A stretch of DNA of 64,000 nucleotides from Bacillus sp. J37 (lineage in GTDB: Bacteria; Bacillota; Bacilli; Bacillales; Bacillaceae). Below are positions 1 to 64,000 of this stretch, piece by piece. Within the stretch, counting starts at the first letter, position 1; each line of letters opens with the position of its first letter. The notes beneath the pieces are model-generated. The model saw only the letters and a list, made by a program, of their open reading frames with translations. It was not told where the DNA came from and searched no databases. The DNA is taken from contig NZ_JAEK01000006.1 in assembly GCF_000518865.1 (NCBI RefSeq), positions 124,224 through 188,223 on the forward strand, written 5' to 3'. A program made the translations under genes and the position numbers.

Positions 1-227
1 GAGCAATTTTGTTTTACCATCGCTTCTATTAATGCAAGTAAAGACTTAAGGTCTTCTTTAAAATGAAAAGCAGTGGTAACGAGTAATTCGTTTTGTTTTA
101 GAAAGTGAATAATATCAGGAGCATCCATCATGTTCACGGTATTCACTTCTCGATTTAATCCTTGTGCTCCTGCAACTAATCTAGTACCGGAAAAAATAGG
201 TAAGTTCATTAATTCACTTAATTTCAT
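1..227 (-). CDS. pucR: PucR-type purine catabolism regulator, N-terminal part
   Basis: Only the first 75 residues are in the window; the gene runs off the left edge. They match the N-terminal PucR domain of PucR-like activators (MKLSELMNLPIFSGTRLVAG, then LNREVNTVNMMDAPDI and ELLVTTAF). The family normally ends in a CdaR/HTH_30 DNA-binding domain, not visible here. An in-frame ATG lies nine bases upstream, but AAAGG fits the chosen start better. The gene diverges from allantoate amidohydrolase, so it is inferred to control the ureide cluster. The symbol rests on family and context. Confidence 0.8.
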   Translation of the reverse strand, partial: MKLSELMNLPIFSGTRLVAGAQGLNREVNTVNMMDAPDIIHFLKQNELLVTTAFHFKEDLKSLLALIEAMVKQNC

Positions 228-291
228 GAAATTCATCCTTTGTTAGATAATTTACAATTTTAATAGAGAACAGTATAAAAATTTAGTTAAA

Positions 292-304
292 ATAACCAAA
301 GGAT
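292..304 (-). promoter_or_regulatory. Candidate PucR box between regulator and catabolic operon
   Basis: On the minus strand the sequence ATCCTTTGGTTAT approximates the B. subtilis PucR box (WWWCNTTGGTTAA, established knowledge) with two mismatches. It lies in the 200-bp divergent intergenic region, where a shared activator site is expected. Single imperfect site, so tentative. Confidence 0.35.
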
Positions 305-428
305 TTAGAGTCTGTTCTACATTTATGTACATGATTTTAAGGTATGATTGTTTTAAAATAAAAATGTATTACTATTATGTAAATAAATATAACATTAAAT
401 GTAAGGAAATAGAATAGGGGGGAATGAA

Positions 429-1676
429 TTGGTTGAAAATGTTGAAAAATCATCTGCCTTATTCAAGCAAATTGAACAAATGGTCGAGTGGTTAGCTTGT
501 TTTGGTAGAAGTGAACGTAATGGTGTAACAAGGTTGCTATATTCAAAAGATTGGCAACAGGCTCAACAAGGTGTTGAGGGGTATATGAAAGGTATAGGTC
601 TCTGCACATACTATGATGATGTAGGGAATTTATACGGCAGGCTTTCAGGAACAAATCAGAACTCAAATGTAATTCTTACAGGTTCACATATAGATACAGT
701 GAGAGATGGCGGTAAGTATGATGGTGCGTATGGAATTATTGCTGGTATTATTGCTATTCAGTTTCTTTTTAAACAATATGGATCACCGAAGAAAACGATT
801 GAAGTTGTGTCTTTATGTGAGGAAGAGGGCAGCCGCTTTCCGGTGACATACTGGGGATCGAGTAATATCACTGGGGTGAGAAAGCTGGCTGATATCCATG
901 ATATCAAAGACTCGGAAGGAATAAGTTTTGTAAAAGCCATGAATGAGGCGGGATTTGGTCATGGTCACCACTGTCCTCCTAAACGGAATGATCTTGAATG
1001 TTTTATTGAAATGCATATTGAACAGGGAATCGTATTAGAAAAGGAAGCGAAAACAATTGGTATTGTTAGTCACATTGTTGGTCAACGAAGATATACGATT
1101 ACGGTTGAAGGAGAAAGTAATCATGCCGGGACGACACCTATGGGATTGCGGAAGGATGCTATGTATGCGGCAGCGGAAATGATTCAAATCCTCATTGAAA
1201 AGGGTAAAAATACCTCACCTGAACTTGTTGTGACTGTTGGGCAAATAATCGTAGAGCCAAATGTGTCTAATGTTATCCCAAGAAAGGCGATTTTTAGTCT
1301 TGATATAAGGCATAGTGAAGAGGAAGTGTTGAACTTGTTTTGTCATGAAACCTTCCAAGAGCTTGAATTAATATCTTTGAAACATCAAACATGTATATCC
1401 ATCAATAATTGGATGGATGAAACACCTGTAAAAATGTGTGAAAAATTAAATGAATTATCGGAAACGATCTTAGTGAAAGATCATATTCCATATAAAAAAA
1501 TGACAAGTGGTGCTGGGCATGATTCTCAAATTTTTGGTCAGTCCATCCCAACATTGCTTTTGTTTGTACCTAGTCAAAATGGAATCAGTCACTCGCCTTT
1601 AGAATTTACAAGAACGGAAGATTTAGAGGAAGGTATAAAAACGTTAATAAAAGTTTTATATGAACTAGCGTATTAG
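429..1676 (+). CDS. pucF: Allantoate amidohydrolase (M20 family)
   Basis: Hydrolyses allantoate to ureidoglycine, ammonia and CO2 in the cytosol. The 415-residue length is typical of M20 allantoate/N-carbamoyl-amino-acid amidohydrolases. Metal-site motifs are visible: GSHIDTV (His87, Asp89), KYDGAYG (Asp98), the EEEGSRF acidic pair (about 131-137), a GESNHAGTTPM segment and the late GAGHDSQ motif. The start is TTG four bases after a GGGGGGAA ribosome site. It is followed after 14 bases by pucG, as in B. subtilis pucFG. The main alternative is an N-carbamoyl-L-amino acid hydrolase of the same fold; context with PucG and allantoinase favours allantoate. Confidence 0.88.
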   Translation: MVENVEKSSALFKQIEQMVEWLACFGRSERNGVTRLLYSKDWQQAQQGVEGYMKGIGLCTYYDDVGNLYGRLSGTNQNSNVILTGSHIDTVRDGGKYDGAYGIIAGIIAIQFLFKQYGSPKKTIEVVSLCEEEGSRFPVTYWGSSNITGVRKLADIHDIKDSEGISFVKAMNEAGFGHGHHCPPKRNDLECFIEMHIEQGIVLEKEAKTIGIVSHIVGQRRYTITVEGESNHAGTTPMGLRKDAMYAAAEMIQILIEKGKNTSPELVVTVGQIIVEPNVSNVIPRKAIFSLDIRHSEEEVLNLFCHETFQELELISLKHQTCISINNWMDETPVKMCEKLNELSETILVKDHIPYKKMTSGAGHDSQIFGQSIPTLLLFVPSQNGISHSPLEFTRTEDLEEGIKTLIKVLYELAY

Positions 1677-1690
1677 GAGGGAGAAAGAGG

Positions 1691-2917
1691 ATGGTTTACC
1701 AAGAAATAAATACACCGTTAAGAACAATTATGACACCAGGACCGGTTGAGGTTGACCCGAGGGTCCTTCGCGTAATGAGTACATCAATACTTGGACAATT
1801 TGATCCGGCTTTTACAGAGATAATGAATGAAACAATGGAAATGCTCCGAGAGATTTTTCAGACGAAAAACAATTGGGCATTTCCGATTGATGGAACGTCA
1901 CGATCTGGAATTGAAGCGGTGTTAAGTAGTGTGATTGAGCCTGGAGATAAAGTGCTTATTCCGATCTTTGGTAGGTTTGGACATTTACTAACTGAAATTG
2001 CTGAGCGTAATGGAGCTGAAATCCATACAATGCGTTGCGAATGGGGGAAGGTCTTTAATCAGCAAGAGATCATACAAGAAATGAAAAGACTGAAGCCTAA
2101 GGTTTTAGCAATTGTCCACGGAGAAACATCTACAGGGTGTATGCAGCCTCTTGATCAAATTGGGCCTGCTTGTCGTGGGTTGGATGTGCTGTGTATCGTT
2201 GATGCTGTTGCGACAATTGGAGGAACGGAAGTGAAGGTTGACGAATGGAAGCTTGATGCGGTGATAGGAGGAACACAAAAATGCTTATCTGTTCCTTCTG
2301 GAATGGCCCCAATCACATATAATGATCGAATTGAAAAGATCCTATTCTTGAGAAAAAAAGTGGAAAAAGGTATCGCGACAGCTGAAGATCATGAAAGTAT
2401 AAGACAACCTATTAGAAGTAATTATTTTGATTTAAGCCAGCTGCAGGATTACTGGGGACCTAGAAGATTAAATCATCATACAGAAGCAACCTCTATGTTA
2501 TATGCATTGCGAGAAGGAGTGAGAATTGTCCTGCAGGAAGGGTTGACAGTCCGTTTTCAACGCCATAGGCTTCATGAAAAAGCCCTTATGGAAGGGATTA
2601 AAGCGATGGGGCTAGAATTGTTCAATGATACAGAATGGAAACTTCCAATGGTAACATGTGTTCAAATTCCAGAAGGAGTAGATGGTGAGTCTGTTAGAAA
2701 AATGCTCCTTGATCAATTTGGTATTGAAATTGCAAGTTCATTTGGACCTCTTCATGGGAAAATTTGGAGAATCGGAACAATGGGATACAGCTGTCGAAAA
2801 GAAAATGTATTATTTGTGTTATCAGCCCTAGAAGGTGTTTTAATTCGTCATGGAGCGCAGTTGAACCTTGGGGAAGGACTGCAAGCTGCTCTGGATGTCT
2901 ATGAGTCAGTTCTATAA
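1691..2917 (+). CDS. pucG: (S)-ureidoglycine-glyoxylate aminotransferase PucG
   Basis: PLP-dependent class V aminotransferase that converts ureidoglycine plus glyoxylate to glycine and an oxaluric-acid-type product. The N terminus TPGPVEVDPRVLRVMS and the block FPIDGTSRSGIEAVLSS are near identical to my memory of B. subtilis PucG. The PLP lysine is Lys197 in GGTQKCLSVPSG, with the cofactor aspartate in CIVDAVATIGG. Length 408 aa is normal. GGAGGGAGAAAGAGG precedes the ATG. It is likely co-transcribed with the amidohydrolase; a short hairpin with a T tract follows the stop. Confidence 0.9.
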   Translation: MVYQEINTPLRTIMTPGPVEVDPRVLRVMSTSILGQFDPAFTEIMNETMEMLREIFQTKNNWAFPIDGTSRSGIEAVLSSVIEPGDKVLIPIFGRFGHLLTEIAERNGAEIHTMRCEWGKVFNQQEIIQEMKRLKPKVLAIVHGETSTGCMQPLDQIGPACRGLDVLCIVDAVATIGGTEVKVDEWKLDAVIGGTQKCLSVPSGMAPITYNDRIEKILFLRKKVEKGIATAEDHESIRQPIRSNYFDLSQLQDYWGPRRLNHHTEATSMLYALREGVRIVLQEGLTVRFQRHRLHEKALMEGIKAMGLELFNDTEWKLPMVTCVQIPEGVDGESVRKMLLDQFGIEIASSFGPLHGKIWRIGTMGYSCRKENVLFVLSALEGVLIRHGAQLNLGEGLQAALDVYESVL

Positions 2918-2932
2918 TGATAAAATAACCCT

Positions 2933-2952
2933 CCCCCGAGTTCGGGGTTTTT
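2933..2952 (+). terminator. Short hairpin terminator or attenuator after pucG
   Basis: CCCCGA/TCGGGG arms around a very short loop are followed by TTTTTGTTT. The stem is only 5-6 bp, so partial readthrough into the amidase gene 30 bases downstream is likely. Confidence 0.55.
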
Positions 2953-2984
2953 GTTTACTTATTTGTGATGGAGGAGGATGGATA

Positions 2985-4160
2985 ATGCAAAAAAATTTAA
3001 ATGCTTTTGTGGATAAAGAAGTTATATTTGAACCGACAGGAGCTGGTTTGTTAGATGGATTGGTGTTTGCGGTTAAGGATGTATTTTCAATTGAAGGATA
3101 TAAAAATGGAGCTGGAAATCCCGATTGGCTTAAATCTCATGGTGTATCAACCTGTCATGCCCCTGTTATTGAAAGACTGCTTAGACATGGGGCGAAACTA
3201 AAAGGGACAACACAAACAGATGAATTAATGTATAGCTTAAATGGAGAAAATGCTCATTATGGAACACCGATTAATCCTAAAGCTCCAAACCGAATTCCTG
3301 GAGGCTCTTCAAGTGGATCAGCAGTTGCTGTTTCAGCAGGAATTAGTGACTTTGCTTTAGGTACAGATACAGGTGGATCTGTAAGAATACCATCATCCTA
3401 TTGTGGGATATATGGTTTCCGACCTACGCACGGTGTAGTCACTCCAGAGGGGGTAATACCGCTAGCTAAAAGCTTTGATACAGTCGGATGGATGTCGAAA
3501 GCCCCTGAGTTGTTATATCGAATAGGGAAGGTACTGATTGCAGATCAGGAAGAAAAAGGTCAGTTTACCCGGGTGTTTTTTTGTCAAGATGCGTGGGATC
3601 TATTGGATGAGCGATGCAAAGAAGGGTTATTAAGTGCAGCATCTATGATAAAAGAACTTTCTCACCGTGAATGGATAATGTTATCAGAGAGTGGACTTGA
3701 TGAATGGTCAAGTGTGTTTAGGATTTTGCAAGGCTTGGAGATTTGGGAGGAGCATGGAAATTGGATACAAAATGAAAAACCTGCATTTGGTCCTGGTATA
3801 CATGAGAGGTTTCAGTGGGCGAGTACATTAAAACCTGAAGAAAGTTTAGAACAAGAAAAACTTCGGGTACAAATTCGAAAATCTATTTCATCACTTCTGG
3901 GTGAAGATGGTGTTATTGTTATCCCGACAGCACCTGGACCGGCGCCTTTATTGCATGTGCAAGGTGAAAAAGCAGAGCGATATCGGGCCAAAACAATGCA
4001 GCTTTCCTGTATAGCTGGTTTAGCGGGGTTACCACAAGTAACGGTTCCTCTTGTGGAAGTAGATGGTTTACCGACAGGGTTATCATTTATTGCAAATCAT
4101 CATCAAGATCTTAAATTATTAAAGTGGATAAATAAGGTTTTTGGAGGGGAGGGTGTATGA
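2985..4160 (+). CDS. Amidase-signature family hydrolase in ureide cluster
   Basis: 391-residue amidase-signature enzyme with the Ser-cisSer-Lys triad: Lys31 in FAVKDVF, the glycine/serine-rich GGSSSGSAVAVSAG (cis-Ser 109/110) and nucleophile Ser132 in GTDTGGSVRIPS. The frame stays open 39 codons upstream, but the ATG preceded by GGAGGAGG is the convincing start. It overlaps the next gene by ATGA, implying coupled translation. The substrate cannot be read from sequence. In Klebsiella hpxWXYZ a GatA-like amidase (HpxY) sits with ureide genes, so an oxalurate- or oxamate-type amide is a reasonable inference; allophanate-type substrates are another. Confidence 0.8.
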   Translation: MQKNLNAFVDKEVIFEPTGAGLLDGLVFAVKDVFSIEGYKNGAGNPDWLKSHGVSTCHAPVIERLLRHGAKLKGTTQTDELMYSLNGENAHYGTPINPKAPNRIPGGSSSGSAVAVSAGISDFALGTDTGGSVRIPSSYCGIYGFRPTHGVVTPEGVIPLAKSFDTVGWMSKAPELLYRIGKVLIADQEEKGQFTRVFFCQDAWDLLDERCKEGLLSAASMIKELSHREWIMLSESGLDEWSSVFRILQGLEIWEEHGNWIQNEKPAFGPGIHERFQWASTLKPEESLEQEKLRVQIRKSISSLLGEDGVIVIPTAPGPAPLLHVQGEKAERYRAKTMQLSCIAGLAGLPQVTVPLVEVDGLPTGLSFIANHHQDLKLLKWINKVFGGEGV

Positions 4161-5014
4161 AACTAACGACTGTAAAAGTTGATAATGAGGAATTAGCAGC
4201 CATTTTATTAGGTCAAAAAGTGATATTAATAAGAGATATAAATGAGATAGCAGGAGAAAATTGGAGTGAAAATATTTTATCTATTCTTCAGAATGGTCAA
4301 TTATCCCAAATTAATAGCTGGTATAAGCGTGTTGGAAATAAAGAAATAACTGAGATGAATCGATTAGTGTTAGAAAGTGTAACGTTTGCTCCTTTATACC
4401 GTCATCCGGAAAAAATCTGGGGGGTTGGTATGAATTACATAGATAAGGCAATTGAATTATCAGGGAACCCCCCTGAAGAGGAACCAGTTATTTTTATGAA
4501 GCCGAATAGTAGTTTAATTGGTCCTGAAGATGATATTTTACTGCCCTATCAATCAACTCAGGTAACAGCAGAAGCTGAGCTTGCCATTATTATAGGGAAA
4601 ACCTGCAAAAACGTGGAAGAAGCTGATGTTCCTGGAGTGGTGGCGGGTTTTACTACTTCCTTAGATATGACAGCGAAAGATATTCATGCGAAAAATCCCC
4701 GTTATATGCAAGGAGCGAAAAGTTTTGATACGTTTTTTAGTTTTGGTCCTTATTTAGTAACAGTAGATGAGGTTTCAGATATAGATAATGTTATTGTTGA
4801 AACAGTATTAAATGGTCATGTTCATCATAATAATTACGTAAAAAACATGATGTATTCTCCTTGGTGGATTGTTTCGTTTTTGTCTAAAATAATGACCCTG
4901 CACCCGGGTGATGTGATTATGACCGGGACCCCGGGATCTGTTGGTATAACTAAGGGGGATAATGTCGGAGGAAGAGTAACCTACTGTGGAACATTAAGTA
5001 ATGTAGTTATATAA
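4157..5014 (+). CDS. Fumarylacetoacetate hydrolase (FAH) family protein
   Basis: 285 residues with the FAH C-terminal fold: KPNSSLIGPEDDILLP, the metal-binding segment EAELAIIIG, GFTTSLDMTAKDIHAKN, and the GDVIMTGTPGSVG loop near the end. FAH relatives act as C-C hydrolases, decarboxylases, hydratases or tautomerases on 2-oxo acids with Mg2+ or Mn2+. Many proteobacterial members carry ureidoglycolate-lyase annotations, which matches the neighbourhood but is not proof. Start overlaps the amidase stop (ATGA), so the two proteins are probably made in equal amounts. A strong terminator ends this transcript. Confidence 0.8.
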   Translation: MKLTTVKVDNEELAAILLGQKVILIRDINEIAGENWSENILSILQNGQLSQINSWYKRVGNKEITEMNRLVLESVTFAPLYRHPEKIWGVGMNYIDKAIELSGNPPEEEPVIFMKPNSSLIGPEDDILLPYQSTQVTAEAELAIIIGKTCKNVEEADVPGVVAGFTTSLDMTAKDIHAKNPRYMQGAKSFDTFFSFGPYLVTVDEVSDIDNVIVETVLNGHVHHNNYVKNMMYSPWWIVSFLSKIMTLHPGDVIMTGTPGSVGITKGDNVGGRVTYCGTLSNVVI

Positions 5015-5021
5015 CTATGTG

Positions 5022-5055
5022 AAACGCCAATAACCAAACGGTTATTGGCGTTTTT
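5022..5055 (+). terminator. Rho-independent terminator
   Basis: Thirteen-base arms ACGCCAATAACC/GGTTATTGGCGT around an AAAC loop, followed by TTTTTG. Ends the pucFG-amidase-FAH transcript before the permease gene. Confidence 0.9.
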
Positions 5056-5229
5056 GTGCTTGGAAAATCAAAATCAAATAAAATTTTTTTGTGCAAAATG
5101 TACAAGGAAAAAGGGAGAAATCTATAAATCTTCTAATGAATTTGTAAAGAAATTGAACTAAACTTATTTGTAACAATATGTAACTCGGTGTGTTAAAAAA
5201 CATAACATTAGAAGTTGGAGGAGGAGAAA

Positions 5230-6672
5230 ATGTCTGTAGAGAGAAGTTCTAAAATTAATTTAAATCATCATCCTAGAGTGAAAAATAAGATGAATATGCC
5301 CCATATTTATGTCATATTATTTATTTTTATTGCATTGGCTACAATTGCCACTTATTTAATTCCAGCTGGTGTTTATGAGAGGATTCCTGGTCCTGAAGGT
5401 AGGACAACAATTGATCCGAATTCGTATCACGCTGTTGAACAATCACCCATTGGGGTAGTTGATTTTATGACAGCCATTCCTAGAGGTTTAGTAGCTGCTG
5501 GAGAGGTTGTCTTTTTTACCTTTATCATTGGAGGTTTGTTTGCAGTCATTAAAAGAACAGGACTAATTGAAATCGGGGTAGATAAACTTACAAGGAGATT
5601 TTCAACCAAAAGCGTCATGGTTATACCTGTGTTAGTCATCTTATTTGCGACAGTATGTAGTTTAATAGGAACGCAGGAACTAAGTTTAGTATATGTACCT
5701 GTTATTCTACCGTTAATGATCGCATTAGGTTACGATTCAATGGTTGCTGTTGCCATTGCGTTGATAGCAACTACTGCGGGTTTTACAACTGGTTTTCTGA
5801 ATCCGATTAATACAGGACTTGGACAAAAATTATCTGGTTTACCGGTATTCTCTGGTTTAGAACTAAGAATAATAGCATTTATTGTATTTGTTCTGATAGG
5901 TGTCTTTTACATTATTCGGTATGCGCAAAAAGTAAAGAAAAATCCAATGGCAAGTCTTGTTTACGAAGAAGATTCTAAAAAGAGAGCACAGTACCATACA
6001 AAATCAGCTTCTACAAAGTACAAGGCTACTTCAAGGCAAAGATTTGCATCTGTTCTCCTCCTTATATTTTTTGGCTTATTAGTATATGGAGTCCTTACTC
6101 AAGGTTGGTTCATGGTAGAAATGGCAGGTATATTCATTGTCATGGGAATTGTTGTTGGGCGTATATCCGGGTTACCATTTTCAGACATTTGTGAAGGTTT
6201 TAATGAAGGGTTTCGTGAAGTGTTAGTTGGGGCATTCATTGTCGGTATTGCCCGAGCTGTAGCTGTAGTAATGGAAGATGGTTTAGTAATGGATACAATT
6301 GTTAATGGTCTAGGTAACGTTGTAGGTGAATTCCCGGCAGTTTTTAGTGCAATCGGTATGTTTATCGTACAAATGTTATTCAATTTCCTAGTACCTTCCG
6401 GAAGTGGTCAAGCATTAGTGACGATGCCAATTATGGCTCCTTTGTCAGATTTAATCGGGGTTACAAGACAAACGGCAGTGTTAGCCTACCAGTTTGGGGA
6501 TGGTATCGGAAATATTTTGTATCCGACTTCTGGATATTTCATGGCAACACTTGCTTTAGCAGGAGTATCATGGCAAAAATGGGTGCGTTTCTATCTGCCG
6601 TTATTTTCAATGTGGTTTTTTGTTGCAATAATTTTTTTAATATTCGCTCAAGTAATTCAGTGGAATGGATAA
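5230..6672 (+). CDS. YfcC/DcuC-family membrane permease
   Basis: 480-residue polytopic membrane protein with about 12 hydrophobic segments and the C4-dicarboxylate-carrier/YfcC pattern: PAGVYER near the N terminus, a large periplasmic-type loop, GTQELSLVYVP, FLNPINTGLGQ, and FLVPSGSGQALVTMPIMAPL late in the protein. The best start is ATG five codons inside a TTG frame, because GGAGGAGG is then correctly spaced. It has its own leader after a terminator and precedes allantoinase by 33 bases. Family members carry carboxylates or amino acids; import of allantoate or another ureide, or export of an acid end product, is inferred from position. It is not the NCS1 type of PucI. Confidence 0.82.
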   Translation: MSVERSSKINLNHHPRVKNKMNMPHIYVILFIFIALATIATYLIPAGVYERIPGPEGRTTIDPNSYHAVEQSPIGVVDFMTAIPRGLVAAGEVVFFTFIIGGLFAVIKRTGLIEIGVDKLTRRFSTKSVMVIPVLVILFATVCSLIGTQELSLVYVPVILPLMIALGYDSMVAVAIALIATTAGFTTGFLNPINTGLGQKLSGLPVFSGLELRIIAFIVFVLIGVFYIIRYAQKVKKNPMASLVYEEDSKKRAQYHTKSASTKYKATSRQRFASVLLLIFFGLLVYGVLTQGWFMVEMAGIFIVMGIVVGRISGLPFSDICEGFNEGFREVLVGAFIVGIARAVAVVMEDGLVMDTIVNGLGNVVGEFPAVFSAIGMFIVQMLFNFLVPSGSGQALVTMPIMAPLSDLIGVTRQTAVLAYQFGDGIGNILYPTSGYFMATLALAGVSWQKWVRFYLPLFSMWFFVAIIFLIFAQVIQWNG

Positions 6673-6705
6673 GTAAATATAAAAATTGTAACGGGAGTTG
6701 TTCTT

Positions 6706-8085
6706 ATGGAAAAAATGGACCTTATCATTAAAAACGGAAATGTGGTATTACCCGCTGGTTTAGAACAACTTGATATAGGAATTAAAGATGGATTGATACA
6801 TATTCTTGGCAAGAATCTATTGAATGAATCTGAAGAAATATGGGATGCTGCAAATCAATACGTTTTTCCAGGTATGATTGATGTACATGTGCACTTTAGT
6901 GAGCCAGGAAGAGAGCATTGGGAAGGATTTCGCACTGGCTCACAGATGATGGCTGCCGGTGGTTGTACAACGTATTTCGATATGCCGTTAAATGGTATTC
7001 CTTCTACCGTAACTGAGGAGGCACTATCTAAAAAAGCGAACCTTGGCATTGAAAAATCTCTTGTGGATTTTAGTCTATGGGGAGGACTTGTTCCTGGGAA
7101 TGAAGGTGATCTGGAAGTTTTAGCGAAATCAGGAGTAATCGGGTTTAAAGCGTTTCTTTCAACAACAGGTAACAAGGAATTTGAAGCGGTGGATGATATC
7201 ACCTTATTAAATGGAATGAAACAGATTGCAAAGCTTGGTAAAGTCTTGGCTCTTCACTCTGAAAGTGCTGCAATGACCGATTGGCTCAAGGAACAAAAAG
7301 AAAAAGAAGGAAAGTGTACGGCGGATGATTATTTGGAAACACGTCCAATTATGGCTGAGGTGGAGGCTGTACAGCGGGCTATTTACTATTCTGAGATCAC
7401 AGGCTGTCCGCTTCATTTTGTTCACATAAGCTCAGCAGAAGCTATAAAGATCATTCAGCAAGCTAAAGCAAGAGGGTTAAATATAACAGTTGAAACTTGT
7501 CCGCATTATCTGCTTTTTAACCATCAAGATTTAAGAAAAAGAGGAACGGTCGCTAAATGTGCACCTCCTCTTCGTGAAAAAGATGAACAGGAAAAATTAG
7601 TTAACCTCTTAATCAATCAAAAATTCGATATGATCTCGTCTGATCATTCACCATGTCCTTATGAATTAAAAGATCCTAAGGTTCATAATTTATTCCAAGC
7701 GTGGGGAGGGATTAGTGGCGGTCAGTTTACTCTACTATCGATAATTGAGTTAGCTGTAAAATACGAAATTCCTTTTGAATCAGTTGCAAAATGGACAGCG
7801 CAAAATCCAGCTAAGCGATTTGGGATATCAGATCGAAAAGGTCAAATAAAAGAAGGGAAAGACGCAGATTTTGCTATTGTCACTTTTGATAAATCGTATA
7901 CTGTTACAGAAGATAATTTTTATGCAAAACATAAGGAGAGTCTTTATTTAGGTCATACATTTCCATGTGAAATAACCGGAACAATTAATAGAGGGAATGT
8001 TGTCTATGAGAATGGTAGGGTAGTGGGTGGTACTCCGCATGGATGTTGGGTGAAACCGGTTGTGACAGAAATAGTAAGCAATTAG
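6706..8085 (+). CDS. pucH: Allantoinase
   Basis: Zinc amidohydrolase opening the allantoin ring to allantoate. The metal motif HVHFSEPGR, the carbamylated-lysine segment GFKAF, later histidines in LALHSES and HFVHISS, and the aspartate in SSDHSPC are all present in order. AAGGCTTYFDMPLN is the usual allantoinase signature. The length, 459 aa, fits AllB/PucH rather than dihydropyrimidinase. ACGGGAG precedes the ATG. Together with the upstream amidohydrolase and aminotransferase it gives a full allantoin to oxalurate route; uricase genes are not in the window. Confidence 0.92.
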   Translation: MEKMDLIIKNGNVVLPAGLEQLDIGIKDGLIHILGKNLLNESEEIWDAANQYVFPGMIDVHVHFSEPGREHWEGFRTGSQMMAAGGCTTYFDMPLNGIPSTVTEEALSKKANLGIEKSLVDFSLWGGLVPGNEGDLEVLAKSGVIGFKAFLSTTGNKEFEAVDDITLLNGMKQIAKLGKVLALHSESAAMTDWLKEQKEKEGKCTADDYLETRPIMAEVEAVQRAIYYSEITGCPLHFVHISSAEAIKIIQQAKARGLNITVETCPHYLLFNHQDLRKRGTVAKCAPPLREKDEQEKLVNLLINQKFDMISSDHSPCPYELKDPKVHNLFQAWGGISGGQFTLLSIIELAVKYEIPFESVAKWTAQNPAKRFGISDRKGQIKEGKDADFAIVTFDKSYTVTEDNFYAKHKESLYLGHTFPCEITGTINRGNVVYENGRVVGGTPHGCWVKPVVTEIVSN

Positions 8086-8130
8086 TAGTTGTATGATAAA
8101 CATATGGGAAGTAGATTGGGGGAACTTAAT

Positions 8131-9711
8131 GTGAACAAAACAATTGTTGGATCTAGATCAATGGTCGTAAGTCCGCATTATTTGGCATCACAAGCAGGAA
8201 ACACAATTTTAGAAAGAGGAGGGAATGCATTTGATGCAGCAGTAGCAGTGAGTGCTTGTCTTGCTGTTGTGTATCCGCACATGACCGGTCTCGGAGGAGA
8301 TTCATTTTGGGTTACATACAGTAAGAGTGAAGAGAAAGTTAAAGTTTATAATGGAAGTGGTCGAGCTGGAATAAACCTGACTCGAGAAGTGTATGAAGGG
8401 CAAGAAGCAATACCAACCAGGGGAATCGAGAGTGCTATTACGGTGCCAGGAATGGTGGATAGTTGGGATGCGGTCTTAAAAGAATATGGCAAATTATCAT
8501 TAGAAGAAGTATTACAACCGGCAATTGATTATGCCGAATATGGGTTTCCGCTTTCGCCGGATCAACATGAAAACACTGTAAAGAGAGCGGATATGTTGAA
8601 GGAAGATGGGGATATGGCCCGAATATTCTTACCAGCTCAGCAAATTCCTAAACGATATCAACGATTTATCCAAACAGACTTATCATGTACATTAAAAAAG
8701 TTAGCTAAAAACGGTAGAGATGATTTTTACAAAGGAAAGCTGGCAGAACGAATTGTCTCGAGCTTAAAAGACAAGGGCAGCCGTTTAACCCTAGATGATT
8801 TTTCGAACCATTATGGAGAGTGGATAGATCCAATCACTACCTCTTATAGGGGCTATGACGTTTATCAAGCACCCCCAAATTCACAAGGATTTGTAGGGTT
8901 AATGGCGCTGAATATTTTAGAAAATTTCGATTTCTCTTTAATTGAAGAAGGTTCTTATCGTTATTATCATGTTTTAGTTGAAGCATTAAAAAGAAGCTTT
9001 CAAGATCGTAATAAGCATCTTACAGATCCTCTGTTTTATGATATCCCATTAGATAGGTTAATAAGCAAATCTTACGGAAAAGAATTGGCAGAAGGAATTG
9101 AATTCGACCAAGTAGGTGAAATTGAAACCGAATCAGTTGGAAGAGATACAGCCCATGCCGCAGTATTTGATGAGGAAGGAAATGCGGTATCATTTATTCA
9201 AAGTCTTTATTTTGAATTTGGATCTGGTATTGTAGCAGGAGATTCTGGTATTATCATGCAGAACAGAGGTTCCTTTTTCTCTTTAGATCCTTCTCATGTG
9301 AACTGTCTTGAACCGGAAAAAAGGTCATTTCATACGTTAATGCCCGCAATGGCGTTAAAAGATAGGAGGCCAAGAATCCTTTATGGGACACAAGGCGGGG
9401 AGGGTCAACCTCAAACCCAAACGGCGATTCTCACAAGAATGATTGATTATGGAATGGATCCTCAATCAGCTATTAGTGCCCCAAGGTTTGTATGGGGAAG
9501 AACATGGGGAAAGCAAACTCAAGAATTAAAAATAGAAGGTCGAGTAAGCCTGAATGTTCTGGAACAATTATCAAAAGCTGGTCATATTGTCAATAAAGTG
9601 GAAGATTTCGATGGGATAATGGGTCACGCAAATGCAATTTTAATAGATGATCAAGGGTTTGTACACGGCGGTGTGGATCCAAGAAGTGATGGAGCCGCGG
9701 TTGGGAGGTAG
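8131..9711 (+). CDS. Gamma-glutamyltransferase-like Ntn hydrolase (oxamate amidohydrolase candidate)
   Basis: About 526-residue Ntn hydrolase of the GGT family. GGNAFDAAVAV and YPHMTGLGGD near the N terminus and the autoprocessing site VGRDTAHAAVFD are clear; the nucleophilic threonine is the T of DTAH (residue 340 from the chosen GTG). Classical GGTs have DTTH(Y/F)S, so this member departs there. No signal peptide is visible, whereas secreted glutathione-cleaving GGTs have one. Klebsiella HpxW, a GGT relative in a ureide cluster, is an oxamate amidohydrolase; that role fits the amidase and PucG neighbours. The start is GTG six bases after GGGGGAA; longer TTG or ATG starts are possible. Confidence 0.8.
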   Translation: MNKTIVGSRSMVVSPHYLASQAGNTILERGGNAFDAAVAVSACLAVVYPHMTGLGGDSFWVTYSKSEEKVKVYNGSGRAGINLTREVYEGQEAIPTRGIESAITVPGMVDSWDAVLKEYGKLSLEEVLQPAIDYAEYGFPLSPDQHENTVKRADMLKEDGDMARIFLPAQQIPKRYQRFIQTDLSCTLKKLAKNGRDDFYKGKLAERIVSSLKDKGSRLTLDDFSNHYGEWIDPITTSYRGYDVYQAPPNSQGFVGLMALNILENFDFSLIEEGSYRYYHVLVEALKRSFQDRNKHLTDPLFYDIPLDRLISKSYGKELAEGIEFDQVGEIETESVGRDTAHAAVFDEEGNAVSFIQSLYFEFGSGIVAGDSGIIMQNRGSFFSLDPSHVNCLEPEKRSFHTLMPAMALKDRRPRILYGTQGGEGQPQTQTAILTRMIDYGMDPQSAISAPRFVWGRTWGKQTQELKIEGRVSLNVLEQLSKAGHIVNKVEDFDGIMGHANAILIDDQGFVHGGVDPRSDGAAVGR

Positions 9712-9724
9712 TGGTTATGTAAAT

Positions 9725-9851
9725 TTTTGTCGAAAAATGACTAATCGAAAATAAATCCTGAAAATCGAAGATATATCTCCAGAATCGTTGATAAAATCTT
9801 AAAATCGAAGATAAATTTCCAAAATCGATAAATAAATTTCAAGCAAGCTAA
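9725..9851. repeat. 20-nt periodic repeat element, copy 1
   Basis: Five units starting with CGA or CGTT occur at exact 20-base steps (C at 9746, 9766, 9786, 9806, 9826) with consensus AATCGAAGATAAATYTCMA. A lead-in GTCGAAAAATGACTAAT begins 15 bases before the first unit and the element ends in TTTCAAGCAAGCTAAA. A second copy with the same lead-in spacing and ending lies after the TetR gene. The units are too short and lack spacers for a CRISPR array. Confidence 0.8.
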
Positions 9852-9973
9852 ATAGAAGATGTTCTCTTAGTTGGAGTACTCTTTTCGTTCCCTAGTTTCT
9901 TTATGTTTCGCTTTTATCTCTCCCTTTTAATCATTATACTTAAACTATATGATGTTAAAAGGATGGGTTTTTA

Positions 9974-10423
9974 GTGAAAATAGATCACATTGATAGAAAA
10001 ATACTAGAGCTTCTCACAATAAATGGCAGGATGTCTTATTCAGATATAGGAAAGGAACTTGAGTTATCAAGAGTTTCTGTTCGTGAACGTGTAAATCAAC
10101 TGATAAAACATGATGTGATTGAAAAATTCAGTGTTGTGATCAATTCGGAAAAAATGGGAAAAAATGTTTCGGCGTTTTTTGAAGTGGATTGTGAACCAGC
10201 TTATTTGGTTAATGTTGCCCAAAAGCTTGCGGACAATCCATGTGTGTCCAGTTGTTATCAAATGACAGGACCAAGTACATTACATATGCATGTATTGGTT
10301 GATGACTTCGAGGCTTTAGAGAAGTTTATCAATAATGAGTTATATGCACTAGAAGGAATCACTAGGGTGGAAAGTCATATTTTACTTAGACGTTTTAAAA
10401 GCAGAAGTGGCATGAAATTATAG
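9974..10423 (+). CDS. ywrC: Lrp/AsnC-family regulator of chromate transporter genes
   Basis: 149-residue Lrp/AsnC protein: winged HTH at residues 1-55 (IDRKILELLTINGRMSYSDIG, LSRVSVRERVNQL) then a RAM/AsnC ligand-binding domain. In B. subtilis the same order ywrC-ywrB-ywrA exists, and YwrC (ChrS) represses the chromate transporter pair (established knowledge). GTG start eight bases after AAAAGGATG. A hairpin terminator separates it from the transporter genes, so they are likely regulated targets with their own promoter. Confidence 0.82.
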   Translation: MKIDHIDRKILELLTINGRMSYSDIGKELELSRVSVRERVNQLIKHDVIEKFSVVINSEKMGKNVSAFFEVDCEPAYLVNVAQKLADNPCVSSCYQMTGPSTLHMHVLVDDFEALEKFINNELYALEGITRVESHILLRRFKSRSGMKL

Positions 10424-10437
10424 AAAAGTGTGTAGTG

Positions 10438-10477
10438 GAGAATGCGGGTAAATTGATTCCAATGGCATTCTCTTTTT
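10438..10477 (+). terminator. Hairpin terminator after ywrC
   Basis: Arms GAGAATGC and GCATTCTC separated by 19 bases and followed by TTTTTATTTT. Confidence 0.65.
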
Positions 10478-10538
10478 ATTTTGAGTAATATTCAGAAAAT
10501 GTATAGAAATGAAGAAAGATATCCTATATAATCAAAAT

Positions 10539-10595
10539 AATCAAATGAAAGTTTCGTTTGTAAGTTAATATCATTTGGTTGATTAACAAACGAAA
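10539..10595 (+). promoter_or_regulatory. Two interleaved inverted repeats upstream of ywrBA
   Basis: AATCAAATGA (10539-10548) can pair with TCATTTGGTT (10571-10580, one G-U), and TTTCGTTTGT (10552-10561) pairs perfectly with ACAAACGAAA (10586-10595). The order A-B-A'-B' is that of a pseudoknot or of two overlapping operators. It lies about 135 bases before the transporter genes in an otherwise gene-free 305-base stretch that also contains the palindromic TACCTAGCAGGTA near 10673. Confidence 0.5.
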
Positions 10596-10728
10596 AAACA
10601 TCCGTATGAATTAGTAATTCGATCCATACCTATTGTAGGGGCACAATATAAAGAAAGCGGGGGGATAATAAGTACCTAGCAGGTATGTGCCAAAGAGAAA
10701 TGACATCATATGTAAAGGGTGAGATGAA

Positions 10729-11304
10729 ATGAAACACCTTCAATTATTTTTAGCATTTTTTCGTGTGGGTATGTTGGGGTACGGTGGGGGACCTTCATCG
10801 ATTCCACTTGTTCATAAAGAAGTAGTCGATAAATATAAGTGGATGAATGATGATGAGTTTGCTGATGTATTAGCGCTTGGAAATACATTGCCTGGACCAA
10901 TTGCAACGAAAATGGCCGGTTATATTGGGTATCGTGTAGGGGGGATTTTAGGGCTTGTTAATGCCACACTTTCCACTATTCTTCCAACGATCGTTCTAAT
11001 GATTGTCTTATTAACAACGATTTCTTCTATAAAGGATTATCCTTGGGTCCAAGGAATGACAGCAGCAGTAGTACCTGTAGTTGGAGTTATGCTGGCAACA
11101 TTGACATGGGATTTTTTTAAGAAATCACAAACTTCAATGGGCTGGATAAAAGCAATAGCATTTATAGGTGGTAGTTTTCTTTTTATGGAGATTTTAGGTC
11201 TACACCCAGCTGTTTTAATCGTAGTATTATTGATTGCTGCTGTCATGATAAAAGATAAAAAACCTGATGAAGAAAGCAACGTAGAGAGGGGAAATGCTTC
11301 GTGA
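10729..11304 (+). CDS. ywrB: Chromate transporter, N-terminal half protein
   Basis: 191-residue short CHR-family membrane protein, with GYGGGPSSIPL and LPGPIATKMAGYIGY, the paired signature of chromate transporters, and four to six hydrophobic segments. Short CHR proteins work as pairs of opposite topology; this one is followed by its partner with overlapping stop/start. In B. subtilis the equivalent pair (Chr3N/Chr3C) lowers chromate accumulation (established knowledge). AAAGGGTGAG precedes the ATG. The acidic/basic tail DKKPDEESNVERGN is cytoplasmic-like. Confidence 0.88.
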   Translation: MKHLQLFLAFFRVGMLGYGGGPSSIPLVHKEVVDKYKWMNDDEFADVLALGNTLPGPIATKMAGYIGYRVGGILGLVNATLSTILPTIVLMIVLLTTISSIKDYPWVQGMTAAVVPVVGVMLATLTWDFFKKSQTSMGWIKAIAFIGGSFLFMEILGLHPAVLIVVLLIAAVMIKDKKPDEESNVERGNAS

Positions 11305-11828
11305 TCTATTGGGAGATATTTCTTGCCTTTTTTATTCCGGGAATATTAGGGTATGGTGGTGGTCCAGCTTCGATTCCTCTGATCGAAAATGAAGTTGTTG
11401 ATCGCTATGGATGGATGAATGTGAATGAATTTAGTGAAGTACTTGCATTAGGAAATGCCTTGCCGGGTCCAATTGCAACAAAGATGGCCGGCTATATTGG
11501 CTACGAACAGGGAGGGATACTAGGTAGCTTAGTGGGTATTTTTGCTACAGTAGCGCCTTCTCTTATTTTAATGATTGTATTATTGGGGTTTTTATATAAA
11601 TACAAAGATTCTCCTAAGGTAAAACGAATGACAACTTTTATTCGTCCAACAATCGCAGTTTTACTTGGGGTAATGGCATACGGCTTTTTCTTCACTTCTT
11701 ATCAGGATACAGGAATTTGGCAAACCTTGTTCCTTGTTGTGGCTAGTTTTTTCTTATTAGAAAAATTAAAGGTCCATCCAGCTTTAGTTATTGTGGCTGC
11801 GATGGGATATGGAGCGGTCTTTATATGA
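11301..11828 (+). CDS. ywrA: Chromate transporter, C-terminal half protein
   Basis: 175-residue paralogue of the preceding protein with the same GYGGGPASIPL and LPGPIATKMAGYIGY signatures. GTG start overlaps the upstream TGA (GTGA), so translation is coupled, in keeping with a 1:1 heteromer. The two proteins align over most of their length, indicating duplication. A terminator directly follows the stop. Confidence 0.88.
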   Translation: MIYWEIFLAFFIPGILGYGGGPASIPLIENEVVDRYGWMNVNEFSEVLALGNALPGPIATKMAGYIGYEQGGILGSLVGIFATVAPSLILMIVLLGFLYKYKDSPKVKRMTTFIRPTIAVLLGVMAYGFFFTSYQDTGIWQTLFLVVASFFLLEKLKVHPALVIVAAMGYGAVFI

Positions 11829-11830
11829 AG

Positions 11831-11861
11831 TCCCAAGCTTTTTTAAGCTTGGGATTTTTTA
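11831..11861. terminator. Bidirectional terminator
   Basis: Perfect arms TCCCAAGCTT/AAGCTTGGGA around TTTT, followed by TTTTTT. It serves ywrBA and lies just past the converging HxlR gene. Confidence 0.9.
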
Positions 11862-12224
11862 TTTAGTATTAAGTATACTCTCTTCTAATACCTCATTTTT
11901 ATCTCCATATACTTGTGTTAAATGACTTTCTCCCCAAGCACATAAGGCATCCAAAATATGCTCAAGACTTTTACCGTATTCACTTAATTCATATTCTACT
12001 TTAGGTGGAATTTCATGATAAACAATACGATTAATAACACCGTCTTCCTCTAATTCACGTAATTGTTGAGTTAACATTTTTTGAGTGATATTAGGCATTA
12101 ATCGTTTTAATTCACTTGTTCGTTTTTTTCCGTGAGTAAGGTGACACAAGATAACACATTTCCATTTCCCACCGATTACTTCTAAAGTAGCTTCAACCGC
12201 AATATTGTATTTTTTCTTTTGCAT
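11859..12224 (-). CDS. ytcD: HxlR-family transcriptional regulator
   Basis: 121-residue winged-HTH protein with the HxlR hallmark IGGKWKCVILCHL followed by NITQKMLTQQLRELEEDGV. The frame extends nine codons upstream, but GGAGGAAACT directly before ATGCAAAAG fixes this start. It diverges from an MFS pump and an aldo/keto reductase, the same set as B. subtilis ytcD-ytbDE. HxlR proteins often sense electrophiles or redox stress through a cysteine; Cys residues are present in KCVILC. Confidence 0.82.
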   Translation of the reverse strand: MQKKKYNIAVEATLEVIGGKWKCVILCHLTHGKKRTSELKRLMPNITQKMLTQQLRELEEDGVINRIVYHEIPPKVEYELSEYGKSLEHILDALCAWGESHLTQVYGDKNEVLEESILNTK

Positions 12225-12242
12225 AGTTTCCTCCACATATGA

Positions 12243-12298
12243 TAGGTACAAAAAAGTTCCTATATCACTTCTTGGTACCTATCGTACTTAAAAGTGCG
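12243..12298. promoter_or_regulatory. Candidate HxlR operator cluster
   Basis: GTAC-containing blocks recur: AGGTACAAAAAAGTTCCT, TTGGTACCTA and the near-palindrome CGTACTTAAAAGTGCG. They lie directly upstream of the HxlR gene and in the divergent region, where autoregulation is expected. Further on, 12368-12379 is the perfect palindrome TCTGCATGCAGA, nested inside TTTCACC/GGTGAAT arms in the leader of the MFS gene. Confidence 0.5.
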
Positions 12299-12421
12299 TT
12301 CTTCTCAATTTGAATTGTATATATCATAATAACATTTGCCGATCGATTTTCACCATTTATTTTATCGTCTGCATGCAGAAGGTGAATCATACAATAGTAT
12401 CTATTTTAGGAGGAGACAAAA

Positions 12422-13600
12422 ATGTCTTTAGATAAAAAAAGAAGCATATTCGCGCTGCTTGCTTTAGCGGTTAGTGCTTTTGCGATAGGAACAACTGAAT
12501 TTATAAGTGTAGGATTATTGCCGCTTATTTCAGAGGATTTGCATATACCTGTCACAACAGCTGGTTTAACTGTATCTTTATACGCATTAGGAGTTACGTT
12601 TGGGGCTCCAATCCTTACATCTTTAACTTCTAGTATGTCACGAAAAACGTTACTGCTTTTAATTATGATTGTTTTTATTGTTGGTAATTCCCTGGCTGCA
12701 AGTTCGACTAGTGTAGGAATTTTACTTTTTGCCCGAGTTCTTTCTGCTTTTTCTCATGGCGTTTTTATGTCAATTGGTTCAACGATTGCAGCTAATTTGG
12801 TACCCGAAAATAAACGGGCTAGTGCCATTTCAATCATGTTTACAGGTCTTACTGTAGCAACTGTGACAGGAGTACCGCTTGGAACATTTATTGGTCAGCA
12901 ATTTGGCTGGAGAGCTGCCTTTCTTGCCATCATTGTTGTTGGAATAATTGCTCTTATTGCTAATAGTATCCTTGTTCCGTCTGATTTACCGAAGGGAGCA
13001 AGAACAACTTTCATAGACCAATTCAAGCTTCTTTCAAATGGCCGTCTTTTACTTTTATTCATTATAACGGCCTTAGGTTATGGAGGGACATTTGTTGTTT
13101 TTACTTATCTTTCACCATTGCTTCAACATGTGACAGGGTTTAAAGAGGGTGTTGTGGCGATCATCTTGCTTGTTTATGGAATTGCCATTGCAATCGGGAA
13201 TGTCATAGGAGGGAAACTCGCAAATCAAAATCCCCTTAAGGCATTGTTTTATATGTTTATTATTCAGGCCATTATTCTTATTGTTCTTACATTTACTGCC
13301 CCATTCAAAATAGCCGGATTAATCACGATTATTTTTATGGGACTTCTTGCTTTTATGAATGTACCAGGTTTACAAGTGCATGTTGTCACACTTGCGGAGA
13401 AATTTGTTCCAAGTGCAGTAGATGTGGCATCAGCGATTAATATTGCAGCATTTAATGCCGGTATTGCGATTGGATCTTATATAGGAGGAATCATCACGGA
13501 TTCCATTGGGTTAATTCATACGGCATGGATTGGCGGGCTCATGGTTATGGGTGCTGTTGTTTTAACAGGATGGAGTCGTTTGTTGGAAAAACAGGATTGA
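12422..13600 (+). CDS. ytbD: MFS efflux transporter, YtbD-like
   Basis: 392-residue, 12-TM major facilitator of the AraJ/YdhP drug-efflux group: TTEFISVGLLPLISEDL in TM1, SMSRKTLLLL in the cytoplasmic 2-3 loop and ARVLSAFSHGVF in TM4. AGGAGGAGACAAA precedes the ATG. It is paired with an aldo/keto reductase 60 bases downstream and a divergent HxlR repressor, suggesting an inducible export plus reduction response to a reactive compound. Substrate unknown. Confidence 0.82.
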   Translation: MSLDKKRSIFALLALAVSAFAIGTTEFISVGLLPLISEDLHIPVTTAGLTVSLYALGVTFGAPILTSLTSSMSRKTLLLLIMIVFIVGNSLAASSTSVGILLFARVLSAFSHGVFMSIGSTIAANLVPENKRASAISIMFTGLTVATVTGVPLGTFIGQQFGWRAAFLAIIVVGIIALIANSILVPSDLPKGARTTFIDQFKLLSNGRLLLLFIITALGYGGTFVVFTYLSPLLQHVTGFKEGVVAIILLVYGIAIAIGNVIGGKLANQNPLKALFYMFIIQAIILIVLTFTAPFKIAGLITIIFMGLLAFMNVPGLQVHVVTLAEKFVPSAVDVASAINIAAFNAGIAIGSYIGGIITDSIGLIHTAWIGGLMVMGAVVLTGWSRLLEKQD

Positions 13601-13659
13601 CACATTTTTACGGGTGGAGTGGGTGTGGGTATAAATAATTAAAGTGGAGGATGTTTTTC

Positions 13660-14502
13660 ATGATAAATGGTTTACAAGAAACAACAGCTTTGCATAATGG
13701 AGTAAAAATGCCTTGGTTTGGAATCGGTGTGTTTAAAGTAGAAGAAGGTCCGGAATTGGTGAATGCATTAAAAGCTGGTATTAAGCATGGGTATCGAAGC
13801 ATTGATACAGCAGCTATTTACGGGAATGAAGAGGGTGTTGGAGAAGGTATTAGAGAAGGGGTGAAAGAAGCAAAAATTGCTAGACAGGATTTATTTATAA
13901 CCTCTAAGGTTTGGAATGCTGACCTTGGGTATGACTTAACATTAAAAGCATTTGAAAGTAGCTTACAAAAACTAGGCTTGGATTATTTGGATTTATATCT
14001 TATTCACTGGCCCGTTGAAGGTAAGTACAAAGATGCATGGAGAGCGTTAGAAACTCTTTATAAACAAGGAAAAGTAAAAGCAATCGGTGTTAGCAATTTC
14101 CAAATTCATCATCTTGAAGATTTGATGATGAGCGCTGAAATTAAACCGATGATTAATCAAGTAGAGTACCACCCGCGTTTAACTCAAAAGGAGCTTCAAG
14201 AATTTTGTCAAAAACATGAAATTCAGCTTGAAGCTTGGTCACCATTAATGCAAGGTGAGTTGTTGGACAACGATACTTTACAGAGTATTTCTGTTAAATA
14301 TCAAAAAACAATTGCACAAATTATATTACGTTGGGATCTGCAAAACGGTGTGGTCACCATTCCAAAATCTACAAAAGAACACAGAATCATTGAAAATGCA
14401 TCCATTTTTGATTTTGAATTAACAAAAGAGGATATGGAGAAAATAGATTCCTTAAATGAGAATAAGCGTGTTGGACCGGATCCGGATCATTTTGATTTCT
14501 AA
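13660..14502 (+). CDS. ytbE: Aldo/keto reductase, YtbE-like
   Basis: 280-residue NADPH-dependent (beta/alpha)8 reductase. The catalytic tetrad is visible: Asp and Tyr in SIDTAAIYGNE, Lys in ITSKVW and His in LIHWP; IPKSTKEHRI is the NADP-binding segment. The start three codons inside the longest frame is preferred because GTGGAGG then lies nine bases away. Gene order matches B. subtilis ytbDE; YtbE belongs to AKR5G and reduces aldehydes such as methylglyoxal-like substrates (family knowledge). Confidence 0.87.
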   Translation: MINGLQETTALHNGVKMPWFGIGVFKVEEGPELVNALKAGIKHGYRSIDTAAIYGNEEGVGEGIREGVKEAKIARQDLFITSKVWNADLGYDLTLKAFESSLQKLGLDYLDLYLIHWPVEGKYKDAWRALETLYKQGKVKAIGVSNFQIHHLEDLMMSAEIKPMINQVEYHPRLTQKELQEFCQKHEIQLEAWSPLMQGELLDNDTLQSISVKYQKTIAQIILRWDLQNGVVTIPKSTKEHRIIENASIFDFELTKEDMEKIDSLNENKRVGPDPDHFDF

Positions 14503-14518
14503 GAAATAGGTTGAAAAA

Positions 14519-14545
14519 GGGGCAGTCAATAAAATGACTGCCCTA
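14519..14545. terminator. Bidirectional terminator between ytbE and ykgA
   Basis: Arms GGGCAGTC/GACTGCCC around an eight-base loop. On the minus strand CCTTTTTC follows, giving a T tract for ykgA; on the plus strand TAAACTTTT follows. Confidence 0.75.
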
Positions 14546-14550
14546 AACTT

Positions 14551-15402
14551 TTACCCTCTTAACAGGGGTAATGTACAGCATCTAAATGCTCCACCTGATT
14601 TAATAATTTCGGTTATATCCACTTCAATGATTTCATATCCCCGCTCTCTAAGCTTTTTGTTTACCCCATGATTAATTGGCAAGCTTAATATCCGCTTGTT
14701 ACCAATCGATAAAATATTGGTCCCTAATGTCGCTTGCTCTTCCTCTGAAACTTCAATAAGATCATATCGTGAAGCAAGTAATTGATGCTTTTCTTCGCTC
14801 ATTTCACCAGGAAAAATCAACGCCTCATTTGGTGAAATAATGTTGAATACACAATCAAGATGTAAGTATTTATCTGTAAAAGGAATAGCAATTATTTCAT
14901 ACGTTGGCAAAAGGGTCTGCAAATGCTGAATTGCGTCTACATTTGTTCGGTTACTAACTCCAACAAAAATAGTGTTTCCATCAATAAAAACATCTCCACC
15001 TTCAATCATATCTCCAATAAGATTTGTATACGTAATTTCTTCTTTCTCAAGATAAGTAATAAATTCTTTTTCTTCCCCAACACGTAAATCATGTGCCATA
15101 TCGGCAACAAAAACTTGTTGTCCTAATGTAAATCCAATGTCACGGGTAAACACCTGCTCAGGGAATTTTTGATGAGGGGTTAGTAAATGAACCTCGATTC
15201 CGAGATCTCGTAAAGTTTGGACCAATTCCTGGTGCTGTTTTTTAGCTAACTCTGTATCAATATTTTCTTTCAAAAATTGTTTTTGAGTTTCATTAATAGG
15301 TTCTTTGATGGTCATATAATCTGGTGGACAAAGCACTACCTTTTTAAGTGGATCGTATTCATTTAAGCATGTACATTTTATGTAATCTGGACGCTGTGAC
15401 AT
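14551..15402 (-). CDS. ykgA: Amidinotransferase/DDAH-family hydrolase, YkgA-like
   Basis: 283-residue guanidino-modifying enzyme fold. FTRDIGF, MIEGGDV, the catalytic-histidine segment YLHLDCVFN and the C-terminal cysteine in GGAFRCCTLP correspond to the family catalytic residues (Asp, Glu, His, Cys). It resembles B. subtilis YkgA. Substrates in the family include dimethylarginine and arginine; the real one here is unknown. AGGAGGAGTAATTC precedes the ATG. Monocistronic, convergent to ytbE. Confidence 0.78.
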   Translation of the reverse strand: MSQRPDYIKCTCLNEYDPLKKVVLCPPDYMTIKEPINETQKQFLKENIDTELAKKQHQELVQTLRDLGIEVHLLTPHQKFPEQVFTRDIGFTLGQQVFVADMAHDLRVGEEKEFITYLEKEEITYTNLIGDMIEGGDVFIDGNTIFVGVSNRTNVDAIQHLQTLLPTYEIIAIPFTDKYLHLDCVFNIISPNEALIFPGEMSEEKHQLLASRYDLIEVSEEEQATLGTNILSIGNKRILSLPINHGVNKKLRERGYEIIEVDITEIIKSGGAFRCCTLPLLRG

Positions 15403-15501
15403 GAATTACTCCTCCTATATCTGTTTTTCTTATTATTCCCTATCATTAGGCGATTGAATCTTTCTTGTTAGTAGCTTGATTTTTGAAGGCTGGAAATAAT
15501 C

Positions 15502-15532
15502 TGCATATTTATGTAAATGCAATTGCAAACTA
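15502..15532 (+). promoter_or_regulatory. SigF/SigG-like promoter upstream of DUF3231 gene
   Basis: TGCATA, 18 bases, then CAAACTA resembles the forespore consensus (TGHATR ... CATWHTA) with one mismatch in the -10. It sits 31 bases before the DUF3231 start. Inference from pattern only. Confidence 0.35.
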
Positions 15533-15562
15533 TTCTTAATGTCTGCATATAGGAGGTTTGTT

Positions 15563-16547
15563 ATGAACAATAAATCAAAAATTGGTGCATCTGAATTTGG
15601 TGCGTTATGGGTGACATATCATAAAAAAACAATGATCTTAAGATTCTTGGAACATTTTATACATACATCAGATAATAAAAAAGCAAAACAACTATTAACA
15701 GGCTTACATGGAAAACTTAATTCAAAAGTAGAAGAAATAAAAGAACTCATTCAAAAGGAAGGGACAGTTGTACCCGTAGCATTTTCAAGTGAGGATATCA
15801 ATTTAGATGCACCTGCATTGTTTCGTGAGGGCTTTGATATTATGTTTAGCCGCATTTTAAAGGAGATTAGTTTAGGGATGTACACGCTCCACATTATATT
15901 GTCATATCGAAAGGACCTTATAAAGCTTTATAAGGAGCTTAGTGATCTTTCCCAAATCTATTTTGCGCACTTTACAGAATTTCTTTTGGAGGAAGGAATT
16001 CTTCAAAAACCGATTATAGTGAATTTACCTAAAACAACTAGTTTTGTAACAGATAAGAGTTATCTTAAAGGATCACATTTATTTGGAGAGAAAAGGCAAT
16101 TGACTGTTGTGGAGTTTGGTTTCTTATATCACGGCATCGAAACAAATGTGATCGGAATGAAACTGATGGATCCGATTTTCTCAATGTGCAAAGGATGAAG
16201 AAGTGAAGAAATACTTCTTAAAAGGGAAGGAACTTTCGAAAGAAATGATATCAGAAACAGAAAAAATACTTCTACAAAATGATATCCAGCCTAACATTCC
16301 AACTGGGGGAACAACAACCAATTCATCTGTTGCCCCTTTTTCAGATAAGCTTATGATGTATTGTGCATATCTTTTAAGCAACTTCAGTATTGGTGGAGAA
16401 GGATTCGGTACGGGATTTAGTATGCGTAGAGATCTAAACTTGAAATTTGGAATTTTTGGTAAAGATACATATGAGTACATGAGAGAAGGAGTTTCGATTA
16501 TGATTTCAAATGGCTGGTTAGAGGAACCTCCTAAAATGGATATATAA
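15563..16547 (+). pseudogene. DUF3231 family protein, frameshifted
   Basis: A two-domain DUF3231 protein, normally about 330 aa, is split by one frame change. The first part reads to GMKLMDPIFSMCKG then stops at 16198; the next frame from about 16175 reads FSQCAKDEEVKKYFLKGKEL and continues through the family motif PFSDKLMM to the expected end IMISNGWLEEPP. Around GATCCGATTTTCTC one extra base explains the break, since family members read M-D-G-F-S-Q here. AGGAGG six bases before ATG fixes the start. It may be a true recent pseudogene or a base-calling error. Function of the family is unknown. Confidence 0.82.
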
Positions 16548-16561
16548 TCTGGATCATTTTT

Positions 16562-16592
16562 AAGGGGCCAATGAGGGTCCCTTTTATTTTTT
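16562..16592 (+). terminator. Terminator after DUF3231 gene
   Basis: AAGGGGCC/GGTCCCTT arms (one G-T pair) around six bases, followed by TTATTTTTT. Confidence 0.8.
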
Positions 16593-16923
16593 AAGTCTGC
16601 ACTTTTTTGTTGGGTAATAAAAATATGCCTAACCTCATTAGTGAATTAATCTTAGATTTCATTTGGCAGTTTATTTTCTTTAAAGTTTTGCAAGTATTAA
16701 AATCTATCAATCTTCCTTTTCCATAGGAGGAATTTCTGAAGGTTCGGTAAAATAACTTAAAAAGAAGGTAACAATTCTTAAAAAATACACCTTTTTATAC
16801 AACTTATTTACCGAAGGCGTTCCCATAATCCTTCTTTACGTATTATGATAGAAGCGAGATATGGTGTGAATATACGGATAATCCGTTAAATAAAAAACGC
16901 CTGCAATTGGTAAGGAGGCAACA
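16593..16923. other. Gene-free leader of the LacI gene
   Basis: No coding frame is convincing on either strand. It contains an AGGAGGAATT ribosome-site-like sequence near 16727 not followed by a start codon, and an imperfect inverted repeat TTCGGTAAAATAA (16743-16755)/TTATTTACCGAA (16804-16815), possibly part of a regulatory leader. Confidence 0.5.
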
Positions 16924-17946
16924 ATGATCGTTACAATAAAAGATGTTGCAAAAAAAGCAAATGTAGCACCTTCAACAGTGTCAAGAGTTATTGCAAATAG
17001 CCCGCGTATTAGTGAAAAAACAAAGAAAAGAGTTCGTGAAGTAATGGAAGAATTGGGATATCACCCAAACTTTCAAGCTCGCAGCTTAGCAGCGAAAAGT
17101 ACACAAGCAATTGGTGTCATCATGCCGAACTCTGCCTTTCATGCATTTCAAAACCCCTTCTTCCCGGAGGTATTAAGAGGGATTAGTACGAGTGCACATG
17201 CTAATAAGTATGGTATATATCTTTCGACAGGTTCAACAGAGGATGAAATATATAATGAAGTAACTTCAATGGTACAGGGAAGAAGGGTAGATGGTGTGGT
17301 ACTCTTATATTCTCGGGTGAATGACAAGACGATGAACTTCTTACAGCAATCGAATTTTCCATTCGTCGTAGTTGGAAGACCATATGAAAATGAAGAACGC
17401 ATTTCTTTTGTTGATAATGATAATATTTACAGTACCAAACAAGTGACAAATTATCTTATCAATCTTGGTCACCACAACATTGCGTTTGTTGGCGGAAGTC
17501 TTAATTTTGTTGTGACAATTGATCGACTTAATGGATACAAGCTTGCATTAGAAGAGGCAAATATTCCATTTAATGAAAAGTATATGGTTCATGAGGAATA
17601 CATTAAGGAAAATGGAAGAGAAGCCCTTCACTCTCTTATGTCGTTACCATCACCACCAACTGCCCTTGTAACACAGGATGATTTAATTGCTTATGAAATG
17701 ATTAGTTACCTTGAGGAAATAAGCATTCGTGTGCCGGAAGATATCTCAATTGTCAGCTTTAATAACCTTATGTTATCGGAACACTCCAAACCTCCGATCA
17801 CTTCTGTTGATATATGTATCTATCAACTAGGTTTTGAAGCAACAAATTGCTTAATTGAGAAGATAAAAATGCCAAACACGTTACCAAAGAGGATAACGAT
17901 CCCTACAAAATTTATTGAAAGAAAGTCATGTGAAATAAAGAAATAG
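16924..17946 (+). CDS. LacI-family regulator (maltose-regulator-like)
   Basis: 340 residues: LacI HTH (TIKDVAKKANVAPSTVSRV, hinge SLAAKSTQAIGVIMP) and a periplasmic-binding-protein-like sugar domain. The sequence around NPFFPEVLRGIS and QGRRVDGVVLLYS is reminiscent of Firmicute maltose regulators (MalR/YvdE type), but no maltodextrin genes are adjacent. AAGGAGGCAACA precedes the ATG. It is an orphan with its own terminator, so targets must be elsewhere. Confidence 0.82.
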   Translation: MIVTIKDVAKKANVAPSTVSRVIANSPRISEKTKKRVREVMEELGYHPNFQARSLAAKSTQAIGVIMPNSAFHAFQNPFFPEVLRGISTSAHANKYGIYLSTGSTEDEIYNEVTSMVQGRRVDGVVLLYSRVNDKTMNFLQQSNFPFVVVGRPYENEERISFVDNDNIYSTKQVTNYLINLGHHNIAFVGGSLNFVVTIDRLNGYKLALEEANIPFNEKYMVHEEYIKENGREALHSLMSLPSPPTALVTQDDLIAYEMISYLEEISIRVPEDISIVSFNNLMLSEHSKPPITSVDICIYQLGFEATNCLIEKIKMPNTLPKRITIPTKFIERKSCEIKK

Positions 17947-17994
17947 ATATATGTTGAGTTGAGAAAGGGTAACAATGCTCAAATGATCATGTGG

Positions 17995-18029
17995 AGGTGT
18001 ATCACTTTGTTGTGATACACCTTTTTTTA
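17995..18029 (+). terminator. Terminator after LacI gene
   Basis: Perfect 11-base arms AGGTGTATCAC/GTGATACACCT around six bases, followed by seven T. Confidence 0.92.
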
Positions 18030-18047
18030 AAAAAAAGGGGCTTGTGA

Positions 18048-18102
18048 AAACTAATGTGATTAGTTTATATTAAAACTAACAACATTAGTTTTAAAACTAA
18101 TG
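18048..18102. promoter_or_regulatory. Tandem palindromic operators for the TetR regulator
   Basis: Two dyads share the half-site AAACTAAT: AAACTAATGTGATTAGTTT (18048-18066) and the perfect 20-bp CATTAGTTTTAAAACTAATG (18083-18102). A further half-site TTAAAACTAAC lies between. They sit directly upstream of the MBL-TetR operon, as expected for autoregulation. Confidence 0.7.
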
Positions 18103-18120
18103 ATAATTCAGGGGGGTAAA

Positions 18121-18837
18121 ATGAAAATTGTAAGGGATAGGAATATATACCAATTAATCTTTTTGCCGGGTTTTTTTCCGGTGAATTGCTATATTGTTGA
18201 AGAACAAGCTAGCATTACACTTATTGATACCGGAATCCCAAGTAGTTTTAAAGGAATCGTAAAGGTCATAAATGAAATTGGTAAACCATTAAAACATATC
18301 CTGATTACTCATGCCCACGGTGATCATGTTGGCTCGCTTGTTGAGTTGAATACAGCTTTCCCGGATATACCAATTTCCATTTCGAGGAGAGACAGCAGAT
18401 TATTAAAAGGGGATGTGGAGCTTGAGCCTCATGAGCAGCAAACACCTATTAAAGGTGGAATTCCTAAAAATATCCACCTGCAACCGAATCAGCTCTTACA
18501 GGAAGGTGATCAAATAGGATCTCTTGAAGTCATTGCAACACCGGGCCATACGCCTGGTTCAATATCTTTTTTCGATACAAGAGATCATTCCATTATAGTC
18601 GGAGATGCTATCCAAACAAGAGGAGGAATTGCGGTAAGCGGACAGCTTCGTCCCTTTTTTCCATTTCCGGCAATAGCTACATGGAGTAAAGAAAAGGCTC
18701 TTGAGAGTGTAAAGAAAATAGTGGCGCTTGAGCCGAAATTGCTGGCTGTAGGTCATGGAGAGATGATCGTGGAGCCAAAAGAAGCAATCCTTCGAGCGAT
18801 TAAAGAAGCGGAACAAAAGATAAGAGTAAGAGAGTAG
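18121..18837 (+). CDS. Metallo-beta-lactamase-fold hydrolase
   Basis: 238-residue MBL-fold protein with the metal motif THAHGDHVGS, downstream ligands in ATPGHTPGS, GDAIQ and VGHGEM. No signal peptide, so cytosolic and glyoxalase II-like rather than a secreted beta-lactamase. The start seven codons inside the open frame follows GGGGGGTAAA. It is first in a two-gene operon with a TetR regulator and lies behind tandem operators, suggesting induction by its substrate. Substrate not recognisable. Confidence 0.85.
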   Translation: MKIVRDRNIYQLIFLPGFFPVNCYIVEEQASITLIDTGIPSSFKGIVKVINEIGKPLKHILITHAHGDHVGSLVELNTAFPDIPISISRRDSRLLKGDVELEPHEQQTPIKGGIPKNIHLQPNQLLQEGDQIGSLEVIATPGHTPGSISFFDTRDHSIIVGDAIQTRGGIAVSGQLRPFFPFPAIATWSKEKALESVKKIVALEPKLLAVGHGEMIVEPKEAILRAIKEAEQKIRVRE

Positions 18838-18851
18838 GAGGTGAGAGGGAA

Positions 18852-19421
18852 ATGCCGAGGATGGGGTTGGATTTGCATACAATTTTACAAGCAGCAACTG
18901 AATTAGCCGACCAGCAAGGATTAGCTTCTGTCACATTAGCATCACTAGCTAAAAAATTAAATATACGTCCACCTTCATTATACAATCATATTGAAGGGCT
19001 AGGAGGACTTCGGAAAAAGTTAGCTGTACATGGTTTGGACATTTTATATGATAGGCTAGCACAGGCTTCAATTGGAAAAGCAAAAGATGAAGCTGTACAT
19101 TCAGTGGCAGATGCCTATGTTGCTTTTGCTCGGGAACACCGAGGGATCTATGAGTTAACCTTACAAGCTGCTGAACCTGAAGACCATGAAATTCAAATAG
19201 CAGGCGGCAAAATTGTAGATTTAACTGTACAAATCTTAAGAGGATATGGATTGGAAAACGATGAAGTTATTCATGCTGTACGAGGACTCCGCAGTATTCT
19301 GCATGGCTTTTCATCCTTGGAACAAAAGGGAGGATTTGGACTTCCTTTAGAGCTCGATAAAAGTTTACATTTATTACTCGATAGTTATTTAGCCGGTATT
19401 CATAAAATGAAAGAGAAATAG
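18852..19421 (+). CDS. TetR/AcrR-family regulator
   Basis: 189 residues: TetR HTH (ILQAATELADQQGLASVTLA, LNIRPPSLYNHIEG) and a C-terminal WHG-type ligand domain (YVAFAREHRGIYELTL, RSILHGFSSLE). GGAGGTGAGAGGGAA precedes the ATG, 14 bases after the MBL gene. Probably binds the AAACTAAT dyads upstream of the operon. Confidence 0.85.
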   Translation: MPRMGLDLHTILQAATELADQQGLASVTLASLAKKLNIRPPSLYNHIEGLGGLRKKLAVHGLDILYDRLAQASIGKAKDEAVHSVADAYVAFAREHRGIYELTLQAAEPEDHEIQIAGGKIVDLTVQILRGYGLENDEVIHAVRGLRSILHGFSSLEQKGGFGLPLELDKSLHLLLDSYLAGIHKMKEK

Positions 19422-19430
19422 CCGGAGTTT

Positions 19431-19531
19431 GTCGAGAAAAGTCTACTCGAAGATATATGTTGGAAAATCGTTGATAAGTTCCAGGAACCGAAGATAAAGC
19501 AGTAGAATCGTAAATACATTCCAAGCAGACT
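19431..19531. repeat. 20-nt periodic repeat element, copy 2
   Basis: Units start at 19448, 19469, 19489 and 19509 (steps 21, 20, 20), alternating CGAAGATA and CGTTGATA, after a lead-in TTTGTCGAGAAAAGTCTACT whose TCGA lies 15 bases earlier, exactly as in the copy at 9.7 kb. The 3' edge TTCCAAGCAGACTAAA matches the other copy's TTTCAAGCAAGCTAAA. It begins only nine bases after the TetR stop. Confidence 0.78.
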
Positions 19532-19534
19532 AAA

Positions 19535-19560
19535 AAAGGATCGAAACGATCCTTTTTTTT
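19535..19560 (+). terminator. Terminator after TetR gene
   Basis: AAAGGATCG/CGATCCTTT arms around AAA, followed by eight T. Confidence 0.88.
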
Positions 19561-19620
19561 ATGAGGATGCATACCTTGTGCATGATCATTACAGGCTGTG
19601 TTAACATAATAGCAACAAAA

Positions 19621-19641
19621 TGTTGAACCATTGGTTCAACA
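19621..19641. promoter_or_regulatory. Perfect 10+1+10 palindrome before MATE gene
   Basis: TGTTGAACCA, one central base, then TGGTTCAACA. It lies just downstream of a plausible -10 (TAACATAAT) and 17 bases before the MATE start, a typical repressor operator position. The regulator is not identified; TetR or MarR type would fit. Confidence 0.6.
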
Positions 19642-19658
19642 TGAGAGGAAGTTACAAG

Positions 19659-20996
19659 ATGAAACAAGATTTTACAAGTGGAAGCATCATGAAGCAGGTG
19701 TGGACGTTTTCCCTTCCCATTATGCTAACAAATCTGCTTCAGATCTCTTATCAATTTATTGATAGCTTATGGGTAGGAAACTTGTTAGGTGCTAATGCTT
19801 TAGGAGCAATCGCTGTTTCAAGTACGGTCATTTTTACAATTTTATCGTTCATCATCGGAATTAATAATGCGACTCTTACAATCTTATCTCAGCAAAAGGG
19901 TAAACAAAATGAAACAGGGCTAAAAAACTACCTTAATGCCTTTGTTGTCGTGTTAACTGTCTTATCTGTGTTTTTAGGGATAGCAGGGTATTTTTTATCA
20001 GAGCAGATATTAATATGGATGGCAACTCCTGCAACAATGATCCCGGATGCTGCGGATTATTTACAAATTAATTTTATAGGAATTCTTTTTTTATTTGGCT
20101 ATAACTTTATTAGCACTGTGCTTAGAGCACTTGGTGATAGCAAGACACCGATCCGCTATGTCATGATTGCAGTAGTCTTAAATGCACTTTTAGACCCGTT
20201 ATTCATTTACGTGTTCGAGCTCGGTATTGCCGGCGCTGCCTATGCAACGATTCTTTCTCAGGGAATTTCCTTTCTCTATGGAGTTTGGGATACTTTAAGA
20301 AGAAAATTAGTTCCTTTTATAAAACCAAAGTTGCCTTCCGGGGATGAAGTGGCAACAATTATGAAGCTCGGATTGCCTTCAGGATTACAAATGACTGTCA
20401 TCTCGGCAGGTGTAATGGCCATTATGAGTGTAGTCAACTCCTTTGGCAATGATGTTGTAGCCGGATTTGGTGCAGCCCAGAGGCTTGATAGTCTGATTAT
20501 GCTACCTGCTATGGCTCTTGGGACAGCAGTTAATAGTATGGCAGGACAAAATATTGGGGCAAACCAGTGGAAGCGTGTCCATGATATTGCAAAGTATGGT
20601 GTGATATTTAATTTAATGATTATGATTCTGATAAGCACGGTTGTGGTTCTCTTTGCTGAATGGGGAATAAGACTTTTCATAGGTGAAAAAGAAGCCGTAC
20701 AATTCGGCACTGATTATTTAATCATCATAGCTTTTTTCTATCCATTTCTAGGAATTAATTTTATTTTAAATGGAATAGTTCGCGCAGCTGGTGCTATGTT
20801 TCAGGTATTAATTCTAAATGTTATTTCTTTTTGGATTCTAAGATATCCATTGTCGTATTTATGTTCAATTTGGCTCGGAGAACGAGGAATTGCAGTTGGA
20901 ATGGGCCTTAGTTTTGTCGTAAGCAGTGTGATTGCATTTGGCTATTATAAGTATGGAAAATGGAACAAAATTAAGTTGGAGACAAATGAAAAATAA
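19659..20996 (+). CDS. MATE-family multidrug/toxin exporter
   Basis: 445-residue, 12-TM MATE transporter with two homologous halves: SLPIMLTNLLQISYQFIDSL in TM1, GSTPI-like DSKTPIRYVMIAVVLNALLDP between TM5 and TM6, LGLPSGLQM at the start of the second half and GQNIGANQWKR after TM7. AGAGGAAG precedes the ATG; 13 upstream in-frame codons overlap the palindrome and are not counted. Na+- or H+-driven export of cationic compounds is the family role. Confidence 0.87.
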   Translation: MKQDFTSGSIMKQVWTFSLPIMLTNLLQISYQFIDSLWVGNLLGANALGAIAVSSTVIFTILSFIIGINNATLTILSQQKGKQNETGLKNYLNAFVVVLTVLSVFLGIAGYFLSEQILIWMATPATMIPDAADYLQINFIGILFLFGYNFISTVLRALGDSKTPIRYVMIAVVLNALLDPLFIYVFELGIAGAAYATILSQGISFLYGVWDTLRRKLVPFIKPKLPSGDEVATIMKLGLPSGLQMTVISAGVMAIMSVVNSFGNDVVAGFGAAQRLDSLIMLPAMALGTAVNSMAGQNIGANQWKRVHDIAKYGVIFNLMIMILISTVVVLFAEWGIRLFIGEKEAVQFGTDYLIIIAFFYPFLGINFILNGIVRAAGAMFQVLILNVISFWILRYPLSYLCSIWLGERGIAVGMGLSFVVSSVIAFGYYKYGKWNKIKLETNEK

Positions 20997-21009
20997 TTAT
21001 ATATCAGTC

Positions 21010-21038
21010 TTGACAGTCGGTGAAATACTCGGCATAAT
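21010..21038 (+). promoter_or_regulatory. SigA promoter of proBA
   Basis: TTGACA, exact 17-base spacer, CATAAT. It precedes the T-box leader. Confidence 0.85.
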
Positions 21039-21057
21039 AAATAAAAATCACAATGAA

Positions 21058-21306
21058 CGTATTTATAGAGGACTAGTATACGGTACCTTTTTTCACAGAG
21101 AGTGAAGTTTATAAGCTGAAAGACTTCATACTAAAAGCCGTTGAACCTACCTCTAGAGTCCTATGAAAACATAGGCGCATCCCTGGCGTTAAAAAGGGTA
21201 AAGTGGGATGTGAATGTATAGTACTTCATATCCAATCAAGGTGGTACCACGGAAGCTAAGCTCCTTTCGTCCTTATTTTATTAAGGATGATGGGAGCTTT
21301 TTTATT
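21058..21306 (+). ncRNA. T-box leader, proline-specific, of proBA
   Basis: Stem I closes GGACT (21070) with AGTCC (21157). It contains the AGAGAGTGAAG motif and a specifier loop GAACCTAC with the proline codon CCT at 21146-21148. The T-box core AAGGTGGTACCACG (21238-21251) and the terminator AAGCTCC/GGAGCTT with TCGTCC in the side strand follow, ending in six T. Uncharged tRNA-Pro should pair with the specifier and the T-box loop and allow readthrough into proBA. Confidence 0.92.
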
Positions 21307-21357
21307 GCTTGGGAAACTATAAAATTCTTTGAACTGTGGATAAGTATAGTGCGAGAC

Positions 21358-21536
21358 ATCAAGCTCCAGCGCCTAGCCTTAGATCGTACAGGATGTGCAA
21401 GTGCAGTCGGTGCGACAGAACGTCGCGATTTTAGACTGCCTCTAGGGTCTAACCACAAATGAATTGAAGACAAAGAACGCCTTCTATTCATTTGCGTCTT
21501 ATTTGCCCGAGGCTGCTCAAGGCGCTTGCGCTTTTG
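21358..21536. repeat. Dispersed Bacillus intergenic repeat, full copy
   Basis: Begins ATCAAGCTCCAGCGCCTAGC and ends CTCAAGGCGCTTGCGCTTTT, with an inner hairpin AAATGAAT...ATTCATTT and a central CGGTGCGACAGAACGTCGCG. The same family occurs at 32.76 kb and 54.19 kb in shorter forms, and the sequence is familiar from other Bacillus intergenic regions. It lies between the T-box terminator and proB, so it is part of the proBA mRNA leader. Confidence 0.8.
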
Positions 21537-21570
21537 TTATTGCTTGCAACTTCAAATGGAGGAAGAAGAT

Positions 21571-22671
21571 ATGGATAAGAAGCGAATTGTTGTCAAAATT
21601 GGGAGCAGCTCCTTAACAAATGCAAAAGGACAAATTGATCAGGAAAAATTCACAGATCATGTTGAAGCTGTTGCGGCACTTAAAGAGGCGGGACATGAAG
21701 TATTACTTGTATCATCAGGTGCGGTAGCTGCTGGATTTGCCCGTTTAGGTTATCCTTCCCGACCGATCACCTTAAAAGGAAAGCAAGCAGCAGCAGCAGT
21801 GGGGCAAAGCTTATTGGTTCAATCTTATATTGAACAATTCAGTTATCATCAAATTGTTCCTGCTCAAATACTGCTTACTCGAAATGACTTTTCAAAACAA
21901 GATCGTTATAAAAATGCCTATGCAACTGTAACAGAATTATTAGAGCGTGGAATATTACCGATTATTAATGAAAACGATACTGTTTCTGTTGAGGAGCTTA
22001 CTTTTGGTGATAATGATATGCTCTCAGCACTCGTTAGTGGACTTGTTCATGCTGATCAGCTCATTATTTTAACTGATATTAACGGACTTTATGATTCAAA
22101 TCCAAATAAAAATCCATTAGCAAAAAGAATTGATTTTCTTCCAGATGTGACAGAAGACATGCTGGAGGTTGCAGGAGGATCTGGTTCAAAGGTTGGTACA
22201 GGCGGGATGAAGTCCAAGTTAATGGCAGCTAAAACTGCACTTTCATTAGGCGTTCAAGTGTTTATTGGTCTTGGCAAAGGCAGGAATAAGCTAGTGGATA
22301 TTATACTTGGCAATGGAGATGGCACCTATATAGGGAATGAAGGACTTCAAGCTGTAAACAACAGTCGTCAATGGATTGCGCTTCATTCGGAAATATCAGG
22401 TACTATATATGTTGATCAAGGCGCAGAAGATGCCCTTGTGTATAAAGGAAAAAGCCTCCTTCCAGCCGGAGTCCATGATATGAAAGGAACATTTGAAAAA
22501 AATGATGTTGTAGAAGTTGTCGGGCCACAAGGTTTACTTGGTAAAGGGGAAGTGCTTTTTTCATCGGAAGAATTAAAGGATGCAATGGGAAAAAGAAGTG
22601 AAGAGTTAAACAAAGATGATGTTTTATCATCAATTGTTGTGATACATCGAAATAAATGGGTAAAAGCGTAG
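21571..22671 (+). CDS. proB: Glutamate 5-kinase
   Basis: First step of proline synthesis: ATP-dependent phosphorylation of glutamate. 366 aa, amino-acid-kinase domain ([58 protein letters not shown]) followed by a C-terminal PUA domain from about residue 275 ([23 protein letters not shown]). The start is ATG after GGAGGAAGAAGAT; longer in-frame codons run into the repeat. Controlled by the proline T-box. Confidence 0.96.
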
Positions 22672-22684
22672 AGGAGGAAAAAAG

Positions 22685-23929
22685 ATGAGTGAGGTACTTG
22701 CAAAAGGAAAAGCAGCAAAGGAAGCAAGTTTTTCATTGGTTGATATTTCAACCGAAGAAAAAAATGAGGCATTAGCTAATATAGCAGATCAGCTTTTGGT
22801 TGACCAAGATATGATCATTGAAGAGAACAAAAAAGATTTAGAAGCTGGAAAGAAAAATGGTCTAACTGACAGTGTCCTAGATCGAATTATGCTAAACGAA
22901 AAGAGAATACACGATATAGCTGAGGCAATTCGTTTATTAATTCATCTCAAAGATCCTATTGGAGAAACACTTGAAACAATTGAAAAAGAAAATGGACTGC
23001 TTATCAAGAAAAAAAGAGTACCGATCGGTGTAATCGGAATGATTTACGAAGCACGACCAAATGTAACAGTTGATGCAGCAACACTTGCTTTGAAAACAGG
23101 AAACGCGGTCATTTTAAGAGGAAGCTCTTCTGCGAGCTATTCAAATCAAGCTCTTATTCTATCGATTCAAAAAGCGCTTGAGAACAGTTCTGTGCCGGTC
23201 AATGCTGTTCAATTAATTGAAGATACAAGCAGAGAAACAGCGAAGGAGCTTTTTCATCTTAAGGAGTATTTAGATGTACTAATTCCACGCGGTGGAAAGA
23301 ATTTAATTGATACTGTTGTAAGGGAAGCGTCAGTTCCGGTCCTAGAAACTGGTGCTGGAAACTGCCATATATTTATTGATGAAACTGCTGATGATCAAAT
23401 GGCTGAAAACATTGTCATAAACGGTAAAACACAGCGTCCCTCTGTATGTAATGCGATTGAGACTATTTTAGTAGAAGAAAATTGGTTTTCACAATACGGG
23501 AAAAGTTTACTTGAAAAATTAGATGAACATCATGTTGAGATCTTCGGAGATGACAAAGTGGCGAATGTGTTCCAAAAGGCTAAGCTAGCTACTGAGGAAG
23601 ATTGGTATACTGAATATCTTGCTTTATCGGTAAGTGTGAAAGTAATAAAGGATGTTCATGAAGCTATTCAGCATATCAACACATATGGTACAAATCACTC
23701 TGAAGCCATTGTAACTGAAAATGAACAGAATGCTACATTGTTTTTGAATAAGGTAGATGCTGCAGCAGTATATCATAATGCTTCAACTCGTTTTACAGAT
23801 GGTTCTGAGTTTGGTTATGGTGCTGAGATTGGGATCAGCACGCAAAAATTACATGCTAGAGGTCCAATGGGATTACAAGCATTAACATCAAGTAAATTCT
23901 ATATTTATGGTTCAGGACAAATACGATAA
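22685..23929 (+). CDS. proA: Gamma-glutamyl phosphate reductase
   Basis: Second step of proline synthesis, NADPH reduction of glutamyl-5-phosphate to the semialdehyde. 414 aa aldehyde-dehydrogenase fold; catalytic cysteine in [15 protein letters not shown], and characteristic [56 protein letters not shown] precedes the ATG, 13 bases after proB. A strong terminator follows. Confidence 0.96.
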
Positions 23930-23933
23930 CAAA

Positions 23934-23972
23934 AAAATCTTCTAAGGATAACCCTTAGAAGATTTTTTTTTG
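23934..23972 (+). terminator. Terminator of proBA
   Basis: Arms AATCTTCTAAGG/CCTTAGAAGATT with a five-base loop and an eight-T tail. Confidence 0.92.
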
Positions 23973-24039
23973 AAGATACCTATATTTTATTAAAGGGATG
24001 ATCATAATTGTAAAAGTATGATTAAAGTTGGTGATGATA

Positions 24040-24477
24040 ATGTGGTGGCTTCTACCGTATCTTTCTCTATTTATTAATCTTGTTATTATCCGTTTTATGC
24101 CAAAACATTTAACGAAAAAAGAAATTTATATTTCATGGTTTGTTGTGGCACTCATTAACTTAAGTTCAGATATTGTCCTCAGTTTATACTTTCGGTTGTA
24201 TGAATTAAATGGTAATGGTGTCCAGCTTAGTGTCCATATTATTGAACTCACATTAGGTGCATCATATGGCATTATTTTTTTGAATTTTATGCCAAAGACA
24301 ATAAAACGCTTTATTGTATATTGTGTGTACTGGTTAATTTTTTCTCTTTTCTTTGAAAGTTTATTGGCTTATACAGATTTTATCCATTACTTTGAATGGA
24401 GCATATGGTATTCCGCATTATATTATCTAGCAGCGTTTTTCTTTATAAGGTGGCATTTGCATTTTATTCGATCCTGA
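24040..24477 (+). CDS. CBO0543-like membrane protein
   Basis: 145-residue protein that is almost wholly hydrophobic, with about four to five membrane spans. The layout, including FEWSIWYSALYYLAAFF near the end, resembles CBO0543-family proteins of Bacillus, another of which is at 54.7 kb. GGTGAT five bases before this ATG selects it; TTG, GTG and ATG codons just upstream are in frame. Function unknown. Confidence 0.65.
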   Translation: MWWLLPYLSLFINLVIIRFMPKHLTKKEIYISWFVVALINLSSDIVLSLYFRLYELNGNGVQLSVHIIELTLGASYGIIFLNFMPKTIKRFIVYCVYWLIFSLFFESLLAYTDFIHYFEWSIWYSALYYLAAFFFIRWHLHFIRS

Positions 24478-24547
24478 AATTACTAAGACAAAAGATGTGA
24501 TTTTGAGTAATAAATAGGTTGATAAGAGGTTATTGAGTTTAATATGG

Positions 24548-24847
24548 TATAATTTAGAAAGTTACAATGCTGGGTTAGGGCAGCGGTGGTACTCCGAGGC
24601 AGATCGGTGGTGGTGCCGTGTATATCACAAGAGATGAATTGGATACAATGATTGCTTTTGCTGCTTTGGTCGTTTCGATTATTGTCGCAACAAAAAACAG
24701 CGGGAATAATAAAAACGACTAGCCCACCCTGACATTTGGCGATGAGGGTAGTGGAGCTAGTCTGTGTTCTACTTGCCTCAGCCACCGCATCTTTACAATG
24801 CGGAGTAACTAAAGCTTATAAGGGCGGTTGGTGTTAGAGCACCAATC
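24548..24847 (+). ncRNA. Putative type I toxin transcript unit
   Basis: An extended -10 TGGTATAAT (TATAAT 24548-24553) precedes a 34-codon toxin-like gene. The 3' part is rich in hairpins: GACTAGC/GCTAGTC (24717-24762) and GGTTGGTG/CACCAATC (24826-24847). 5' segments GCGGTGG (24583) and TACTCCG (24590) are complementary to 3' segments CCACCGC (24782) and CGGAGTA (24801), which suggests 5'-3' fold-back of the mRNA as in type I toxins. No antitoxin promoter could be placed confidently on the minus strand. Confidence 0.5.
24618..24722 (+). CDS. Holin-like toxin, 34 aa
   Basis: GTG start after GGTGGTG gives MYITRDELDTMIAFAALVVS then IIVATKNSGNNKND. A short polar head, one hydrophobic helix (about residues 11-24) and a charged tail are the pattern of Firmicute putative holin-like toxins (YEALMLMIAF type, established family pattern). 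The gene is below usual annotation length. Flanking RNA secondary structure supports a type I toxin. Toxicity and antitoxin are inference. Confidence 0.62.
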   Translation: MYITRDELDTMIAFAALVVSIIVATKNSGNNKND

Positions 24848-25044
24848 GTCTATTAGTATATGTTCTTTCCCCTATCATATACCAATCTTACCCAGTTTTC
24901 AAGTTGAAGGTACCTGATTATTTTTCTTTTCACTCTTCCTCATAAAAAAATTAAGATTTCCACAAACCTATCCTTCTATTATGATTTCGTTCCTTTTTCT
25001 TATATAATAATAGGAAAATAGTACGATCAAAAGGTTGGTAGAGT
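24848..25044. other. Intergenic region before ketoacyl-synthase-like gene
   Basis: AT-rich and without a convincing frame. It should hold the promoter of the ketoacyl-synthase-like operon (TATAATAATAGG near 25003 is a candidate -10) and perhaps the antitoxin promoter on the minus strand. Confidence 0.4.
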
Positions 25045-26256
25045 ATGAGTAAGATGGTTGTGACAGGATATGGAATAAAAGCACCAAATACTGCAAATAT
25101 CGATCAATTTCTTCATCATTTAAAGAATGGAACTTGCTGTCTGGAGGTAGTAACAAATTTAAGTGGTAATCATAAATCCACCATTGTTGGTTTAATAGAC
25201 AATCGAACGTTGCAACCATCTAAAGATAAGCTTTATAAAAGATTACCCCGTACAGCTCTGTTAGGGGTAGCTGCAGGAAAGGAAGCACTAACTTATGCAA
25301 AATTAGGTAATACTAAAAAAAAGAAAGTCGGTGTATTTTTTGGTACTTCTGTTGGGAATATAGGTGATTACGATTTCCAAGAGGCTTTGTGGAATGCCAA
25401 TCAACATAATGAAAGAGAAATACCGATAACTTTTGGGCACATAGGAAACTATCATAGTATTACCTCGTCGATATCTTATTTTTTAGGTGGAAATGATGTC
25501 ACCAAGACAATTTCAACTGGATGTACATCAAGCCTGGAAGCTATTCAGGACGCAATTGTTTATTTGAAAAGCGGGTTAATTGATATAGCGATTGTTGGTG
25601 GAGTTGATAGCCCAATAAGCAAAGCAGCGTTTTATTCATTTTCCAAAACAAAGGTTCTGCCGATCAATCAGAGTTTAGAAGAGGGTGCTGTTCCTTTTCA
25701 ATCTAGTAGTAAAGGTTTTGCGATGGCTGAAGGAGCTGGAGTCATTGTATTGGAACGGGATTCTGATGCATTGCAAAGAGGCGCGTATATTTTCGGGGAA
25801 ATAGACAACATCGTGTCAAATAATGATGGTGTACATATCTATTCTTTAGATGCATCAGGTGATAAAATGATAAAGGCTTTAAGAGAAGCTGTTACTAATA
25901 GGGTACCTGATTATGTCAATAGCCAAGCTCTAGGCATTCAAATAAATGACAGAATTGAAAAAAAAGTCTCACAAGAATTGTTTAATCATACTGTGCCTTT
26001 TACATCAATAAAAAGTATGTTTGGCAATCCCTTTGGGGCTATTGGGATCATTCAGGTTATTTCATCTCTATTAAGTATTAATAATAGTTTTATACCGCCA
26101 ACTATTCGAACAGATAAAAGTGGGTATGAAGAGATGAACATTGTTATGGAACCAATTTTTAAACCAATAAACGAAGTAGCCATCACAAATCATGGATATG
26201 GCGGTAACAATGCTTCGGCATACATTAAAAGGTATATAAAGGAAGAGACAACGTGA
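25045..26256 (+). CDS. Beta-ketoacyl-synthase-like protein lacking catalytic histidines
   Basis: 403 residues with the thiolase/KAS II fold. Cys160 in ISTGCTSSLEAIQDA is the acyl nucleophile, Lys323 in SIKSMFGN is kept, and the GYGGNNAS glycine loop closes the protein. Of the usual two catalytic histidines, the first (AHGT motif) is replaced by GIQINDR (Asn301) and the second (KSxxGH) by Asn328. Normal malonyl decarboxylation is therefore doubtful. The gene overlaps a histidine kinase gene by GTGA, an unusual pairing, with no other fatty-acid or polyketide genes around. It could be an acyl carrier-binding or acyl-transfer protein tied to signalling; that is inference. Confidence 0.8.
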   Translation: MSKMVVTGYGIKAPNTANIDQFLHHLKNGTCCLEVVTNLSGNHKSTIVGLIDNRTLQPSKDKLYKRLPRTALLGVAAGKEALTYAKLGNTKKKKVGVFFGTSVGNIGDYDFQEALWNANQHNEREIPITFGHIGNYHSITSSISYFLGGNDVTKTISTGCTSSLEAIQDAIVYLKSGLIDIAIVGGVDSPISKAAFYSFSKTKVLPINQSLEEGAVPFQSSSKGFAMAEGAGVIVLERDSDALQRGAYIFGEIDNIVSNNDGVHIYSLDASGDKMIKALREAVTNRVPDYVNSQALGIQINDRIEKKVSQELFNHTVPFTSIKSMFGNPFGAIGIIQVISSLLSINNSFIPPTIRTDKSGYEEMNIVMEPIFKPINEVAITNHGYGGNNASAYIKRYIKEETT

Positions 26257-27692
26257 TAACGTCATTATTAATATTTACAATTGGATTGCTGCCATTAGTT
26301 CTAGCAGTGAATGTAACAAGGATATATAAAGGATCACAACTGGGAATAGCCTTATTGTTATTTATGTGTTCTGTTACATTGTGGCAAATGGATATCGGTG
26401 TTCTTTATTTAAAAGGGATTATCCCGGAGGAATGGATTTTGAATTTATTCCGTTTTTTTCGAATCGGCACAACTGGTGTGGTACCTGTTATATTCTATCT
26501 AATTTATCTTTTGCTTAACAAGCACACACCGAATATAAAAAATAAAACAGGATATAATTTTTTTCAATCTTTTTTTAAACTGAAAATATTTTGGGGTTTA
26601 GTTGTTTGGAGTGTGGGGATTTATGCAATTAACTGGACAAAATGGGGAATTGAAGGGCTAAGGGTTGTTCAAATTGCTGACCCAAATACTAGTCTTTATT
26701 TTCCTGATTACGGAGATTATCATTTTCTGTACCTTTTACACACTGGTACAGTACTTTTATTACTCATCATTGTCGTAATTATTTGTAGAGGGATTCAAAA
26801 TGCGTCCTTAAAAGCATTTTTAAGAACCTTTTCATATTGTTCCATGTTTTTATTACTAACTGGATTTTTGAACTTTATACCTGGCACAGGTGCAGTCATT
26901 AGCAGTATTGGGGTTATTATTTTTTCATCGAGTATTATTTTTTCTTTTGTGAAAATGAATAATATTGTTTCAATTAATTATAATTTATTGCAAGAGCGTC
27001 AGAAGAAGCTTGATTATATGGGAAATCTCTCGACAAGTCTCATTCACGAAGTGAAAAATAATATTCAAATAATAAAAGGTTATTCCAAGATGGTTGCTGA
27101 AACGGCAGGTTTACCAAAGCAAAGTGAACATCACGTGGGTATGATTCAATTAGGCACAAGTCAACTTGAAGAATTAACACACCACTACTCAGAATATATA
27201 AAAAAGAAAGCTGTTGAGTTTAATGATGCAGACTTAAATCAAATTATTCAAGAAGCGATTGATTTTACGGCAGAGTTAAGAAAAGAGAAGCAAATTGATA
27301 TTTGCTTTGAACAAAAATATAAACCGCTTAAGGCATTTGCAAGCTCTACTTATTTAAAGCAGGTTTTTATTAATCTTATAAAAAATAGCTGTGAAGCAAT
27401 AGATGACGTTAATCCAAAGCGTAATATTGCAATAAAAACAGATATTGTTGCCGATAAGATTATTATTGATATTTCTGATAGTGGAATTGGGATTGTGAAA
27501 GATCGATGGGAAAGTATTTTTGATCCATTTATCTCTACAAAAGAATTAGGAATGGGAATCGGTCTCCCGTTTGTCAGGAAAGTGATTTTTGAACATCGCG
27601 GCGAAATTTTCGTTCTAGAAAGCAGTCAGAATGGAACGACATTTCGGGTAAGATTGCCACAATACGAATTTAGTGAATTGAGTCATACCTAA
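26253..27692 (+). CDS. Multi-pass membrane sensor histidine kinase
   Basis: 479 residues: about seven N-terminal membrane helices (1-235) without a large extracellular domain, then a cytoplasmic kinase. H-box SLIHEVKNNIQIIKGY (His265), N-box NLIKNSCEAI, G1 SDSGIGI, F-box FDPFISTK and G2 GMGIGLPF are intact, NtrB/KinB-like. GTG start overlaps the ketoacyl-synthase stop, so the proteins are co-produced. No response regulator is adjacent, so it acts on a distant regulator or a phosphorelay. Sensing within the membrane (lipid or acyl signal) fits the topology, but is inference. Confidence 0.85.
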   Translation: MITSLLIFTIGLLPLVLAVNVTRIYKGSQLGIALLLFMCSVTLWQMDIGVLYLKGIIPEEWILNLFRFFRIGTTGVVPVIFYLIYLLLNKHTPNIKNKTGYNFFQSFFKLKIFWGLVVWSVGIYAINWTKWGIEGLRVVQIADPNTSLYFPDYGDYHFLYLLHTGTVLLLLIIVVIICRGIQNASLKAFLRTFSYCSMFLLLTGFLNFIPGTGAVISSIGVIIFSSSIIFSFVKMNNIVSINYNLLQERQKKLDYMGNLSTSLIHEVKNNIQIIKGYSKMVAETAGLPKQSEHHVGMIQLGTSQLEELTHHYSEYIKKKAVEFNDADLNQIIQEAIDFTAELRKEKQIDICFEQKYKPLKAFASSTYLKQVFINLIKNSCEAIDDVNPKRNIAIKTDIVADKIIIDISDSGIGIVKDRWESIFDPFISTKELGMGIGLPFVRKVIFEHRGEIFVLESSQNGTTFRVRLPQYEFSELSHT

Positions 27693-27744
27693 AAAAAAGA
27701 GGTAGTTTTCTTATACTAGTATAAACAAAAGGAAGTGGAAAGGT

Positions 27745-27939
27745 ATGCAGGGAACGAAACGTGCTGATATAAAAATTGGTGCAAGTGTAAAAGTCGTACA
27801 AAAGCAGGACCAAAGATCAGGAAAATTAACAGAGGGCATAGTTTCAAAAATATTAACAAATTCAGCAGTACATCCTCATGGTATAAAGGTAATGCTAGAA
27901 ACGGGTATTGTAGGAAGGGTTAAAGAAATAAGTGAATGA
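27745..27939 (+). CDS. ywbE: YwbE family protein (DUF2196)
   Basis: 64-residue conserved protein; GTKRADIKIGASVKVVQKQD, LTEGIVSKILTNSAVHPHGI and KVMLETGIVGRVKEI are the YwbE signature. Small beta-rich fold; function unknown. AGGAAGTGGAAAGGT precedes the ATG. It follows the kinase gene by 52 bases. Confidence 0.88.
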   Translation: MQGTKRADIKIGASVKVVQKQDQRSGKLTEGIVSKILTNSAVHPHGIKVMLETGIVGRVKEISE

Positions 27940-27974
27940 TGAGAAGGAATTGAGAAAGACTTGATTCAAGTGAA

Positions 27975-28001
27975 AGAGGGACCTGTTAAACCAGTCCCTC
28001 T
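27975..28001 (-). terminator. Hairpin between ywbE and guaC
   Basis: AGAGGGAC/GTCCCTCT arms with an 11-base loop, nine bases past the guaC stop. The T tract is weak (TTC) on the minus strand. Confidence 0.55.
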
Positions 28002-28009
28002 AAAAAAGA

Positions 28010-28993
28010 TCAGAATACCTTATCACCATTAAAGATCGAATTTTTCACAACAACATAATCGACGTGTCGAATTGCCTCTATGCTCGTTCCGCCAGCATAT
28101 GAAATAGAAGATTGAAGATCCTGTTCCATTTCTGTTAGTGTATCTTGCAGAGATCCCTTGTGCTCCACGTACATTTTTTTTCCTTCTACATTTTTCTTTT
28201 CACCTTTTTGGAATTCTGAAGCTGATCCAAAGTACTCTTTCACAAGTTTACCGTCTTTTTCAATCGTTTGGCCCGGTGACTCCTCATGACCTGCAAATAA
28301 TGACCCGATCATCACCATTGATGCTCCAAAACGAACTGATTTGGCGATATCACCATGAGTACGAATACCTCCATCAGCAATAATAGGTTTTGTGGCCGCT
28401 TTTGCACACCAGCGAAGTGCTGCAAGTTGCCAGCCACCTGTACCGAAACCAGTCTTTATTTTCGTAATACATACTTTACCAGGTCCAATTCCAACTTTGG
28501 TAGCATCGGCACCGGCATTTTCAAGTTCACGAACAGCTTCAGGAGTCCCGACGTTTCCTGCAATGACGAAGCTTTTTGGTAAATGAGCTTTTATATGCTT
28601 GATCATATTAATGACTGCATTTGAATGACCGTGAGCAATATCAATTGTAATAAAATCAGGCGAAAGTTGTTCTTCAGCCAATTGTGTTATAAAATCGTAT
28701 TCTTCGTCCTTCACACCAACACTAATAGAAGTGATTAATCCACGTGAGTTCATATCATTAATAAATGAGATGCGTGTTTCCGGTTGGAATCGATGCATAA
28801 TATAAAAATAGCCATTTTCCGCTAAATATCCAGCAATTTTTTCATCAATAATTGTCTGCATATTAGCAGGTACGACTGGTAACTTAAATTTATGTCCACC
28901 TAACGTTACTGTCGTATCACATTCAGAACGGCTGTTTACCACACACTTAGCCGGAATTAATTGTATATCTTCATAATCAAATACATTTTCCAT
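28010..28993 (-). CDS. guaC: GMP reductase
   Basis: 327-residue IMPDH/GMPR barrel converting GMP to IMP with NADPH. Catalytic-loop [20 protein letters not shown] with the active cysteine, [13 protein letters not shown] and [11 protein letters not shown] are diagnostic of GuaC (no CBS domains). The start three codons inside is chosen because AGGGGTG is then nine bases away. In B. subtilis the gene (yumD) belongs to the PurR regulon; here the leader has CGAA-bearing blocks (ACGAACAAT, AACGAATTT) that might be PurR half-boxes, unproven. Confidence 0.94.
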
Positions 28994-29055
28994 GTTATAC
29001 ACCCCTAAACACGAATATTGATCTAAATTCGTTTTAAATTGTTCGTCCCTTTGGT

Positions 29056-29084
29056 AATTTACATTATTTTTAATCAGATGTCAA
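29056..29084 (-). promoter_or_regulatory. SigA-type promoter of guaC
   Basis: On the minus strand TTGACA, 17-base spacer, TAAATT. Confidence 0.65.
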
Positions 29085-29200
29085 AGCTTTTTACATATTT
29101 TTTTGAAAGGGCTTCACTTTTCATGGATAGATTTCCCTAAAAGGAAACAATTAAAATAACATTTTATAGCACATATTGAATTTCAGAATACTTTAAATAG

Positions 29201-29214
29201 TCTTACGCGTAAGA
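29201..29214. promoter_or_regulatory. Palindrome upstream of pxp operon
   Basis: Perfect 14-bp dyad TCTTACGCGTAAGA just before a TATAAAT -10-like sequence and 49 bases from the pxpB start. Candidate operator; no regulator gene (such as kipR) is adjacent. Confidence 0.5.
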
Positions 29215-29262
29215 AATGGTAAACTATAAATAACGAGAAGATATGGGAGGGTGTGAATAAAA

Positions 29263-29982
29263 ATGGAGGAAGTAACATTTTTTCCACAAGGAGATCATGC
29301 TGTGGCAATCGTATTTAACGATAAAATAAACAGAGAGACACATAGTCAAATCCGCCATTTCTCTTCCTATTTAATAAGAAATTCTTTTGATGGATTGGTT
29401 GAAGTGGTTCCGGGCTATACAAGCGTAACGGTTTATTATGATCCAATTAAAATGAAATCAGTATCACCATATGAAGAAGTTGTGACCATACTAAAAAAAC
29501 AACTTTCAAAACAAAATGAACGAAATGAATTTCCGTCAAATATTGTAACAATACCTGTTTGCTATGGAGGGAAATATGGTCCGGATTTATCATATGTTGC
29601 TGCATATCATAATCTTTCAGAACAAAAAGTGATAGAAATACATACTCATACAGAATATTTAGTTTATATGATAGGTTTTGCTCCGGGATTTCCTTATCTT
29701 GGCGGAATGTCGCAAAAAATCGCAACTCCACGTAAAGATACACCAAAAGTGAATATTCCTGCAGGTAGTATTGGGATCGGAGGCGAACAAACAGGAATAT
29801 ATCCTCTTGATAGCCCTGGAGGATGGCAATTAATCGGGCAAACCCCCATTAAACTTTTTGACCAGCATCAGGCACAGCCAAGTTTATTAAAAGCAGGAGA
29901 TATCGTTCGGTTTGTGCAAATCACACCCGAGAAGTTTGAACACTGGGAGAGAGGAGACATACATGTCGATAAAGGTAACTGA
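29263..29982 (+). CDS. pxpB: 5-oxoprolinase subunit B
   Basis: 239-residue KipI/PxpB protein. Signature IGFAPGFPYLGGM, TPRKDTPKVNIPAGS and LDSPGGWQLIGQTP, with IPVCYGG in the middle. PxpABC hydrolyses 5-oxoproline to glutamate with ATP. In B. subtilis KipI also inhibits sporulation kinase KinA (established), so a second role is possible. The end overlaps pxpC by 20 bases. GGAGGGTGTGAATAAAA precedes the ATG. Confidence 0.93.
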   Translation: MEEVTFFPQGDHAVAIVFNDKINRETHSQIRHFSSYLIRNSFDGLVEVVPGYTSVTVYYDPIKMKSVSPYEEVVTILKKQLSKQNERNEFPSNIVTIPVCYGGKYGPDLSYVAAYHNLSEQKVIEIHTHTEYLVYMIGFAPGFPYLGGMSQKIATPRKDTPKVNIPAGSIGIGGEQTGIYPLDSPGGWQLIGQTPIKLFDQHQAQPSLLKAGDIVRFVQITPEKFEHWERGDIHVDKGN

Positions 29983-30982
29983 GCCGGGGCTTTTAACAAC
30001 GATTCAAGATTTGGGGAGAAAAGGATTTCAGCAATATGGTGTGGTCGTTGGAGGAGTAATGGATGATACAGCAGCCAGGTTGGCCAATATCATGGTCGGA
30101 AACTCGGAAGATGAGGCTGTATTAGAGTTAACGGTCATTGGACCAAGTCTTATATTCGAACAAGATTATCTCATTTCAATTTGTGGTGCAGATTTATCAG
30201 CAAAAATTGATAATATACGAGTACCAATATGGAGACCCCTGCTTGTGAAAAAAGGAAGCTGTTTAACATTTGGTCGTCCCCAAAAGGGATGCCGCAGTTA
30301 TGTTGCAGTTGCAGGTGGATTTGATGTTCCGATGGTTATGAATAGCAGGAGTACATATATTAGAGGCAAATTAGGTGGGATACATGGCAGGGCATTGATA
30401 GAAGGAGATCGTCTTAACCATAGAAAGCAAGAAAGTTTATTCGCACAGGCCTTAATTGGATCACTTAGAAGAGAAGAGCATTCAACTCCTTTTCAATCTG
30501 TCAATTGGACGATTCCTACTCATATGAGATCTACCAATCACAAAAATCCAACTGTGAGAATCATAAAAGGTCCACAATTTTCAATGTTTACATCAATATC
30601 TCAAGAAGAGTTTCTAACGGAGACTTACAAAGTTACACCACAATCAGATCGAATGGGTTATCGATTATCAGGAGCAAAACTTAATGTTTCATCACAACAT
30701 AACCTTCTCTCTGAGGCTGTGCCAATGGGAACAATTCAGGTGCCGAATGATGGGCAACCGATTGTTCTAATGTCTGATCACCAGACAATTGGCGGTTATC
30801 CTAAAATCGGGTATGTCATAAGTGTGGATTTACCTTTGATGTCACAGGTGATGCCGGGTGGTCTCGTTAGGTTTAAGGAAGTCTCAGTATTAGAGGCTCA
30901 GCATTTAATTTTACAAAGAGAAAAAGAGATTAAGCAGTTAAAAATAGGAATAGCCTTAGCTATAAGGAGGTCTAATAAATGA
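29963..30982 (+). CDS. pxpC: 5-oxoprolinase subunit C
   Basis: 339-residue KipA/PxpC protein (biotin-dependent carboxyltransferase-like domain): [45 protein letters not shown] and [18 protein letters not shown] are typical. An ATG after GAGAGGAGACATAC lies inside the pxpB end; 17 upstream codons in the same frame are not counted. It overlaps pxpA by ATGA. Confidence 0.93.
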
Positions 30983-31731
30983 AAATAGATATAAATTGTG
31001 ATATGGGTGAAAGCTTTGGAGCCTATAAAATAGGCGTGGATGAAGAAATTATTCATTTTATAAGTTCAGCAAATATTGCCTGTGGTTTTCATGCAGGTGA
31101 TCCAGCAACAATGAGAAAAACAGTGAAACTGGCACAAAAACATTCTGTTAAAATAGGAGCACATCCCGGCTTTGAAGATGTAAAAGGATTCGGAAGACGA
31201 AATATTTCGATTTCACCCGAGGAGGCATTTGACTTAGTCGTGTATCAGATTGGTGCACTATCAGGTTTTGTTACGGTAGAGGGTGGGATGTTACATCATG
31301 TGAAACCACATGGTGCTCTTTACAATATGGCGGCTCTAGATAGAAAGCTTGCCGAGGCGATAGCAGAGGCAGTATATAAAGTAAATCCAGAGCTGATTTT
31401 ATACGGACTTTCTGGAAGTGAATTAATTAGAGCAGGTGAAAAACTAGGATTACGAACAGCGAGTGAGGTATTTGCAGATCGAACATATCAAAAAAACGGA
31501 CTGCTGACACCCCGTGTAGAAAAAAATGCATTAATTAAAAAAGATGAATTGGCTATGAAACAGGTTTTAACCATGGTTCTTGAGCAAAAAGTAATTGCTG
31601 CAAATGGAGAAAAAGTATCGATAAAGGCAGATACGATTTGTATTCATGGAGATGGTGAATATGCTGCTTCATTTGCCCGATTGATATACAATACTCTTCA
31701 GGAAAACGGTGTTCAGATAAAGGGAGTATAA
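30979..31731 (+). CDS. pxpA: 5-oxoprolinase subunit A
   Basis: 250-residue YcsF/LamB family subunit: [12 protein letters not shown] at the N terminus, [39 protein letters not shown] and [16 protein letters not shown] ribosome site within the end of pxpC. Gene order B-C-A differs from the B. subtilis ycsFG-kipIA order, where ycsF precedes. Completes the three-subunit ATP-dependent 5-oxoprolinase. Confidence 0.94.
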
Positions 31732-31816
31732 CGCTCATTATCTTTTATTCACCCGACTATCCTTAGTTACATGTGCTATATTGCTTTATACATATTTTAG
31801 TAGAAAAGGTGAGAAA

Positions 31817-32731
31817 ATGGAATTTATAGTGGTTCTAATCCCGATATTTTTTATCTTTGGCATAGGTTTCGTAGGAGAAAAGTTACTTAAGTTTGATACT
31901 AAGCCATTATCTATGATGGCCATTTACTTGATGCTACCCTTTCTTGCTTTTGAGACCTTTTATTCTACAGACTTTTCATTTGATTATCTTATGATGGCAA
32001 TTTATACAATTGGGCTAGCATTTTGTTTGATTTTAGTCATCTATGGAATTGCCTTTTTGAAGCACTATTCGCTGAAAAAGACATGTGGAATGATTCTTGC
32101 CAGTGCATTTATGAACAATGGAAACTATGGAACGCCACTGATTTTCTTTGCTTTCGGAGAAACGGGTTTGCGATATGCGGTTATCTTAATGGTTATTCAA
32201 CAATTATTAATGTGTACCGTTGGGATATATTATGCAGCAAAAGGTTCACCAAATGGTGGGGGAGTAAAAATTGCGCTTAAAGAAGTTGTGAAAGTCCCAA
32301 TTGTTTACGGAGCACTGCTTGGTATTGTTTTTCATTTTTCTCCAATACCTATTGAGGGAACATTTATGGAAGCGATTTCGATGGTGGGGAATGCAGCAGT
32401 ACCGACGATTATGATTATCCTGGGTATGCAGTTAGCGAAAATATCAGTTAAAAAACTGGATTTAGCCCCATTATCATTATCTTTAGGAATTCGATTGTTT
32501 TTATCACCTGTCATTGCATTTGCATTTACACTTATTTTGCCCATTGATGATTTATTAAAGCAAATCATGATTGTTTTATCGGCAATGCCTACAGCTGCAA
32601 ATACAACAATGTATGCGTTAAAATATGACACAGAACCACAGTTTGTTTCATCAGCAACATTGTTTAGTACAGTTTTGAGTGTCATTACATTACCGATCGT
32701 TTTATACGTGTCACAAGTCATATATGGTTAA
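31817..32731 (+). CDS. AEC (auxin efflux carrier) family transporter
   Basis: 304 residues and about ten membrane spans with the AEC layout: PIFFIFGIGFVGEKLL in the first span, SAFMNNGNYGTPLIFFAFGE around residues 90-115 and the C-terminal half repeat ending MPTAANTTMYALKYD. The start is ATG after AAAAGGTGAGAAA; the open frame begins 12 codons earlier. Follows pxpA closely enough for the same transcript. Transport of 5-oxoproline or a related acid is inferred; B. subtilis has an NRAMP-like protein (YcsG) in that role. Confidence 0.82.
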   Translation: MEFIVVLIPIFFIFGIGFVGEKLLKFDTKPLSMMAIYLMLPFLAFETFYSTDFSFDYLMMAIYTIGLAFCLILVIYGIAFLKHYSLKKTCGMILASAFMNNGNYGTPLIFFAFGETGLRYAVILMVIQQLLMCTVGIYYAAKGSPNGGGVKIALKEVVKVPIVYGALLGIVFHFSPIPIEGTFMEAISMVGNAAVPTIMIILGMQLAKISVKKLDLAPLSLSLGIRLFLSPVIAFAFTLILPIDDLLKQIMIVLSAMPTAANTTMYALKYDTEPQFVSSATLFSTVLSVITLPIVLYVSQVIYG

Positions 32732-32754
32732 AAAGCAGCATACAGTGCTGCTTT
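32732..32754 (+). terminator. Hairpin at end of pxp operon
   Basis: Perfect arms AAAGCAGCA/TGCTGCTTT with loop TACAG, immediately after the transporter stop. The T tract is short. Confidence 0.6.
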
Positions 32755-32872
32755 AGCGTTGCGCCTAGCCCTCAAGTTCATAAGACGCAAATGAATTGAA
32801 GACAAAGAACAAAGAACTTTTCTATTCATTGCGTTTATTTTGCCCAGAGCTGATCAAGGAGCCGCGCTTTAG
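32755..32872. repeat. Dispersed Bacillus intergenic repeat, degenerate copy
   Basis: Shares GCGCCTAGCC, AATGAATTGAAGACAAAGAA, TCTATTCATT, GCGT..TTTGCCC and GATCAAGGAGCCGCGCTTT with the full copy before proB, but has lost the central 60 bases. Confidence 0.72.
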
Positions 32873-32945
32873 TCCTTACCATGAAAAGCACATATGTTGA
32901 GCGGTCTTCAACAAATTCTGCAGAAATTTATTTATATTCTTTTTC

Positions 32946-33188
32946 TTAAATCCTTTTATAATCATTACCTATTAAGGATAAAGCTTCTTCATATGAATAT
33001 AAATCATATGTAAAGATTAGTGGTGACACACTATACTCATTCTATTCACTTACCTTAAGTGTTACATGTGTATAACTCTCAGCTTGTTCAAAAGCATATC
33101 ATAAGATTCTGAAAACGAATAATGATAAAAAGCTGGACAATGATTACGTTCATCATTTAATCGATAATTCAATTTTTAACTTTTTCAT
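32946..33188 (-). pseudogene. Decayed small gene
   Basis: GGAGG six bases before ATG on the minus strand starts MKKLKIELSI and then stops. A +1 shift opens RLNDERNHCPAFYHYSFSES and on to YDMLLN, a further shift gives AESYTHVTLKVSE, and a last one EYSVSPLIFTYDLYSYEEAL ending at a stop. Together this looks like an about 80-codon gene broken at several points. The product is not recognised. The rest of this 565-base stretch shows nothing else. Confidence 0.42.
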
Positions 33189-33440
33189 AATAATCCTCCA
33201 AAGTTATGATTATTTTCACTATTTTTATCTGTTTCGCTAGGATTAATCATTGCTGCGTCTTTGACCTATTAAAGAAGTAGGGTGTTTTTTGACACTGCTT
33301 TTTAATATGTAAGCGAAAATTGTCAAAATTCCACTTATCAAAAACGATCACTTTTGGAATAGATTTGGAAGTGATTGTAAATAGTAATAAAACGAGGGAT
33401 GTAATTAATTACTTTAAAAATGATGATGGGAAGCATACAT

Positions 33441-33914
33441 ATGACTTCAAAAACAGAAGCGATTCTTTGGAGTATTGCCTTACCTGGGTTTGCTCAAATA
33501 CTTAATAAAAAATTATTAAAAGGTTTTGTGTTTATCTTTCTTGAATTTTTAATAAATGTTAATAGCAATTTTAATTCAGCAATTATGGCCAGCTACCTAG
33601 GAGAAATGGATAAAGCCTTTGAGGTACTTAATTATCAATGGCTTATGTTTTATCCTTGTGTTTACATGTTTGCCATGTGGGATGCTGTGAAGGACTCGGA
33701 ACAAGGAAAAATGCCCCGTTACTCTTTTTTACCCTATGTATGCAGTGCTTACACTGTTACAGTTGGTACTATGTACGCACCTATTGTAAAATTCAACGGA
33801 ATATCTATTGGACCTATTTTTTTTCCAATACTCTCTTTAATTCCCGGCTTAGGGATTGGAGCACTGATTATGTATTTTTTAAGGAAGCTTGACAGCAGAA
33901 AAAAAGAGAAGTGA
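33441..33914 (+). CDS. Conserved hypothetical membrane protein
   Basis: 157 residues, four likely membrane spans: an N-terminal hydrophobic hairpin (ILWSIALPGFAQILN, KGFVFIFLEFLINVNSNFN), a central span LMFYPCVYMFAMWDA and a C-terminal FFPILSLIPGLGIGALIMYF, then a basic tail. ALPGFxQxLNxK is a recurring motif in small Bacillus membrane proteins of unknown role. The ribosome site is weak (GGGAAG), so the start is uncertain; two ATGs lie seven codons upstream. Confidence 0.68.
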   Translation: MTSKTEAILWSIALPGFAQILNKKLLKGFVFIFLEFLINVNSNFNSAIMASYLGEMDKAFEVLNYQWLMFYPCVYMFAMWDAVKDSEQGKMPRYSFLPYVCSAYTVTVGTMYAPIVKFNGISIGPIFFPILSLIPGLGIGALIMYFLRKLDSRKKEK

Positions 33915-33935
33915 ATTTTTTATAAAAACCCTAAT

Positions 33936-33985
33936 AAAACCAATCCTCTATGCGTATTATTATATGAAGAGATTGGTTTTTCTTT
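33936..33985 (+). terminator. Terminator after membrane protein gene
   Basis: Arms AAAACCAATC/GATTGGTTTT with a 25-base loop, followed by TCTTT. Confidence 0.7.
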
Positions 33986-34036
33986 AATGATTAGTTAGGT
34001 AATTAGTGCAACGATGCTACTATTTTGCCTTTCAGG

Positions 34037-34153
34037 CTCGCCAGATGGCGAGTTTTTCTAATACTATCAGAAAGGATAAAAATTTTATGGATGATAGTAT
34101 AAGAAAAACTAAGGCTTTCGCCATTAGGACTTGGCGACAAGCCAAGTTTTTCT
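34037..34153. repeat. REP-like double hairpin element
   Basis: Two GC-rich hairpins, CTCGCC/GGCGAG and ACTTGGC/GCCAAGT, are each followed by TTTTTCTAAT. Between them ATACTATC (34061) and GATAGTAT (34093) with adjoining AGTTTTTCT/AGAAAAACT form an about 18-bp inverted repeat with one mismatch. This is the structure of a palindromic repetitive unit present in one and a half copies. It fills the gap before the TPR-GTPase gene. Confidence 0.55.
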
Positions 34154-34243
34154 AATGTTTCATGTTATAAAGTGCAGAGGAGTTAATAATAAGATAAACT
34201 ATATATAAATAGTCATTATATGAGGGGTTGTAGGAGGAAGACG

Positions 34244-37003
34244 ATGACGAGAGAAGAACAGCTAATTGAAAAGACATTTTATCGGACCTATTTGCAAGAA
34301 AGTGATGAAAAACATACTGTACATGAATTGGGACAGGTGTATTATGATGAACAAAGCAGGGATGAGAGCTTTGATTTGTCATACATACGATATGCACAAG
34401 GGGAATACTATTTCCATGCACAGGATTACGAAACAGCTATTTTTAAATGGGAAAATATAAAAAATGAACTAGAACCTTGGGCAAAAATGAACATTGGAGA
34501 TGCCTATTATCAGTTGGGCTTACTCTCTGCCGCTGAGGATATGTACACGTCTATTGAAACAGAAGAACTGACGCTGAAAAGTGAAGTAACTCTTAAGTTG
34601 TTTTTCTTATATACAGAACGAGAAAAGCTTGAACATGCCTATGACACGATTCAAAAGGCTGTAATAATTAACCCGGACTATCCTGAAGTAACAAGGACGG
34701 CACGGGATTTTTATGAGGAACAAAATGACGATGAACATGCAGTCAAGTTAGCTGTAAATGAAGCGATACGTACACAAAAAGAAGAATGGTTTTCAGTATT
34801 GACTTCTTATGTAAAAGAAGGTAAAACCAAAATCTTTAGCCCGGATTATTTTGCGGAAGCACTACTTGCAATGTATGAGGCTAGCAGGCCGTCCCTTATT
34901 TCATTTATCGGAGCGTTATGGGATAGCTATAAAAAAGAAGATTCATATCTTTATTGGATCCAAACAATTAATGAATTGGTTCTTTCAACAGTCGAATATA
35001 AAGAGGATGCTGATTGGAATCAAATTGTAGAGCTCTACGAACAAACATTTAAGGAACTGACAGATGGTCGATATTACCTGAAAGAATTACAAGTAGTGAT
35101 TCCACATTTGTTAGCTTGCTGGTTAAAGCTTTCAACAAGAGCGACATCATTATCACCTGCAGCTACTGTGCTCGCATGGAATGAAATTTTCCCGGGGCAG
35201 ATTATTCAAGATGCTGTGTATACAGCAGAGGAAGTTATTTTTGAAGTAGAACATAACCAAAATGGATCAGAACAGGCACTTCAGTTGTTCAAAACGATAA
35301 AAAATTGGGCAGAAACTCATGCACTTGAAGTAGATAAGAGAGTGAGTTGGTGGCTAGAAGAATTAATCAATTCTAACATTAAACAGCATTTTCTGCTTAT
35401 GGGTGAGGAAGGCAGTGGGAAAACAACTTTTGTTAATTCATTACTGGGTGATAAATTCTTTAAAGGCTCAAGTTCAGCCTTTGTTGTTCTGCATGATGAC
35501 GATGAACTTACAATGAGTCAAATTACAAGCAGTGGTCATCGCTATCTTGAAGATCAAAGGGAATTAGTGAAAGAGATGGAAGTGAACCCATCCTCATTGT
35601 TCCAAGTAAAGAGACCATGTATCTTTTTGAATGAGCATCAATGTGCCTTAATTGATTCACCATCCATTCATAAAGATCAAGAAACACGCAATGAGCTCTT
35701 TAATACTTCTTTATTGGCAGACGGAGTACTCTACATTCTTGATGGGTCATCACCACTATCAGAAAACGAAAGTGATATTTTATATCAATTGAAAAAATTT
35801 GCACCTGATGTGAAGGTTCATTTTGTTTTAAATAAGGTAGATTTAATTGCGAGTGATGCTCATACTCAAGCTGTTATGAACGAGATCAAATCGAAAATTG
35901 CAGATATATATCCGGAGGCAGAGATTCTTCCTTATTCTTCATTACATCCATTTGGACAGCAATTAAGTCAATTAAATGCCTTCCTTTCTACTCATTTCCC
36001 ATATGAAATAAAGGAAAAGAAGGAAAAACGGACAGCAAATATTTTAACATTAATAAGAAAGGTTCTAGCTGATCTCCTTCAAAAACGTGTGGATATGGAA
36101 AAAGGTCTCATCTACTCGATAGAATGGAATGAAGATATATTAGTTAGATTAAAGGGTCTCACAAACAAGTTATCTGATTTACAGTATGAAAAAGTAGACA
36201 CAGTTATTTCTGCGTATAAAACATTATTAAAAGTATCGAAAGCAGAATTAACAGAGACAATCCCTAAGTTATTAAAAGAAAGCTCTTCTCTTATTAAAGA
36301 GGATAGTGATTTCAAGCAAATTCACATTACTCTGAATGAAAAGATGAATGCAAAAATACAGGACTATGTCGAAGATAAACTACTGCCAACAGTATTTAAT
36401 CAACTTGAAACATGGATTTCTGCTTCACATGATGAGCTTCTTGAAAGTCAATCATACTTGAACGAAATGAGTGACACATTCAATGATATTTATGAGGAAA
36501 AGAAGCTTTCCCTGCAGTGTGATTTCTCGTTATTAGATGATTGGAACCGTGATATTACTAGAATGACTGGCCGTGTTCGCTATGAAAAGGAAAACATTCT
36601 TTTGAAAAATAAACCAACACAGCTTATATTAAAAGGTGCCGGAAAACTATTCGGTACGATGAATCAAAGCAATCACATGCTATTTAATCAATATAAAAAA
36701 TATGTTGAAAATGAATCGTATGAAGAAGTAACAAATTCAATTGCTAATAAATTATTCCTGCCATTTGAACTATTTGAAAAAGGGCTAAATCAAGATGTTT
36801 CGTCGTTTTTTCAAGGTCCGATTAAAGAGGTTGAAAACACGATAATACAAACAAAAGAAACCATTCAAAATGGCAATGAAGAGTTAGCGAATATGAGGGA
36901 TAATCCTGAAGTCTTCTATGATCCATTAAAACTCTTTGAAGTAAATCTTCTGCAGCAGGACTTTACTCTTCAAGCGAAGAAGGCATATAGTCGTTCAATA
37001 TAA
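34244..37003 (+). CDS. TPR-containing dynamin-like GTPase
   Basis: 919 residues in three parts: an N-terminal helical TPR-like region (about 40-350, e.g. ARWENI-type repeats AIFKWENIKNELEPWAKM, AYYQLGLLSAAEDMY), a GTPase domain (P-loop GEEGSGKTTFVNSLLG near 388, a G3-like ALIDSPS, and G4 NKVD near 540), and a long helical C-terminal part (about 570-910) with coiled-coil character. No membrane span is obvious; a short KGAGKLFGTM stretch near 795 may insert in membrane. Layout is like bacterial dynamin-like proteins, but with the TPR front end. ATG after GGAGGAAGACG. Single gene with its own terminator; cellular role unknown. Confidence 0.72.
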   Translation: MTREEQLIEKTFYRTYLQESDEKHTVHELGQVYYDEQSRDESFDLSYIRYAQGEYYFHAQDYETAIFKWENIKNELEPWAKMNIGDAYYQLGLLSAAEDMYTSIETEELTLKSEVTLKLFFLYTEREKLEHAYDTIQKAVIINPDYPEVTRTARDFYEEQNDDEHAVKLAVNEAIRTQKEEWFSVLTSYVKEGKTKIFSPDYFAEALLAMYEASRPSLISFIGALWDSYKKEDSYLYWIQTINELVLSTVEYKEDADWNQIVELYEQTFKELTDGRYYLKELQVVIPHLLACWLKLSTRATSLSPAATVLAWNEIFPGQIIQDAVYTAEEVIFEVEHNQNGSEQALQLFKTIKNWAETHALEVDKRVSWWLEELINSNIKQHFLLMGEEGSGKTTFVNSLLGDKFFKGSSSAFVVLHDDDELTMSQITSSGHRYLEDQRELVKEMEVNPSSLFQVKRPCIFLNEHQCALIDSPSIHKDQETRNELFNTSLLADGVLYILDGSSPLSENESDILYQLKKFAPDVKVHFVLNKVDLIASDAHTQAVMNEIKSKIADIYPEAEILPYSSLHPFGQQLSQLNAFLSTHFPYEIKEKKEKRTANILTLIRKVLADLLQKRVDMEKGLIYSIEWNEDILVRLKGLTNKLSDLQYEKVDTVISAYKTLLKVSKAELTETIPKLLKESSSLIKEDSDFKQIHITLNEKMNAKIQDYVEDKLLPTVFNQLETWISASHDELLESQSYLNEMSDTFNDIYEEKKLSLQCDFSLLDDWNRDITRMTGRVRYEKENILLKNKPTQLILKGAGKLFGTMNQSNHMLFNQYKKYVENESYEEVTNSIANKLFLPFELFEKGLNQDVSSFFQGPIKEVENTIIQTKETIQNGNEELANMRDNPEVFYDPLKLFEVNLLQQDFTLQAKKAYSRSI

Positions 37004-37006
37004 ATG

Positions 37007-37042
37007 GAAAAGAGGCGATTTTTAATAACGTCTCTTTTTTTT
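37007..37042 (+). terminator. Terminator after TPR-GTPase gene
   Basis: AAAGAGGCG/CGTCTCTTT arms with one G-T pair, followed by TTTTT. Confidence 0.8.
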
Positions 37043-37109
37043 CGTCAAAACAGAGGTAGAAAGGACTATAATAAAAATAACGAAAAAATTTTTAGGAGCA
37101 CAATAACAC

Positions 37110-38144
37110 ATGTCAAAAAAATCATTTAAACCAAAAGTAAAAAGATATATTCTCATCTTGCTAGTACTAGTCATCATAGCGTTTATCCCAACACCCTATT
37201 ATCTATATCAACCAGGACCATTGGAAGAACTGGCACCGATTATTAAGGTAGAGAATGGATATGAGAATGAAGAGGGAAGCTTTCACTTAACAACTGTCCT
37301 ACAAATAAAGGCTAATCCTTATTTATTAGCATATGGTCTAGTAGCACCAAATATAGATGTAATGGAGGAAGAGAGTGTAAAAGGAGATCTATCAGATGCC
37401 GAATATAATAGATTGTTAGATTTTATGATGAAGGATTCACAGCAGAATGCACTGGTTGCAGCTTTTAGAGCCGCTGATGAAGAAGTTACTATAAATTATC
37501 AAGGTATATTTGTCAGAGGTATTGTAGCTGATTCACCTGCAAAGAATATCCTGAAAGTAGGCGACATTATTACAAGTGTAGATGGTAACAAAATCGTTGA
37601 AGCACCTGAATTTATTGATTATATCCAACAGAATAAAAATATAGGTGATCGTGCAGCACTAACTATTTTACGAGGTAAAAAAGAACTTGAAAAAACAGTG
37701 GACATTATTATGTTAGATGAGTCTACTGGTAAAGTAGGTATCGGGATTGCGCCTGAAGAGGAATTTACCGCAACCATCCCAAAAACAGTCAGCATCACAA
37801 GTGAAGATATTGGGGGGCCATCAGCAGGACTTATGTTCTCTTTAGAAATCCTTAACCAGTTAACAGCTGATGACCTTACAAAGGGATACAAAATTGCAGG
37901 TACAGGAACGATCGATCATAACGGAAATGTTGGCCAAATTGGGGGCATCACCCATAAAGTTATCGCTGCTGAAGAAGAAGGTGCGGATATCTTTTTTGCT
38001 CCGAAAGACTTAACTGAGCTTGACCAAAATGAAAAGGATGCTATTGCCCAAGCTGAGGATAAGGGATATAACGTTAAAATTGTCCCGGTAAGTACTCTGT
38101 CAGAAGCGGTAGAGTATCTGAAAAGGTTAGAAGAGAAGAAGTAG
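37110..38144 (+). CDS. ylbL: YlbL-type Lon-like serine protease with PDZ domain
   Basis: 344 residues: one N-terminal membrane anchor (about 12-30, ILILLVLVIIAFIPTPYYLY), a PDZ domain (about 130-210, GIVADSPAKNILKVGDIITS), and a Lon-type Ser-Lys protease domain with Ser in GGPSAGLMFSLE and Lys in GGITHKVIAAEEEGAD. Membrane-bound with the catalytic part outside. In B. subtilis YlbL degrades the checkpoint inhibitor YneA together with CtpA (established). Its usual neighbours (coaD, ylbM) are absent. AGGAGCACAATAAC precedes the ATG. Confidence 0.9.
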   Translation: MSKKSFKPKVKRYILILLVLVIIAFIPTPYYLYQPGPLEELAPIIKVENGYENEEGSFHLTTVLQIKANPYLLAYGLVAPNIDVMEEESVKGDLSDAEYNRLLDFMMKDSQQNALVAAFRAADEEVTINYQGIFVRGIVADSPAKNILKVGDIITSVDGNKIVEAPEFIDYIQQNKNIGDRAALTILRGKKELEKTVDIIMLDESTGKVGIGIAPEEEFTATIPKTVSITSEDIGGPSAGLMFSLEILNQLTADDLTKGYKIAGTGTIDHNGNVGQIGGITHKVIAAEEEGADIFFAPKDLTELDQNEKDAIAQAEDKGYNVKIVPVSTLSEAVEYLKRLEEKK

Positions 38145-38162
38145 GACATACATTTCTAGTAC

Positions 38163-38199
38163 GCAGTCTGATGAACATGAATCATCTGACTGCTTTTTT
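38163..38199 (+). terminator. Terminator after ylbL
   Basis: GCAGTC-GATGA/TCATC-GACTGC arms with a single T-T mismatch, loop of seven, then TTTTTTC. Confidence 0.85.
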
Positions 38200-38217
38200 C
38201 ATATATGGCGGTTTGCA

Positions 38218-38322
38218 ATGAAGGACAGGGTACCAAGCGAAACGACCTTCATAAAGGGAATGAAGGACAAAATTGGTGAGAGACAATAGAACAAAGTCCT
38301 TCATTAAAGGATGAAGGACTTT
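38218..38322. repeat. ATGAAGGAC repeat cluster and hairpin
   Basis: ATGAAGGAC occurs at 38218, 38260 and 38311, with its complement G(A/T)CCTTCAT at 38244 and 38296. The last pair gives a perfect 13-base hairpin CAAAGTCCTTCAT/ATGAAGGACTTTG, which may also terminate the minus-strand sugar operon. Confidence 0.55.
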
Positions 38323-38357
38323 GTTTAAAGAAATTAAATTGTATCAACACAGTGATC

Positions 38358-39455
38358 TTATTGGGAAACTTCCTGTTCCACATCTAAAGAATCAGGTCTT
38401 TTACACGTGCTTTCCATTTGATAATGTCTTCCTTGATCAGAAGAATCATGGAAGCCGTGCATAGCCTCTAATACATGGTAGGCAAGTTCGCTGCTTGCAC
38501 GATATGTCCCACCGTTTAGAATAGCGTTTGCCATATCTGCTACACCTAGACCTCTGCTATTTTGAGCATAGCCATAGGATAATGGGACTTCTACAAATTC
38601 TTTTTCACCCTTTTTTCGAATTTTAACAGGTCCACCGAATGTATTTGGGTCTGGTACAAGTAATGTACCTTCACTTCCATAGATCTCAATAGGAGGAAGT
38701 GAAGAGCCGCCCATTGCATCAAAACTAGTGGTAATGGTTCCAACTGCTCCTGATGCAAAATCAATCACACCTGAAATATGGGTAGGTGTTTGTACGTTGA
38801 TTTTTTCACCAGCTTTTGGCTCACTTGAAACGATTCGTTCTGGATAACTAATTCTGGTAGAACCTGAGATTCGTTGAATAGGTCCTAATAACGAAACAAG
38901 GGCAGTTAAATAATATGGCCCCATATCGAACATCGGACCGCCACCGATATCATAGAAAAAGGCTGGATCTGGATGCCAGTGTTCATGGCCGCGGCTGATC
39001 ATGAAGGCTGAAGCACCGATTGGAACACCGATTTCACCTTGTTCAATAAGCTTGATGGAAGTTTGAATACCTGCACCTAAAAACGTGTCTGGAGCGCTTC
39101 CAACTAGGAGATTGTGTTTTATAGCTGTCTCTAAAATTTGCTTTCCTTCCTCACGTGTGACTGCAAGCGGTTTTTCTGTATAAACATGTTTGCCAGCTTC
39201 TAGAGCTTGAATACATACAGCAGCATGTGCTTTTGGAATCGTTAAGTTGATCACTAGTTGAATATCAGAATCATCAAGAAGCTCTTGAACTGAATATGCT
39301 TTTGGGATCCCAAACTTTGTTGCTTGTGATTGGGCACGTTCCACATCTAGATCAGCACAAGCTACAAGTTCAAGATGCTCAAAATTTTGACAATTTTCCA
39401 TGTAGATAGAGCTAATATTTCCACACCCTATAATTCCGATTTTTAACTTTTTCAT
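38358..39455 (-). CDS. Gfo/Idh/MocA-family dehydrogenase
   Basis: 365 residues. NAD(P)-binding Rossmann motif KIGIIGCGNISSIYMENC at the N terminus, EKPLAVTREEGKQIL and the C-terminal sugar-binding domain (GGGPMFDMGPYYL). The lysine of EKP is the usual catalytic residue. GGAGGTTTGAAT precedes the ATG; 24 in-frame codons upstream lie in the ThuA gene end. Third gene of a minus-strand operon with a ThuA-like protein and another dehydrogenase; likely oxidises or reduces a sugar at C3 or a similar position. Confidence 0.85.
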   Translation of the reverse strand: MKKLKIGIIGCGNISSIYMENCQNFEHLELVACADLDVERAQSQATKFGIPKAYSVQELLDDSDIQLVINLTIPKAHAAVCIQALEAGKHVYTEKPLAVTREEGKQILETAIKHNLLVGSAPDTFLGAGIQTSIKLIEQGEIGVPIGASAFMISRGHEHWHPDPAFFYDIGGGPMFDMGPYYLTALVSLLGPIQRISGSTRISYPERIVSSEPKAGEKINVQTPTHISGVIDFASGAVGTITTSFDAMGGSSLPPIEIYGSEGTLLVPDPNTFGGPVKIRKKGEKEFVEVPLSYGYAQNSRGLGVADMANAILNGGTYRASSELAYHVLEAMHGFHDSSDQGRHYQMESTCKRPDSLDVEQEVSQ

Positions 39456-39480
39456 ATTCAAACCTCCATATTTTAATAGA

Positions 39481-40209
39481 TTATTGACTATCACCCATAC
39501 CTGTATAAGAACGCCCATTTGCTGCAACTGCTAAACCTTCGGCACGTTGTTTACCTTCTGCTGCCCATAAGAAACCGCGACGCATCATAAGTGAAACTTC
39601 AGGCATTGAGACGATGTTTGCTTTATGACCTAATGAATTATAAAAAACATTTCCAAGTCCCCAGCGTTTTGTCCAAACTACAGGCATATCAACTGCTTTA
39701 TTTGCTGCATGAGGTCCGTCAACAACAGGGAAACGTGTTGTGGCTAACACTTCAACAGCTGGATCGAAATGGAGATAGTATTGTTCACTTACGACCTTAA
39801 AATCAGAAAGTCCTTCTAAAAGCGGACTTGTTGAATGCTTGATGTTCACCATGTATTCCACACCGTCATTTCCAGGGTGTGCAACCCAGTTTCCGCCGGT
39901 CATAAATTGCCAGTCTACATTATTTCGGAATGAGTCACACATTCCGCCGTGACATCCTGCTAAGCCAACACCGTTCATGACAGCTTCTGAAATATTCAGT
40001 ACATATTTTTTTTCGATTTCTCCCATTGTCCAGTGCGGAACAATAAGGTCTAAAGATTTTAATTTTTCCGTATCTGCGTAAGAATTTAAGGAATCAGATA
40101 CTTCTACATTGAAATTTTCTTCTTCAAGAATTCCTTTGAAAATTTGACTTATTTGTTCCGGTTCATGGCCGTCCCAGCCGCCCCAAACGATTAATGCATT
40201 TTTTTTCAT
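39481..40209 (-). CDS. ThuA-like protein
   Basis: 242-residue ThuA domain (glutamine-amidotransferase-like fold): ALIVWGGWDGHEPEQ at the N terminus, GVGLAGCHGGMCDSFRNN, GGNWVAHPG, TRWGLGNVFYNSLGH-type end. ThuA of Sinorhizobium works with ThuB on trehalose and related disaccharides through 3-keto intermediates (family knowledge). Flanked by two Gfo/Idh/MocA dehydrogenases, consistent with such a pathway. AGGAGTG precedes the ATG. Confidence 0.85.
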   Translation of the reverse strand: MKKNALIVWGGWDGHEPEQISQIFKGILEEENFNVEVSDSLNSYADTEKLKSLDLIVPHWTMGEIEKKYVLNISEAVMNGVGLAGCHGGMCDSFRNNVDWQFMTGGNWVAHPGNDGVEYMVNIKHSTSPLLEGLSDFKVVSEQYYLHFDPAVEVLATTRFPVVDGPHAANKAVDMPVVWTKRWGLGNVFYNSLGHKANIVSMPEVSLMMRRGFLWAAEGKQRAEGLAVAANGRSYTGMGDSQ

Positions 40210-40244
40210 AGTTAAACACTCCTTAATAGGTTAAGTAAAAAATA

Positions 40245-41408
40245 TTAAACGTCAGACACTTTAATCCATTGGCGCTTTTCAATTGAGCGGTCAACAGCTT
40301 CTAAAACTTGTTGACATTTCACACCATCACGGAAGTTTGGAACAGGCTGACGGTCTTCTTTAAACGCTTCCATTAATTCGACTACTTCATGAATAAATGT
40401 GTGTTCATATCCGATTGTGTGTCCTGGTGGCCACCAGTTTTCTGCAAATGCGTGAGCCGGGTCTGTTGCTAGAACTCGACGGAATCCTTGAACATCATCA
40501 CGATCATCTGTGAAGTATACTTGAAGCTCATTCATTCGTTCGAAATCAAAGACAACACTTCCTTTACTGCCATTGATTTCAAATGAATTCGTACAACGAT
40601 GTCCTGAGGCATATCGTGTTGCTTCAAAGCTTCCTAAAGCTCCATTAGCGAAGCGTGTTAAGAATAAGGTAGCATCATCAACTGTTACCTCACCTTTTTC
40701 AGCATTTTCATCACTACCCCCTGCGGATAAACCGGAAGTACCTGTTGTAATTGGTCTTTGCTTAATAAACGTTTCACTCATACCAATTACTTCTGTCATA
40801 TCGCCTATCAAATAATGTGCCAGGTCAATTAAATGAGCTCCTAGGTCTCCATGGGAACCAGACCCGGCAATTTCTTTTTGAAGTCTCCAAGCAAGAGGGA
40901 AGTTCGGATCAACTAACCAATCTTGTAAGAACCAGGCACGGAAATGATAGATATCACCTAATCTGCCTTCTTCAATTAATTTTTTTGCTAGCATAACGGC
41001 AGGAGCGAAACGGTAGTTGAAGCCTACCATATGCTTCACACCAGCAGCCTCAACAACCTCAAGCATTTCTCTGGAATCTTCAAGTGTAAGCGCTAACGGT
41101 TTTTCGCAAAAAACATGCTTGCCTGCTTTTGCAGCGGCAATTGTAATTTCCTTATGTACATCACTCGGTGCATTTATATCGATTAAATCGATATCATCAC
41201 GTTGAATAAGTTCCTTCCATTCAGTTGTGTATTCCTCCCAGCCGAATTGTTTGGCAGCTTCTTTCACACCCTCTGGATTACGTCCGCAAATTACTTTCAT
41301 TTCAGGATGAACGGTATTTGGGAAGAAAAGTGGAAGGTCACGATATGCGTGGCTATGAGCTTTCCCCATGAATTTATAGCCAATCATACCAACTTTAATA
41401 TTGTTCAT
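40245..41408 (-). CDS. Gfo/Idh/MocA-family dehydrogenase
   Basis: 387 residues. IKVGMIGYKFMGKAHSHAYR is the nucleotide-binding N terminus; CEKPLALTLEDSREML carries the catalytic lysine; GSGSHGDLGAHLIDLAHYL has the conserved Asp/His pair. First gene of the minus-strand operon; AAAGGGGGATATGTT precedes the ATG. Closest in style to ThuB/YvaA-type sugar dehydrogenases; substrate not readable from sequence. Confidence 0.86.
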   Translation of the reverse strand: MNNIKVGMIGYKFMGKAHSHAYRDLPLFFPNTVHPEMKVICGRNPEGVKEAAKQFGWEEYTTEWKELIQRDDIDLIDINAPSDVHKEITIAAAKAGKHVFCEKPLALTLEDSREMLEVVEAAGVKHMVGFNYRFAPAVMLAKKLIEEGRLGDIYHFRAWFLQDWLVDPNFPLAWRLQKEIAGSGSHGDLGAHLIDLAHYLIGDMTEVIGMSETFIKQRPITTGTSGLSAGGSDENAEKGEVTVDDATLFLTRFANGALGSFEATRYASGHRCTNSFEINGSKGSVVFDFERMNELQVYFTDDRDDVQGFRRVLATDPAHAFAENWWPPGHTIGYEHTFIHEVVELMEAFKEDRQPVPNFRDGVKCQQVLEAVDRSIEKRQWIKVSDV

Positions 41409-41460
41409 AACATATCCCCCTTTAAAAGTTTTATAGAATTGGTTTTAAAATCTATGATCA

Positions 41461-41493
41461 GTACTAGTACCGGAGATCATCTGGTACTAGTAC
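41461..41493. promoter_or_regulatory. Pair of GTACTAGTAC palindromes
   Basis: Two identical self-palindromic 10-mers (41461-41470 and 41484-41493) with centres 23 bp apart, about two helical turns. They lie at the lacI stop and upstream of the dehydrogenase operon. They could be paired operators or form one hairpin GGTACTAGTAC. Confidence 0.5.
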
Positions 41494-42518
41494 ATGTCAA
41501 GTGAGGTTGATTTGCGTTCAATTAATGTTACCGGTAGTCGAATTTGTTGTTCAGATTCATTATCTGAGATAAAATTCAATATTTTTTCAGCTGCCAGTTT
41601 TCCCATTTCATATAGTGGAACCCTTACAGTTGTAAGTGGAGGTGATGTCATTCTTGCGATTTCAGAATCATCATAGCCAATGATTGCATAATCTGTGCCT
41701 GCTTGAAGACCTAGTTCACCCAAGCCTTGCATAAGTCCAATTGCCATTCGGTCATTCGCAGAAAAGATCGCTTTAGATGTAGGTAGTAACTTTGAAATTT
41801 CTTTAGCAGCTTGATAACCGCTTTTTCTACTATAATTACCTTCGAAAACAAATTCCTTAGAAAATCGCTCATTCCTTTTATCGAAAGCTTGTTTATACCC
41901 TTTGAAACGGTCAAGACTATTTGAATATTCCTTAGGTCCATTAATGAAAATAACATGTCGGAATCCTTTATCAAGTAAAAAGGATGTTGCTTGGAAACTA
42001 CCACCTACATGATCTGCATCAATCGTGTGAAAGGAATAGCCGGAATAAGTTTGGTTAATAAGGCAATAAGGTAATTGTAATTGATGAAGTTCTTCTATAG
42101 CTTCTATTTCTGCAGCATTATCGCTGGAGCCTAAAATAATGCATCCATCAACACGTTGTGATTGAAAAAGCTGTACATAATTTTTTCGCTCATCTGGAGT
42201 TTGAAAAAGCAAAAGTAAGCCATAGCCAGATTCTCCAAGCTTTGCACCAATACCACTGACTATCTCTGAAAAATAATGAGTGGACATGACATTCACCTTT
42301 GGTAAATAGGGAACGATCACACCGATGTTATGGCTTTTTCCCTTTGCAAAGTTTTGTGCAATGACATTAGGGTGATAATTAAGCTCTTTAGCAGCCTGAA
42401 GTACTTTGCGTTTTGTCTCTTCGCGCAGAGGCGAAACATTGTTGAACACCCGGGAAACAGTCGCTTCGGAAACGCCTGCTAATCTGGCAACATCTTTTCT
42501 ATTAGCTAATGTATTCAC
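41487..42518 (-). CDS. LacI-family regulator of the minus-strand sugar operon
   Basis: About 343 residues: HTH NRKDVARLAGVSEATVSRVF, hinge VIAQNFAKGKSHNIGVIVP, and a ribose-binding-like effector domain. Start uncertain: the GTG chosen and a TTG two codons upstream both lack a proper ribosome site, although GGGGGTG overlaps them. Lies upstream of and in line with the dehydrogenase-ThuA genes, so it probably controls them. Confidence 0.83.
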   Translation of the reverse strand: MNTLANRKDVARLAGVSEATVSRVFNNVSPLREETKRKVLQAAKELNYHPNVIAQNFAKGKSHNIGVIVPYLPKVNVMSTHYFSEIVSGIGAKLGESGYGLLLLFQTPDERKNYVQLFQSQRVDGCIILGSSDNAAEIEAIEELHQLQLPYCLINQTYSGYSFHTIDADHVGGSFQATSFLLDKGFRHVIFINGPKEYSNSLDRFKGYKQAFDKRNERFSKEFVFEGNYSRKSGYQAAKEISKLLPTSKAIFSANDRMAIGLMQGLGELGLQAGTDYAIIGYDDSEIARMTSPPLTTVRVPLYEMGKLAAEKILNFISDNESEQQIRLPVTLIERKSTSLDMY

Positions 42519-42790
42519 CCCCAAAACATATTATGTACACGCGTTCATTTTCTCTTGTTTTGAAGGAAATGTCAATATGAAATCTATGAAAAAAGGAAAT
42601 TACTTGAATGTAGAAAAAAATAAATGTTTTTTAGGTTTATCTCTAGTTAATTAGGGTATGTAAAAAATACAGTATCCCCCCTGATACTTTCTATATGAAA
42701 AACTTGAGGAGCCTCTGTACTTTGTATAGAGGTTTACTTTTTGTATTTGATAAAAAAATGGGCCATTTTACCTGATTTGGAAATTAGGTG
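42519..42790. other. Divergent intergenic region between two LacI genes
   Basis: No frame is convincing. It holds the promoter region of the minus-strand lacI (ACGCGT and TACATAATATG near 42530) and a small CCTCT/AGAGG hairpin near 42711-42740 of unknown meaning. Confidence 0.4.
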
Positions 42791-42839
42791 TTGAAAGATA
42801 AAAATTAAGTGCTTATACTGAAAAATGTAATCGGTTACA
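42791..42839 (+). promoter_or_regulatory. SigA promoter with LacI/CcpA-type operator
   Basis: TTGAAA, 17-base spacer, TATACT, followed by TGTAATCGGTTACA at 42826-42839 over the expected start point. The operator is a CG-centred 14-mer that also fits the cre consensus, so CcpA or the encoded LacI protein may bind. Confidence 0.7.
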
Positions 42840-42883
42840 AAAAACAATGCAAAAGAAAAGTTATCCGCAGGGAGAATGGTTAC

Positions 42884-43936
42884 ATGGTGAAAATGCGTGA
42901 TGTGGCTAAAGTAGCAAACGTCTCAGTTGCTACCGTTTCAAGGGTGCTGCATAATCCTGAAACTGTAAGAGAACCAACAAGAAAGAAAGTACTAAGTGTT
43001 ATTGAACAATTAAATTATCAACCTAATATGCTAGCACGCCAGTTCCGTAGAAATGAAACTAAAATCATTCTCGTAGTAGTCCCAAGTATTATGAATACAG
43101 TTTTCTCGGGTATTATTGAAGGAATTGAGTACGAAGCATCCAAGCATGGATACCGGGTTTTATTAGGGAATACGAATAGAAATGTAGAAAACGAGTATGG
43201 TCTCGTTGAATTATTAAAGCAAAAACAAACAGACGGGATGATACTGCTATCAGAGCGAATGGATGCTGACTATATAAAGGCATTAAGTGAAGAATATCCG
43301 CTTGTTTTAGCTACAGCTTATATCGAAGGTTTAAAGGTACCCTCGGTTTCAATCGACAATGTTAGTAGTAGTCGTGAAGCAGTTGAACACCTTATTGGTT
43401 TAGGGCATCATAAAATAGCCCATATTACCGGCCCATTACAGTTTGCGATGTCCAGAGGAAGATATAAAGGTTATAAACAAGCATTAATGCAAAATAATAT
43501 CGAGGTTCGTAATATGCTTGTTCAAGAGGGAGACTACACGTTTGAATCTGGATATAATCAAATGTTGAAAATAATGGCAATTGAAAAAACACCAACAGCT
43601 ATTTTTGCAGCAAACGATGATATGGCTATGGGGGCAATAAAGGCAGCAAAAGAGCTAGGACATAATGTCCCAACAGATATAGCTGTAGTTGGATTTGATA
43701 ATATCGGTTTTTCTTCTAAATTTGATCCAGCGTTAACAACAGTAGCTCAACCACTTTTTAAAATGGGACAAAAGTCAATGAATTTATTACTCTTGCAAAT
43801 GCAGGGAAAACCGATGGTGAAGTCACAATATGTATTAGAATGTGAATTAATTGTTAGAGATTCGTGTGGTGGGAAAAAGAAGGAAAAGGTGCTAAATGAA
43901 AAACTGAACATGCAAAATGTAACCGGTTACAGATAA
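42884..43936 (+). CDS. LacI-family regulator of the ABC sugar importer
   Basis: 350 residues: HTH KMRDVAKVANVSVATVSRVL, hinge NMLARQFRRNETKIILVVVP, effector domain with HLIGLGHHKIAHITGP and FAANDDMAMGA. The frame is open 25 codons upstream across the operator, but ATG after CAGGGAGAATGG is the sensible start. An operator copy lies inside its last codons and another before the downstream gene, so it likely represses itself and the importer operon. Confidence 0.87.
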   Translation: MVKMRDVAKVANVSVATVSRVLHNPETVREPTRKKVLSVIEQLNYQPNMLARQFRRNETKIILVVVPSIMNTVFSGIIEGIEYEASKHGYRVLLGNTNRNVENEYGLVELLKQKQTDGMILLSERMDADYIKALSEEYPLVLATAYIEGLKVPSVSIDNVSSSREAVEHLIGLGHHKIAHITGPLQFAMSRGRYKGYKQALMQNNIEVRNMLVQEGDYTFESGYNQMLKIMAIEKTPTAIFAANDDMAMGAIKAAKELGHNVPTDIAVVGFDNIGFSSKFDPALTTVAQPLFKMGQKSMNLLLLQMQGKPMVKSQYVLECELIVRDSCGGKKKEKVLNEKLNMQNVTGYR

Positions 43937-43993
43937 AGGGGGTGAATATCTAAATATTCTATGAAAATGGTAAGAAATATGTAACCGATTACA
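43918..43993 (+). promoter_or_regulatory. Two CG-centred operators before isomerase-importer operon
   Basis: TGTAACCGGTTACA (43918-43931, perfect palindrome, overlapping the lacI end) and TGTAACCGATTACA (43980-43993), 62 bp apart. Same motif as before the lacI gene. Spacing permits DNA looping between sites. Confidence 0.75.
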
Positions 43994-44018
43994 TAATTTT
44001 AGCTATGGAGAGGATGAT

Positions 44019-44789
44019 TTGTTTTTGGCGAACTTTCAATTTAGCTTACAGTTATTCACATTACGTGAAGAGGCTGAAAAAGACTTTCTAAAAACATTAG
44101 AAAAAGTATCCATACTTGGATATCAAGGAGTAGAATTTGCAGGATATGGTGGACTAACTGCGAGTCGATTGAAAAAGGAACTTGATCATTTAGGATTAAA
44201 AGCAAGTTCTAGCCATGTGCCAATTGCTATGCTTGAAAATGAATTAGACAAGGTTATTGAATATCAGCAAATAATTGGCAGCCGACATATAGCATGCCCA
44301 GTTCTTCCAGCTGATAGAAGATCGAAAGAAGATTATTATGAACTTATACCTACCTTGAATGATATTGGTCAAAAATGTCATAAAGCTGGGATTACTCTTT
44401 CTTACCACAATCATGATTTTGAATTAGTTGATTTAGATAACGGAAAAAAACCTTTAGAACTTTTATTAGATGAAACCAATCCTGAATGGGTGAAGGCAGA
44501 ATTTGATGTGTATTGGTTAACAAAAGCTGGTGAAGATCCTGTTCAGTGGTTAAAACGTTATGAAGGAAGAACACCACTTGTTCATCTAAAGGATATGACA
44601 ACAGATGGGGAGATGTTTTTTGCGGAATTAGGAACTGGTGGGGTTAATCTAGACGGGGTGCTAAATCAAGGGGAACAATCAAATGTAGAATGGTTTGTAG
44701 TTGAACAGGACAGGTCAAGAAGATCGCCGCTAGAGAGCATTGAGATCAGCATGAAGTATTTGAAAAATAAGCAATTGATAACAAATTAA
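44019..44789 (+). CDS. Sugar phosphate isomerase/epimerase (TIM barrel)
   Basis: 256-residue xylose-isomerase-like/AP-endonuclease 2 family barrel: LQLFTLREE, GYQGVEFAGYGGL, LSYHNHDFEL with a metal histidine, WVKAEFDVYWLTKAGEDP and PLVHLKDM, and EQDRS near the C terminus. TTG start after GGAGAGG. First gene of the importer operon; with the dehydrogenases across the divergent region it likely isomerises a keto- or inositol-like sugar. Confidence 0.8.
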   Translation: MFLANFQFSLQLFTLREEAEKDFLKTLEKVSILGYQGVEFAGYGGLTASRLKKELDHLGLKASSSHVPIAMLENELDKVIEYQQIIGSRHIACPVLPADRRSKEDYYELIPTLNDIGQKCHKAGITLSYHNHDFELVDLDNGKKPLELLLDETNPEWVKAEFDVYWLTKAGEDPVQWLKRYEGRTPLVHLKDMTTDGEMFFAELGTGGVNLDGVLNQGEQSNVEWFVVEQDRSRRSPLESIEISMKYLKNKQLITN

Positions 44790-44820
44790 AGCTAATAACG
44801 AAAACAAAGGGGATGGAAGA

Positions 44821-46122
44821 ATGAAGAAATTATTATCTGTTTTCACAATTTTAGCGCTTTTACTGTTAGCTGCATGTGGACTTAACGGGGGTGGTTCAAC
44901 AGAGCAAACAACCTCTGATACTGAAAAGAGTGAGTCAAATGGCGGCAAAACGACACTAGAATTCTGGCATATTGATCCAGGCGAAAGAGAAGTTGTTTAT
45001 GAAGAGGCTGTTAAACGATTTGAGGAAAAGCATCCTGACGTTGAAGTGAAAATGCTTCAAATTCCAAATGATGCTTATAAGCAAAAGTTATCTGTTGCTA
45101 TGTCTGGAAATAAAGCACCAGATGTATTCCATAGTTGGGGCGGCGGATGGTTAAAGAACTTTGTTGATCAAGGAAAAGTATATGATATTACAGAAACGAC
45201 TGATAAATCTCATTTCAATGAACTTGCTCTTAACAATGCGACATTTGATGGAAAGATTTATGGCTTGCCGTTAGGTTTATCATTGGATGTTGTTTTCTAC
45301 AACAAAGAGATCTTCGAAAAATATGGATTAAAGGCACCAGAAACATATGAAGAATGGTTAAATGTCATTGATACGCTCAAAGAAAATGACGTTATTCCTA
45401 TTGCTCTAGCTAATCAAACAAAGTGGCCAGGTGCTTATCATTTTATGAATTTTGCAAGCAGAATTGCAGGGCCTGAATTATTTGAAAGTGCCTTCAATAG
45501 GGAAGGGAAAGGATTCGATGACCCAGCATATGTTGAGGCAGGGAAGTATATTCAAGAGCTAGTAAAAAGAGATGCATTCAATCCAGGTTTTAATGGTGTT
45601 CCTTATGATGAAGGTCAAGGTCGTCAGTTGCTGTATACTGGTCAAGCAGCAATGATGGATATGACGATCTCATTCTTAAATAACGTAAGACAAGAAGCAC
45701 CTGAATTTGAAGAAAAGTTAGATTTCTTCCTATATCCAACAGTTCCTGGAGGTAAAGGAGATCAAACACATGTAGGTGCAAATACTGGACCAGTATGGTC
45801 AGTAGCACAAAATAGTAAAAACCCTGAGTTAGCTGCTGAACTTGCTAATGAACTTGCGAGTACTGAAACGGCTCAAAATTATACAGATCGAACTGGTGCA
45901 CTAACAGGTGTTAAAGACATTATTCCTAATGATGAATTTACAAAACGTTTTTATGATGTTATACAACAAGCAACTCACTTACAAATGCCTTATGACCAAA
46001 CACTTCCACCTGAGTTAGCTGAATTACACAAAGATACGACTCAAGCGATCTTTGGTCTAGATATGACGCCTGAAGAGGCTGCAAAGAAAATGGAAGAGAA
46101 AGCGAAAGAGGTTTTAGAGTAA
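44821..46122 (+). CDS. Sugar ABC transporter substrate-binding lipoprotein
   Basis: 433 residues. Lipoprotein signal peptide with lipobox LLLAAC (Cys19), then a Ser/Thr/Glu-rich linker and a family 1 extracellular solute-binding fold (TLEFWHIDPGEREVVYEEAV, GNKAPDVFHSWGGGW, AMMDMTISFL). Anchored outside the membrane, it delivers a sugar or oligosaccharide to the two following permeases. AAGGGGATGGAAGA precedes the ATG. Confidence 0.92.
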   Translation: MKKLLSVFTILALLLLAACGLNGGGSTEQTTSDTEKSESNGGKTTLEFWHIDPGEREVVYEEAVKRFEEKHPDVEVKMLQIPNDAYKQKLSVAMSGNKAPDVFHSWGGGWLKNFVDQGKVYDITETTDKSHFNELALNNATFDGKIYGLPLGLSLDVVFYNKEIFEKYGLKAPETYEEWLNVIDTLKENDVIPIALANQTKWPGAYHFMNFASRIAGPELFESAFNREGKGFDDPAYVEAGKYIQELVKRDAFNPGFNGVPYDEGQGRQLLYTGQAAMMDMTISFLNNVRQEAPEFEEKLDFFLYPTVPGGKGDQTHVGANTGPVWSVAQNSKNPELAAELANELASTETAQNYTDRTGALTGVKDIIPNDEFTKRFYDVIQQATHLQMPYDQTLPPELAELHKDTTQAIFGLDMTPEEAAKKMEEKAKEVLE

Positions 46123-46130
46123 TACAGTAG

Positions 46131-46152
46131 GAGGGGGTATTTCCCCCTCTTG
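46131..46152 (+). terminator. Intra-operon hairpin
   Basis: GAGGGGG/CCCCCTC with five-base loop and TTGTTG after it, between the binding protein and permease genes. Probably a partial terminator or 3' stabiliser that raises binding-protein expression over the permeases. Confidence 0.65.
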
Positions 46153-46175
46153 TTGTAACAAAAGGAGTGACTGAA

Positions 46176-47123
46176 ATGGATACACATGTAAAAGTTGCTG
46201 ATCGTCAAGTGATGGTTAGACAGAAATCAGCTGTCAAGTATAAAAAATTAAGGAGTGCTCTAACAATTGGCGCTTTTGTTGCACCTGCGATTATTATTTA
46301 TACTGTTTATGTTTTGTTCCCGATACTATCAACCTTAATGTACAGCTTTTATAAATGGGACGGCATGGGTGTAGGAGTATTTGTTGGATTACAGAATTAT
46401 GTTGACCTTTTTAAAGACGCAATCTTTTGGAGAGCTCTCACAAACAATACATGGGTCGTATTAACTTCGGTATTTGCTCAAATTCCTTTAGGTTTAATCA
46501 TGGCACTGATGCTATTTGCACCAATTAAAGGAATTAAATTCTTTGGTAGTGTTTATTTTTTTCCATTTCTTATGTCAACTGTAGCAATCGGTTTGTTATG
46601 GGTCTTAATGTTCGATCCAATCAATGGGATTATTAACAGTATTATTAATCTTTTTGGCTTTGAAAATGTTTCATGGCTCAGTGAAACAAATACCGCATTA
46701 TTTGCAGTGTTATTAGTTATCGTTTGGCAATTCTCTCCGTTCTATATGATTCTTTTTAAAGCATCCATTGTAGGAATTCCTGACGAATTATATGAAGCAG
46801 CTGAAATTGATGGGGCAAATCCATTCCAAAAGTTTTTTCAAATTACTTTACCACTGCTCATGCCAACGATTGTAAGTTCTTCTATTTTGGCAATTGTAGG
46901 ATCATTAAAAGCGTTTGATATTTTCTATATCATGACAGGTGGAGGTCCTAACCATGGGACTGAATTATTAGGGACATATATGTTTAAACAGGCGTTTATC
47001 AATTTCAATATGGGTTATGCAAGTGCGATTGCCTTTGTTATGTTCTTTTTAGCCTTATTCGTTACGATCATTATTCAGGTGATGGATCATTTGCGTAAAA
47101 AGAAAGGAGCCTACGGAATATGA
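46176..47123 (+). CDS. Sugar ABC permease (MalF-type)
   Basis: 315 residues, six membrane spans, with the EAA loop YEAAEIDGANPFQKFFQITLP near residue 210. AAAGGAG sits nine bases before the ATG (a GTG three codons upstream directly abuts it). It pairs with the next permease, overlapping by ATGA. Confidence 0.92.
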   Translation: MDTHVKVADRQVMVRQKSAVKYKKLRSALTIGAFVAPAIIIYTVYVLFPILSTLMYSFYKWDGMGVGVFVGLQNYVDLFKDAIFWRALTNNTWVVLTSVFAQIPLGLIMALMLFAPIKGIKFFGSVYFFPFLMSTVAIGLLWVLMFDPINGIINSIINLFGFENVSWLSETNTALFAVLLVIVWQFSPFYMILFKASIVGIPDELYEAAEIDGANPFQKFFQITLPLLMPTIVSSSILAIVGSLKAFDIFYIMTGGGPNHGTELLGTYMFKQAFINFNMGYASAIAFVMFFLALFVTIIIQVMDHLRKKKGAYGI

Positions 47124-47941
47124 CGATGGGATTTAAAAAAGTACCTCTATATATAATTGCCATTATGTTGTTAGTTTTCACTGGCTTTCCTTTCATTTAT
47201 ATGATTTCAACTTCACTCAAATCACGTAGTCAATTCTTTGAAGAACCCTTTGCTCTATTTTCATCTTTTAATCTGGAAAATTTTCAATCTGTGTTTGAAA
47301 TGGGGTTAACCCGATACTTCTTAAACAGTTTATTGGTTTCTATTGTAGCTGTTTTTGTTGTAATGTTTGTAGCAGCGTTAGCAAGTTATCCTTTAAGCAG
47401 AATGAAATTTAAGTTGAACAAAGTATTATTCTTACTTTTTATATCAGGAATGATGTTGCCTATACATGCTACTCTTATTCCGATTTTTAAACTTACACAA
47501 AGCATGGGGGTTTTTGATACGGTTTGGGCTTTACTGGGACCATATATCGCTTTTAGTCTGCCAATCTCCATTTTTATTTTGACTCAGTTTATGCAGGAGA
47601 TTCCAAAATCATTGGAAGAAGCAGCAAAAATGGATGGCTGTAATCATTTTGGAATTTTCTGGAGAGTGATTCTGCCGATGTTAACACCTGCATTAATGAC
47701 AGTGCTGATTTATAACTTTATCCACCTGTGGAATGAGTTTATTTTTGCACTAGTATTAATTTCAAGTCCAGAAAACATGACCTTACCATTAGGCTTGCAG
47801 GACTTTAAAGGTGAATTCTCAGTGAATATACCTGGTCTTATGGCTGCCTTAACACTAGCAAGCTTGCCTATTCTGGTTGTTTATCTTTTCTCTCAAGAGA
47901 AAGTTGTAAAAGGTTTAGCGGGTGGAGCAGTAAAAGGATAA
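47120..47941 (+). CDS. Sugar ABC permease (MalG-type)
   Basis: 273 residues, six membrane spans, EAA loop LEEAAKMDGCNHFGIFWRVI. Last gene of the operon. No ATP-binding subunit is encoded nearby; Bacillus CUT1 importers commonly share the MsmX ATPase encoded elsewhere (established), which is the likely partner. Confidence 0.92.
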   Translation: MTMGFKKVPLYIIAIMLLVFTGFPFIYMISTSLKSRSQFFEEPFALFSSFNLENFQSVFEMGLTRYFLNSLLVSIVAVFVVMFVAALASYPLSRMKFKLNKVLFLLFISGMMLPIHATLIPIFKLTQSMGVFDTVWALLGPYIAFSLPISIFILTQFMQEIPKSLEEAAKMDGCNHFGIFWRVILPMLTPALMTVLIYNFIHLWNEFIFALVLISSPENMTLPLGLQDFKGEFSVNIPGLMAALTLASLPILVVYLFSQEKVVKGLAGGAVKG

Positions 47942-47956
47942 GATGATAAACGAGAG

Positions 47957-47985
47957 AAGTGAGTCTATTATGGCTCACTTTTTTG
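47957..47985 (+). terminator. Terminator of importer operon
   Basis: AAGTGAG/CTCACTT arms with a ten-base loop, followed by TTTTGTTT. Confidence 0.82.
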
Positions 47986-48192
47986 TTTGAATCTAGTTAA
48001 TGAATATTTCGCATCAATAATCGGTATGGAAACTAATTTTCTTTTGTTAAACATAACAACCACATTTAAGTGAGCTTTTTTCTTAAGAAATTCTTCATAT
48101 TTCCCCTACCTTTAAATTAAGAACTTCTGATTATACTTAGAACATCCGAAGTAAATTAACACATGGTATACTTTCGAAAGGAGGTTAGATAC

Positions 48193-48885
48193 ATGAACAA
48201 TTATACTGTGCTGGTCGTAGATGATGATAAAGAAATTAGAGAAGCAATTGAAATATATTTGAAAAATGAAGGATTGACAGTGTTATTAGCTAGTGATGGC
48301 GTAGAAGCAATCGAACGATTGCGAGAAAATGAAGTTCATTTAATTATTCTGGATGTAATGATGCCAAGGATGGATGGAATTTCTGCAACGTTTAAAATTC
48401 GTGAACAAAAAAACATTCCGATCATTATTTTAAGTGCGAAAAGTGAAGATACAGATAAAATTCTCGGTTTACAGGTTGGGGCGGATGATTATGTGACCAA
48501 GCCCTTTAATCCGTTAGAGCTAATAGCACGAGTTAAGTCACAACTTAGAAGATATGTAAAACTGGGTCATTTTGAAGGAAGAAACCGAACAATTGATTTA
48601 AATGGTTTAACGATCGATCAAGAAGCGAAGGAAGTGGCGGTGAACGGAGAGGCAGTAAAACTAACTCCGATAGAATATAAAATTGTAGAATTATTAATGT
48701 TGAACGCTGGTCGTGTGTTCTCCATTTCGGAAATTTACGAACGTGTGTGGCAGGAGCCTTGCTATAATGCTGAAAATACTGTTGCTGTACACATTCGAAA
48801 AATTCGCGAAAAAATTGAAATCGACCCTAAAAATCCAAGATATTTAAAGGTGGTATGGGGCATTGGATACAAAATGGAAAAATAG
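48193..48885 (+). CDS. OmpR/PhoB-family response regulator
   Basis: 230 residues: receiver domain with acidic pocket VVDDDKE, phosphorylation Asp in IILDVMMPRMDG and KPFNP lysine; C-terminal winged helix (VKLTPIEYKIVELLMLN, AVHIRKIREKIE). VanR-like. GAAAGGAGG ribosome site selects this ATG, ten codons inside the frame. Overlaps its kinase gene by 23 bases. Confidence 0.92.
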   Translation: MNNYTVLVVDDDKEIREAIEIYLKNEGLTVLLASDGVEAIERLRENEVHLIILDVMMPRMDGISATFKIREQKNIPIIILSAKSEDTDKILGLQVGADDYVTKPFNPLELIARVKSQLRRYVKLGHFEGRNRTIDLNGLTIDQEAKEVAVNGEAVKLTPIEYKIVELLMLNAGRVFSISEIYERVWQEPCYNAENTVAVHIRKIREKIEIDPKNPRYLKVVWGIGYKMEK

Positions 48886-51061
48886 AGGAGTAATGCTCTT
48901 ATGGCTTGTTTTGTTTACATACGGGCTTAGTGGAGTGTTAACCGCATTAGTAAATAATAATGATTATTTAAAGCCAAGTTATTTTAAAACCTCTCAGTAT
49001 GAAGAGTCAGTTGGAGCATTAGTTAGTTACCTTCAAGCATATGAGTTTTCCTATCACCCGAAGGAAGATGTGAAGAAGAAACTGACTGTCTCTACTGAAG
49101 AAATTGAAGAATACCGATATCGTTATGGTGAACTAACAGATCAAATCCAAACTATAAAGGATCAGTATCATTATAAAGTTGAAGAGGCAAGAGCAAATGG
49201 TAATGAGGATATAGCGAATGTATATATAAAAGAACGTGACACGAAGATTGAGGATATAACCAAAAACTTTGAGAGTGACGACTATGTTGAAGAAAAAATT
49301 ATAAAAGAAAAAGAAAAAAGAGTAGATGAATATTACAAAGAATTAGAAGGATATAGACAAGACTACAAAGTTTATAATGAAGCTTTTGCCTATTACTTAA
49401 AAAACACATCTACCGGAGAGGTCTACACAAATCTACCATCTGAAAAAATAGAATCGGCCTTCACGAAAGATAAAATGTTATATGTAAATACTTATCCAAC
49501 GGACAATGTCAACTATCTAGGTGTCCGGGAAGAATCACTTATTTATGGATATGAAGATGTCCTGCCAGATGATCATACAAATGTTTTATATGAAGGGAAA
49601 ATTGGACTTCGTAAAGGTGTTTCAAATGCAAATGCCATTATGGCATCTTACCACAATTTTAATGACCATAGAATTGTATTCTGGATTTATACGATTGGGG
49701 CAATCATATCACTCCTAATAAGTGTGATTATGGCCCGGAAAATGTCTATTTTCCAGAAAATAAAATCTCATCGTGTAAAGAATTATTACGATCGTCTACC
49801 AATTGATGTTGCGTTGGGGCTTTTTGGAATCTCAGCCGCCATTTCATTATTATTAATTGATGAGTTTCCTCATTATTATAACTATTTTTCATTTAGAGAT
49901 CTTCTTTACAGGTTTTTTATGATGGTCTTTTTTCTAGGAGTAACCATTGTCCAATGGATTTATTTATTCCCTCTGATAAAAGAATTACCTTCAAATAAAG
50001 GATTAATAAAGAGATCAATATCTTATCAATTATTAAAAATGATCCGAGATGCTTTTGCAAATCGCAGAGTTGGAACACAAGTGTTTTTGGTTCTGGCTAT
50101 TGTGTTTATGTTTGGTCTTGGAGCTGCAGTAGTGGTTGTAGAGCCAAGCTTTTTAATGATATACCTTCCTGCATTTTTTGTAGTTGCATTGCCGGTATCC
50201 ATTGTTTTGATAAGAAGGCTCGGATATTATAATGAGATAACCCGTCATGCATCTGCCTTAACAAAAGGGAAATTTGAATCAGATTTGAAGGTTGTTGGAA
50301 AAACGTCACTAGCTACTCTGGCGTCAGATATTAATCAATTAAAACATGGTGTGAAAACCTCACAAAAAGCACAGGTGAAGAGTGAACGGTTAAAAACAGA
50401 ATTAATAACAAATGTAAGCCATGATCTAAGGACCCCCTTAACATCCATCATTACGTATTCCGAGTTATTAAAGAATGCTGAGCTTACAAATGATGAACGT
50501 TCAACATATATTGAGATTATTGATCGTAAATCAAAAAGATTAAAAGTACTTATCGATGATTTGTTTGAAGCTTCGAAAATGGCCAGTGGAAATATTGAAT
50601 TATCAAAAGCAAAGGTAGATGTTGTTCAACTGCTGCAACAGGCATTAGCGGAATACAATGAGACTATTCAAGCATCGACTGTGCAATTTCGTGTAACAAA
50701 TCCTGATAACCCTTTATTCGCTTATATAGATGGACAAAAGCTGTGGAGAGTTTTTGAAAATTTAATAGGAAATATTCTGAAATATTCGTTGGAAAATACA
50801 AGAGCATATCTAGCAATTAAGCATGAAAATCAACAAATTATCATAACTTTTAAAAATGTATCAAAGTATGAACTTAGTGAAGATGTCAATGAATTATTTG
50901 AACGATTTAAACGAGGAGATGAATCTCGACATACAGAAGGATCCGGTCTAGGTTTAGCTATAGCAAAATCAATCATTGACTTGCATGAGGGACAACTTGA
51001 TATTGATGTTGATGGTGATTTATTTAAAGTAACGATCATTTTAGATGCGATGGATTCATAA
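48863..51061 (+). CDS. Sensor histidine kinase with coiled-coil extracytoplasmic domain
   Basis: 732 residues. One N-terminal span (about 10-28), a roughly 230-residue, highly charged, helix-forming extracytoplasmic segment (TEEIEEYRYRYGELTDQIQT and similar), then four to six further spans (about 275-450), HAMP-like linker and kinase: H-box NVSHDLRTPLTSIITYSE, N-box RVFENLIGNILKYS, G2 GSGLGLAIAKSI. VanS/YycG-like catalytic core with an unusual sensor. TTG start overlapping the regulator gene after AAGGTGG; an ATG ten codons later is the alternative. Signal unknown. Confidence 0.85.
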   Translation: MDTKWKNRGVMLLWLVLFTYGLSGVLTALVNNNDYLKPSYFKTSQYEESVGALVSYLQAYEFSYHPKEDVKKKLTVSTEEIEEYRYRYGELTDQIQTIKDQYHYKVEEARANGNEDIANVYIKERDTKIEDITKNFESDDYVEEKIIKEKEKRVDEYYKELEGYRQDYKVYNEAFAYYLKNTSTGEVYTNLPSEKIESAFTKDKMLYVNTYPTDNVNYLGVREESLIYGYEDVLPDDHTNVLYEGKIGLRKGVSNANAIMASYHNFNDHRIVFWIYTIGAIISLLISVIMARKMSIFQKIKSHRVKNYYDRLPIDVALGLFGISAAISLLLIDEFPHYYNYFSFRDLLYRFFMMVFFLGVTIVQWIYLFPLIKELPSNKGLIKRSISYQLLKMIRDAFANRRVGTQVFLVLAIVFMFGLGAAVVVVEPSFLMIYLPAFFVVALPVSIVLIRRLGYYNEITRHASALTKGKFESDLKVVGKTSLATLASDINQLKHGVKTSQKAQVKSERLKTELITNVSHDLRTPLTSIITYSELLKNAELTNDERSTYIEIIDRKSKRLKVLIDDLFEASKMASGNIELSKAKVDVVQLLQQALAEYNETIQASTVQFRVTNPDNPLFAYIDGQKLWRVFENLIGNILKYSLENTRAYLAIKHENQQIIITFKNVSKYELSEDVNELFERFKRGDESRHTEGSGLGLAIAKSIIDLHEGQLDIDVDGDLFKVTIILDAMDS

Positions 51062-51067
51062 TATATG

Positions 51068-51097
51068 AAAGGCAGTTCTTCTTTAAGAACTGTCTTT
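51068..51097 (+). terminator. Terminator of two-component operon
   Basis: Thirteen-base arms AAAGGCAGTTCTT/AAGAACTGTCTTT (one G-T) around CTTT; short T tract. Confidence 0.75.
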
Positions 51098-51338
51098 CGT
51101 GTATTTTCACAAATCTTCAAACTAAAAACTCCATCATAAAACTTCAACAAATAGTAATAAAAGGATAATTTTACATAAAATTTGAGATAAATATATATGA
51201 ATTAGATGAAAGAGACTCAATTCATCGTATATAGATATCAATTTCATGAAATTTAGATGAAATTTTCTCCGAATAATGATATGATAGAATTATCTTAATA
51301 TTTAATAGAATAATAAAATCTTAGGGAAGGTGACAAAA

Positions 51339-54101
51339 ATGACAACAAGAATAGAAGCGAATGACAGCAGTCTTCCGTTACGTCGTGATGTAAAATCACT
51401 AGGACATATTCTAGGTGAAATTATCGTTCATCATGGAGGAACGGAGCTACTAGATAAAGTTGAAAAATTTAGAATGATGGCGAAGTCTCTACGAAATAAC
51501 TTTGATAGGCAAATATATAATGAACTGAAAGAAGAAATCGTTAATTTAGACCCACCAATGCGTAAGCAAATCATTCGTGCCTTTTCAATTTATTTTCATC
51601 TAATTAATGCCGCAGAGTCAAATCACCGCATTCGTCGTCGTCGCGAATATCAGCTCCAAGATGATCATGTTGTTCAACCTGTATCAATTGAAAGTGCACT
51701 TCTTTCATTAAAAGAAAATGAAATTGATGAGGAAACAATTCAAAATGTCTTGAACACGTTATCACTTGAGCTTATCATAACTGCGCATCCAACTGAAGCA
51801 ACTAAACGCTCAGTTATTGAGATTCAAAAACGAATCGGCAAAATATTAAAAGACCTTGACAATACAATGTTAACAAAGAAAGAACGTAAAAAATTAGAAG
51901 ACAGTTTGTTAAATGAAGTAACAATTCTATGGCAAACAGATGAACTGCGTCACCGCAAGCCAACGGTTATGGATGAAGTACGTAATGGTCTATATTATTT
52001 TGACCAAACATTTTTTGATGTGTTGCCAGATATCCATCAAGATCTAGAAGAAGGACTTACTGAGCAATTCCCTGGTCATACTTGGAATGTACCGAATTTT
52101 CTGCGTTTTGGCTCATGGATTGGTGGAGATAGAGATGGAAACCCAAATGTAACAGCAGAGGTTACATGGGAAACTTTGGAAAGTCATCGGGAACTTGTAC
52201 TTAAGAAATATAGAGATTCATTAATTGAAGCAATGAAACGCTTCAGCCATTCTTCTACACGTGTTGAGATCAGCGAGGAGCTTCTTTCTAATGTTGAAAA
52301 AGAAGAGCAACTTTACTTAACGGCTGAAAAAAGATGGCCAGTAGAACAAGAAGTTTATCGCCGTAAAATTGCAATCATAATAGCGAGAATTGAAGCAGTT
52401 GGGAAATCTGACATTGGATATAAAGCTTCAGAGGAACTGTTAGAGGATCTATATTTAATTCAGGAAAGTGTTGATGCACATCAACCTGCAAGACGAGAAT
52501 TGAAAATGCTCAAGAAATTTATTCGGCAAGTCCAGCTATTTGGTTTCCATTTAGCAACACTTGATATTCGTAATCACAGCGGTGAACATGAAGCAGCGAT
52601 AACAGAAATCCTGCGTAAAGTAAAAGTAACTGAAGATTATGCTGCACTTAGTGAAGAGGAGAAATTAAATGTATTAGAAAGTGTTTTGAAAGATCCACGT
52701 CCTGTCTTACTTTTAAATGAGGACTATTCTAAAGAAACACAGGAAATGCTTAAAGTCTTTACAATGATCAAGAAAGCACATGAAACATTTGGCAAGAAAT
52801 CGATTCTTGTGTATCTCGTAAGTATGACACAAGCAGCAAGTGACCTTTTAGAAGTGCTGGTTCTTGCAAAGGAAGCCGGTATCTATCGTTTACATGCAGA
52901 CGGATCAGTGGAAAGTCATCTAAATGTTGCTCCGCTTCTTGAAACCGTTGATGATTTAATTGCGGGTCCTAAGATTATGGAAACATTATTTGAAATGGAT
53001 GTATACCGCAATCATTTGAAAATCCACGGTGACTCTCAAGAAATCATGCTTGGGTATTCAGACGGTAGTAAAGATGGTGGAACACTTACAGCGAACTGGA
53101 AATTATACAAAGCTCAACTTGAAATTCATGATATGGCGAAAAGGTACCAAATAGGCTTAAAATTTTTCCATGGTCGCGGTGGTTCATTAGGTCGTGGTGG
53201 CGGTCCACTAAACCGCAGTATTTTATCACAGCCTGCTGAAACATTGGGTGATGGAGTTAAAATTACCGAGCAAGGAGAAGTGTTATCATCTCGTTATTTA
53301 GTGGAGGATATTGCTTATCGTAGTTTAGAGCAAGCAACTTCTACCTTGATTGAAGCATCTGTTAACCTTTCAAAAGAATCTGAACAGCAGCATTTACGTG
53401 AACTAGCATGGGAAAATGCAATGGAGGAAATTTCAAATGTTTCCTTGAAAAAGTACCAATCACTAGTTTTCCAAGATCCTGATTTCTTAACATATTTTAC
53501 AGAAGCAACACCATTAAATGAATTGGCTGAACTAAATATCGGCTCCCGTCCTATGAAACGTAAAAATCGTAATCGTTTTGAAGATTTACGTGCGATTCCT
53601 TGGGTATTTGCATGGACACAAAGCCGTCAGTTGTTACCAGCTTGGTATGCTGCAGGAACTGGTTTGGAAAGTTTTGCTTCAAAAAGTGAAGAAAACTTAC
53701 AACTATTAAAACGTATGTACAATGAGTGGACATTCTTCCGTTCCACAATTGACAATTTGCAGATGGCTCTTATGAAGGCAGATATTACAACAGCTAAAGA
53801 ATATACATCTTTAGTAAATGATCAAGAAATTGCAGATCGTATCTTTGGGAACATCCTGGAAGAATATGAAAAAACAAAAACAATTCTTCTGCAAATTACA
53901 GATGATGAAGAGCTGTTAGATCATACACCAAATATTAAAGAATCTGTACATCGTAGAAATCCTTATGTCGATCCGTTAAATTTCTTACAAGTAGAACTCA
54001 TTAAGCAGCTTCGTCAACAGGAAGAGCCTAATGAAGAGTTATTAACAGAAGTACTTTTAACAATTAGCGGTATTGCAGCAGGATTACGTAACACAGGCTG
54101 A
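51339..54101 (+). CDS. ppc: Phosphoenolpyruvate carboxylase
   Basis: 920-residue enzyme making oxaloacetate from PEP and bicarbonate for anaplerosis. Diagnostic motifs TAHPTEATKRSV (catalytic His), GGDRDGNPNV, FHGRGGSLGRGGGP and the C-terminal end SGIAAGLRNTG. GGGAAGGTGACAAAA precedes the ATG (a GTG three codons earlier overlaps the ribosome site). B. subtilis itself uses pyruvate carboxylase instead, so presence of ppc marks a different Bacillaceae lineage. Single gene with terminator. Confidence 0.96.
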   Translation: MTTRIEANDSSLPLRRDVKSLGHILGEIIVHHGGTELLDKVEKFRMMAKSLRNNFDRQIYNELKEEIVNLDPPMRKQIIRAFSIYFHLINAAESNHRIRRRREYQLQDDHVVQPVSIESALLSLKENEIDEETIQNVLNTLSLELIITAHPTEATKRSVIEIQKRIGKILKDLDNTMLTKKERKKLEDSLLNEVTILWQTDELRHRKPTVMDEVRNGLYYFDQTFFDVLPDIHQDLEEGLTEQFPGHTWNVPNFLRFGSWIGGDRDGNPNVTAEVTWETLESHRELVLKKYRDSLIEAMKRFSHSSTRVEISEELLSNVEKEEQLYLTAEKRWPVEQEVYRRKIAIIIARIEAVGKSDIGYKASEELLEDLYLIQESVDAHQPARRELKMLKKFIRQVQLFGFHLATLDIRNHSGEHEAAITEILRKVKVTEDYAALSEEEKLNVLESVLKDPRPVLLLNEDYSKETQEMLKVFTMIKKAHETFGKKSILVYLVSMTQAASDLLEVLVLAKEAGIYRLHADGSVESHLNVAPLLETVDDLIAGPKIMETLFEMDVYRNHLKIHGDSQEIMLGYSDGSKDGGTLTANWKLYKAQLEIHDMAKRYQIGLKFFHGRGGSLGRGGGPLNRSILSQPAETLGDGVKITEQGEVLSSRYLVEDIAYRSLEQATSTLIEASVNLSKESEQQHLRELAWENAMEEISNVSLKKYQSLVFQDPDFLTYFTEATPLNELAELNIGSRPMKRKNRNRFEDLRAIPWVFAWTQSRQLLPAWYAAGTGLESFASKSEENLQLLKRMYNEWTFFRSTIDNLQMALMKADITTAKEYTSLVNDQEIADRIFGNILEEYEKTKTILLQITDDEELLDHTPNIKESVHRRNPYVDPLNFLQVELIKQLRQQEEPNEELLTEVLLTISGIAAGLRNTG

Positions 54102-54120
54102 TATTACAACGATAAGAATG

Positions 54121-54155
54121 GACTGCCGATTACTCGGCAGTCTATTTTTGTTTTT
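54121..54155 (+). terminator. Terminator of ppc
   Basis: GACTGCCGA/TCGGCAGTC arms around TTAC, then TATTTTTGTTTTT. Confidence 0.93.
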
Positions 54156-54193
54156 AGGTTAAGAATATATAAAGTTTTGTATTTAAGTGCAGG

Positions 54194-54266
54194 TGTCTAG
54201 CTCCAGCACCTTCTATTCCAAATCTCCTTATTTTCCATAGGATGATCACGGAGCTTGCGCTTTTGT
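54194..54266. repeat. Dispersed Bacillus intergenic repeat, termini only
   Basis: Starts TGTCTAGCTCCAGCACC and ends CGGAGCTTGCGCTTTTG, matching both ends of the full copy before proB, but the inner part is replaced by about 40 unrelated bases. Outer AGCTCC/GGAGCT can pair. Confidence 0.72.
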
Positions 54267-54439
54267 TTAGTATAAGTTCTTCGACCAAGAAAAAATATGA
54301 GTTTGTAATAAAATCTACCATACTATGTGCAGGTTCACCCTTTATTTTCATAAACCACAGAAAGAATATTCTTGGATAATATGTAAGATAAATGTAAAGG
54401 CTATCAATAGGAAGAATATAACTAGTTGGAGGCATGACT

Positions 54440-54589
54440 ATGAATCAAAAACTACTTCATTATGATGGAAGCAGTTCAACAGAATTTATTTCAATAAATG
54501 ATATAACAGAAAATCAAGTGTTTGAGATCACAGATGAAATGAGAAAAAATATTGCAGCTAACCCATACGCAATAGATATAAATGATTAA
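54440..54589 (+). CDS. Small hypothetical protein, 49 aa
   Basis: GTTGGAGG seven bases before ATG gives MNQKLLHYDGSSSTEFISIN and on to a stop after ANPYAIDIND. It is acidic and polar with no membrane span or known motif. A terminator directly follows, which supports a real transcript. Function not recognised. Confidence 0.6.
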   Translation: MNQKLLHYDGSSSTEFISINDITENQVFEITDEMRKNIAANPYAIDIND

Positions 54590-54595
54590 TTTTTT

Positions 54596-54634
54596 TAAAA
54601 GGGATTTGCTTTAGTATAGCGAATCCTTTTTTGT
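54596..54634 (+). terminator. Terminator after the small gene
   Basis: AAAAGGGATTTGCT and AGCGAATCCTTTT form an imperfect stem, followed by TTTTGTTT. Confidence 0.75.
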
Positions 54635-54704
54635 TTCAAAGAGAATAGTTCAAAAAAGCAGGTGTAAAATAAAAACAAATAGTAGCATAAGAAGGAGGAG
54701 CAAT

Positions 54705-55247
54705 GTGACATATCAAGATGGGCTAGACCAAATAGATAAAGCTACAGAAAAGATCAGTGACGCATCCCAGTTAACAATAGAAGCTGTAATGAATGCTTTT
54801 TTATTCACATGGCAATGGTGGATAGCACTCGCTATGATCATTGTTCCATGGATAATTTGGATATTATTCCGTGATCGGGAAAGATCTGCACATTTATTTT
54901 CTGCAGGGTTACTGGTTATGGTTATATCTGAAATTCTGGATGTTATAGGTGTAGGTCTTGGGAAATGGGCCTATCCAGTAAAAGTAATCCCAATAGCTAC
55001 TATAAGCTTTTCTTATAGACTCTCTCTTTTACCGGTATTATTTATGCTGCTCTTACAATTTAAGTCTCATGTAAATCCTTTTATTAAGGCAGTTTTATAT
55101 GGTGGTTTCGGTGCATTTATTGGATTGCCATTGCTAGAAAGTATTGATCTTTATAAAACATATGATTGGCCACTTACATATTCTTTCTTTATTTTAACTA
55201 GTTTATATTTACTTGGTTACTGGTTTAATCAAAGGAAAACTTTCTAG
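54705..55247 (+). CDS. CBO0543 family membrane protein
   Basis: 180 residues. A short amphipathic head, FTWQWWIALAMIIVPWIIWIL (first span), a cytoplasmic RDRERSAHLFSAG loop, ILDVIGVGLGKWAYPVKVIP and three more spans match the CBO0543 family of Bacillus. GTG start after GAAGGAGGAG. Function unknown; a shorter relative is at 24.0 kb. Confidence 0.75.
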   Translation: MTYQDGLDQIDKATEKISDASQLTIEAVMNAFLFTWQWWIALAMIIVPWIIWILFRDRERSAHLFSAGLLVMVISEILDVIGVGLGKWAYPVKVIPIATISFSYRLSLLPVLFMLLLQFKSHVNPFIKAVLYGGFGAFIGLPLLESIDLYKTYDWPLTYSFFILTSLYLLGYWFNQRKTF

Positions 55248-55387
55248 CTATGTCTTAAACCGCATACTTGTTACTACTATCTTTCTTTGTGAAAACAGCA
55301 TAAATTTTTAAAACTTTTTACTTGTTGTTTATTTTCGCCGTTTTGTATCAAACTATAATGACTTAATAAAAGAAAGGTAAGATGAAA

Positions 55388-56023
55388 ATGACAAAAGTTT
55401 TGTATATTACAGCACATCCTCATGATGACAAGGTTTCTTTTAGTATGGCAGCAGGAAAAGCTTTTATTGATTCATACAAAGAAGCTAACCCTAATCATGA
55501 AATCGTCCATATCGATTTATATAAAGAGCATATTCCACATATTGATGTGGACGTATTTAGTGGTTGGGGGAAATTACAAACAGGAAAAGGGTTTGACGAG
55601 TTATCAGAAGAAGAAAAAACAAAGGTAAGCAGACTTAATGAACTAAGTGAACAGTTCATATCCGGTGACAAATATGTATTTGTTACTCCGTTCTGGAATT
55701 TCTCCTTTCCACCCGTTATGAAAGCTTATATTGATTCAGTTGCTGTAGCAGGAAAAGCATTTAAATATACGGCAGAAGGACCTATCGGCTTGTTGACGGA
55801 TAAAAAAGCACTTCATATCCAAGCAAGAGGCGGTATTTACTCTGAAGGACCAGCAGCAGAAGTTGAAATGGGACATCGCTATTTAAATGTGATTATGAAT
55901 TTCTTCGGTGTACCGTCGTTTGAAGGGTTATTTATTGAAGGCCACAACGCAATGCCTGATAAAGCTGAAGAGATAAAAGCAAATGGGATTGCACGTGCAA
56001 AGGATCTGGCGAAGACTTTTTAA
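55388..56023 (+). CDS. azoR: FMN-dependent NADH-azoreductase
   Basis: 211-residue flavodoxin-like quinone/azo reductase. [19 protein letters not shown] at the FMN-phosphate site, [20 protein letters not shown] around the flavin and [10 protein letters not shown] are characteristic of AzoR. Protects against quinones and azo compounds. An ATG two codons upstream is also in frame, but AAAGGTAAG fits the later one. Confidence 0.87.
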
Positions 56024-56229
56024 TGTTATATAAGGAATTGACCAATAGAACAAATGGGCATTGATCATAATTTCACATGAATCTGACATAGATGTTGCAA
56101 ATGTTTGATGAAACTATGTGAGAGCTTATTACAAGATAATGGTGAGGTTTCTTTTTTTTCTTTATACTACAACTAAACAAGGTAATATGTATATATGTAA
56201 AATTCTAAGGTTCAATACTTGTTGTGAAT

Positions 56230-56355
56230 CTCCCCTCACTCAAAACAAGAAATTTGGATCGAGATAAGTGAATGGCTATACCTCATGATAGCTATCTCCA
56301 TGGATGGATAAAAGTCTGAGATAACTTTAATCTCATTGGCTTTTATCCTTTTTTT
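56230..56355 (+). ncRNA. Candidate small RNA with its own terminator
   Basis: A strong terminator GGATAAAAG/CTTTTATCC with an inner GAGAT/ATCTC stem and seven-T tail (56306-56355) has no gene before it within 280 bases. Just upstream GAGATA/TATCTC (56261/56293) enclose GCTAT/ATAGC (56275/56288). Nested stems plus terminator look like a small RNA or an attenuator leader for the following dehydrogenase. The rest of the 416-base gene-free stretch shows only a weak GAAAC/GGTTTC hairpin with a T tract near 56112-56160. Confidence 0.45.
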
Positions 56356-56439
56356 ATTATGTAGCAGTATTATATGCAGGACTTTTCCAACTTTCCTTGA
56401 AGTTATTAAAATCATGTTTTTTACACAAGGGGGAGCAGT

Positions 56440-57399
56440 ATGCAACAAAAAGTCGTGGTTTATCGTGAATTACCAGATCAAGTTTTATATTTCTTGAATA
56501 ATAAATTTGATGTAAGTTATTTTCCGACTCTTAATGATGAAAATTACCGGGATTTTCTAGTTGAATTACAAACTGCACATGGATTGTTAGGTGCTAGTAT
56601 GAACATAGGGCAAGAGCTATTAAATCAAGCTCCAAATTTAAAGGTCATTTCAAATATTTCGGTTGGTTATGATAATCTGAATATAGAAGAGCTTAAGAAA
56701 AGAAACATAATAGCAACAAATACACCCGGGGTGCTTGATGATACAACAGCAGATACAGTCTTTGGACTTTTACTGGCAACGGCAAGAAGAATGCCCGAGC
56801 TTGATCATTATGTAAAGGCTAAAAAATGGGGAGGAACAAAGGGTGAAGACCTTTTTGGTGTGGATGTACATCATAAAACATTAGGTATTATCGGGATGGG
56901 AAGTATCGGCAGAGCGGTCGCTAAACGAGCACACTTCGGCTTTGATATGGAAATCTTATACCATAATCGTTCGAGAAATAAGGAAGCCGAAAGTAAATTT
57001 GATGCAACTTATTGCTCATTAGATGAGCTCTTGAAGAAGTCAGATTTTGTTTGTTTAATGGTTCCACACACACCTCAAACAGAAAAAATGATTGGAGAGA
57101 GAGAATTTACCTTGATGAAGGATTCAGCGATTTTCATTAATGGATCGAGAGGGAAAAACGTTGATGAAGAAGCTTTAATTAATGCACTGCAGAAAAAAGA
57201 AATACTCAGCGCAGGGTTAGATGTCTTTGAGATTGAACCTGTTGAGAAGGAAAATCCCTTATTATCAATGCCTCATGTTGTCACGCTCCCGCATATCGGT
57301 TCAGCTACAGCTGAAACGAGAGCAAAGATGGCAAAACTAGCTGCAGAAAATATGGCTATTGCTCTCGCGGGAAAAACACCTCCGAATTTAATAAGGTAG
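56440..57399 (+). CDS. yvcT: D-2-hydroxyacid dehydrogenase (glyoxylate/gluconate reductase type)
   Basis: 319-residue NAD(P)-dependent D-isomer-specific dehydrogenase. NISVGYDNLNIEELKKRNI, nucleotide loop LGIIGMGSIGRAVAKRA, catalytic Arg in INGSRGKNVDEEAL, Glu in EIEPVEKENPL and His in VVTLPHIGSATAETR. B. subtilis YvcT is the closest remembered match; members reduce glyoxylate, hydroxypyruvate or 2-ketogluconate. AAGGGGGAGCAGT precedes the ATG. Confidence 0.84.
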   Translation: MQQKVVVYRELPDQVLYFLNNKFDVSYFPTLNDENYRDFLVELQTAHGLLGASMNIGQELLNQAPNLKVISNISVGYDNLNIEELKKRNIIATNTPGVLDDTTADTVFGLLLATARRMPELDHYVKAKKWGGTKGEDLFGVDVHHKTLGIIGMGSIGRAVAKRAHFGFDMEILYHNRSRNKEAESKFDATYCSLDELLKKSDFVCLMVPHTPQTEKMIGEREFTLMKDSAIFINGSRGKNVDEEALINALQKKEILSAGLDVFEIEPVEKENPLLSMPHVVTLPHIGSATAETRAKMAKLAAENMAIALAGKTPPNLIR

Positions 57400-57400
57400 C

Positions 57401-57430
57401 AAAAGGGTAGAGAAGATCTACCCTTTTCAA
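57401..57430 (+). terminator. Terminator after dehydrogenase
   Basis: Perfect AAAAGGGTAGA/TCTACCCTTTT arms around five bases; the T's of the arm serve as the tail. Confidence 0.85.
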
Positions 57431-57544
57431 TATTTATTTACATTATTAAGTCGTTCATTGCTTCTTACTTGCTTTACTAGTTTCTGAAATTTACTTTTTT
57501 TGGACAACTACATGTTCTATGATAGAGAATGTTCTTCTTGGAAA

Positions 57545-57721
57545 TTAAAGATTGGTCAGTTCTTTCCGGTGTCTTGAAAGCGTTTCTTCAATCAAACTCA
57601 GCCTTTCCTCAAGCTTATCAACAGAATGTCCTGTAGATTCCAGTTTTTCAATATCTCCTTGAATCCTCACATATTCCATTTTTAATTCATCGATTTTTTG
57701 CTGTATTTCTTGTTTGCTCAT
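57545..57721 (-). CDS. SE1832 family small coiled-coil protein
   Basis: 58 residues: MSKQEIQQKIDELKMEYVRI followed by QGDIEKLESTGHSV and a second helix EERLSLIEETLSRHRKEL. Two heptad-patterned helices, matching the SE1832 family of Firmicutes. The ATG seven codons inside is preferred, after ATGGGGGCATAAAG. Function unknown. Confidence 0.78.
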   Translation of the reverse strand: MSKQEIQQKIDELKMEYVRIQGDIEKLESTGHSVDKLEERLSLIEETLSRHRKELTNL

Positions 57722-57799
57722 CTTTATGCCCCCATTTATCATAATTTTGCTAAACCTTTATAAAAAGTATAACAAGAACTAAAAAAATGGGCTAATTAT

Positions 57800-57870
57800 C
57801 ATCCCTGTTATAAATAGGGATGAAATATTCTTTGAGAAGACCTATGAAAATAGTTGTTTCAAAGAATATT
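57800..57870 (-). terminator. Hairpins at the end of uppP
   Basis: A perfect 12-base inverted repeat AATATTCTTTGA/TCAAAGAATATT straddles the uppP stop, and CATCCCT/AGGGATG follows with a CATTTTTTT tail on the minus strand a little further on. Confidence 0.65.
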
Positions 57871-58684
57871 AAAAGAAGATTAAAAGTAATGTTCCGACGA
57901 TGAAACAATAATATGTAAAATAAACAAGTTTGCCGTTCTTCATAATTCCCATAAACCACTTCATTGCAAAATAAGTCATCAATAGAGTTGAAATAAATGC
58001 CGCTAAATATGGAACGGCCAAATCAGCTTTGTTTGGTTCATGTAGAAAGTCAGTAAATCCAAGAACTACTCCACCAAGACTAACTGGGATATATAGCATA
58101 AATGAAAAACGTAGTGCCGTATCTTGTTTCATTCCAACAGCAATGGCTGAAATAATCGTTGCTCCTGAACGGCTTATACCAGGAGTTAAGGCTACTGCCT
58201 GCCCTAAACCAACCATGAATGCATCTTTAATGGAAAGGTCACTCTCTCCTTTAGTACCTTTCATATTACGAATTAACCATAATGCAATTCCTGTTACAAA
58301 TAACATGAGGGCAATTGTAGTCATGCTGACATTTTCCCCTATAAAGTCATTTAACAAAATACCCAGTACTCCCGCAGGTATAGTACCTATGACGATAAAG
58401 CAAATAAAGTAAAAATCGCTTTTATAACGAGAATTTTTCGTTTTTAGATAGGCAATGGAATTATTCAAAAGCCTAAAGATATCCTTTCTGTAAATATAAA
58501 GAATCGCAAGTAATGAAGCAGTATTGGTTAATATAGCAAAAGTAAATCCTTGTTCACCAATTCCTAATATTTCACTTGCAATCATTACGTGACCACTCGA
58601 TGAAACAGGGATAGGCTCTGTAAATCCTTGCACTAGCCCAATAATAATCATTTTCAATGTATATAGAAAGTCTAATTCACCCAT
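57869..58684 (-). CDS. uppP: Undecaprenyl-diphosphatase (BacA family)
   Basis: 271 residues and about eight membrane spans. GFTEPIPVSSSGHVMIAS and PGISRSGATI are the two BacA catalytic segments (Glu, Ser, Arg). It dephosphorylates undecaprenyl diphosphate to recycle the cell-wall lipid carrier and gives bacitracin tolerance. GAGGAGGATAAA precedes the ATG. The first motif reads FTEPIPVSS, as in the B. subtilis-type enzyme, rather than FTEFLPVSS. Confidence 0.92.
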   Translation of the reverse strand: MGELDFLYTLKMIIIGLVQGFTEPIPVSSSGHVMIASEILGIGEQGFTFAILTNTASLLAILYIYRKDIFRLLNNSIAYLKTKNSRYKSDFYFICFIVIGTIPAGVLGILLNDFIGENVSMTTIALMLFVTGIALWLIRNMKGTKGESDLSIKDAFMVGLGQAVALTPGISRSGATIISAIAVGMKQDTALRFSFMLYIPVSLGGVVLGFTDFLHEPNKADLAVPYLAAFISTLLMTYFAMKWFMGIMKNGKLVYFTYYCFIVGTLLLIFF

Positions 58685-58852
58685 TTTATCCTCCTCATTT
58701 ATCTCTTTCTTTAATAATGTATCAAATTAGGATTATACCTTATTTGTGCTAATAATTTGTTTAATAAATCTTTACAATTATGTGAAAAAGGAAAAAAGTT
58801 CCTCTAACATTTGGGAAATACCCTTTTTTGTGTAAGTTTGTATCAATTTTTT

Positions 58853-58908
58853 CTAAAAAAAACTGAACCAATATTGTTAGTCTTATGTCCAACAATATTG
58901 GTTCAGTT
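58853..58908 (-). terminator. Strong terminator of Mn catalase gene
   Basis: Perfect 18-base arms (58861-58878/58891-58908) around a 12-base loop, followed on the minus strand by eight T, 12 bases past the stop. Confidence 0.95.
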
Positions 58909-58919
58909 CACGGTAAGAT

Positions 58920-59777
58920 TTAATTGTTTAAATCATTTAAACCAGATGCATGTTCATTTGGCATATCAGGCATTTCTGGTACTGGATATCCTTTCGGTGG
59001 CTCTGTAACGAATAAATCTCCGCCATTTCTACTTGGAGTGTTACCACTAAAGACTTGCCCTATTAACGTACCATCGAGTCTGAAATTAAATTGAGCATTA
59101 TGGAAGCCCATTTCAACATACTTACGGCATTCAGGGTATTTATTTAAGTCATAGTTAGGAACGGGGAAGACTTTTCCCCAATCAACTCCAAGAGTCTCAA
59201 GTGCTTTTGCAAATGCATTTTGATGAGCATTGTCTCTTACCATTAGGAATGCAATGGTTTCTCGAAGAGTTTTGTTGTTACTCATTTCGTATATTCTTGA
59301 TTTTTGAAGAACACCAGTTGATTCCAGCATAACGTTATTAAGAAGGTTAGCGATTAAATTACCATGGTCGTAAACCCATGATCCATTCCACGGGTTACCA
59401 CCAGCGTCAACAGGAAGCGATGCTTTGGCACCCATAATATAATGATGCGGATTAGCGCCTTCTTGTATAACATCGTCTAAAGGGGCAGTATCTGCTGCTT
59501 GATTACCAGGCATTTCGCCACCAGAATCATTTAACAGTTGATTTATTGTTGTTTGAACAAGTTCTACATGACTAAGCTCTTCTAAGAAGATCCCTCTAAT
59601 TAGATCTCTATATTTTTTTTCTTTTCCGCGAAAATTTGCACTTTGAAAAGAAAATTGCATCAATGTACGCATTTCACCAAATTGCCCTCCAAGAGCTTCT
59701 TGAAGAACTTTAGCAGCGTTAGGATCTGGCTTGTCTGGAACAATCATATTAATTAAGTCTTCTCTATAAAAATACAT
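58920..59777 (-). CDS. Manganese catalase
   Basis: 285-residue di-manganese catalase of the ferritin-like fold. Metal ligands are in GGQFGEMRTLMQF, IFLEELSHVELV, NNVMLESTGVLQ and RDNAHQNAFAKALE (Glu, Glu-xx-His, Glu, His). Resembles B. subtilis YdbD and spore-coat CotJC; length fits YdbD. Breaks down hydrogen peroxide. The C terminus is rich in Pro and Asn. ATAGGAGGTACATAAA precedes the ATG. Confidence 0.92.
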   Translation of the reverse strand: MYFYREDLINMIVPDKPDPNAAKVLQEALGGQFGEMRTLMQFSFQSANFRGKEKKYRDLIRGIFLEELSHVELVQTTINQLLNDSGGEMPGNQAADTAPLDDVIQEGANPHHYIMGAKASLPVDAGGNPWNGSWVYDHGNLIANLLNNVMLESTGVLQKSRIYEMSNNKTLRETIAFLMVRDNAHQNAFAKALETLGVDWGKVFPVPNYDLNKYPECRKYVEMGFHNAQFNFRLDGTLIGQVFSGNTPSRNGGDLFVTEPPKGYPVPEMPDMPNEHASGLNDLNN

Positions 59778-59986
59778 TTTATGTACCTCCTATGTGGTCT
59801 ATGCAGCTATAGGTTGTCCAACGAATCATTATTTATGTTTTAAATAAGAAAGTTGTTGCATAAAACTTACAGAGTGGATGATACATTAGAAGACGCTATT
59901 ATATATTCAAAAACTGAAAAAGCTATATTAATCTTGCTAATAAGTTGAGAGTGAACGATGTACTCATTCACTCATTAGAATTATGA

Positions 59987-60151
59987 TTATTCAGGACGAG
60001 TCGTATTAGTTGAGTTATGTTCAATTGGATAATTTTCTCCATAACCTTCAACATGACCGGCGTGCTCTTTAATATATGCTGACCCTGAACCAATTTCAGA
60101 ATTTTGCAGGTTGTTTTTTTGCTTTTTATTGTCTCTAGTTGGATTTGTCAA
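59987..60151 (-). CDS. Small hydrophilic protein, SASP-like candidate
   Basis: GAGGAGGTG six bases before TTG opens 54 codons: MTNPTRDNKKQKNNLQNSEI, then GSGSAYIKEHAGHVEGYGEN and YPIEHNSTNTTRPE. Composition (Asn, Lys, Gly, His, Glu, no Cys or Trp) is that of minor small acid-soluble spore proteins, and a SigF/SigG-like promoter precedes it. No exact family was recognised. Confidence 0.7.
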   Translation of the reverse strand: MTNPTRDNKKQKNNLQNSEIGSGSAYIKEHAGHVEGYGENYPIEHNSTNTTRPE

Positions 60152-60175
60152 AAATTTCACCTCCTCAACACATAT

Positions 60176-60205
60176 TAGATTGCTTTGAAATGGTGAGAAT
60201 ATTCA
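60176..60205 (-). promoter_or_regulatory. SigF/SigG-like promoter for the small protein
   Basis: On the minus strand TGAATA, 17 bases, CAATCTA: one mismatch from the forespore consensus TGHATR-N17/18-CATWHTA. It ends 25 bases before the start codon. Confidence 0.55.
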
Positions 60206-60274
60206 AGCGGGATAGAAATAGTCGAATTTATTTTTATAGATTGAAGAATATATACTAAAAGATATCACGGAGAT

Positions 60275-60691
60275 TTACTTCACTTTCCTTAAGCCTTTTC
60301 CATTAAGAATATCTTGCACACCTTCTTCACATACACCATAAGTTCTCCAATAACAAGATTTACAAACCGTTTGAATATCTGAAGGGATGATACGCTTGTT
60401 TATGATAGCTTCAATTTCCTCCCAATTCAAAATGTGTCCAATTTCGAGCCCTAATTTCTCTAGTATAGCCGCATCTCTTTCATAAATATGATCCTCCTGA
60501 CAATGGTATTTCCCACTGTTTGGATATTTGTCACATAAATGATCAGGACCCGAGATGAGTTGTACACTTGTTTTAGGCTTCTCTCTCAAAGTTTGATGCA
60601 AACGCGTCATATTTTCTATATATTCAATAGAATACCCCATACCCCGATAGCCTAATAGGCAAAAAAGATGATGACCTCGTAGTTTAAACAT
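60275..60691 (-). CDS. DUF1284 domain protein
   Basis: 138 residues beginning KLRGHHLFCLLGYRGMGYS, the DUF1284 signature, with Cys in LCDKYP, YHCQED and CKSCYWRTYGVCEEG. The set of conserved cysteines suggests metal or Fe-S binding. GGAGGAAACC precedes the ATG. Function unknown. Its leader carries a long perfect inverted repeat. Confidence 0.82.
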   Translation of the reverse strand: MFKLRGHHLFCLLGYRGMGYSIEYIENMTRLHQTLREKPKTSVQLISGPDHLCDKYPNSGKYHCQEDHIYERDAAILEKLGLEIGHILNWEEIEAIINKRIIPSDIQTVCKSCYWRTYGVCEEGVQDILNGKGLRKVK

Positions 60692-60710
60692 GGTTTCCTC
60701 CTCTAATAGT

Positions 60711-60755
60711 TGTAAGTATGTAAACTTAAAATGTCGTTAAGTTTACATACTTACA
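60711..60755. promoter_or_regulatory. Perfect 19-bp inverted repeat before DUF1284 gene
   Basis: TGTAAGTATGTAAACTTAA, a 7-base loop, then TTAAGTTTACATACTTACA. It starts 19 bases upstream of the start codon, so it covers promoter or leader. It may be a strong operator or an RNA hairpin close to the ribosome site. Confidence 0.65.
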
Positions 60756-61060
60756 TTTTATCATTTTACCTAAAATAGCTGGGCTTTTTTTCATTATTTA
60801 TATATCTAACTAAAGAAGATAAGAAAAGGTATATACAAAAGCAATTGTTAAATACTATTTGAATCATATAACTTTTGGAAATGAAAATGGGAAATGTTTT
60901 GTAAATAAGTAATATGACTATGTGGTAGATGTAACAAAATAAAAAGGAGAGAAATATAATAGAGGGAAAAGTAAGAAAAAATGATTGGATTTATCACTTC
61001 ATTGATAACGATTTAATCTTTCAAAGGGACTATTTTTTTAATTTGGATATATATCACATA
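60756..61060. other. Gene-free stretch before the Pho boxes
   Basis: AT-rich, no supported gene on either strand. AAAAAGGAGAG at 60941-60951 is followed by a 36-codon open frame but without ATG, GTG or TTG. Confidence 0.4.
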
Positions 61061-61130
61061 TTTACATAGGATTAACATCTAGTTAATGAAATTTACAAAA
61101 CCTTTACAATTGCTTAATAGAGAATTTACA
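61061..61130 (+). promoter_or_regulatory. PhoP box array of the pst operon
   Basis: TT(A/T)A(C/T)A-like hexamers at 61061, 61072, 61083, 61092, 61103, 61114 and 61125: TTTACA, TTAACA, TTAATG, TTTACA, TTTACA, TTAATA, TTTACA. The near-11-bp phase is the PhoP-P binding pattern of Bacillus (established). It lies 70 bases before pstS, so phosphate starvation should induce the operon. Confidence 0.85.
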
Positions 61131-61202
61131 ATCTATGTTTATTCTTAACAATGGGTATTATATGAAGAGAAGTTGTCAGTAGATCACCTTGGAGGTTTAG
61201 AA

Positions 61203-62042
61203 ATGACATTTATGAGAAAGACAACATTTGGCTTATTGATGTTATTCTTTGCTGCTGCATTAGTAGCATGTAATAACAGTGATAATGGTATAAAGTCAAC
61301 CAATGAAGGTTCAGATACAATTGCTATTTCGGGTTCAACATCCGTAGGACCATTAGCGGAAAAAATGGCGGAAAAATACAAAGAGAATTCGAATGTAAAT
61401 ATAGAGATTAATCAGATAGGTTCTTCAGCAGGCATAACAAATGCTATTAGCGGAGTATCTGAAATTGGCATGTCTTCACGTGATTTGAAAGAGGAAGAAA
61501 AAGCACAAGGGCTAACTGAAACAATTATTGCTTATGATGGGATAGTGGTTGTAACACATCCAAGCAATAAAGTTAAAGACCTTACATTGGAACAGGTAAA
61601 GGAAATCTTTACAGGTGAGATTACCAATTGGAAGGACCTTGGGGGAGATGACATGGAGATTGTCGTTGTTTCCAGGGAGGACGGATCAGGTTCCCGTGAT
61701 GCATTTCAAGAAATAGTAGGGTATTCGTCAGGGGAATTAATTAGAAGTTCTATTATTGCTTCCGGAAACGGTAATATAAAAACAACCGTGGCAACAAATA
61801 AGCATGCAGTTGGATTTATTTCATTTGAATATATTGATTCAACGATTTCAACAGTAAAGATTAATGGAGTAGAAGCTACAGCCGAAAATGTCCTTAAGCA
61901 AAAATATAGTTTATCACGTCCGTTTTTGTTTGTTCATAAGGATAATCAACTATCTAGTGGAGGACAACAGTTTATTGACTATATTCTTGGGCCTGAAGGA
62001 CAAGCGATTGCAGCAGAGTCAGGTGCCATACCGATAAAATAA
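61203..62042 (+). CDS. pstS: Phosphate ABC transporter substrate-binding lipoprotein
   Basis: 279 residues with lipoprotein signal peptide and lipobox ALVAC. ISGSTSVGPLAEKMAEKY, IGSSAGITNAISG, GMSSRDLKEEEK and SREDGSGSRDAFQE form the phosphate pocket. Start after TTGGAGGTTTAGAA; ten more upstream codons are open but unlikely, and a second ATG follows three codons later. Confidence 0.94.
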   Translation: MTFMRKTTFGLLMLFFAAALVACNNSDNGIKSTNEGSDTIAISGSTSVGPLAEKMAEKYKENSNVNIEINQIGSSAGITNAISGVSEIGMSSRDLKEEEKAQGLTETIIAYDGIVVVTHPSNKVKDLTLEQVKEIFTGEITNWKDLGGDDMEIVVVSREDGSGSRDAFQEIVGYSSGELIRSSIIASGNGNIKTTVATNKHAVGFISFEYIDSTISTVKINGVEATAENVLKQKYSLSRPFLFVHKDNQLSSGGQQFIDYILGPEGQAIAAESGAIPIK

Positions 62043-62119
62043 CGTAACAATCACAGATGTCAAATCGACATGTCAGACATAAAACATCATGTGTTAGAGC
62101 AAACATGGAGGAATGAAGT

Positions 62120-63034
62120 ATGCCGCGAATACCTGTTGAGGATCAAACAATAGATATTGGAAAATCAAATAAGAGGAAGTACTTCCTTGAGAAATTATCA
62201 TCAAAGTTATTTCTTTTTTGTGCATTACTTTCAGTTATCAGCTTATTGGTCATTATAGGATTTGTATTTTATAAAGGTTCACTACCATTTATTGCTGATG
62301 GATATAGTTTTTTTGATTTTATCTTTGGGGTGGATTGGGTTCCAAGTGAAGATAAATTTGGAATATTACCAATGATTGTAGCATCTATATTTGCAACAAT
62401 TGGATCTTTAATCATTGGAGTTCCGGTTGGTTTATTTACAGCCATCTTCTTATCAGAAATTGCACCCAAAAGTATAGCGAAGCTAATCTCACCAGCTGTT
62501 CAATTATTGGCCGGTATACCATCAGTTTTATATGGAGTATTCGGACTCGCTATCATCGTCCCATTTTTGCAGAATAATTTACACTTACCGAAGGGTCAAA
62601 GCTTATTTGCAGTTATTTTGGTATTAGCAATTATGATGTTACCTACAATTGTAACAGTTGCAGAAACGGCGATTCGCGCAGTACCTAAAACGTATCGTGA
62701 GGGTTCATTGGCATTAGGTGCGTCTCATATAGGAACCATTTTTAAAGTTGTTGTTCCTGCAGCGAAATCCGGTATTATGGCAGCAATTGTTTTAGGTTTA
62801 GGGAGAGCGATCGGAGAAACAATGGCAGTTATCCTGGTAGCAGGAAACAGTTTAATTATCCCGACAAGCTTAACTGACAGTGTACGTCCATTAACGACCA
62901 ATATCGCTTTAGAAATGGGCTATGCATATGGGACACACCAGGAAATGTTATTTGCAACTGGTATCGTTTTATTCTCTTTTATCCTATTATTAAATTTCGT
63001 TCTATCAAAAATCAGTACGAAGGGTGGTCATTGA
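62120..63034 (+). CDS. pstC: Phosphate ABC permease PstC
   Basis: 304 residues, six membrane spans. PSVLYGVFGLAII, RAVPKTYREGSLALGASHIGT (EAA loop) and GLGRAIGETMAV are typical. ATGGAGGAATGAAGT precedes the ATG. Confidence 0.95.
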   Translation: MPRIPVEDQTIDIGKSNKRKYFLEKLSSKLFLFCALLSVISLLVIIGFVFYKGSLPFIADGYSFFDFIFGVDWVPSEDKFGILPMIVASIFATIGSLIIGVPVGLFTAIFLSEIAPKSIAKLISPAVQLLAGIPSVLYGVFGLAIIVPFLQNNLHLPKGQSLFAVILVLAIMMLPTIVTVAETAIRAVPKTYREGSLALGASHIGTIFKVVVPAAKSGIMAAIVLGLGRAIGETMAVILVAGNSLIIPTSLTDSVRPLTTNIALEMGYAYGTHQEMLFATGIVLFSFILLLNFVLSKISTKGGH

Positions 63035-63035
63035 G

Positions 63036-63860
63036 TTGAGACAGGTAAAAGATAACGTATTGCGTGGACTTCTCTGGTTTTCAGCGTTCTTAACTATTGC
63101 CATCCTTGTAACGATTGTTGGATATATATTTTATAAAGGGTATCGCTTAATTAGCATAGATTTTATCTTTGGGGATTATTCTCCAACAGGTCATGGCGGA
63201 ATTTGGCCGATGATTATTACAACAATATATACAATAGTGATCTCATTATTAATTGCTACCCCGGTAGGAATTCTAGCTGCGGTGTATTTACAGGAATATG
63301 CAAAACAAGGTCGTTTAGTTAGGATAATCCGTTTCGCGACGGAAAGCTTAACAGGGATCCCATCAATCATTTATGGATTATTCGGTGCAGTGTTTTTTGT
63401 TACAACGTTAAAACTGGGAATGTCGATTATAGCTGCTTCTTTAACGCTGACAATTATCGTATTACCAGTTATTATCAGAACAACAGAAGAGTCATTAAAG
63501 ACCGTACCAAAAACGTATCGTGAAGGCTCTCTAGCTTTAGGAACAACAAAGCTGCAAACTTTATATAAGGTTATTTTACCGAGTGCGATGCCTGGAATAT
63601 TATCAGGAATCATTCTCTCCATCGGGAGAATTGTTGGAGAATCTGCAGCAATCTTTTTAACTGCTGGGACGGTGGCTGCCATGCCGGACAGTATTTTCTC
63701 CTCAGCAAGGACATTAACGGTCCATTCTTTTTTGGTTACACAGGAATCAGGTGACATTGAGCTTGCTGCTGCGGTTGGGATTGTCTTAATCGTCATCATA
63801 TTGGTACTGAACCTTTCGGCGACGTTTATCTCCAAGAAATTAAATAAAGCTGACTATTAA
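63036..63860 (+). CDS. pstA: Phosphate ABC permease PstA
   Basis: About 274 residues, six spans; SIIYGLFGAVFFV, KTVPKTYREGSLALGTTKLQT and SIGRIVGESAAIFL mirror PstC. The TTG right after the pstC stop, nine bases from AAGGGTGG, is the likeliest start; an overlapping GTG four codons upstream is possible. Confidence 0.93.
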   Translation: MRQVKDNVLRGLLWFSAFLTIAILVTIVGYIFYKGYRLISIDFIFGDYSPTGHGGIWPMIITTIYTIVISLLIATPVGILAAVYLQEYAKQGRLVRIIRFATESLTGIPSIIYGLFGAVFFVTTLKLGMSIIAASLTLTIIVLPVIIRTTEESLKTVPKTYREGSLALGTTKLQTLYKVILPSAMPGILSGIILSIGRIVGESAAIFLTAGTVAAMPDSIFSSARTLTVHSFLVTQESGDIELAAAVGIVLIVIILVLNLSATFISKKLNKADY

Positions 63861-63875
63861 AAGAGGTGTGTTGAC

Positions 63876-64000
63876 ATGGATACAACAGAGATTGAACAAA
63901 GTAACAGGAAAGACCAATCACAATTCAACCAGCAAACAAACGGCAATGTCAAAATCAGTGTAAGAGACTTAAATTTATTTTATGGGGATAAACAGGCACT
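63876..64000 (+). CDS. pstB: Phosphate ABC ATPase PstB, start only
   Basis: First 41 residues only; cut by the window end before the Walker A motif. KISVRDLNLFYGDKQA is the standard PstB opening after a polar Gln/Asn-rich lead. AGAGGTGTG precedes the ATG, 15 bases after pstA. Confidence 0.9.
   Translation, partial: MDTTEIEQSNRKDQSQFNQQTNGNVKISVRDLNLFYGDKQA

Follow-up and report, generated by a model that had tools for sequence, protein, structure and literature searches.

A ketosynthase-like gene coupled to a seven-helix sensor kinase gene in Bacillus sp. J37: a possible acyl-linked signalling module

The window analysed here, the whole stretch of 64,000 nucleotides from Bacillus sp. J37 (contig NZ_JAEK01000006.1), carries a gene for a ketosynthase-like protein (KS) that overlaps the gene for a seven-helix (7TM) sensor histidine kinase, and the gene order recurs in relatives: across 397 genomes of the order, a 7TM-module gene lies directly downstream, on the same strand, of 31 of the 34 KS matches, that is, of 31 of the 33 that belong to the family. 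We consider it very probable that KS and receptor act in one pathway. Our best reading of how they do so, which we hold only tentatively, is that a non-condensing KS supplies an acyl-derived ligand to the co-encoded receptor. The layout suggests an unrecognised route by which acyl (fatty-acid-like) chemistry may be turned into a signal in many Bacillus-related bacteria, with a two-gene module as the link between primary metabolism of lipids or acyl groups and the circuits by which cells make decisions.

The gene pair, its proteins and its surroundings

A sequence-only reading of this DNA had described a ketoacyl-synthase-like gene joined by a GTGA overlap to the gene of a seven-span sensor kinase, with neither a response regulator nor other lipid genes adjoining, and the window's open reading frames (Table 1), together with the domain searches, bear out each part of this description. 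The KS-like frame opens with ATG and the kinase frame with GTG. Both Pfam domains of the ketosynthase fold score above cut-off in the KS (PF00109, E 1.9e-32, 113.3 bits; PF02801, E 4.2e-14, 53 bits), its identity to FabF / KAS II (TIGR03150) is about 28-31% over nearly the full length, and the label given in two annotated relatives is only 'beta-ketoacyl synthase N-terminal-like domain-containing protein'. The nearest named relatives by KS identity are Metabacillus halosaccharovorans (96%) and M. niabensis (95%). An AlphaFold model of the KS from a six-sequence input had a mean pLDDT of 32.5 and was not used.

Table 1. Features of the KS-receptor gene pair, in window coordinates
Feature	Position	Strand	Basis or remark
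KS-like protein, 403 aa, FabF-like fold family, predicted non-condensing	25045..26256	+	PF00109/PF02801; best curated NCBIfam match fabF equivalog, 197.6 bits against a cut-off of 493.75
Cys160 codon, nucleophile (FabF Cys163 position)	25522..25524	+	C in 59/59 family members
Gln294 codon, in place of first catalytic His (FabF His303)	25924..25926	+	4ls5 alignment; Q in 59/59
Lys323 codon, active-site Lys kept	26011..26013	+	K in 59/59
Asn328 codon, in place of second catalytic His (FabF His340)	26026..26028	+	59 KS: H 44, N 14, Q 1
GTGA overlap, 4 nt	26253..26256	+	kinase start GTG and KS stop TGA
7TM sensor histidine kinase, 479 aa	26253..27692	+	ORF, HATPase_c domain, AlphaFold model
7TM input module, residues 1-243	26253..26981	+	alignment A2, genome search, AlphaFold model
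Helix 4-helix 5 loop, predicted beta hairpin, conserved YFPxYG motif	26637..26720	+	A2 alignment and model
His265 codon, predicted phosphoacceptor (SLIHEVKNN)	27045..27047	+	motif
HATPase_c domain, residues 366-470	27348..27662	+	Pfam

The active-site positions were read from an alignment to the solved FabF 4ls5; the catalytic residues of FabF are Cys163, His303 and His340 according to PMC7138838. The FabF motif NAHGTST reads NSQALGI in the window KS, and SMTGH reads SMFGN; on the KS tree, Asn at the latter site is seen only in the clade that the window KS forms with its kin. The family stands apart in the order-wide search, with scores of 404-616 bits against 246 for the next match among those listed, which is a real fusion of a KS with a chain-length-factor-like half and has an intact HGTGT motif; the two most divergent members, from outside that search, score 316 and 344 bits. 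Between near relatives the KS evolves with a dN/dS of about 0.12, a sign of purifying selection (against L044 the value is saturated and not computable). In chain-length factors (KS beta) the active-site Cys is replaced by Gln, a hallmark absent from all 59 members.

With Cys and Lys kept and Gln in place of the first His throughout the family, acyl loading on the Cys is plausible and decarboxylative condensation is not expected, as judged from the residues. Acyl loading is compatible with a missing first His because, as reported in PMC11720392, changing His293 of the mammalian fatty-acid synthase to Ala left rates undiminished and even raised them; the same text describes as controversial the part that this His plays in deprotonating the Cys, with reference to in silico work that requires it. 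A literature search with subscription papers and preprints outside its scope returned nothing on His mutants of E. coli FabB.

The kinase has the hallmarks of a sensor histidine kinase, namely the phosphoacceptor His, the N-box and HATPase_c (E 7.7e-18), with the H-box (IHEVKN) and the N-box (NLIKNS) identified by pattern search; HisKA (PF00512) is sub-threshold (E 0.095). Its AlphaFold model places seven long helices within the input module, of which the loop between helices 4 and 5 is predicted, from an inferred topology, to be extracytoplasmic. Pfam gave no match at E 0.1 on the first ~240 residues, and among 14 receptor proteins scanned no Pfam model scored above its cut-off on the module, where two relatives alone showed matches, all of them sub-threshold (TgpA_N, SK_channel, DUF3149). 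The known 7TM family HisKA_7TM (PF16927) was not matched by the window kinase (E 0.1), by seven relatives (E 0.01) or by six more (E 0.5); the genome's only match to it lies elsewhere, on contig C4, and a profile comparison with hhalign gave a probability of 10.9 over 161 columns. The predicted fold may resemble that of class C GPCRs, which we treat as a lead only; a fold search of a viral library returned kinase matches first, followed by weak ones to 7TM proteins (E 0.018 or worse), several of them to GPCR-annotated viral proteins, and is uninformative on this point. The kinase is likewise under purifying selection (dN/dS 0.08-0.11 between near relatives).

The window encodes no acceptor, product, exporter or second-enzyme gene beside the pair. 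On the 5' side lie what we take, from their sequences, to be proBA-type genes and a short toxin-like ORF, and on the 3' side presumably a YwbE-like ORF, a guaC-like gene on the opposite strand and 5-oxoprolinase-type genes. A T-box leader (21053-21277, +) stands ahead of the proBA-type genes, and a Bacillaceae-1 RNA was found at 21385-21449 (-). Between the proBA-type genes and the KS, positions 24575-24820 hold a short membrane-peptide ORF, presumably of the type I toxin kind, with a structured-looking region behind it; an opposite-strand ORF from the same stretch recurs in L043 and L064. The 64-aa ORF directly 3' of the kinase (27746-27940), which we assume to be the YwbE-like one, is kept in L039, L043 and L064. 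These three syntenic relatives also share genes at 29263-31731, about 1.6 kb downstream of the kinase, which we take to be kipI/kipA/pxpA-like. KipI is an inhibitor of the sporulation kinase KinA. PADLOC gave no defence-system match at E 0.001.

Joint occurrence of ketosynthase and receptor

Profiles built from 14 KS (A1) and from 19 seven-helix modules (A2) were searched in the 397 genomes, with at most four KS candidates (E 1e-70) and six 7TM candidates (E 1e-15) taken per genome, so that absence from the counts is not proof of absence. The 34 KS matches fall in 32 genomes, one of them (G119) outside the family. When the seven matches that had served as A1 seeds were removed, 25 of the 26 remaining family KS were still paired, and the two unpaired members of the full set (G133 and G390) are orphans whose genomes both hold a 7TM protein elsewhere. 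A 7TM protein is present in all 31 genomes with a family KS, against 34 of the 366 without one (Fisher P 2.5e-28, kinship ignored). In every pair found the KS gene comes first, on the same strand; the spacing in 47 pairs with a 7TM protein runs from -53 to +173 nt with ORF starts as called here, and the exact 4-nt overlap is local to the window rather than general among them, so it does not establish the near-equal synthesis that the sequence-only reading derived from it. The neighbourhood search for conserved KS-kinase pairs, which the sequence-only reading had put forward as a check, was therefore positive, and the result is wider than foreseen, with PAS-kinase and GGDEF-EAL outputs among the partners as well.

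Beyond the order, a class-wide search found a KS match in 17 of 250 genomes, and the 15 new loci read there comprised five with a 7TM protein, six with a soluble-looking kinase and four orphans; a phylum-wide search matched only two of 249 genomes, both from the window's own class. Altogether, among the 59 KS examined, which are not a random sample, 47 stand before a 7TM protein, six before a soluble-looking kinase and six alone. Four sequences had been dropped before this count: the G119 match (locus L160), in which the KS is fused to a chain-length-factor-like half within a type II polyketide-like cluster; a second KS of L146, which proved to be an ordinary FabF; the broken KS of L051; and the KS of L055, which belongs to a type II ketosynthase cluster of the strain's own genome (contig C93). 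This last cluster presumably comprises a KS, a chain-length-factor-like protein, a reductase, a carrier protein, a thioesterase-like protein and parts of an ABC transporter. In a control set of 17 FabF-type loci, tblastn (E 1e-3) found neither of two kinase catalytic regions within 1.5 kb of any locus.

Purifying selection on both genes and the conservation of the pair place the observed pairing beyond chance. The distances among KS and among their 7TM partners are strongly correlated (Mantel r 0.89 for 45 of the 47 pairs, the two most divergent being left out, with none of 2000 permutations as high), a correlation that could come from shared species history alone. Distant loci differ in the genes that surround the pair. 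A search of a plasmid collection placed two pairs on plasmids typed as non-mobilizable, NZ_CP033050.1 of Virgibacillus halodenitrificans and CP128836.1 of Rossellomorea sp. AcN35-11.

The output behind the 7TM module is exchanged among relatives, being a kinase without PAS, a PAS-HisKA-HATPase kinase or a PAS-GGDEF-EAL protein (Pfam on seven relatives and motif patterns; Pfam domains were checked for 14 partners or kin in all). Typed by length, the 47 7TM partners comprise 20 kinases, 15 GGDEF-EAL proteins and 12 PAS-kinases. GGDEF-EAL proteins provide a c-di-GMP output, and all 15 have a KS, no lone one being seen on the 7TM tree. The six soluble-looking kinases that follow a KS outside the order (L207, L208, L209, L211, L212 and L213) give no match to the 7TM profile at E 1e-3 and carry instead a distinct N-terminal domain of ~160 aa, for which there was no convincing match in Pfam (three of the six), NCBIfam or PDB; NCBIfam on five of these domains gave only sub-cut-off matches, the best being flavodoxin (E 0.001) and FadR (E 0.008). 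A fatty-acid-binding non-heme globin domain, considered as a candidate, gained no support, neither PDB sequences nor, for three of the six, Pfam giving a match of this kind. On the Rossellomorea plasmid (L219), a stand-alone receiver gene (7639-7998) overlaps by 4 nt the kinase gene that lies behind the KS, and this receiver is a candidate partner regulator of the KS-receptor system. This locus hints, by analogy with the sporulation phosphorelay, that a single-domain receiver may carry the output of the kinase type.

Dependence in occurrence is one-sided, in that the KS goes along with the receptor and not the reverse. An intact KS neighbour is missing for 46 of the 77 7TM matches in the 397 genomes, a count in which two matches are pieces of one broken gene (G118) and G081 is entered as KS-less though a broken KS adjoins it. 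The 7TM tree, with 87 rows (46 with KS, 40 without, one with a broken KS; L067, L188 and L219 left out), requires at least 20 changes in KS presence, counted without distinguishing gains from losses; well-supported branches force 14 of these changes. Before intact 7TM kinases the KS is broken in L051, absent in L064 and reduced to a 27-residue remnant in L173, and the debris at L051 and L173 shows that loss is at least part of this history. The closest KS-less kinase (G003) shares 87% identity and the same surrounding gene order with the window kinase and is under purifying selection (dN/dS 0.087). The sequence-only reading had named kinase function independent of the synthase as evidence against its proposal, and this holds by half: the 46 of 77 receptors without KS and the many changes on the tree indicate that the receptor works without KS in many species, and these receptors together with the selection on G003 indicate that the kinase can do without a neighbouring KS.

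How the pair may work

The earlier proposal of an acyl signal made or bound by the pair agrees with the residues kept (Cys, Lys) and lost (His). We picture KS and receptor as one functional signalling module, in which Cys160 of the KS would take up an acyl group, with acyl-ACP or acyl-CoA as the donor; because Gln stands for the first His, and here Asn for the second, malonyl-ACP would not be decarboxylated, and the acyl group would be handed on, either to water or to some small acceptor. The 7TM module of the co-encoded receptor would then sense the resulting acyl product and drive the kinase here and the PAS-kinase or the GGDEF-EAL enzyme in relatives. We favour this ligand as the most economical reading, since one KS family goes with three outputs and with sensors of two unrelated types, while its acyl-loading site is kept and condensation is, as predicted, lost. 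Counted against it are the lack of any acceptor, product, exporter or second enzyme beside the pair, the many receptors without KS and the six of 59 KS with no kinase beside them. Peptide signals dominate in Bacilli; should the KS indeed make a ligand, the pair would represent an acyl-based communication system in this group.

The main rival, next after the ligand but in our view rather unlikely, is that the KS makes no signal at all and reads the acyl-ACP pool by remaining acylated at Cys160; it would bind directly to the receptor or the kinase, and its acyl state would set the output. This would account for a presumably condensation-dead enzyme in which Cys and Lys are nonetheless invariant, for a coupled two-gene layout with no other biosynthetic genes adjoining, for the correlated KS and 7TM distances and for the soluble-looking kinase partners, which would need no exported signal. 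However, no domain common to a 7TM-PAS-GGDEF-EAL protein and a soluble kinase was found, and direct binding would therefore call for several interfaces, which is why a small ligand appears simpler than one protein contact; the persistence of many receptors without KS also speaks against a charged co-sensor. Its more specific form, in which the KS is a sensor subunit charged on the catalytic Cys that reports the acyl-ACP pool by contact to a GPCR-like 7TM receptor, with the outputs exchanged freely, seems to us improbable. A charged co-sensor, if real, would be a new kind of system and would show how cells could read fatty-acid synthesis directly, and with the sensor subunit Bacilli would have an acyl-enzyme type of signal input that forms a class of its own, new to this group.

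It is also conceivable, with a low probability, that the KS tunes fatty-acid synthesis, for instance through a pairing with FabF or by occupying acyl-ACP, and that the 7TM module senses the altered membrane; FabF is after all the nearest family, and a 7TM module could read the state of the bilayer. Such tuning leaves unexplained both the soluble-looking kinase partners and the restriction of the KS, in the order searched, to genomes with this receptor. Least credible of all is that the KS merely rides in a small mobile two-gene module without acting on the receptor, a notion to which the differing neighbourhoods of distant loci, the two plasmid copies (non-mobilizable as typed), the frequent changes in KS presence, the remnant in L173 and the broken copy in L051 lend some colour. 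A passenger would hardly be under purifying selection with an invariant active-site set, nor would one and the same KS be tied to outputs of three types and to a second type of sensor.

Comparison with known systems

The sequence-only reading knew of no described system with this layout, and the literature search, with subscription papers and preprints again outside its scope, likewise found no description of the KS-receptor gene arrangement. Non-elongating ketosynthases (KS0) of polyketide synthases keep the Cys, lose the His and are expected to transacylate only, a likeness in residues; they are assembly-line domains, whereas the KS described here is free-standing and tied to a receptor. FabF / KAS II shares with the KS family the fold and the active-site Cys and Lys, and differs from it in the first His, in the absence of any fatty-acid gene beside the window KS and in the fabF cut-off, below which this KS falls far.

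Ketosynthase-like enzymes are known as dedicated signal makers from the photopyrone system PpyS/PluR (PMC4235431); there the receptor is a LuxR-type regulator in place of a membrane kinase, and PpyS makes a new molecule, whereas the KS family lacks the first catalytic His. Polyketides are also reported to regulate differentiation in Clostridium acetobutylicum (PMC5686105). As for the receptor, HisKA_7TM (PF16927) proteins and BtsS have seven helices with a kinase behind, as does the KS-paired receptor; PMC10653868 places the N-terminus of BtsS outside and reports its LytS-type input module with GGDEF proteins as well. The KS-paired receptor has no PF16927 match by hmmscan.

CqsA and LqsA, the synthases of the autoinducer pairs CqsA/CqsS and LqsA/LqsS, are PLP-dependent enzymes of another family with known signals, whereas the KS pair has the KS fold and no known signal; its receptor is of another 7TM family than CqsS and LqsS, and its outputs include c-di-GMP enzymes. 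What is shared is a signal-enzyme gene beside a membrane sensor kinase gene, the autoinducer synthase and sensor being adjacent and thought to be kept as one cassette (PMC3376566). Adjacency and joint retention of this kind are seen from the side of the KS (31 of 33), while 46 of 77 sensors stand without it. The layout of the pair resembles, by analogy, that of known synthase-sensor pairs, from which it differs in enzyme family, receptor and outputs.
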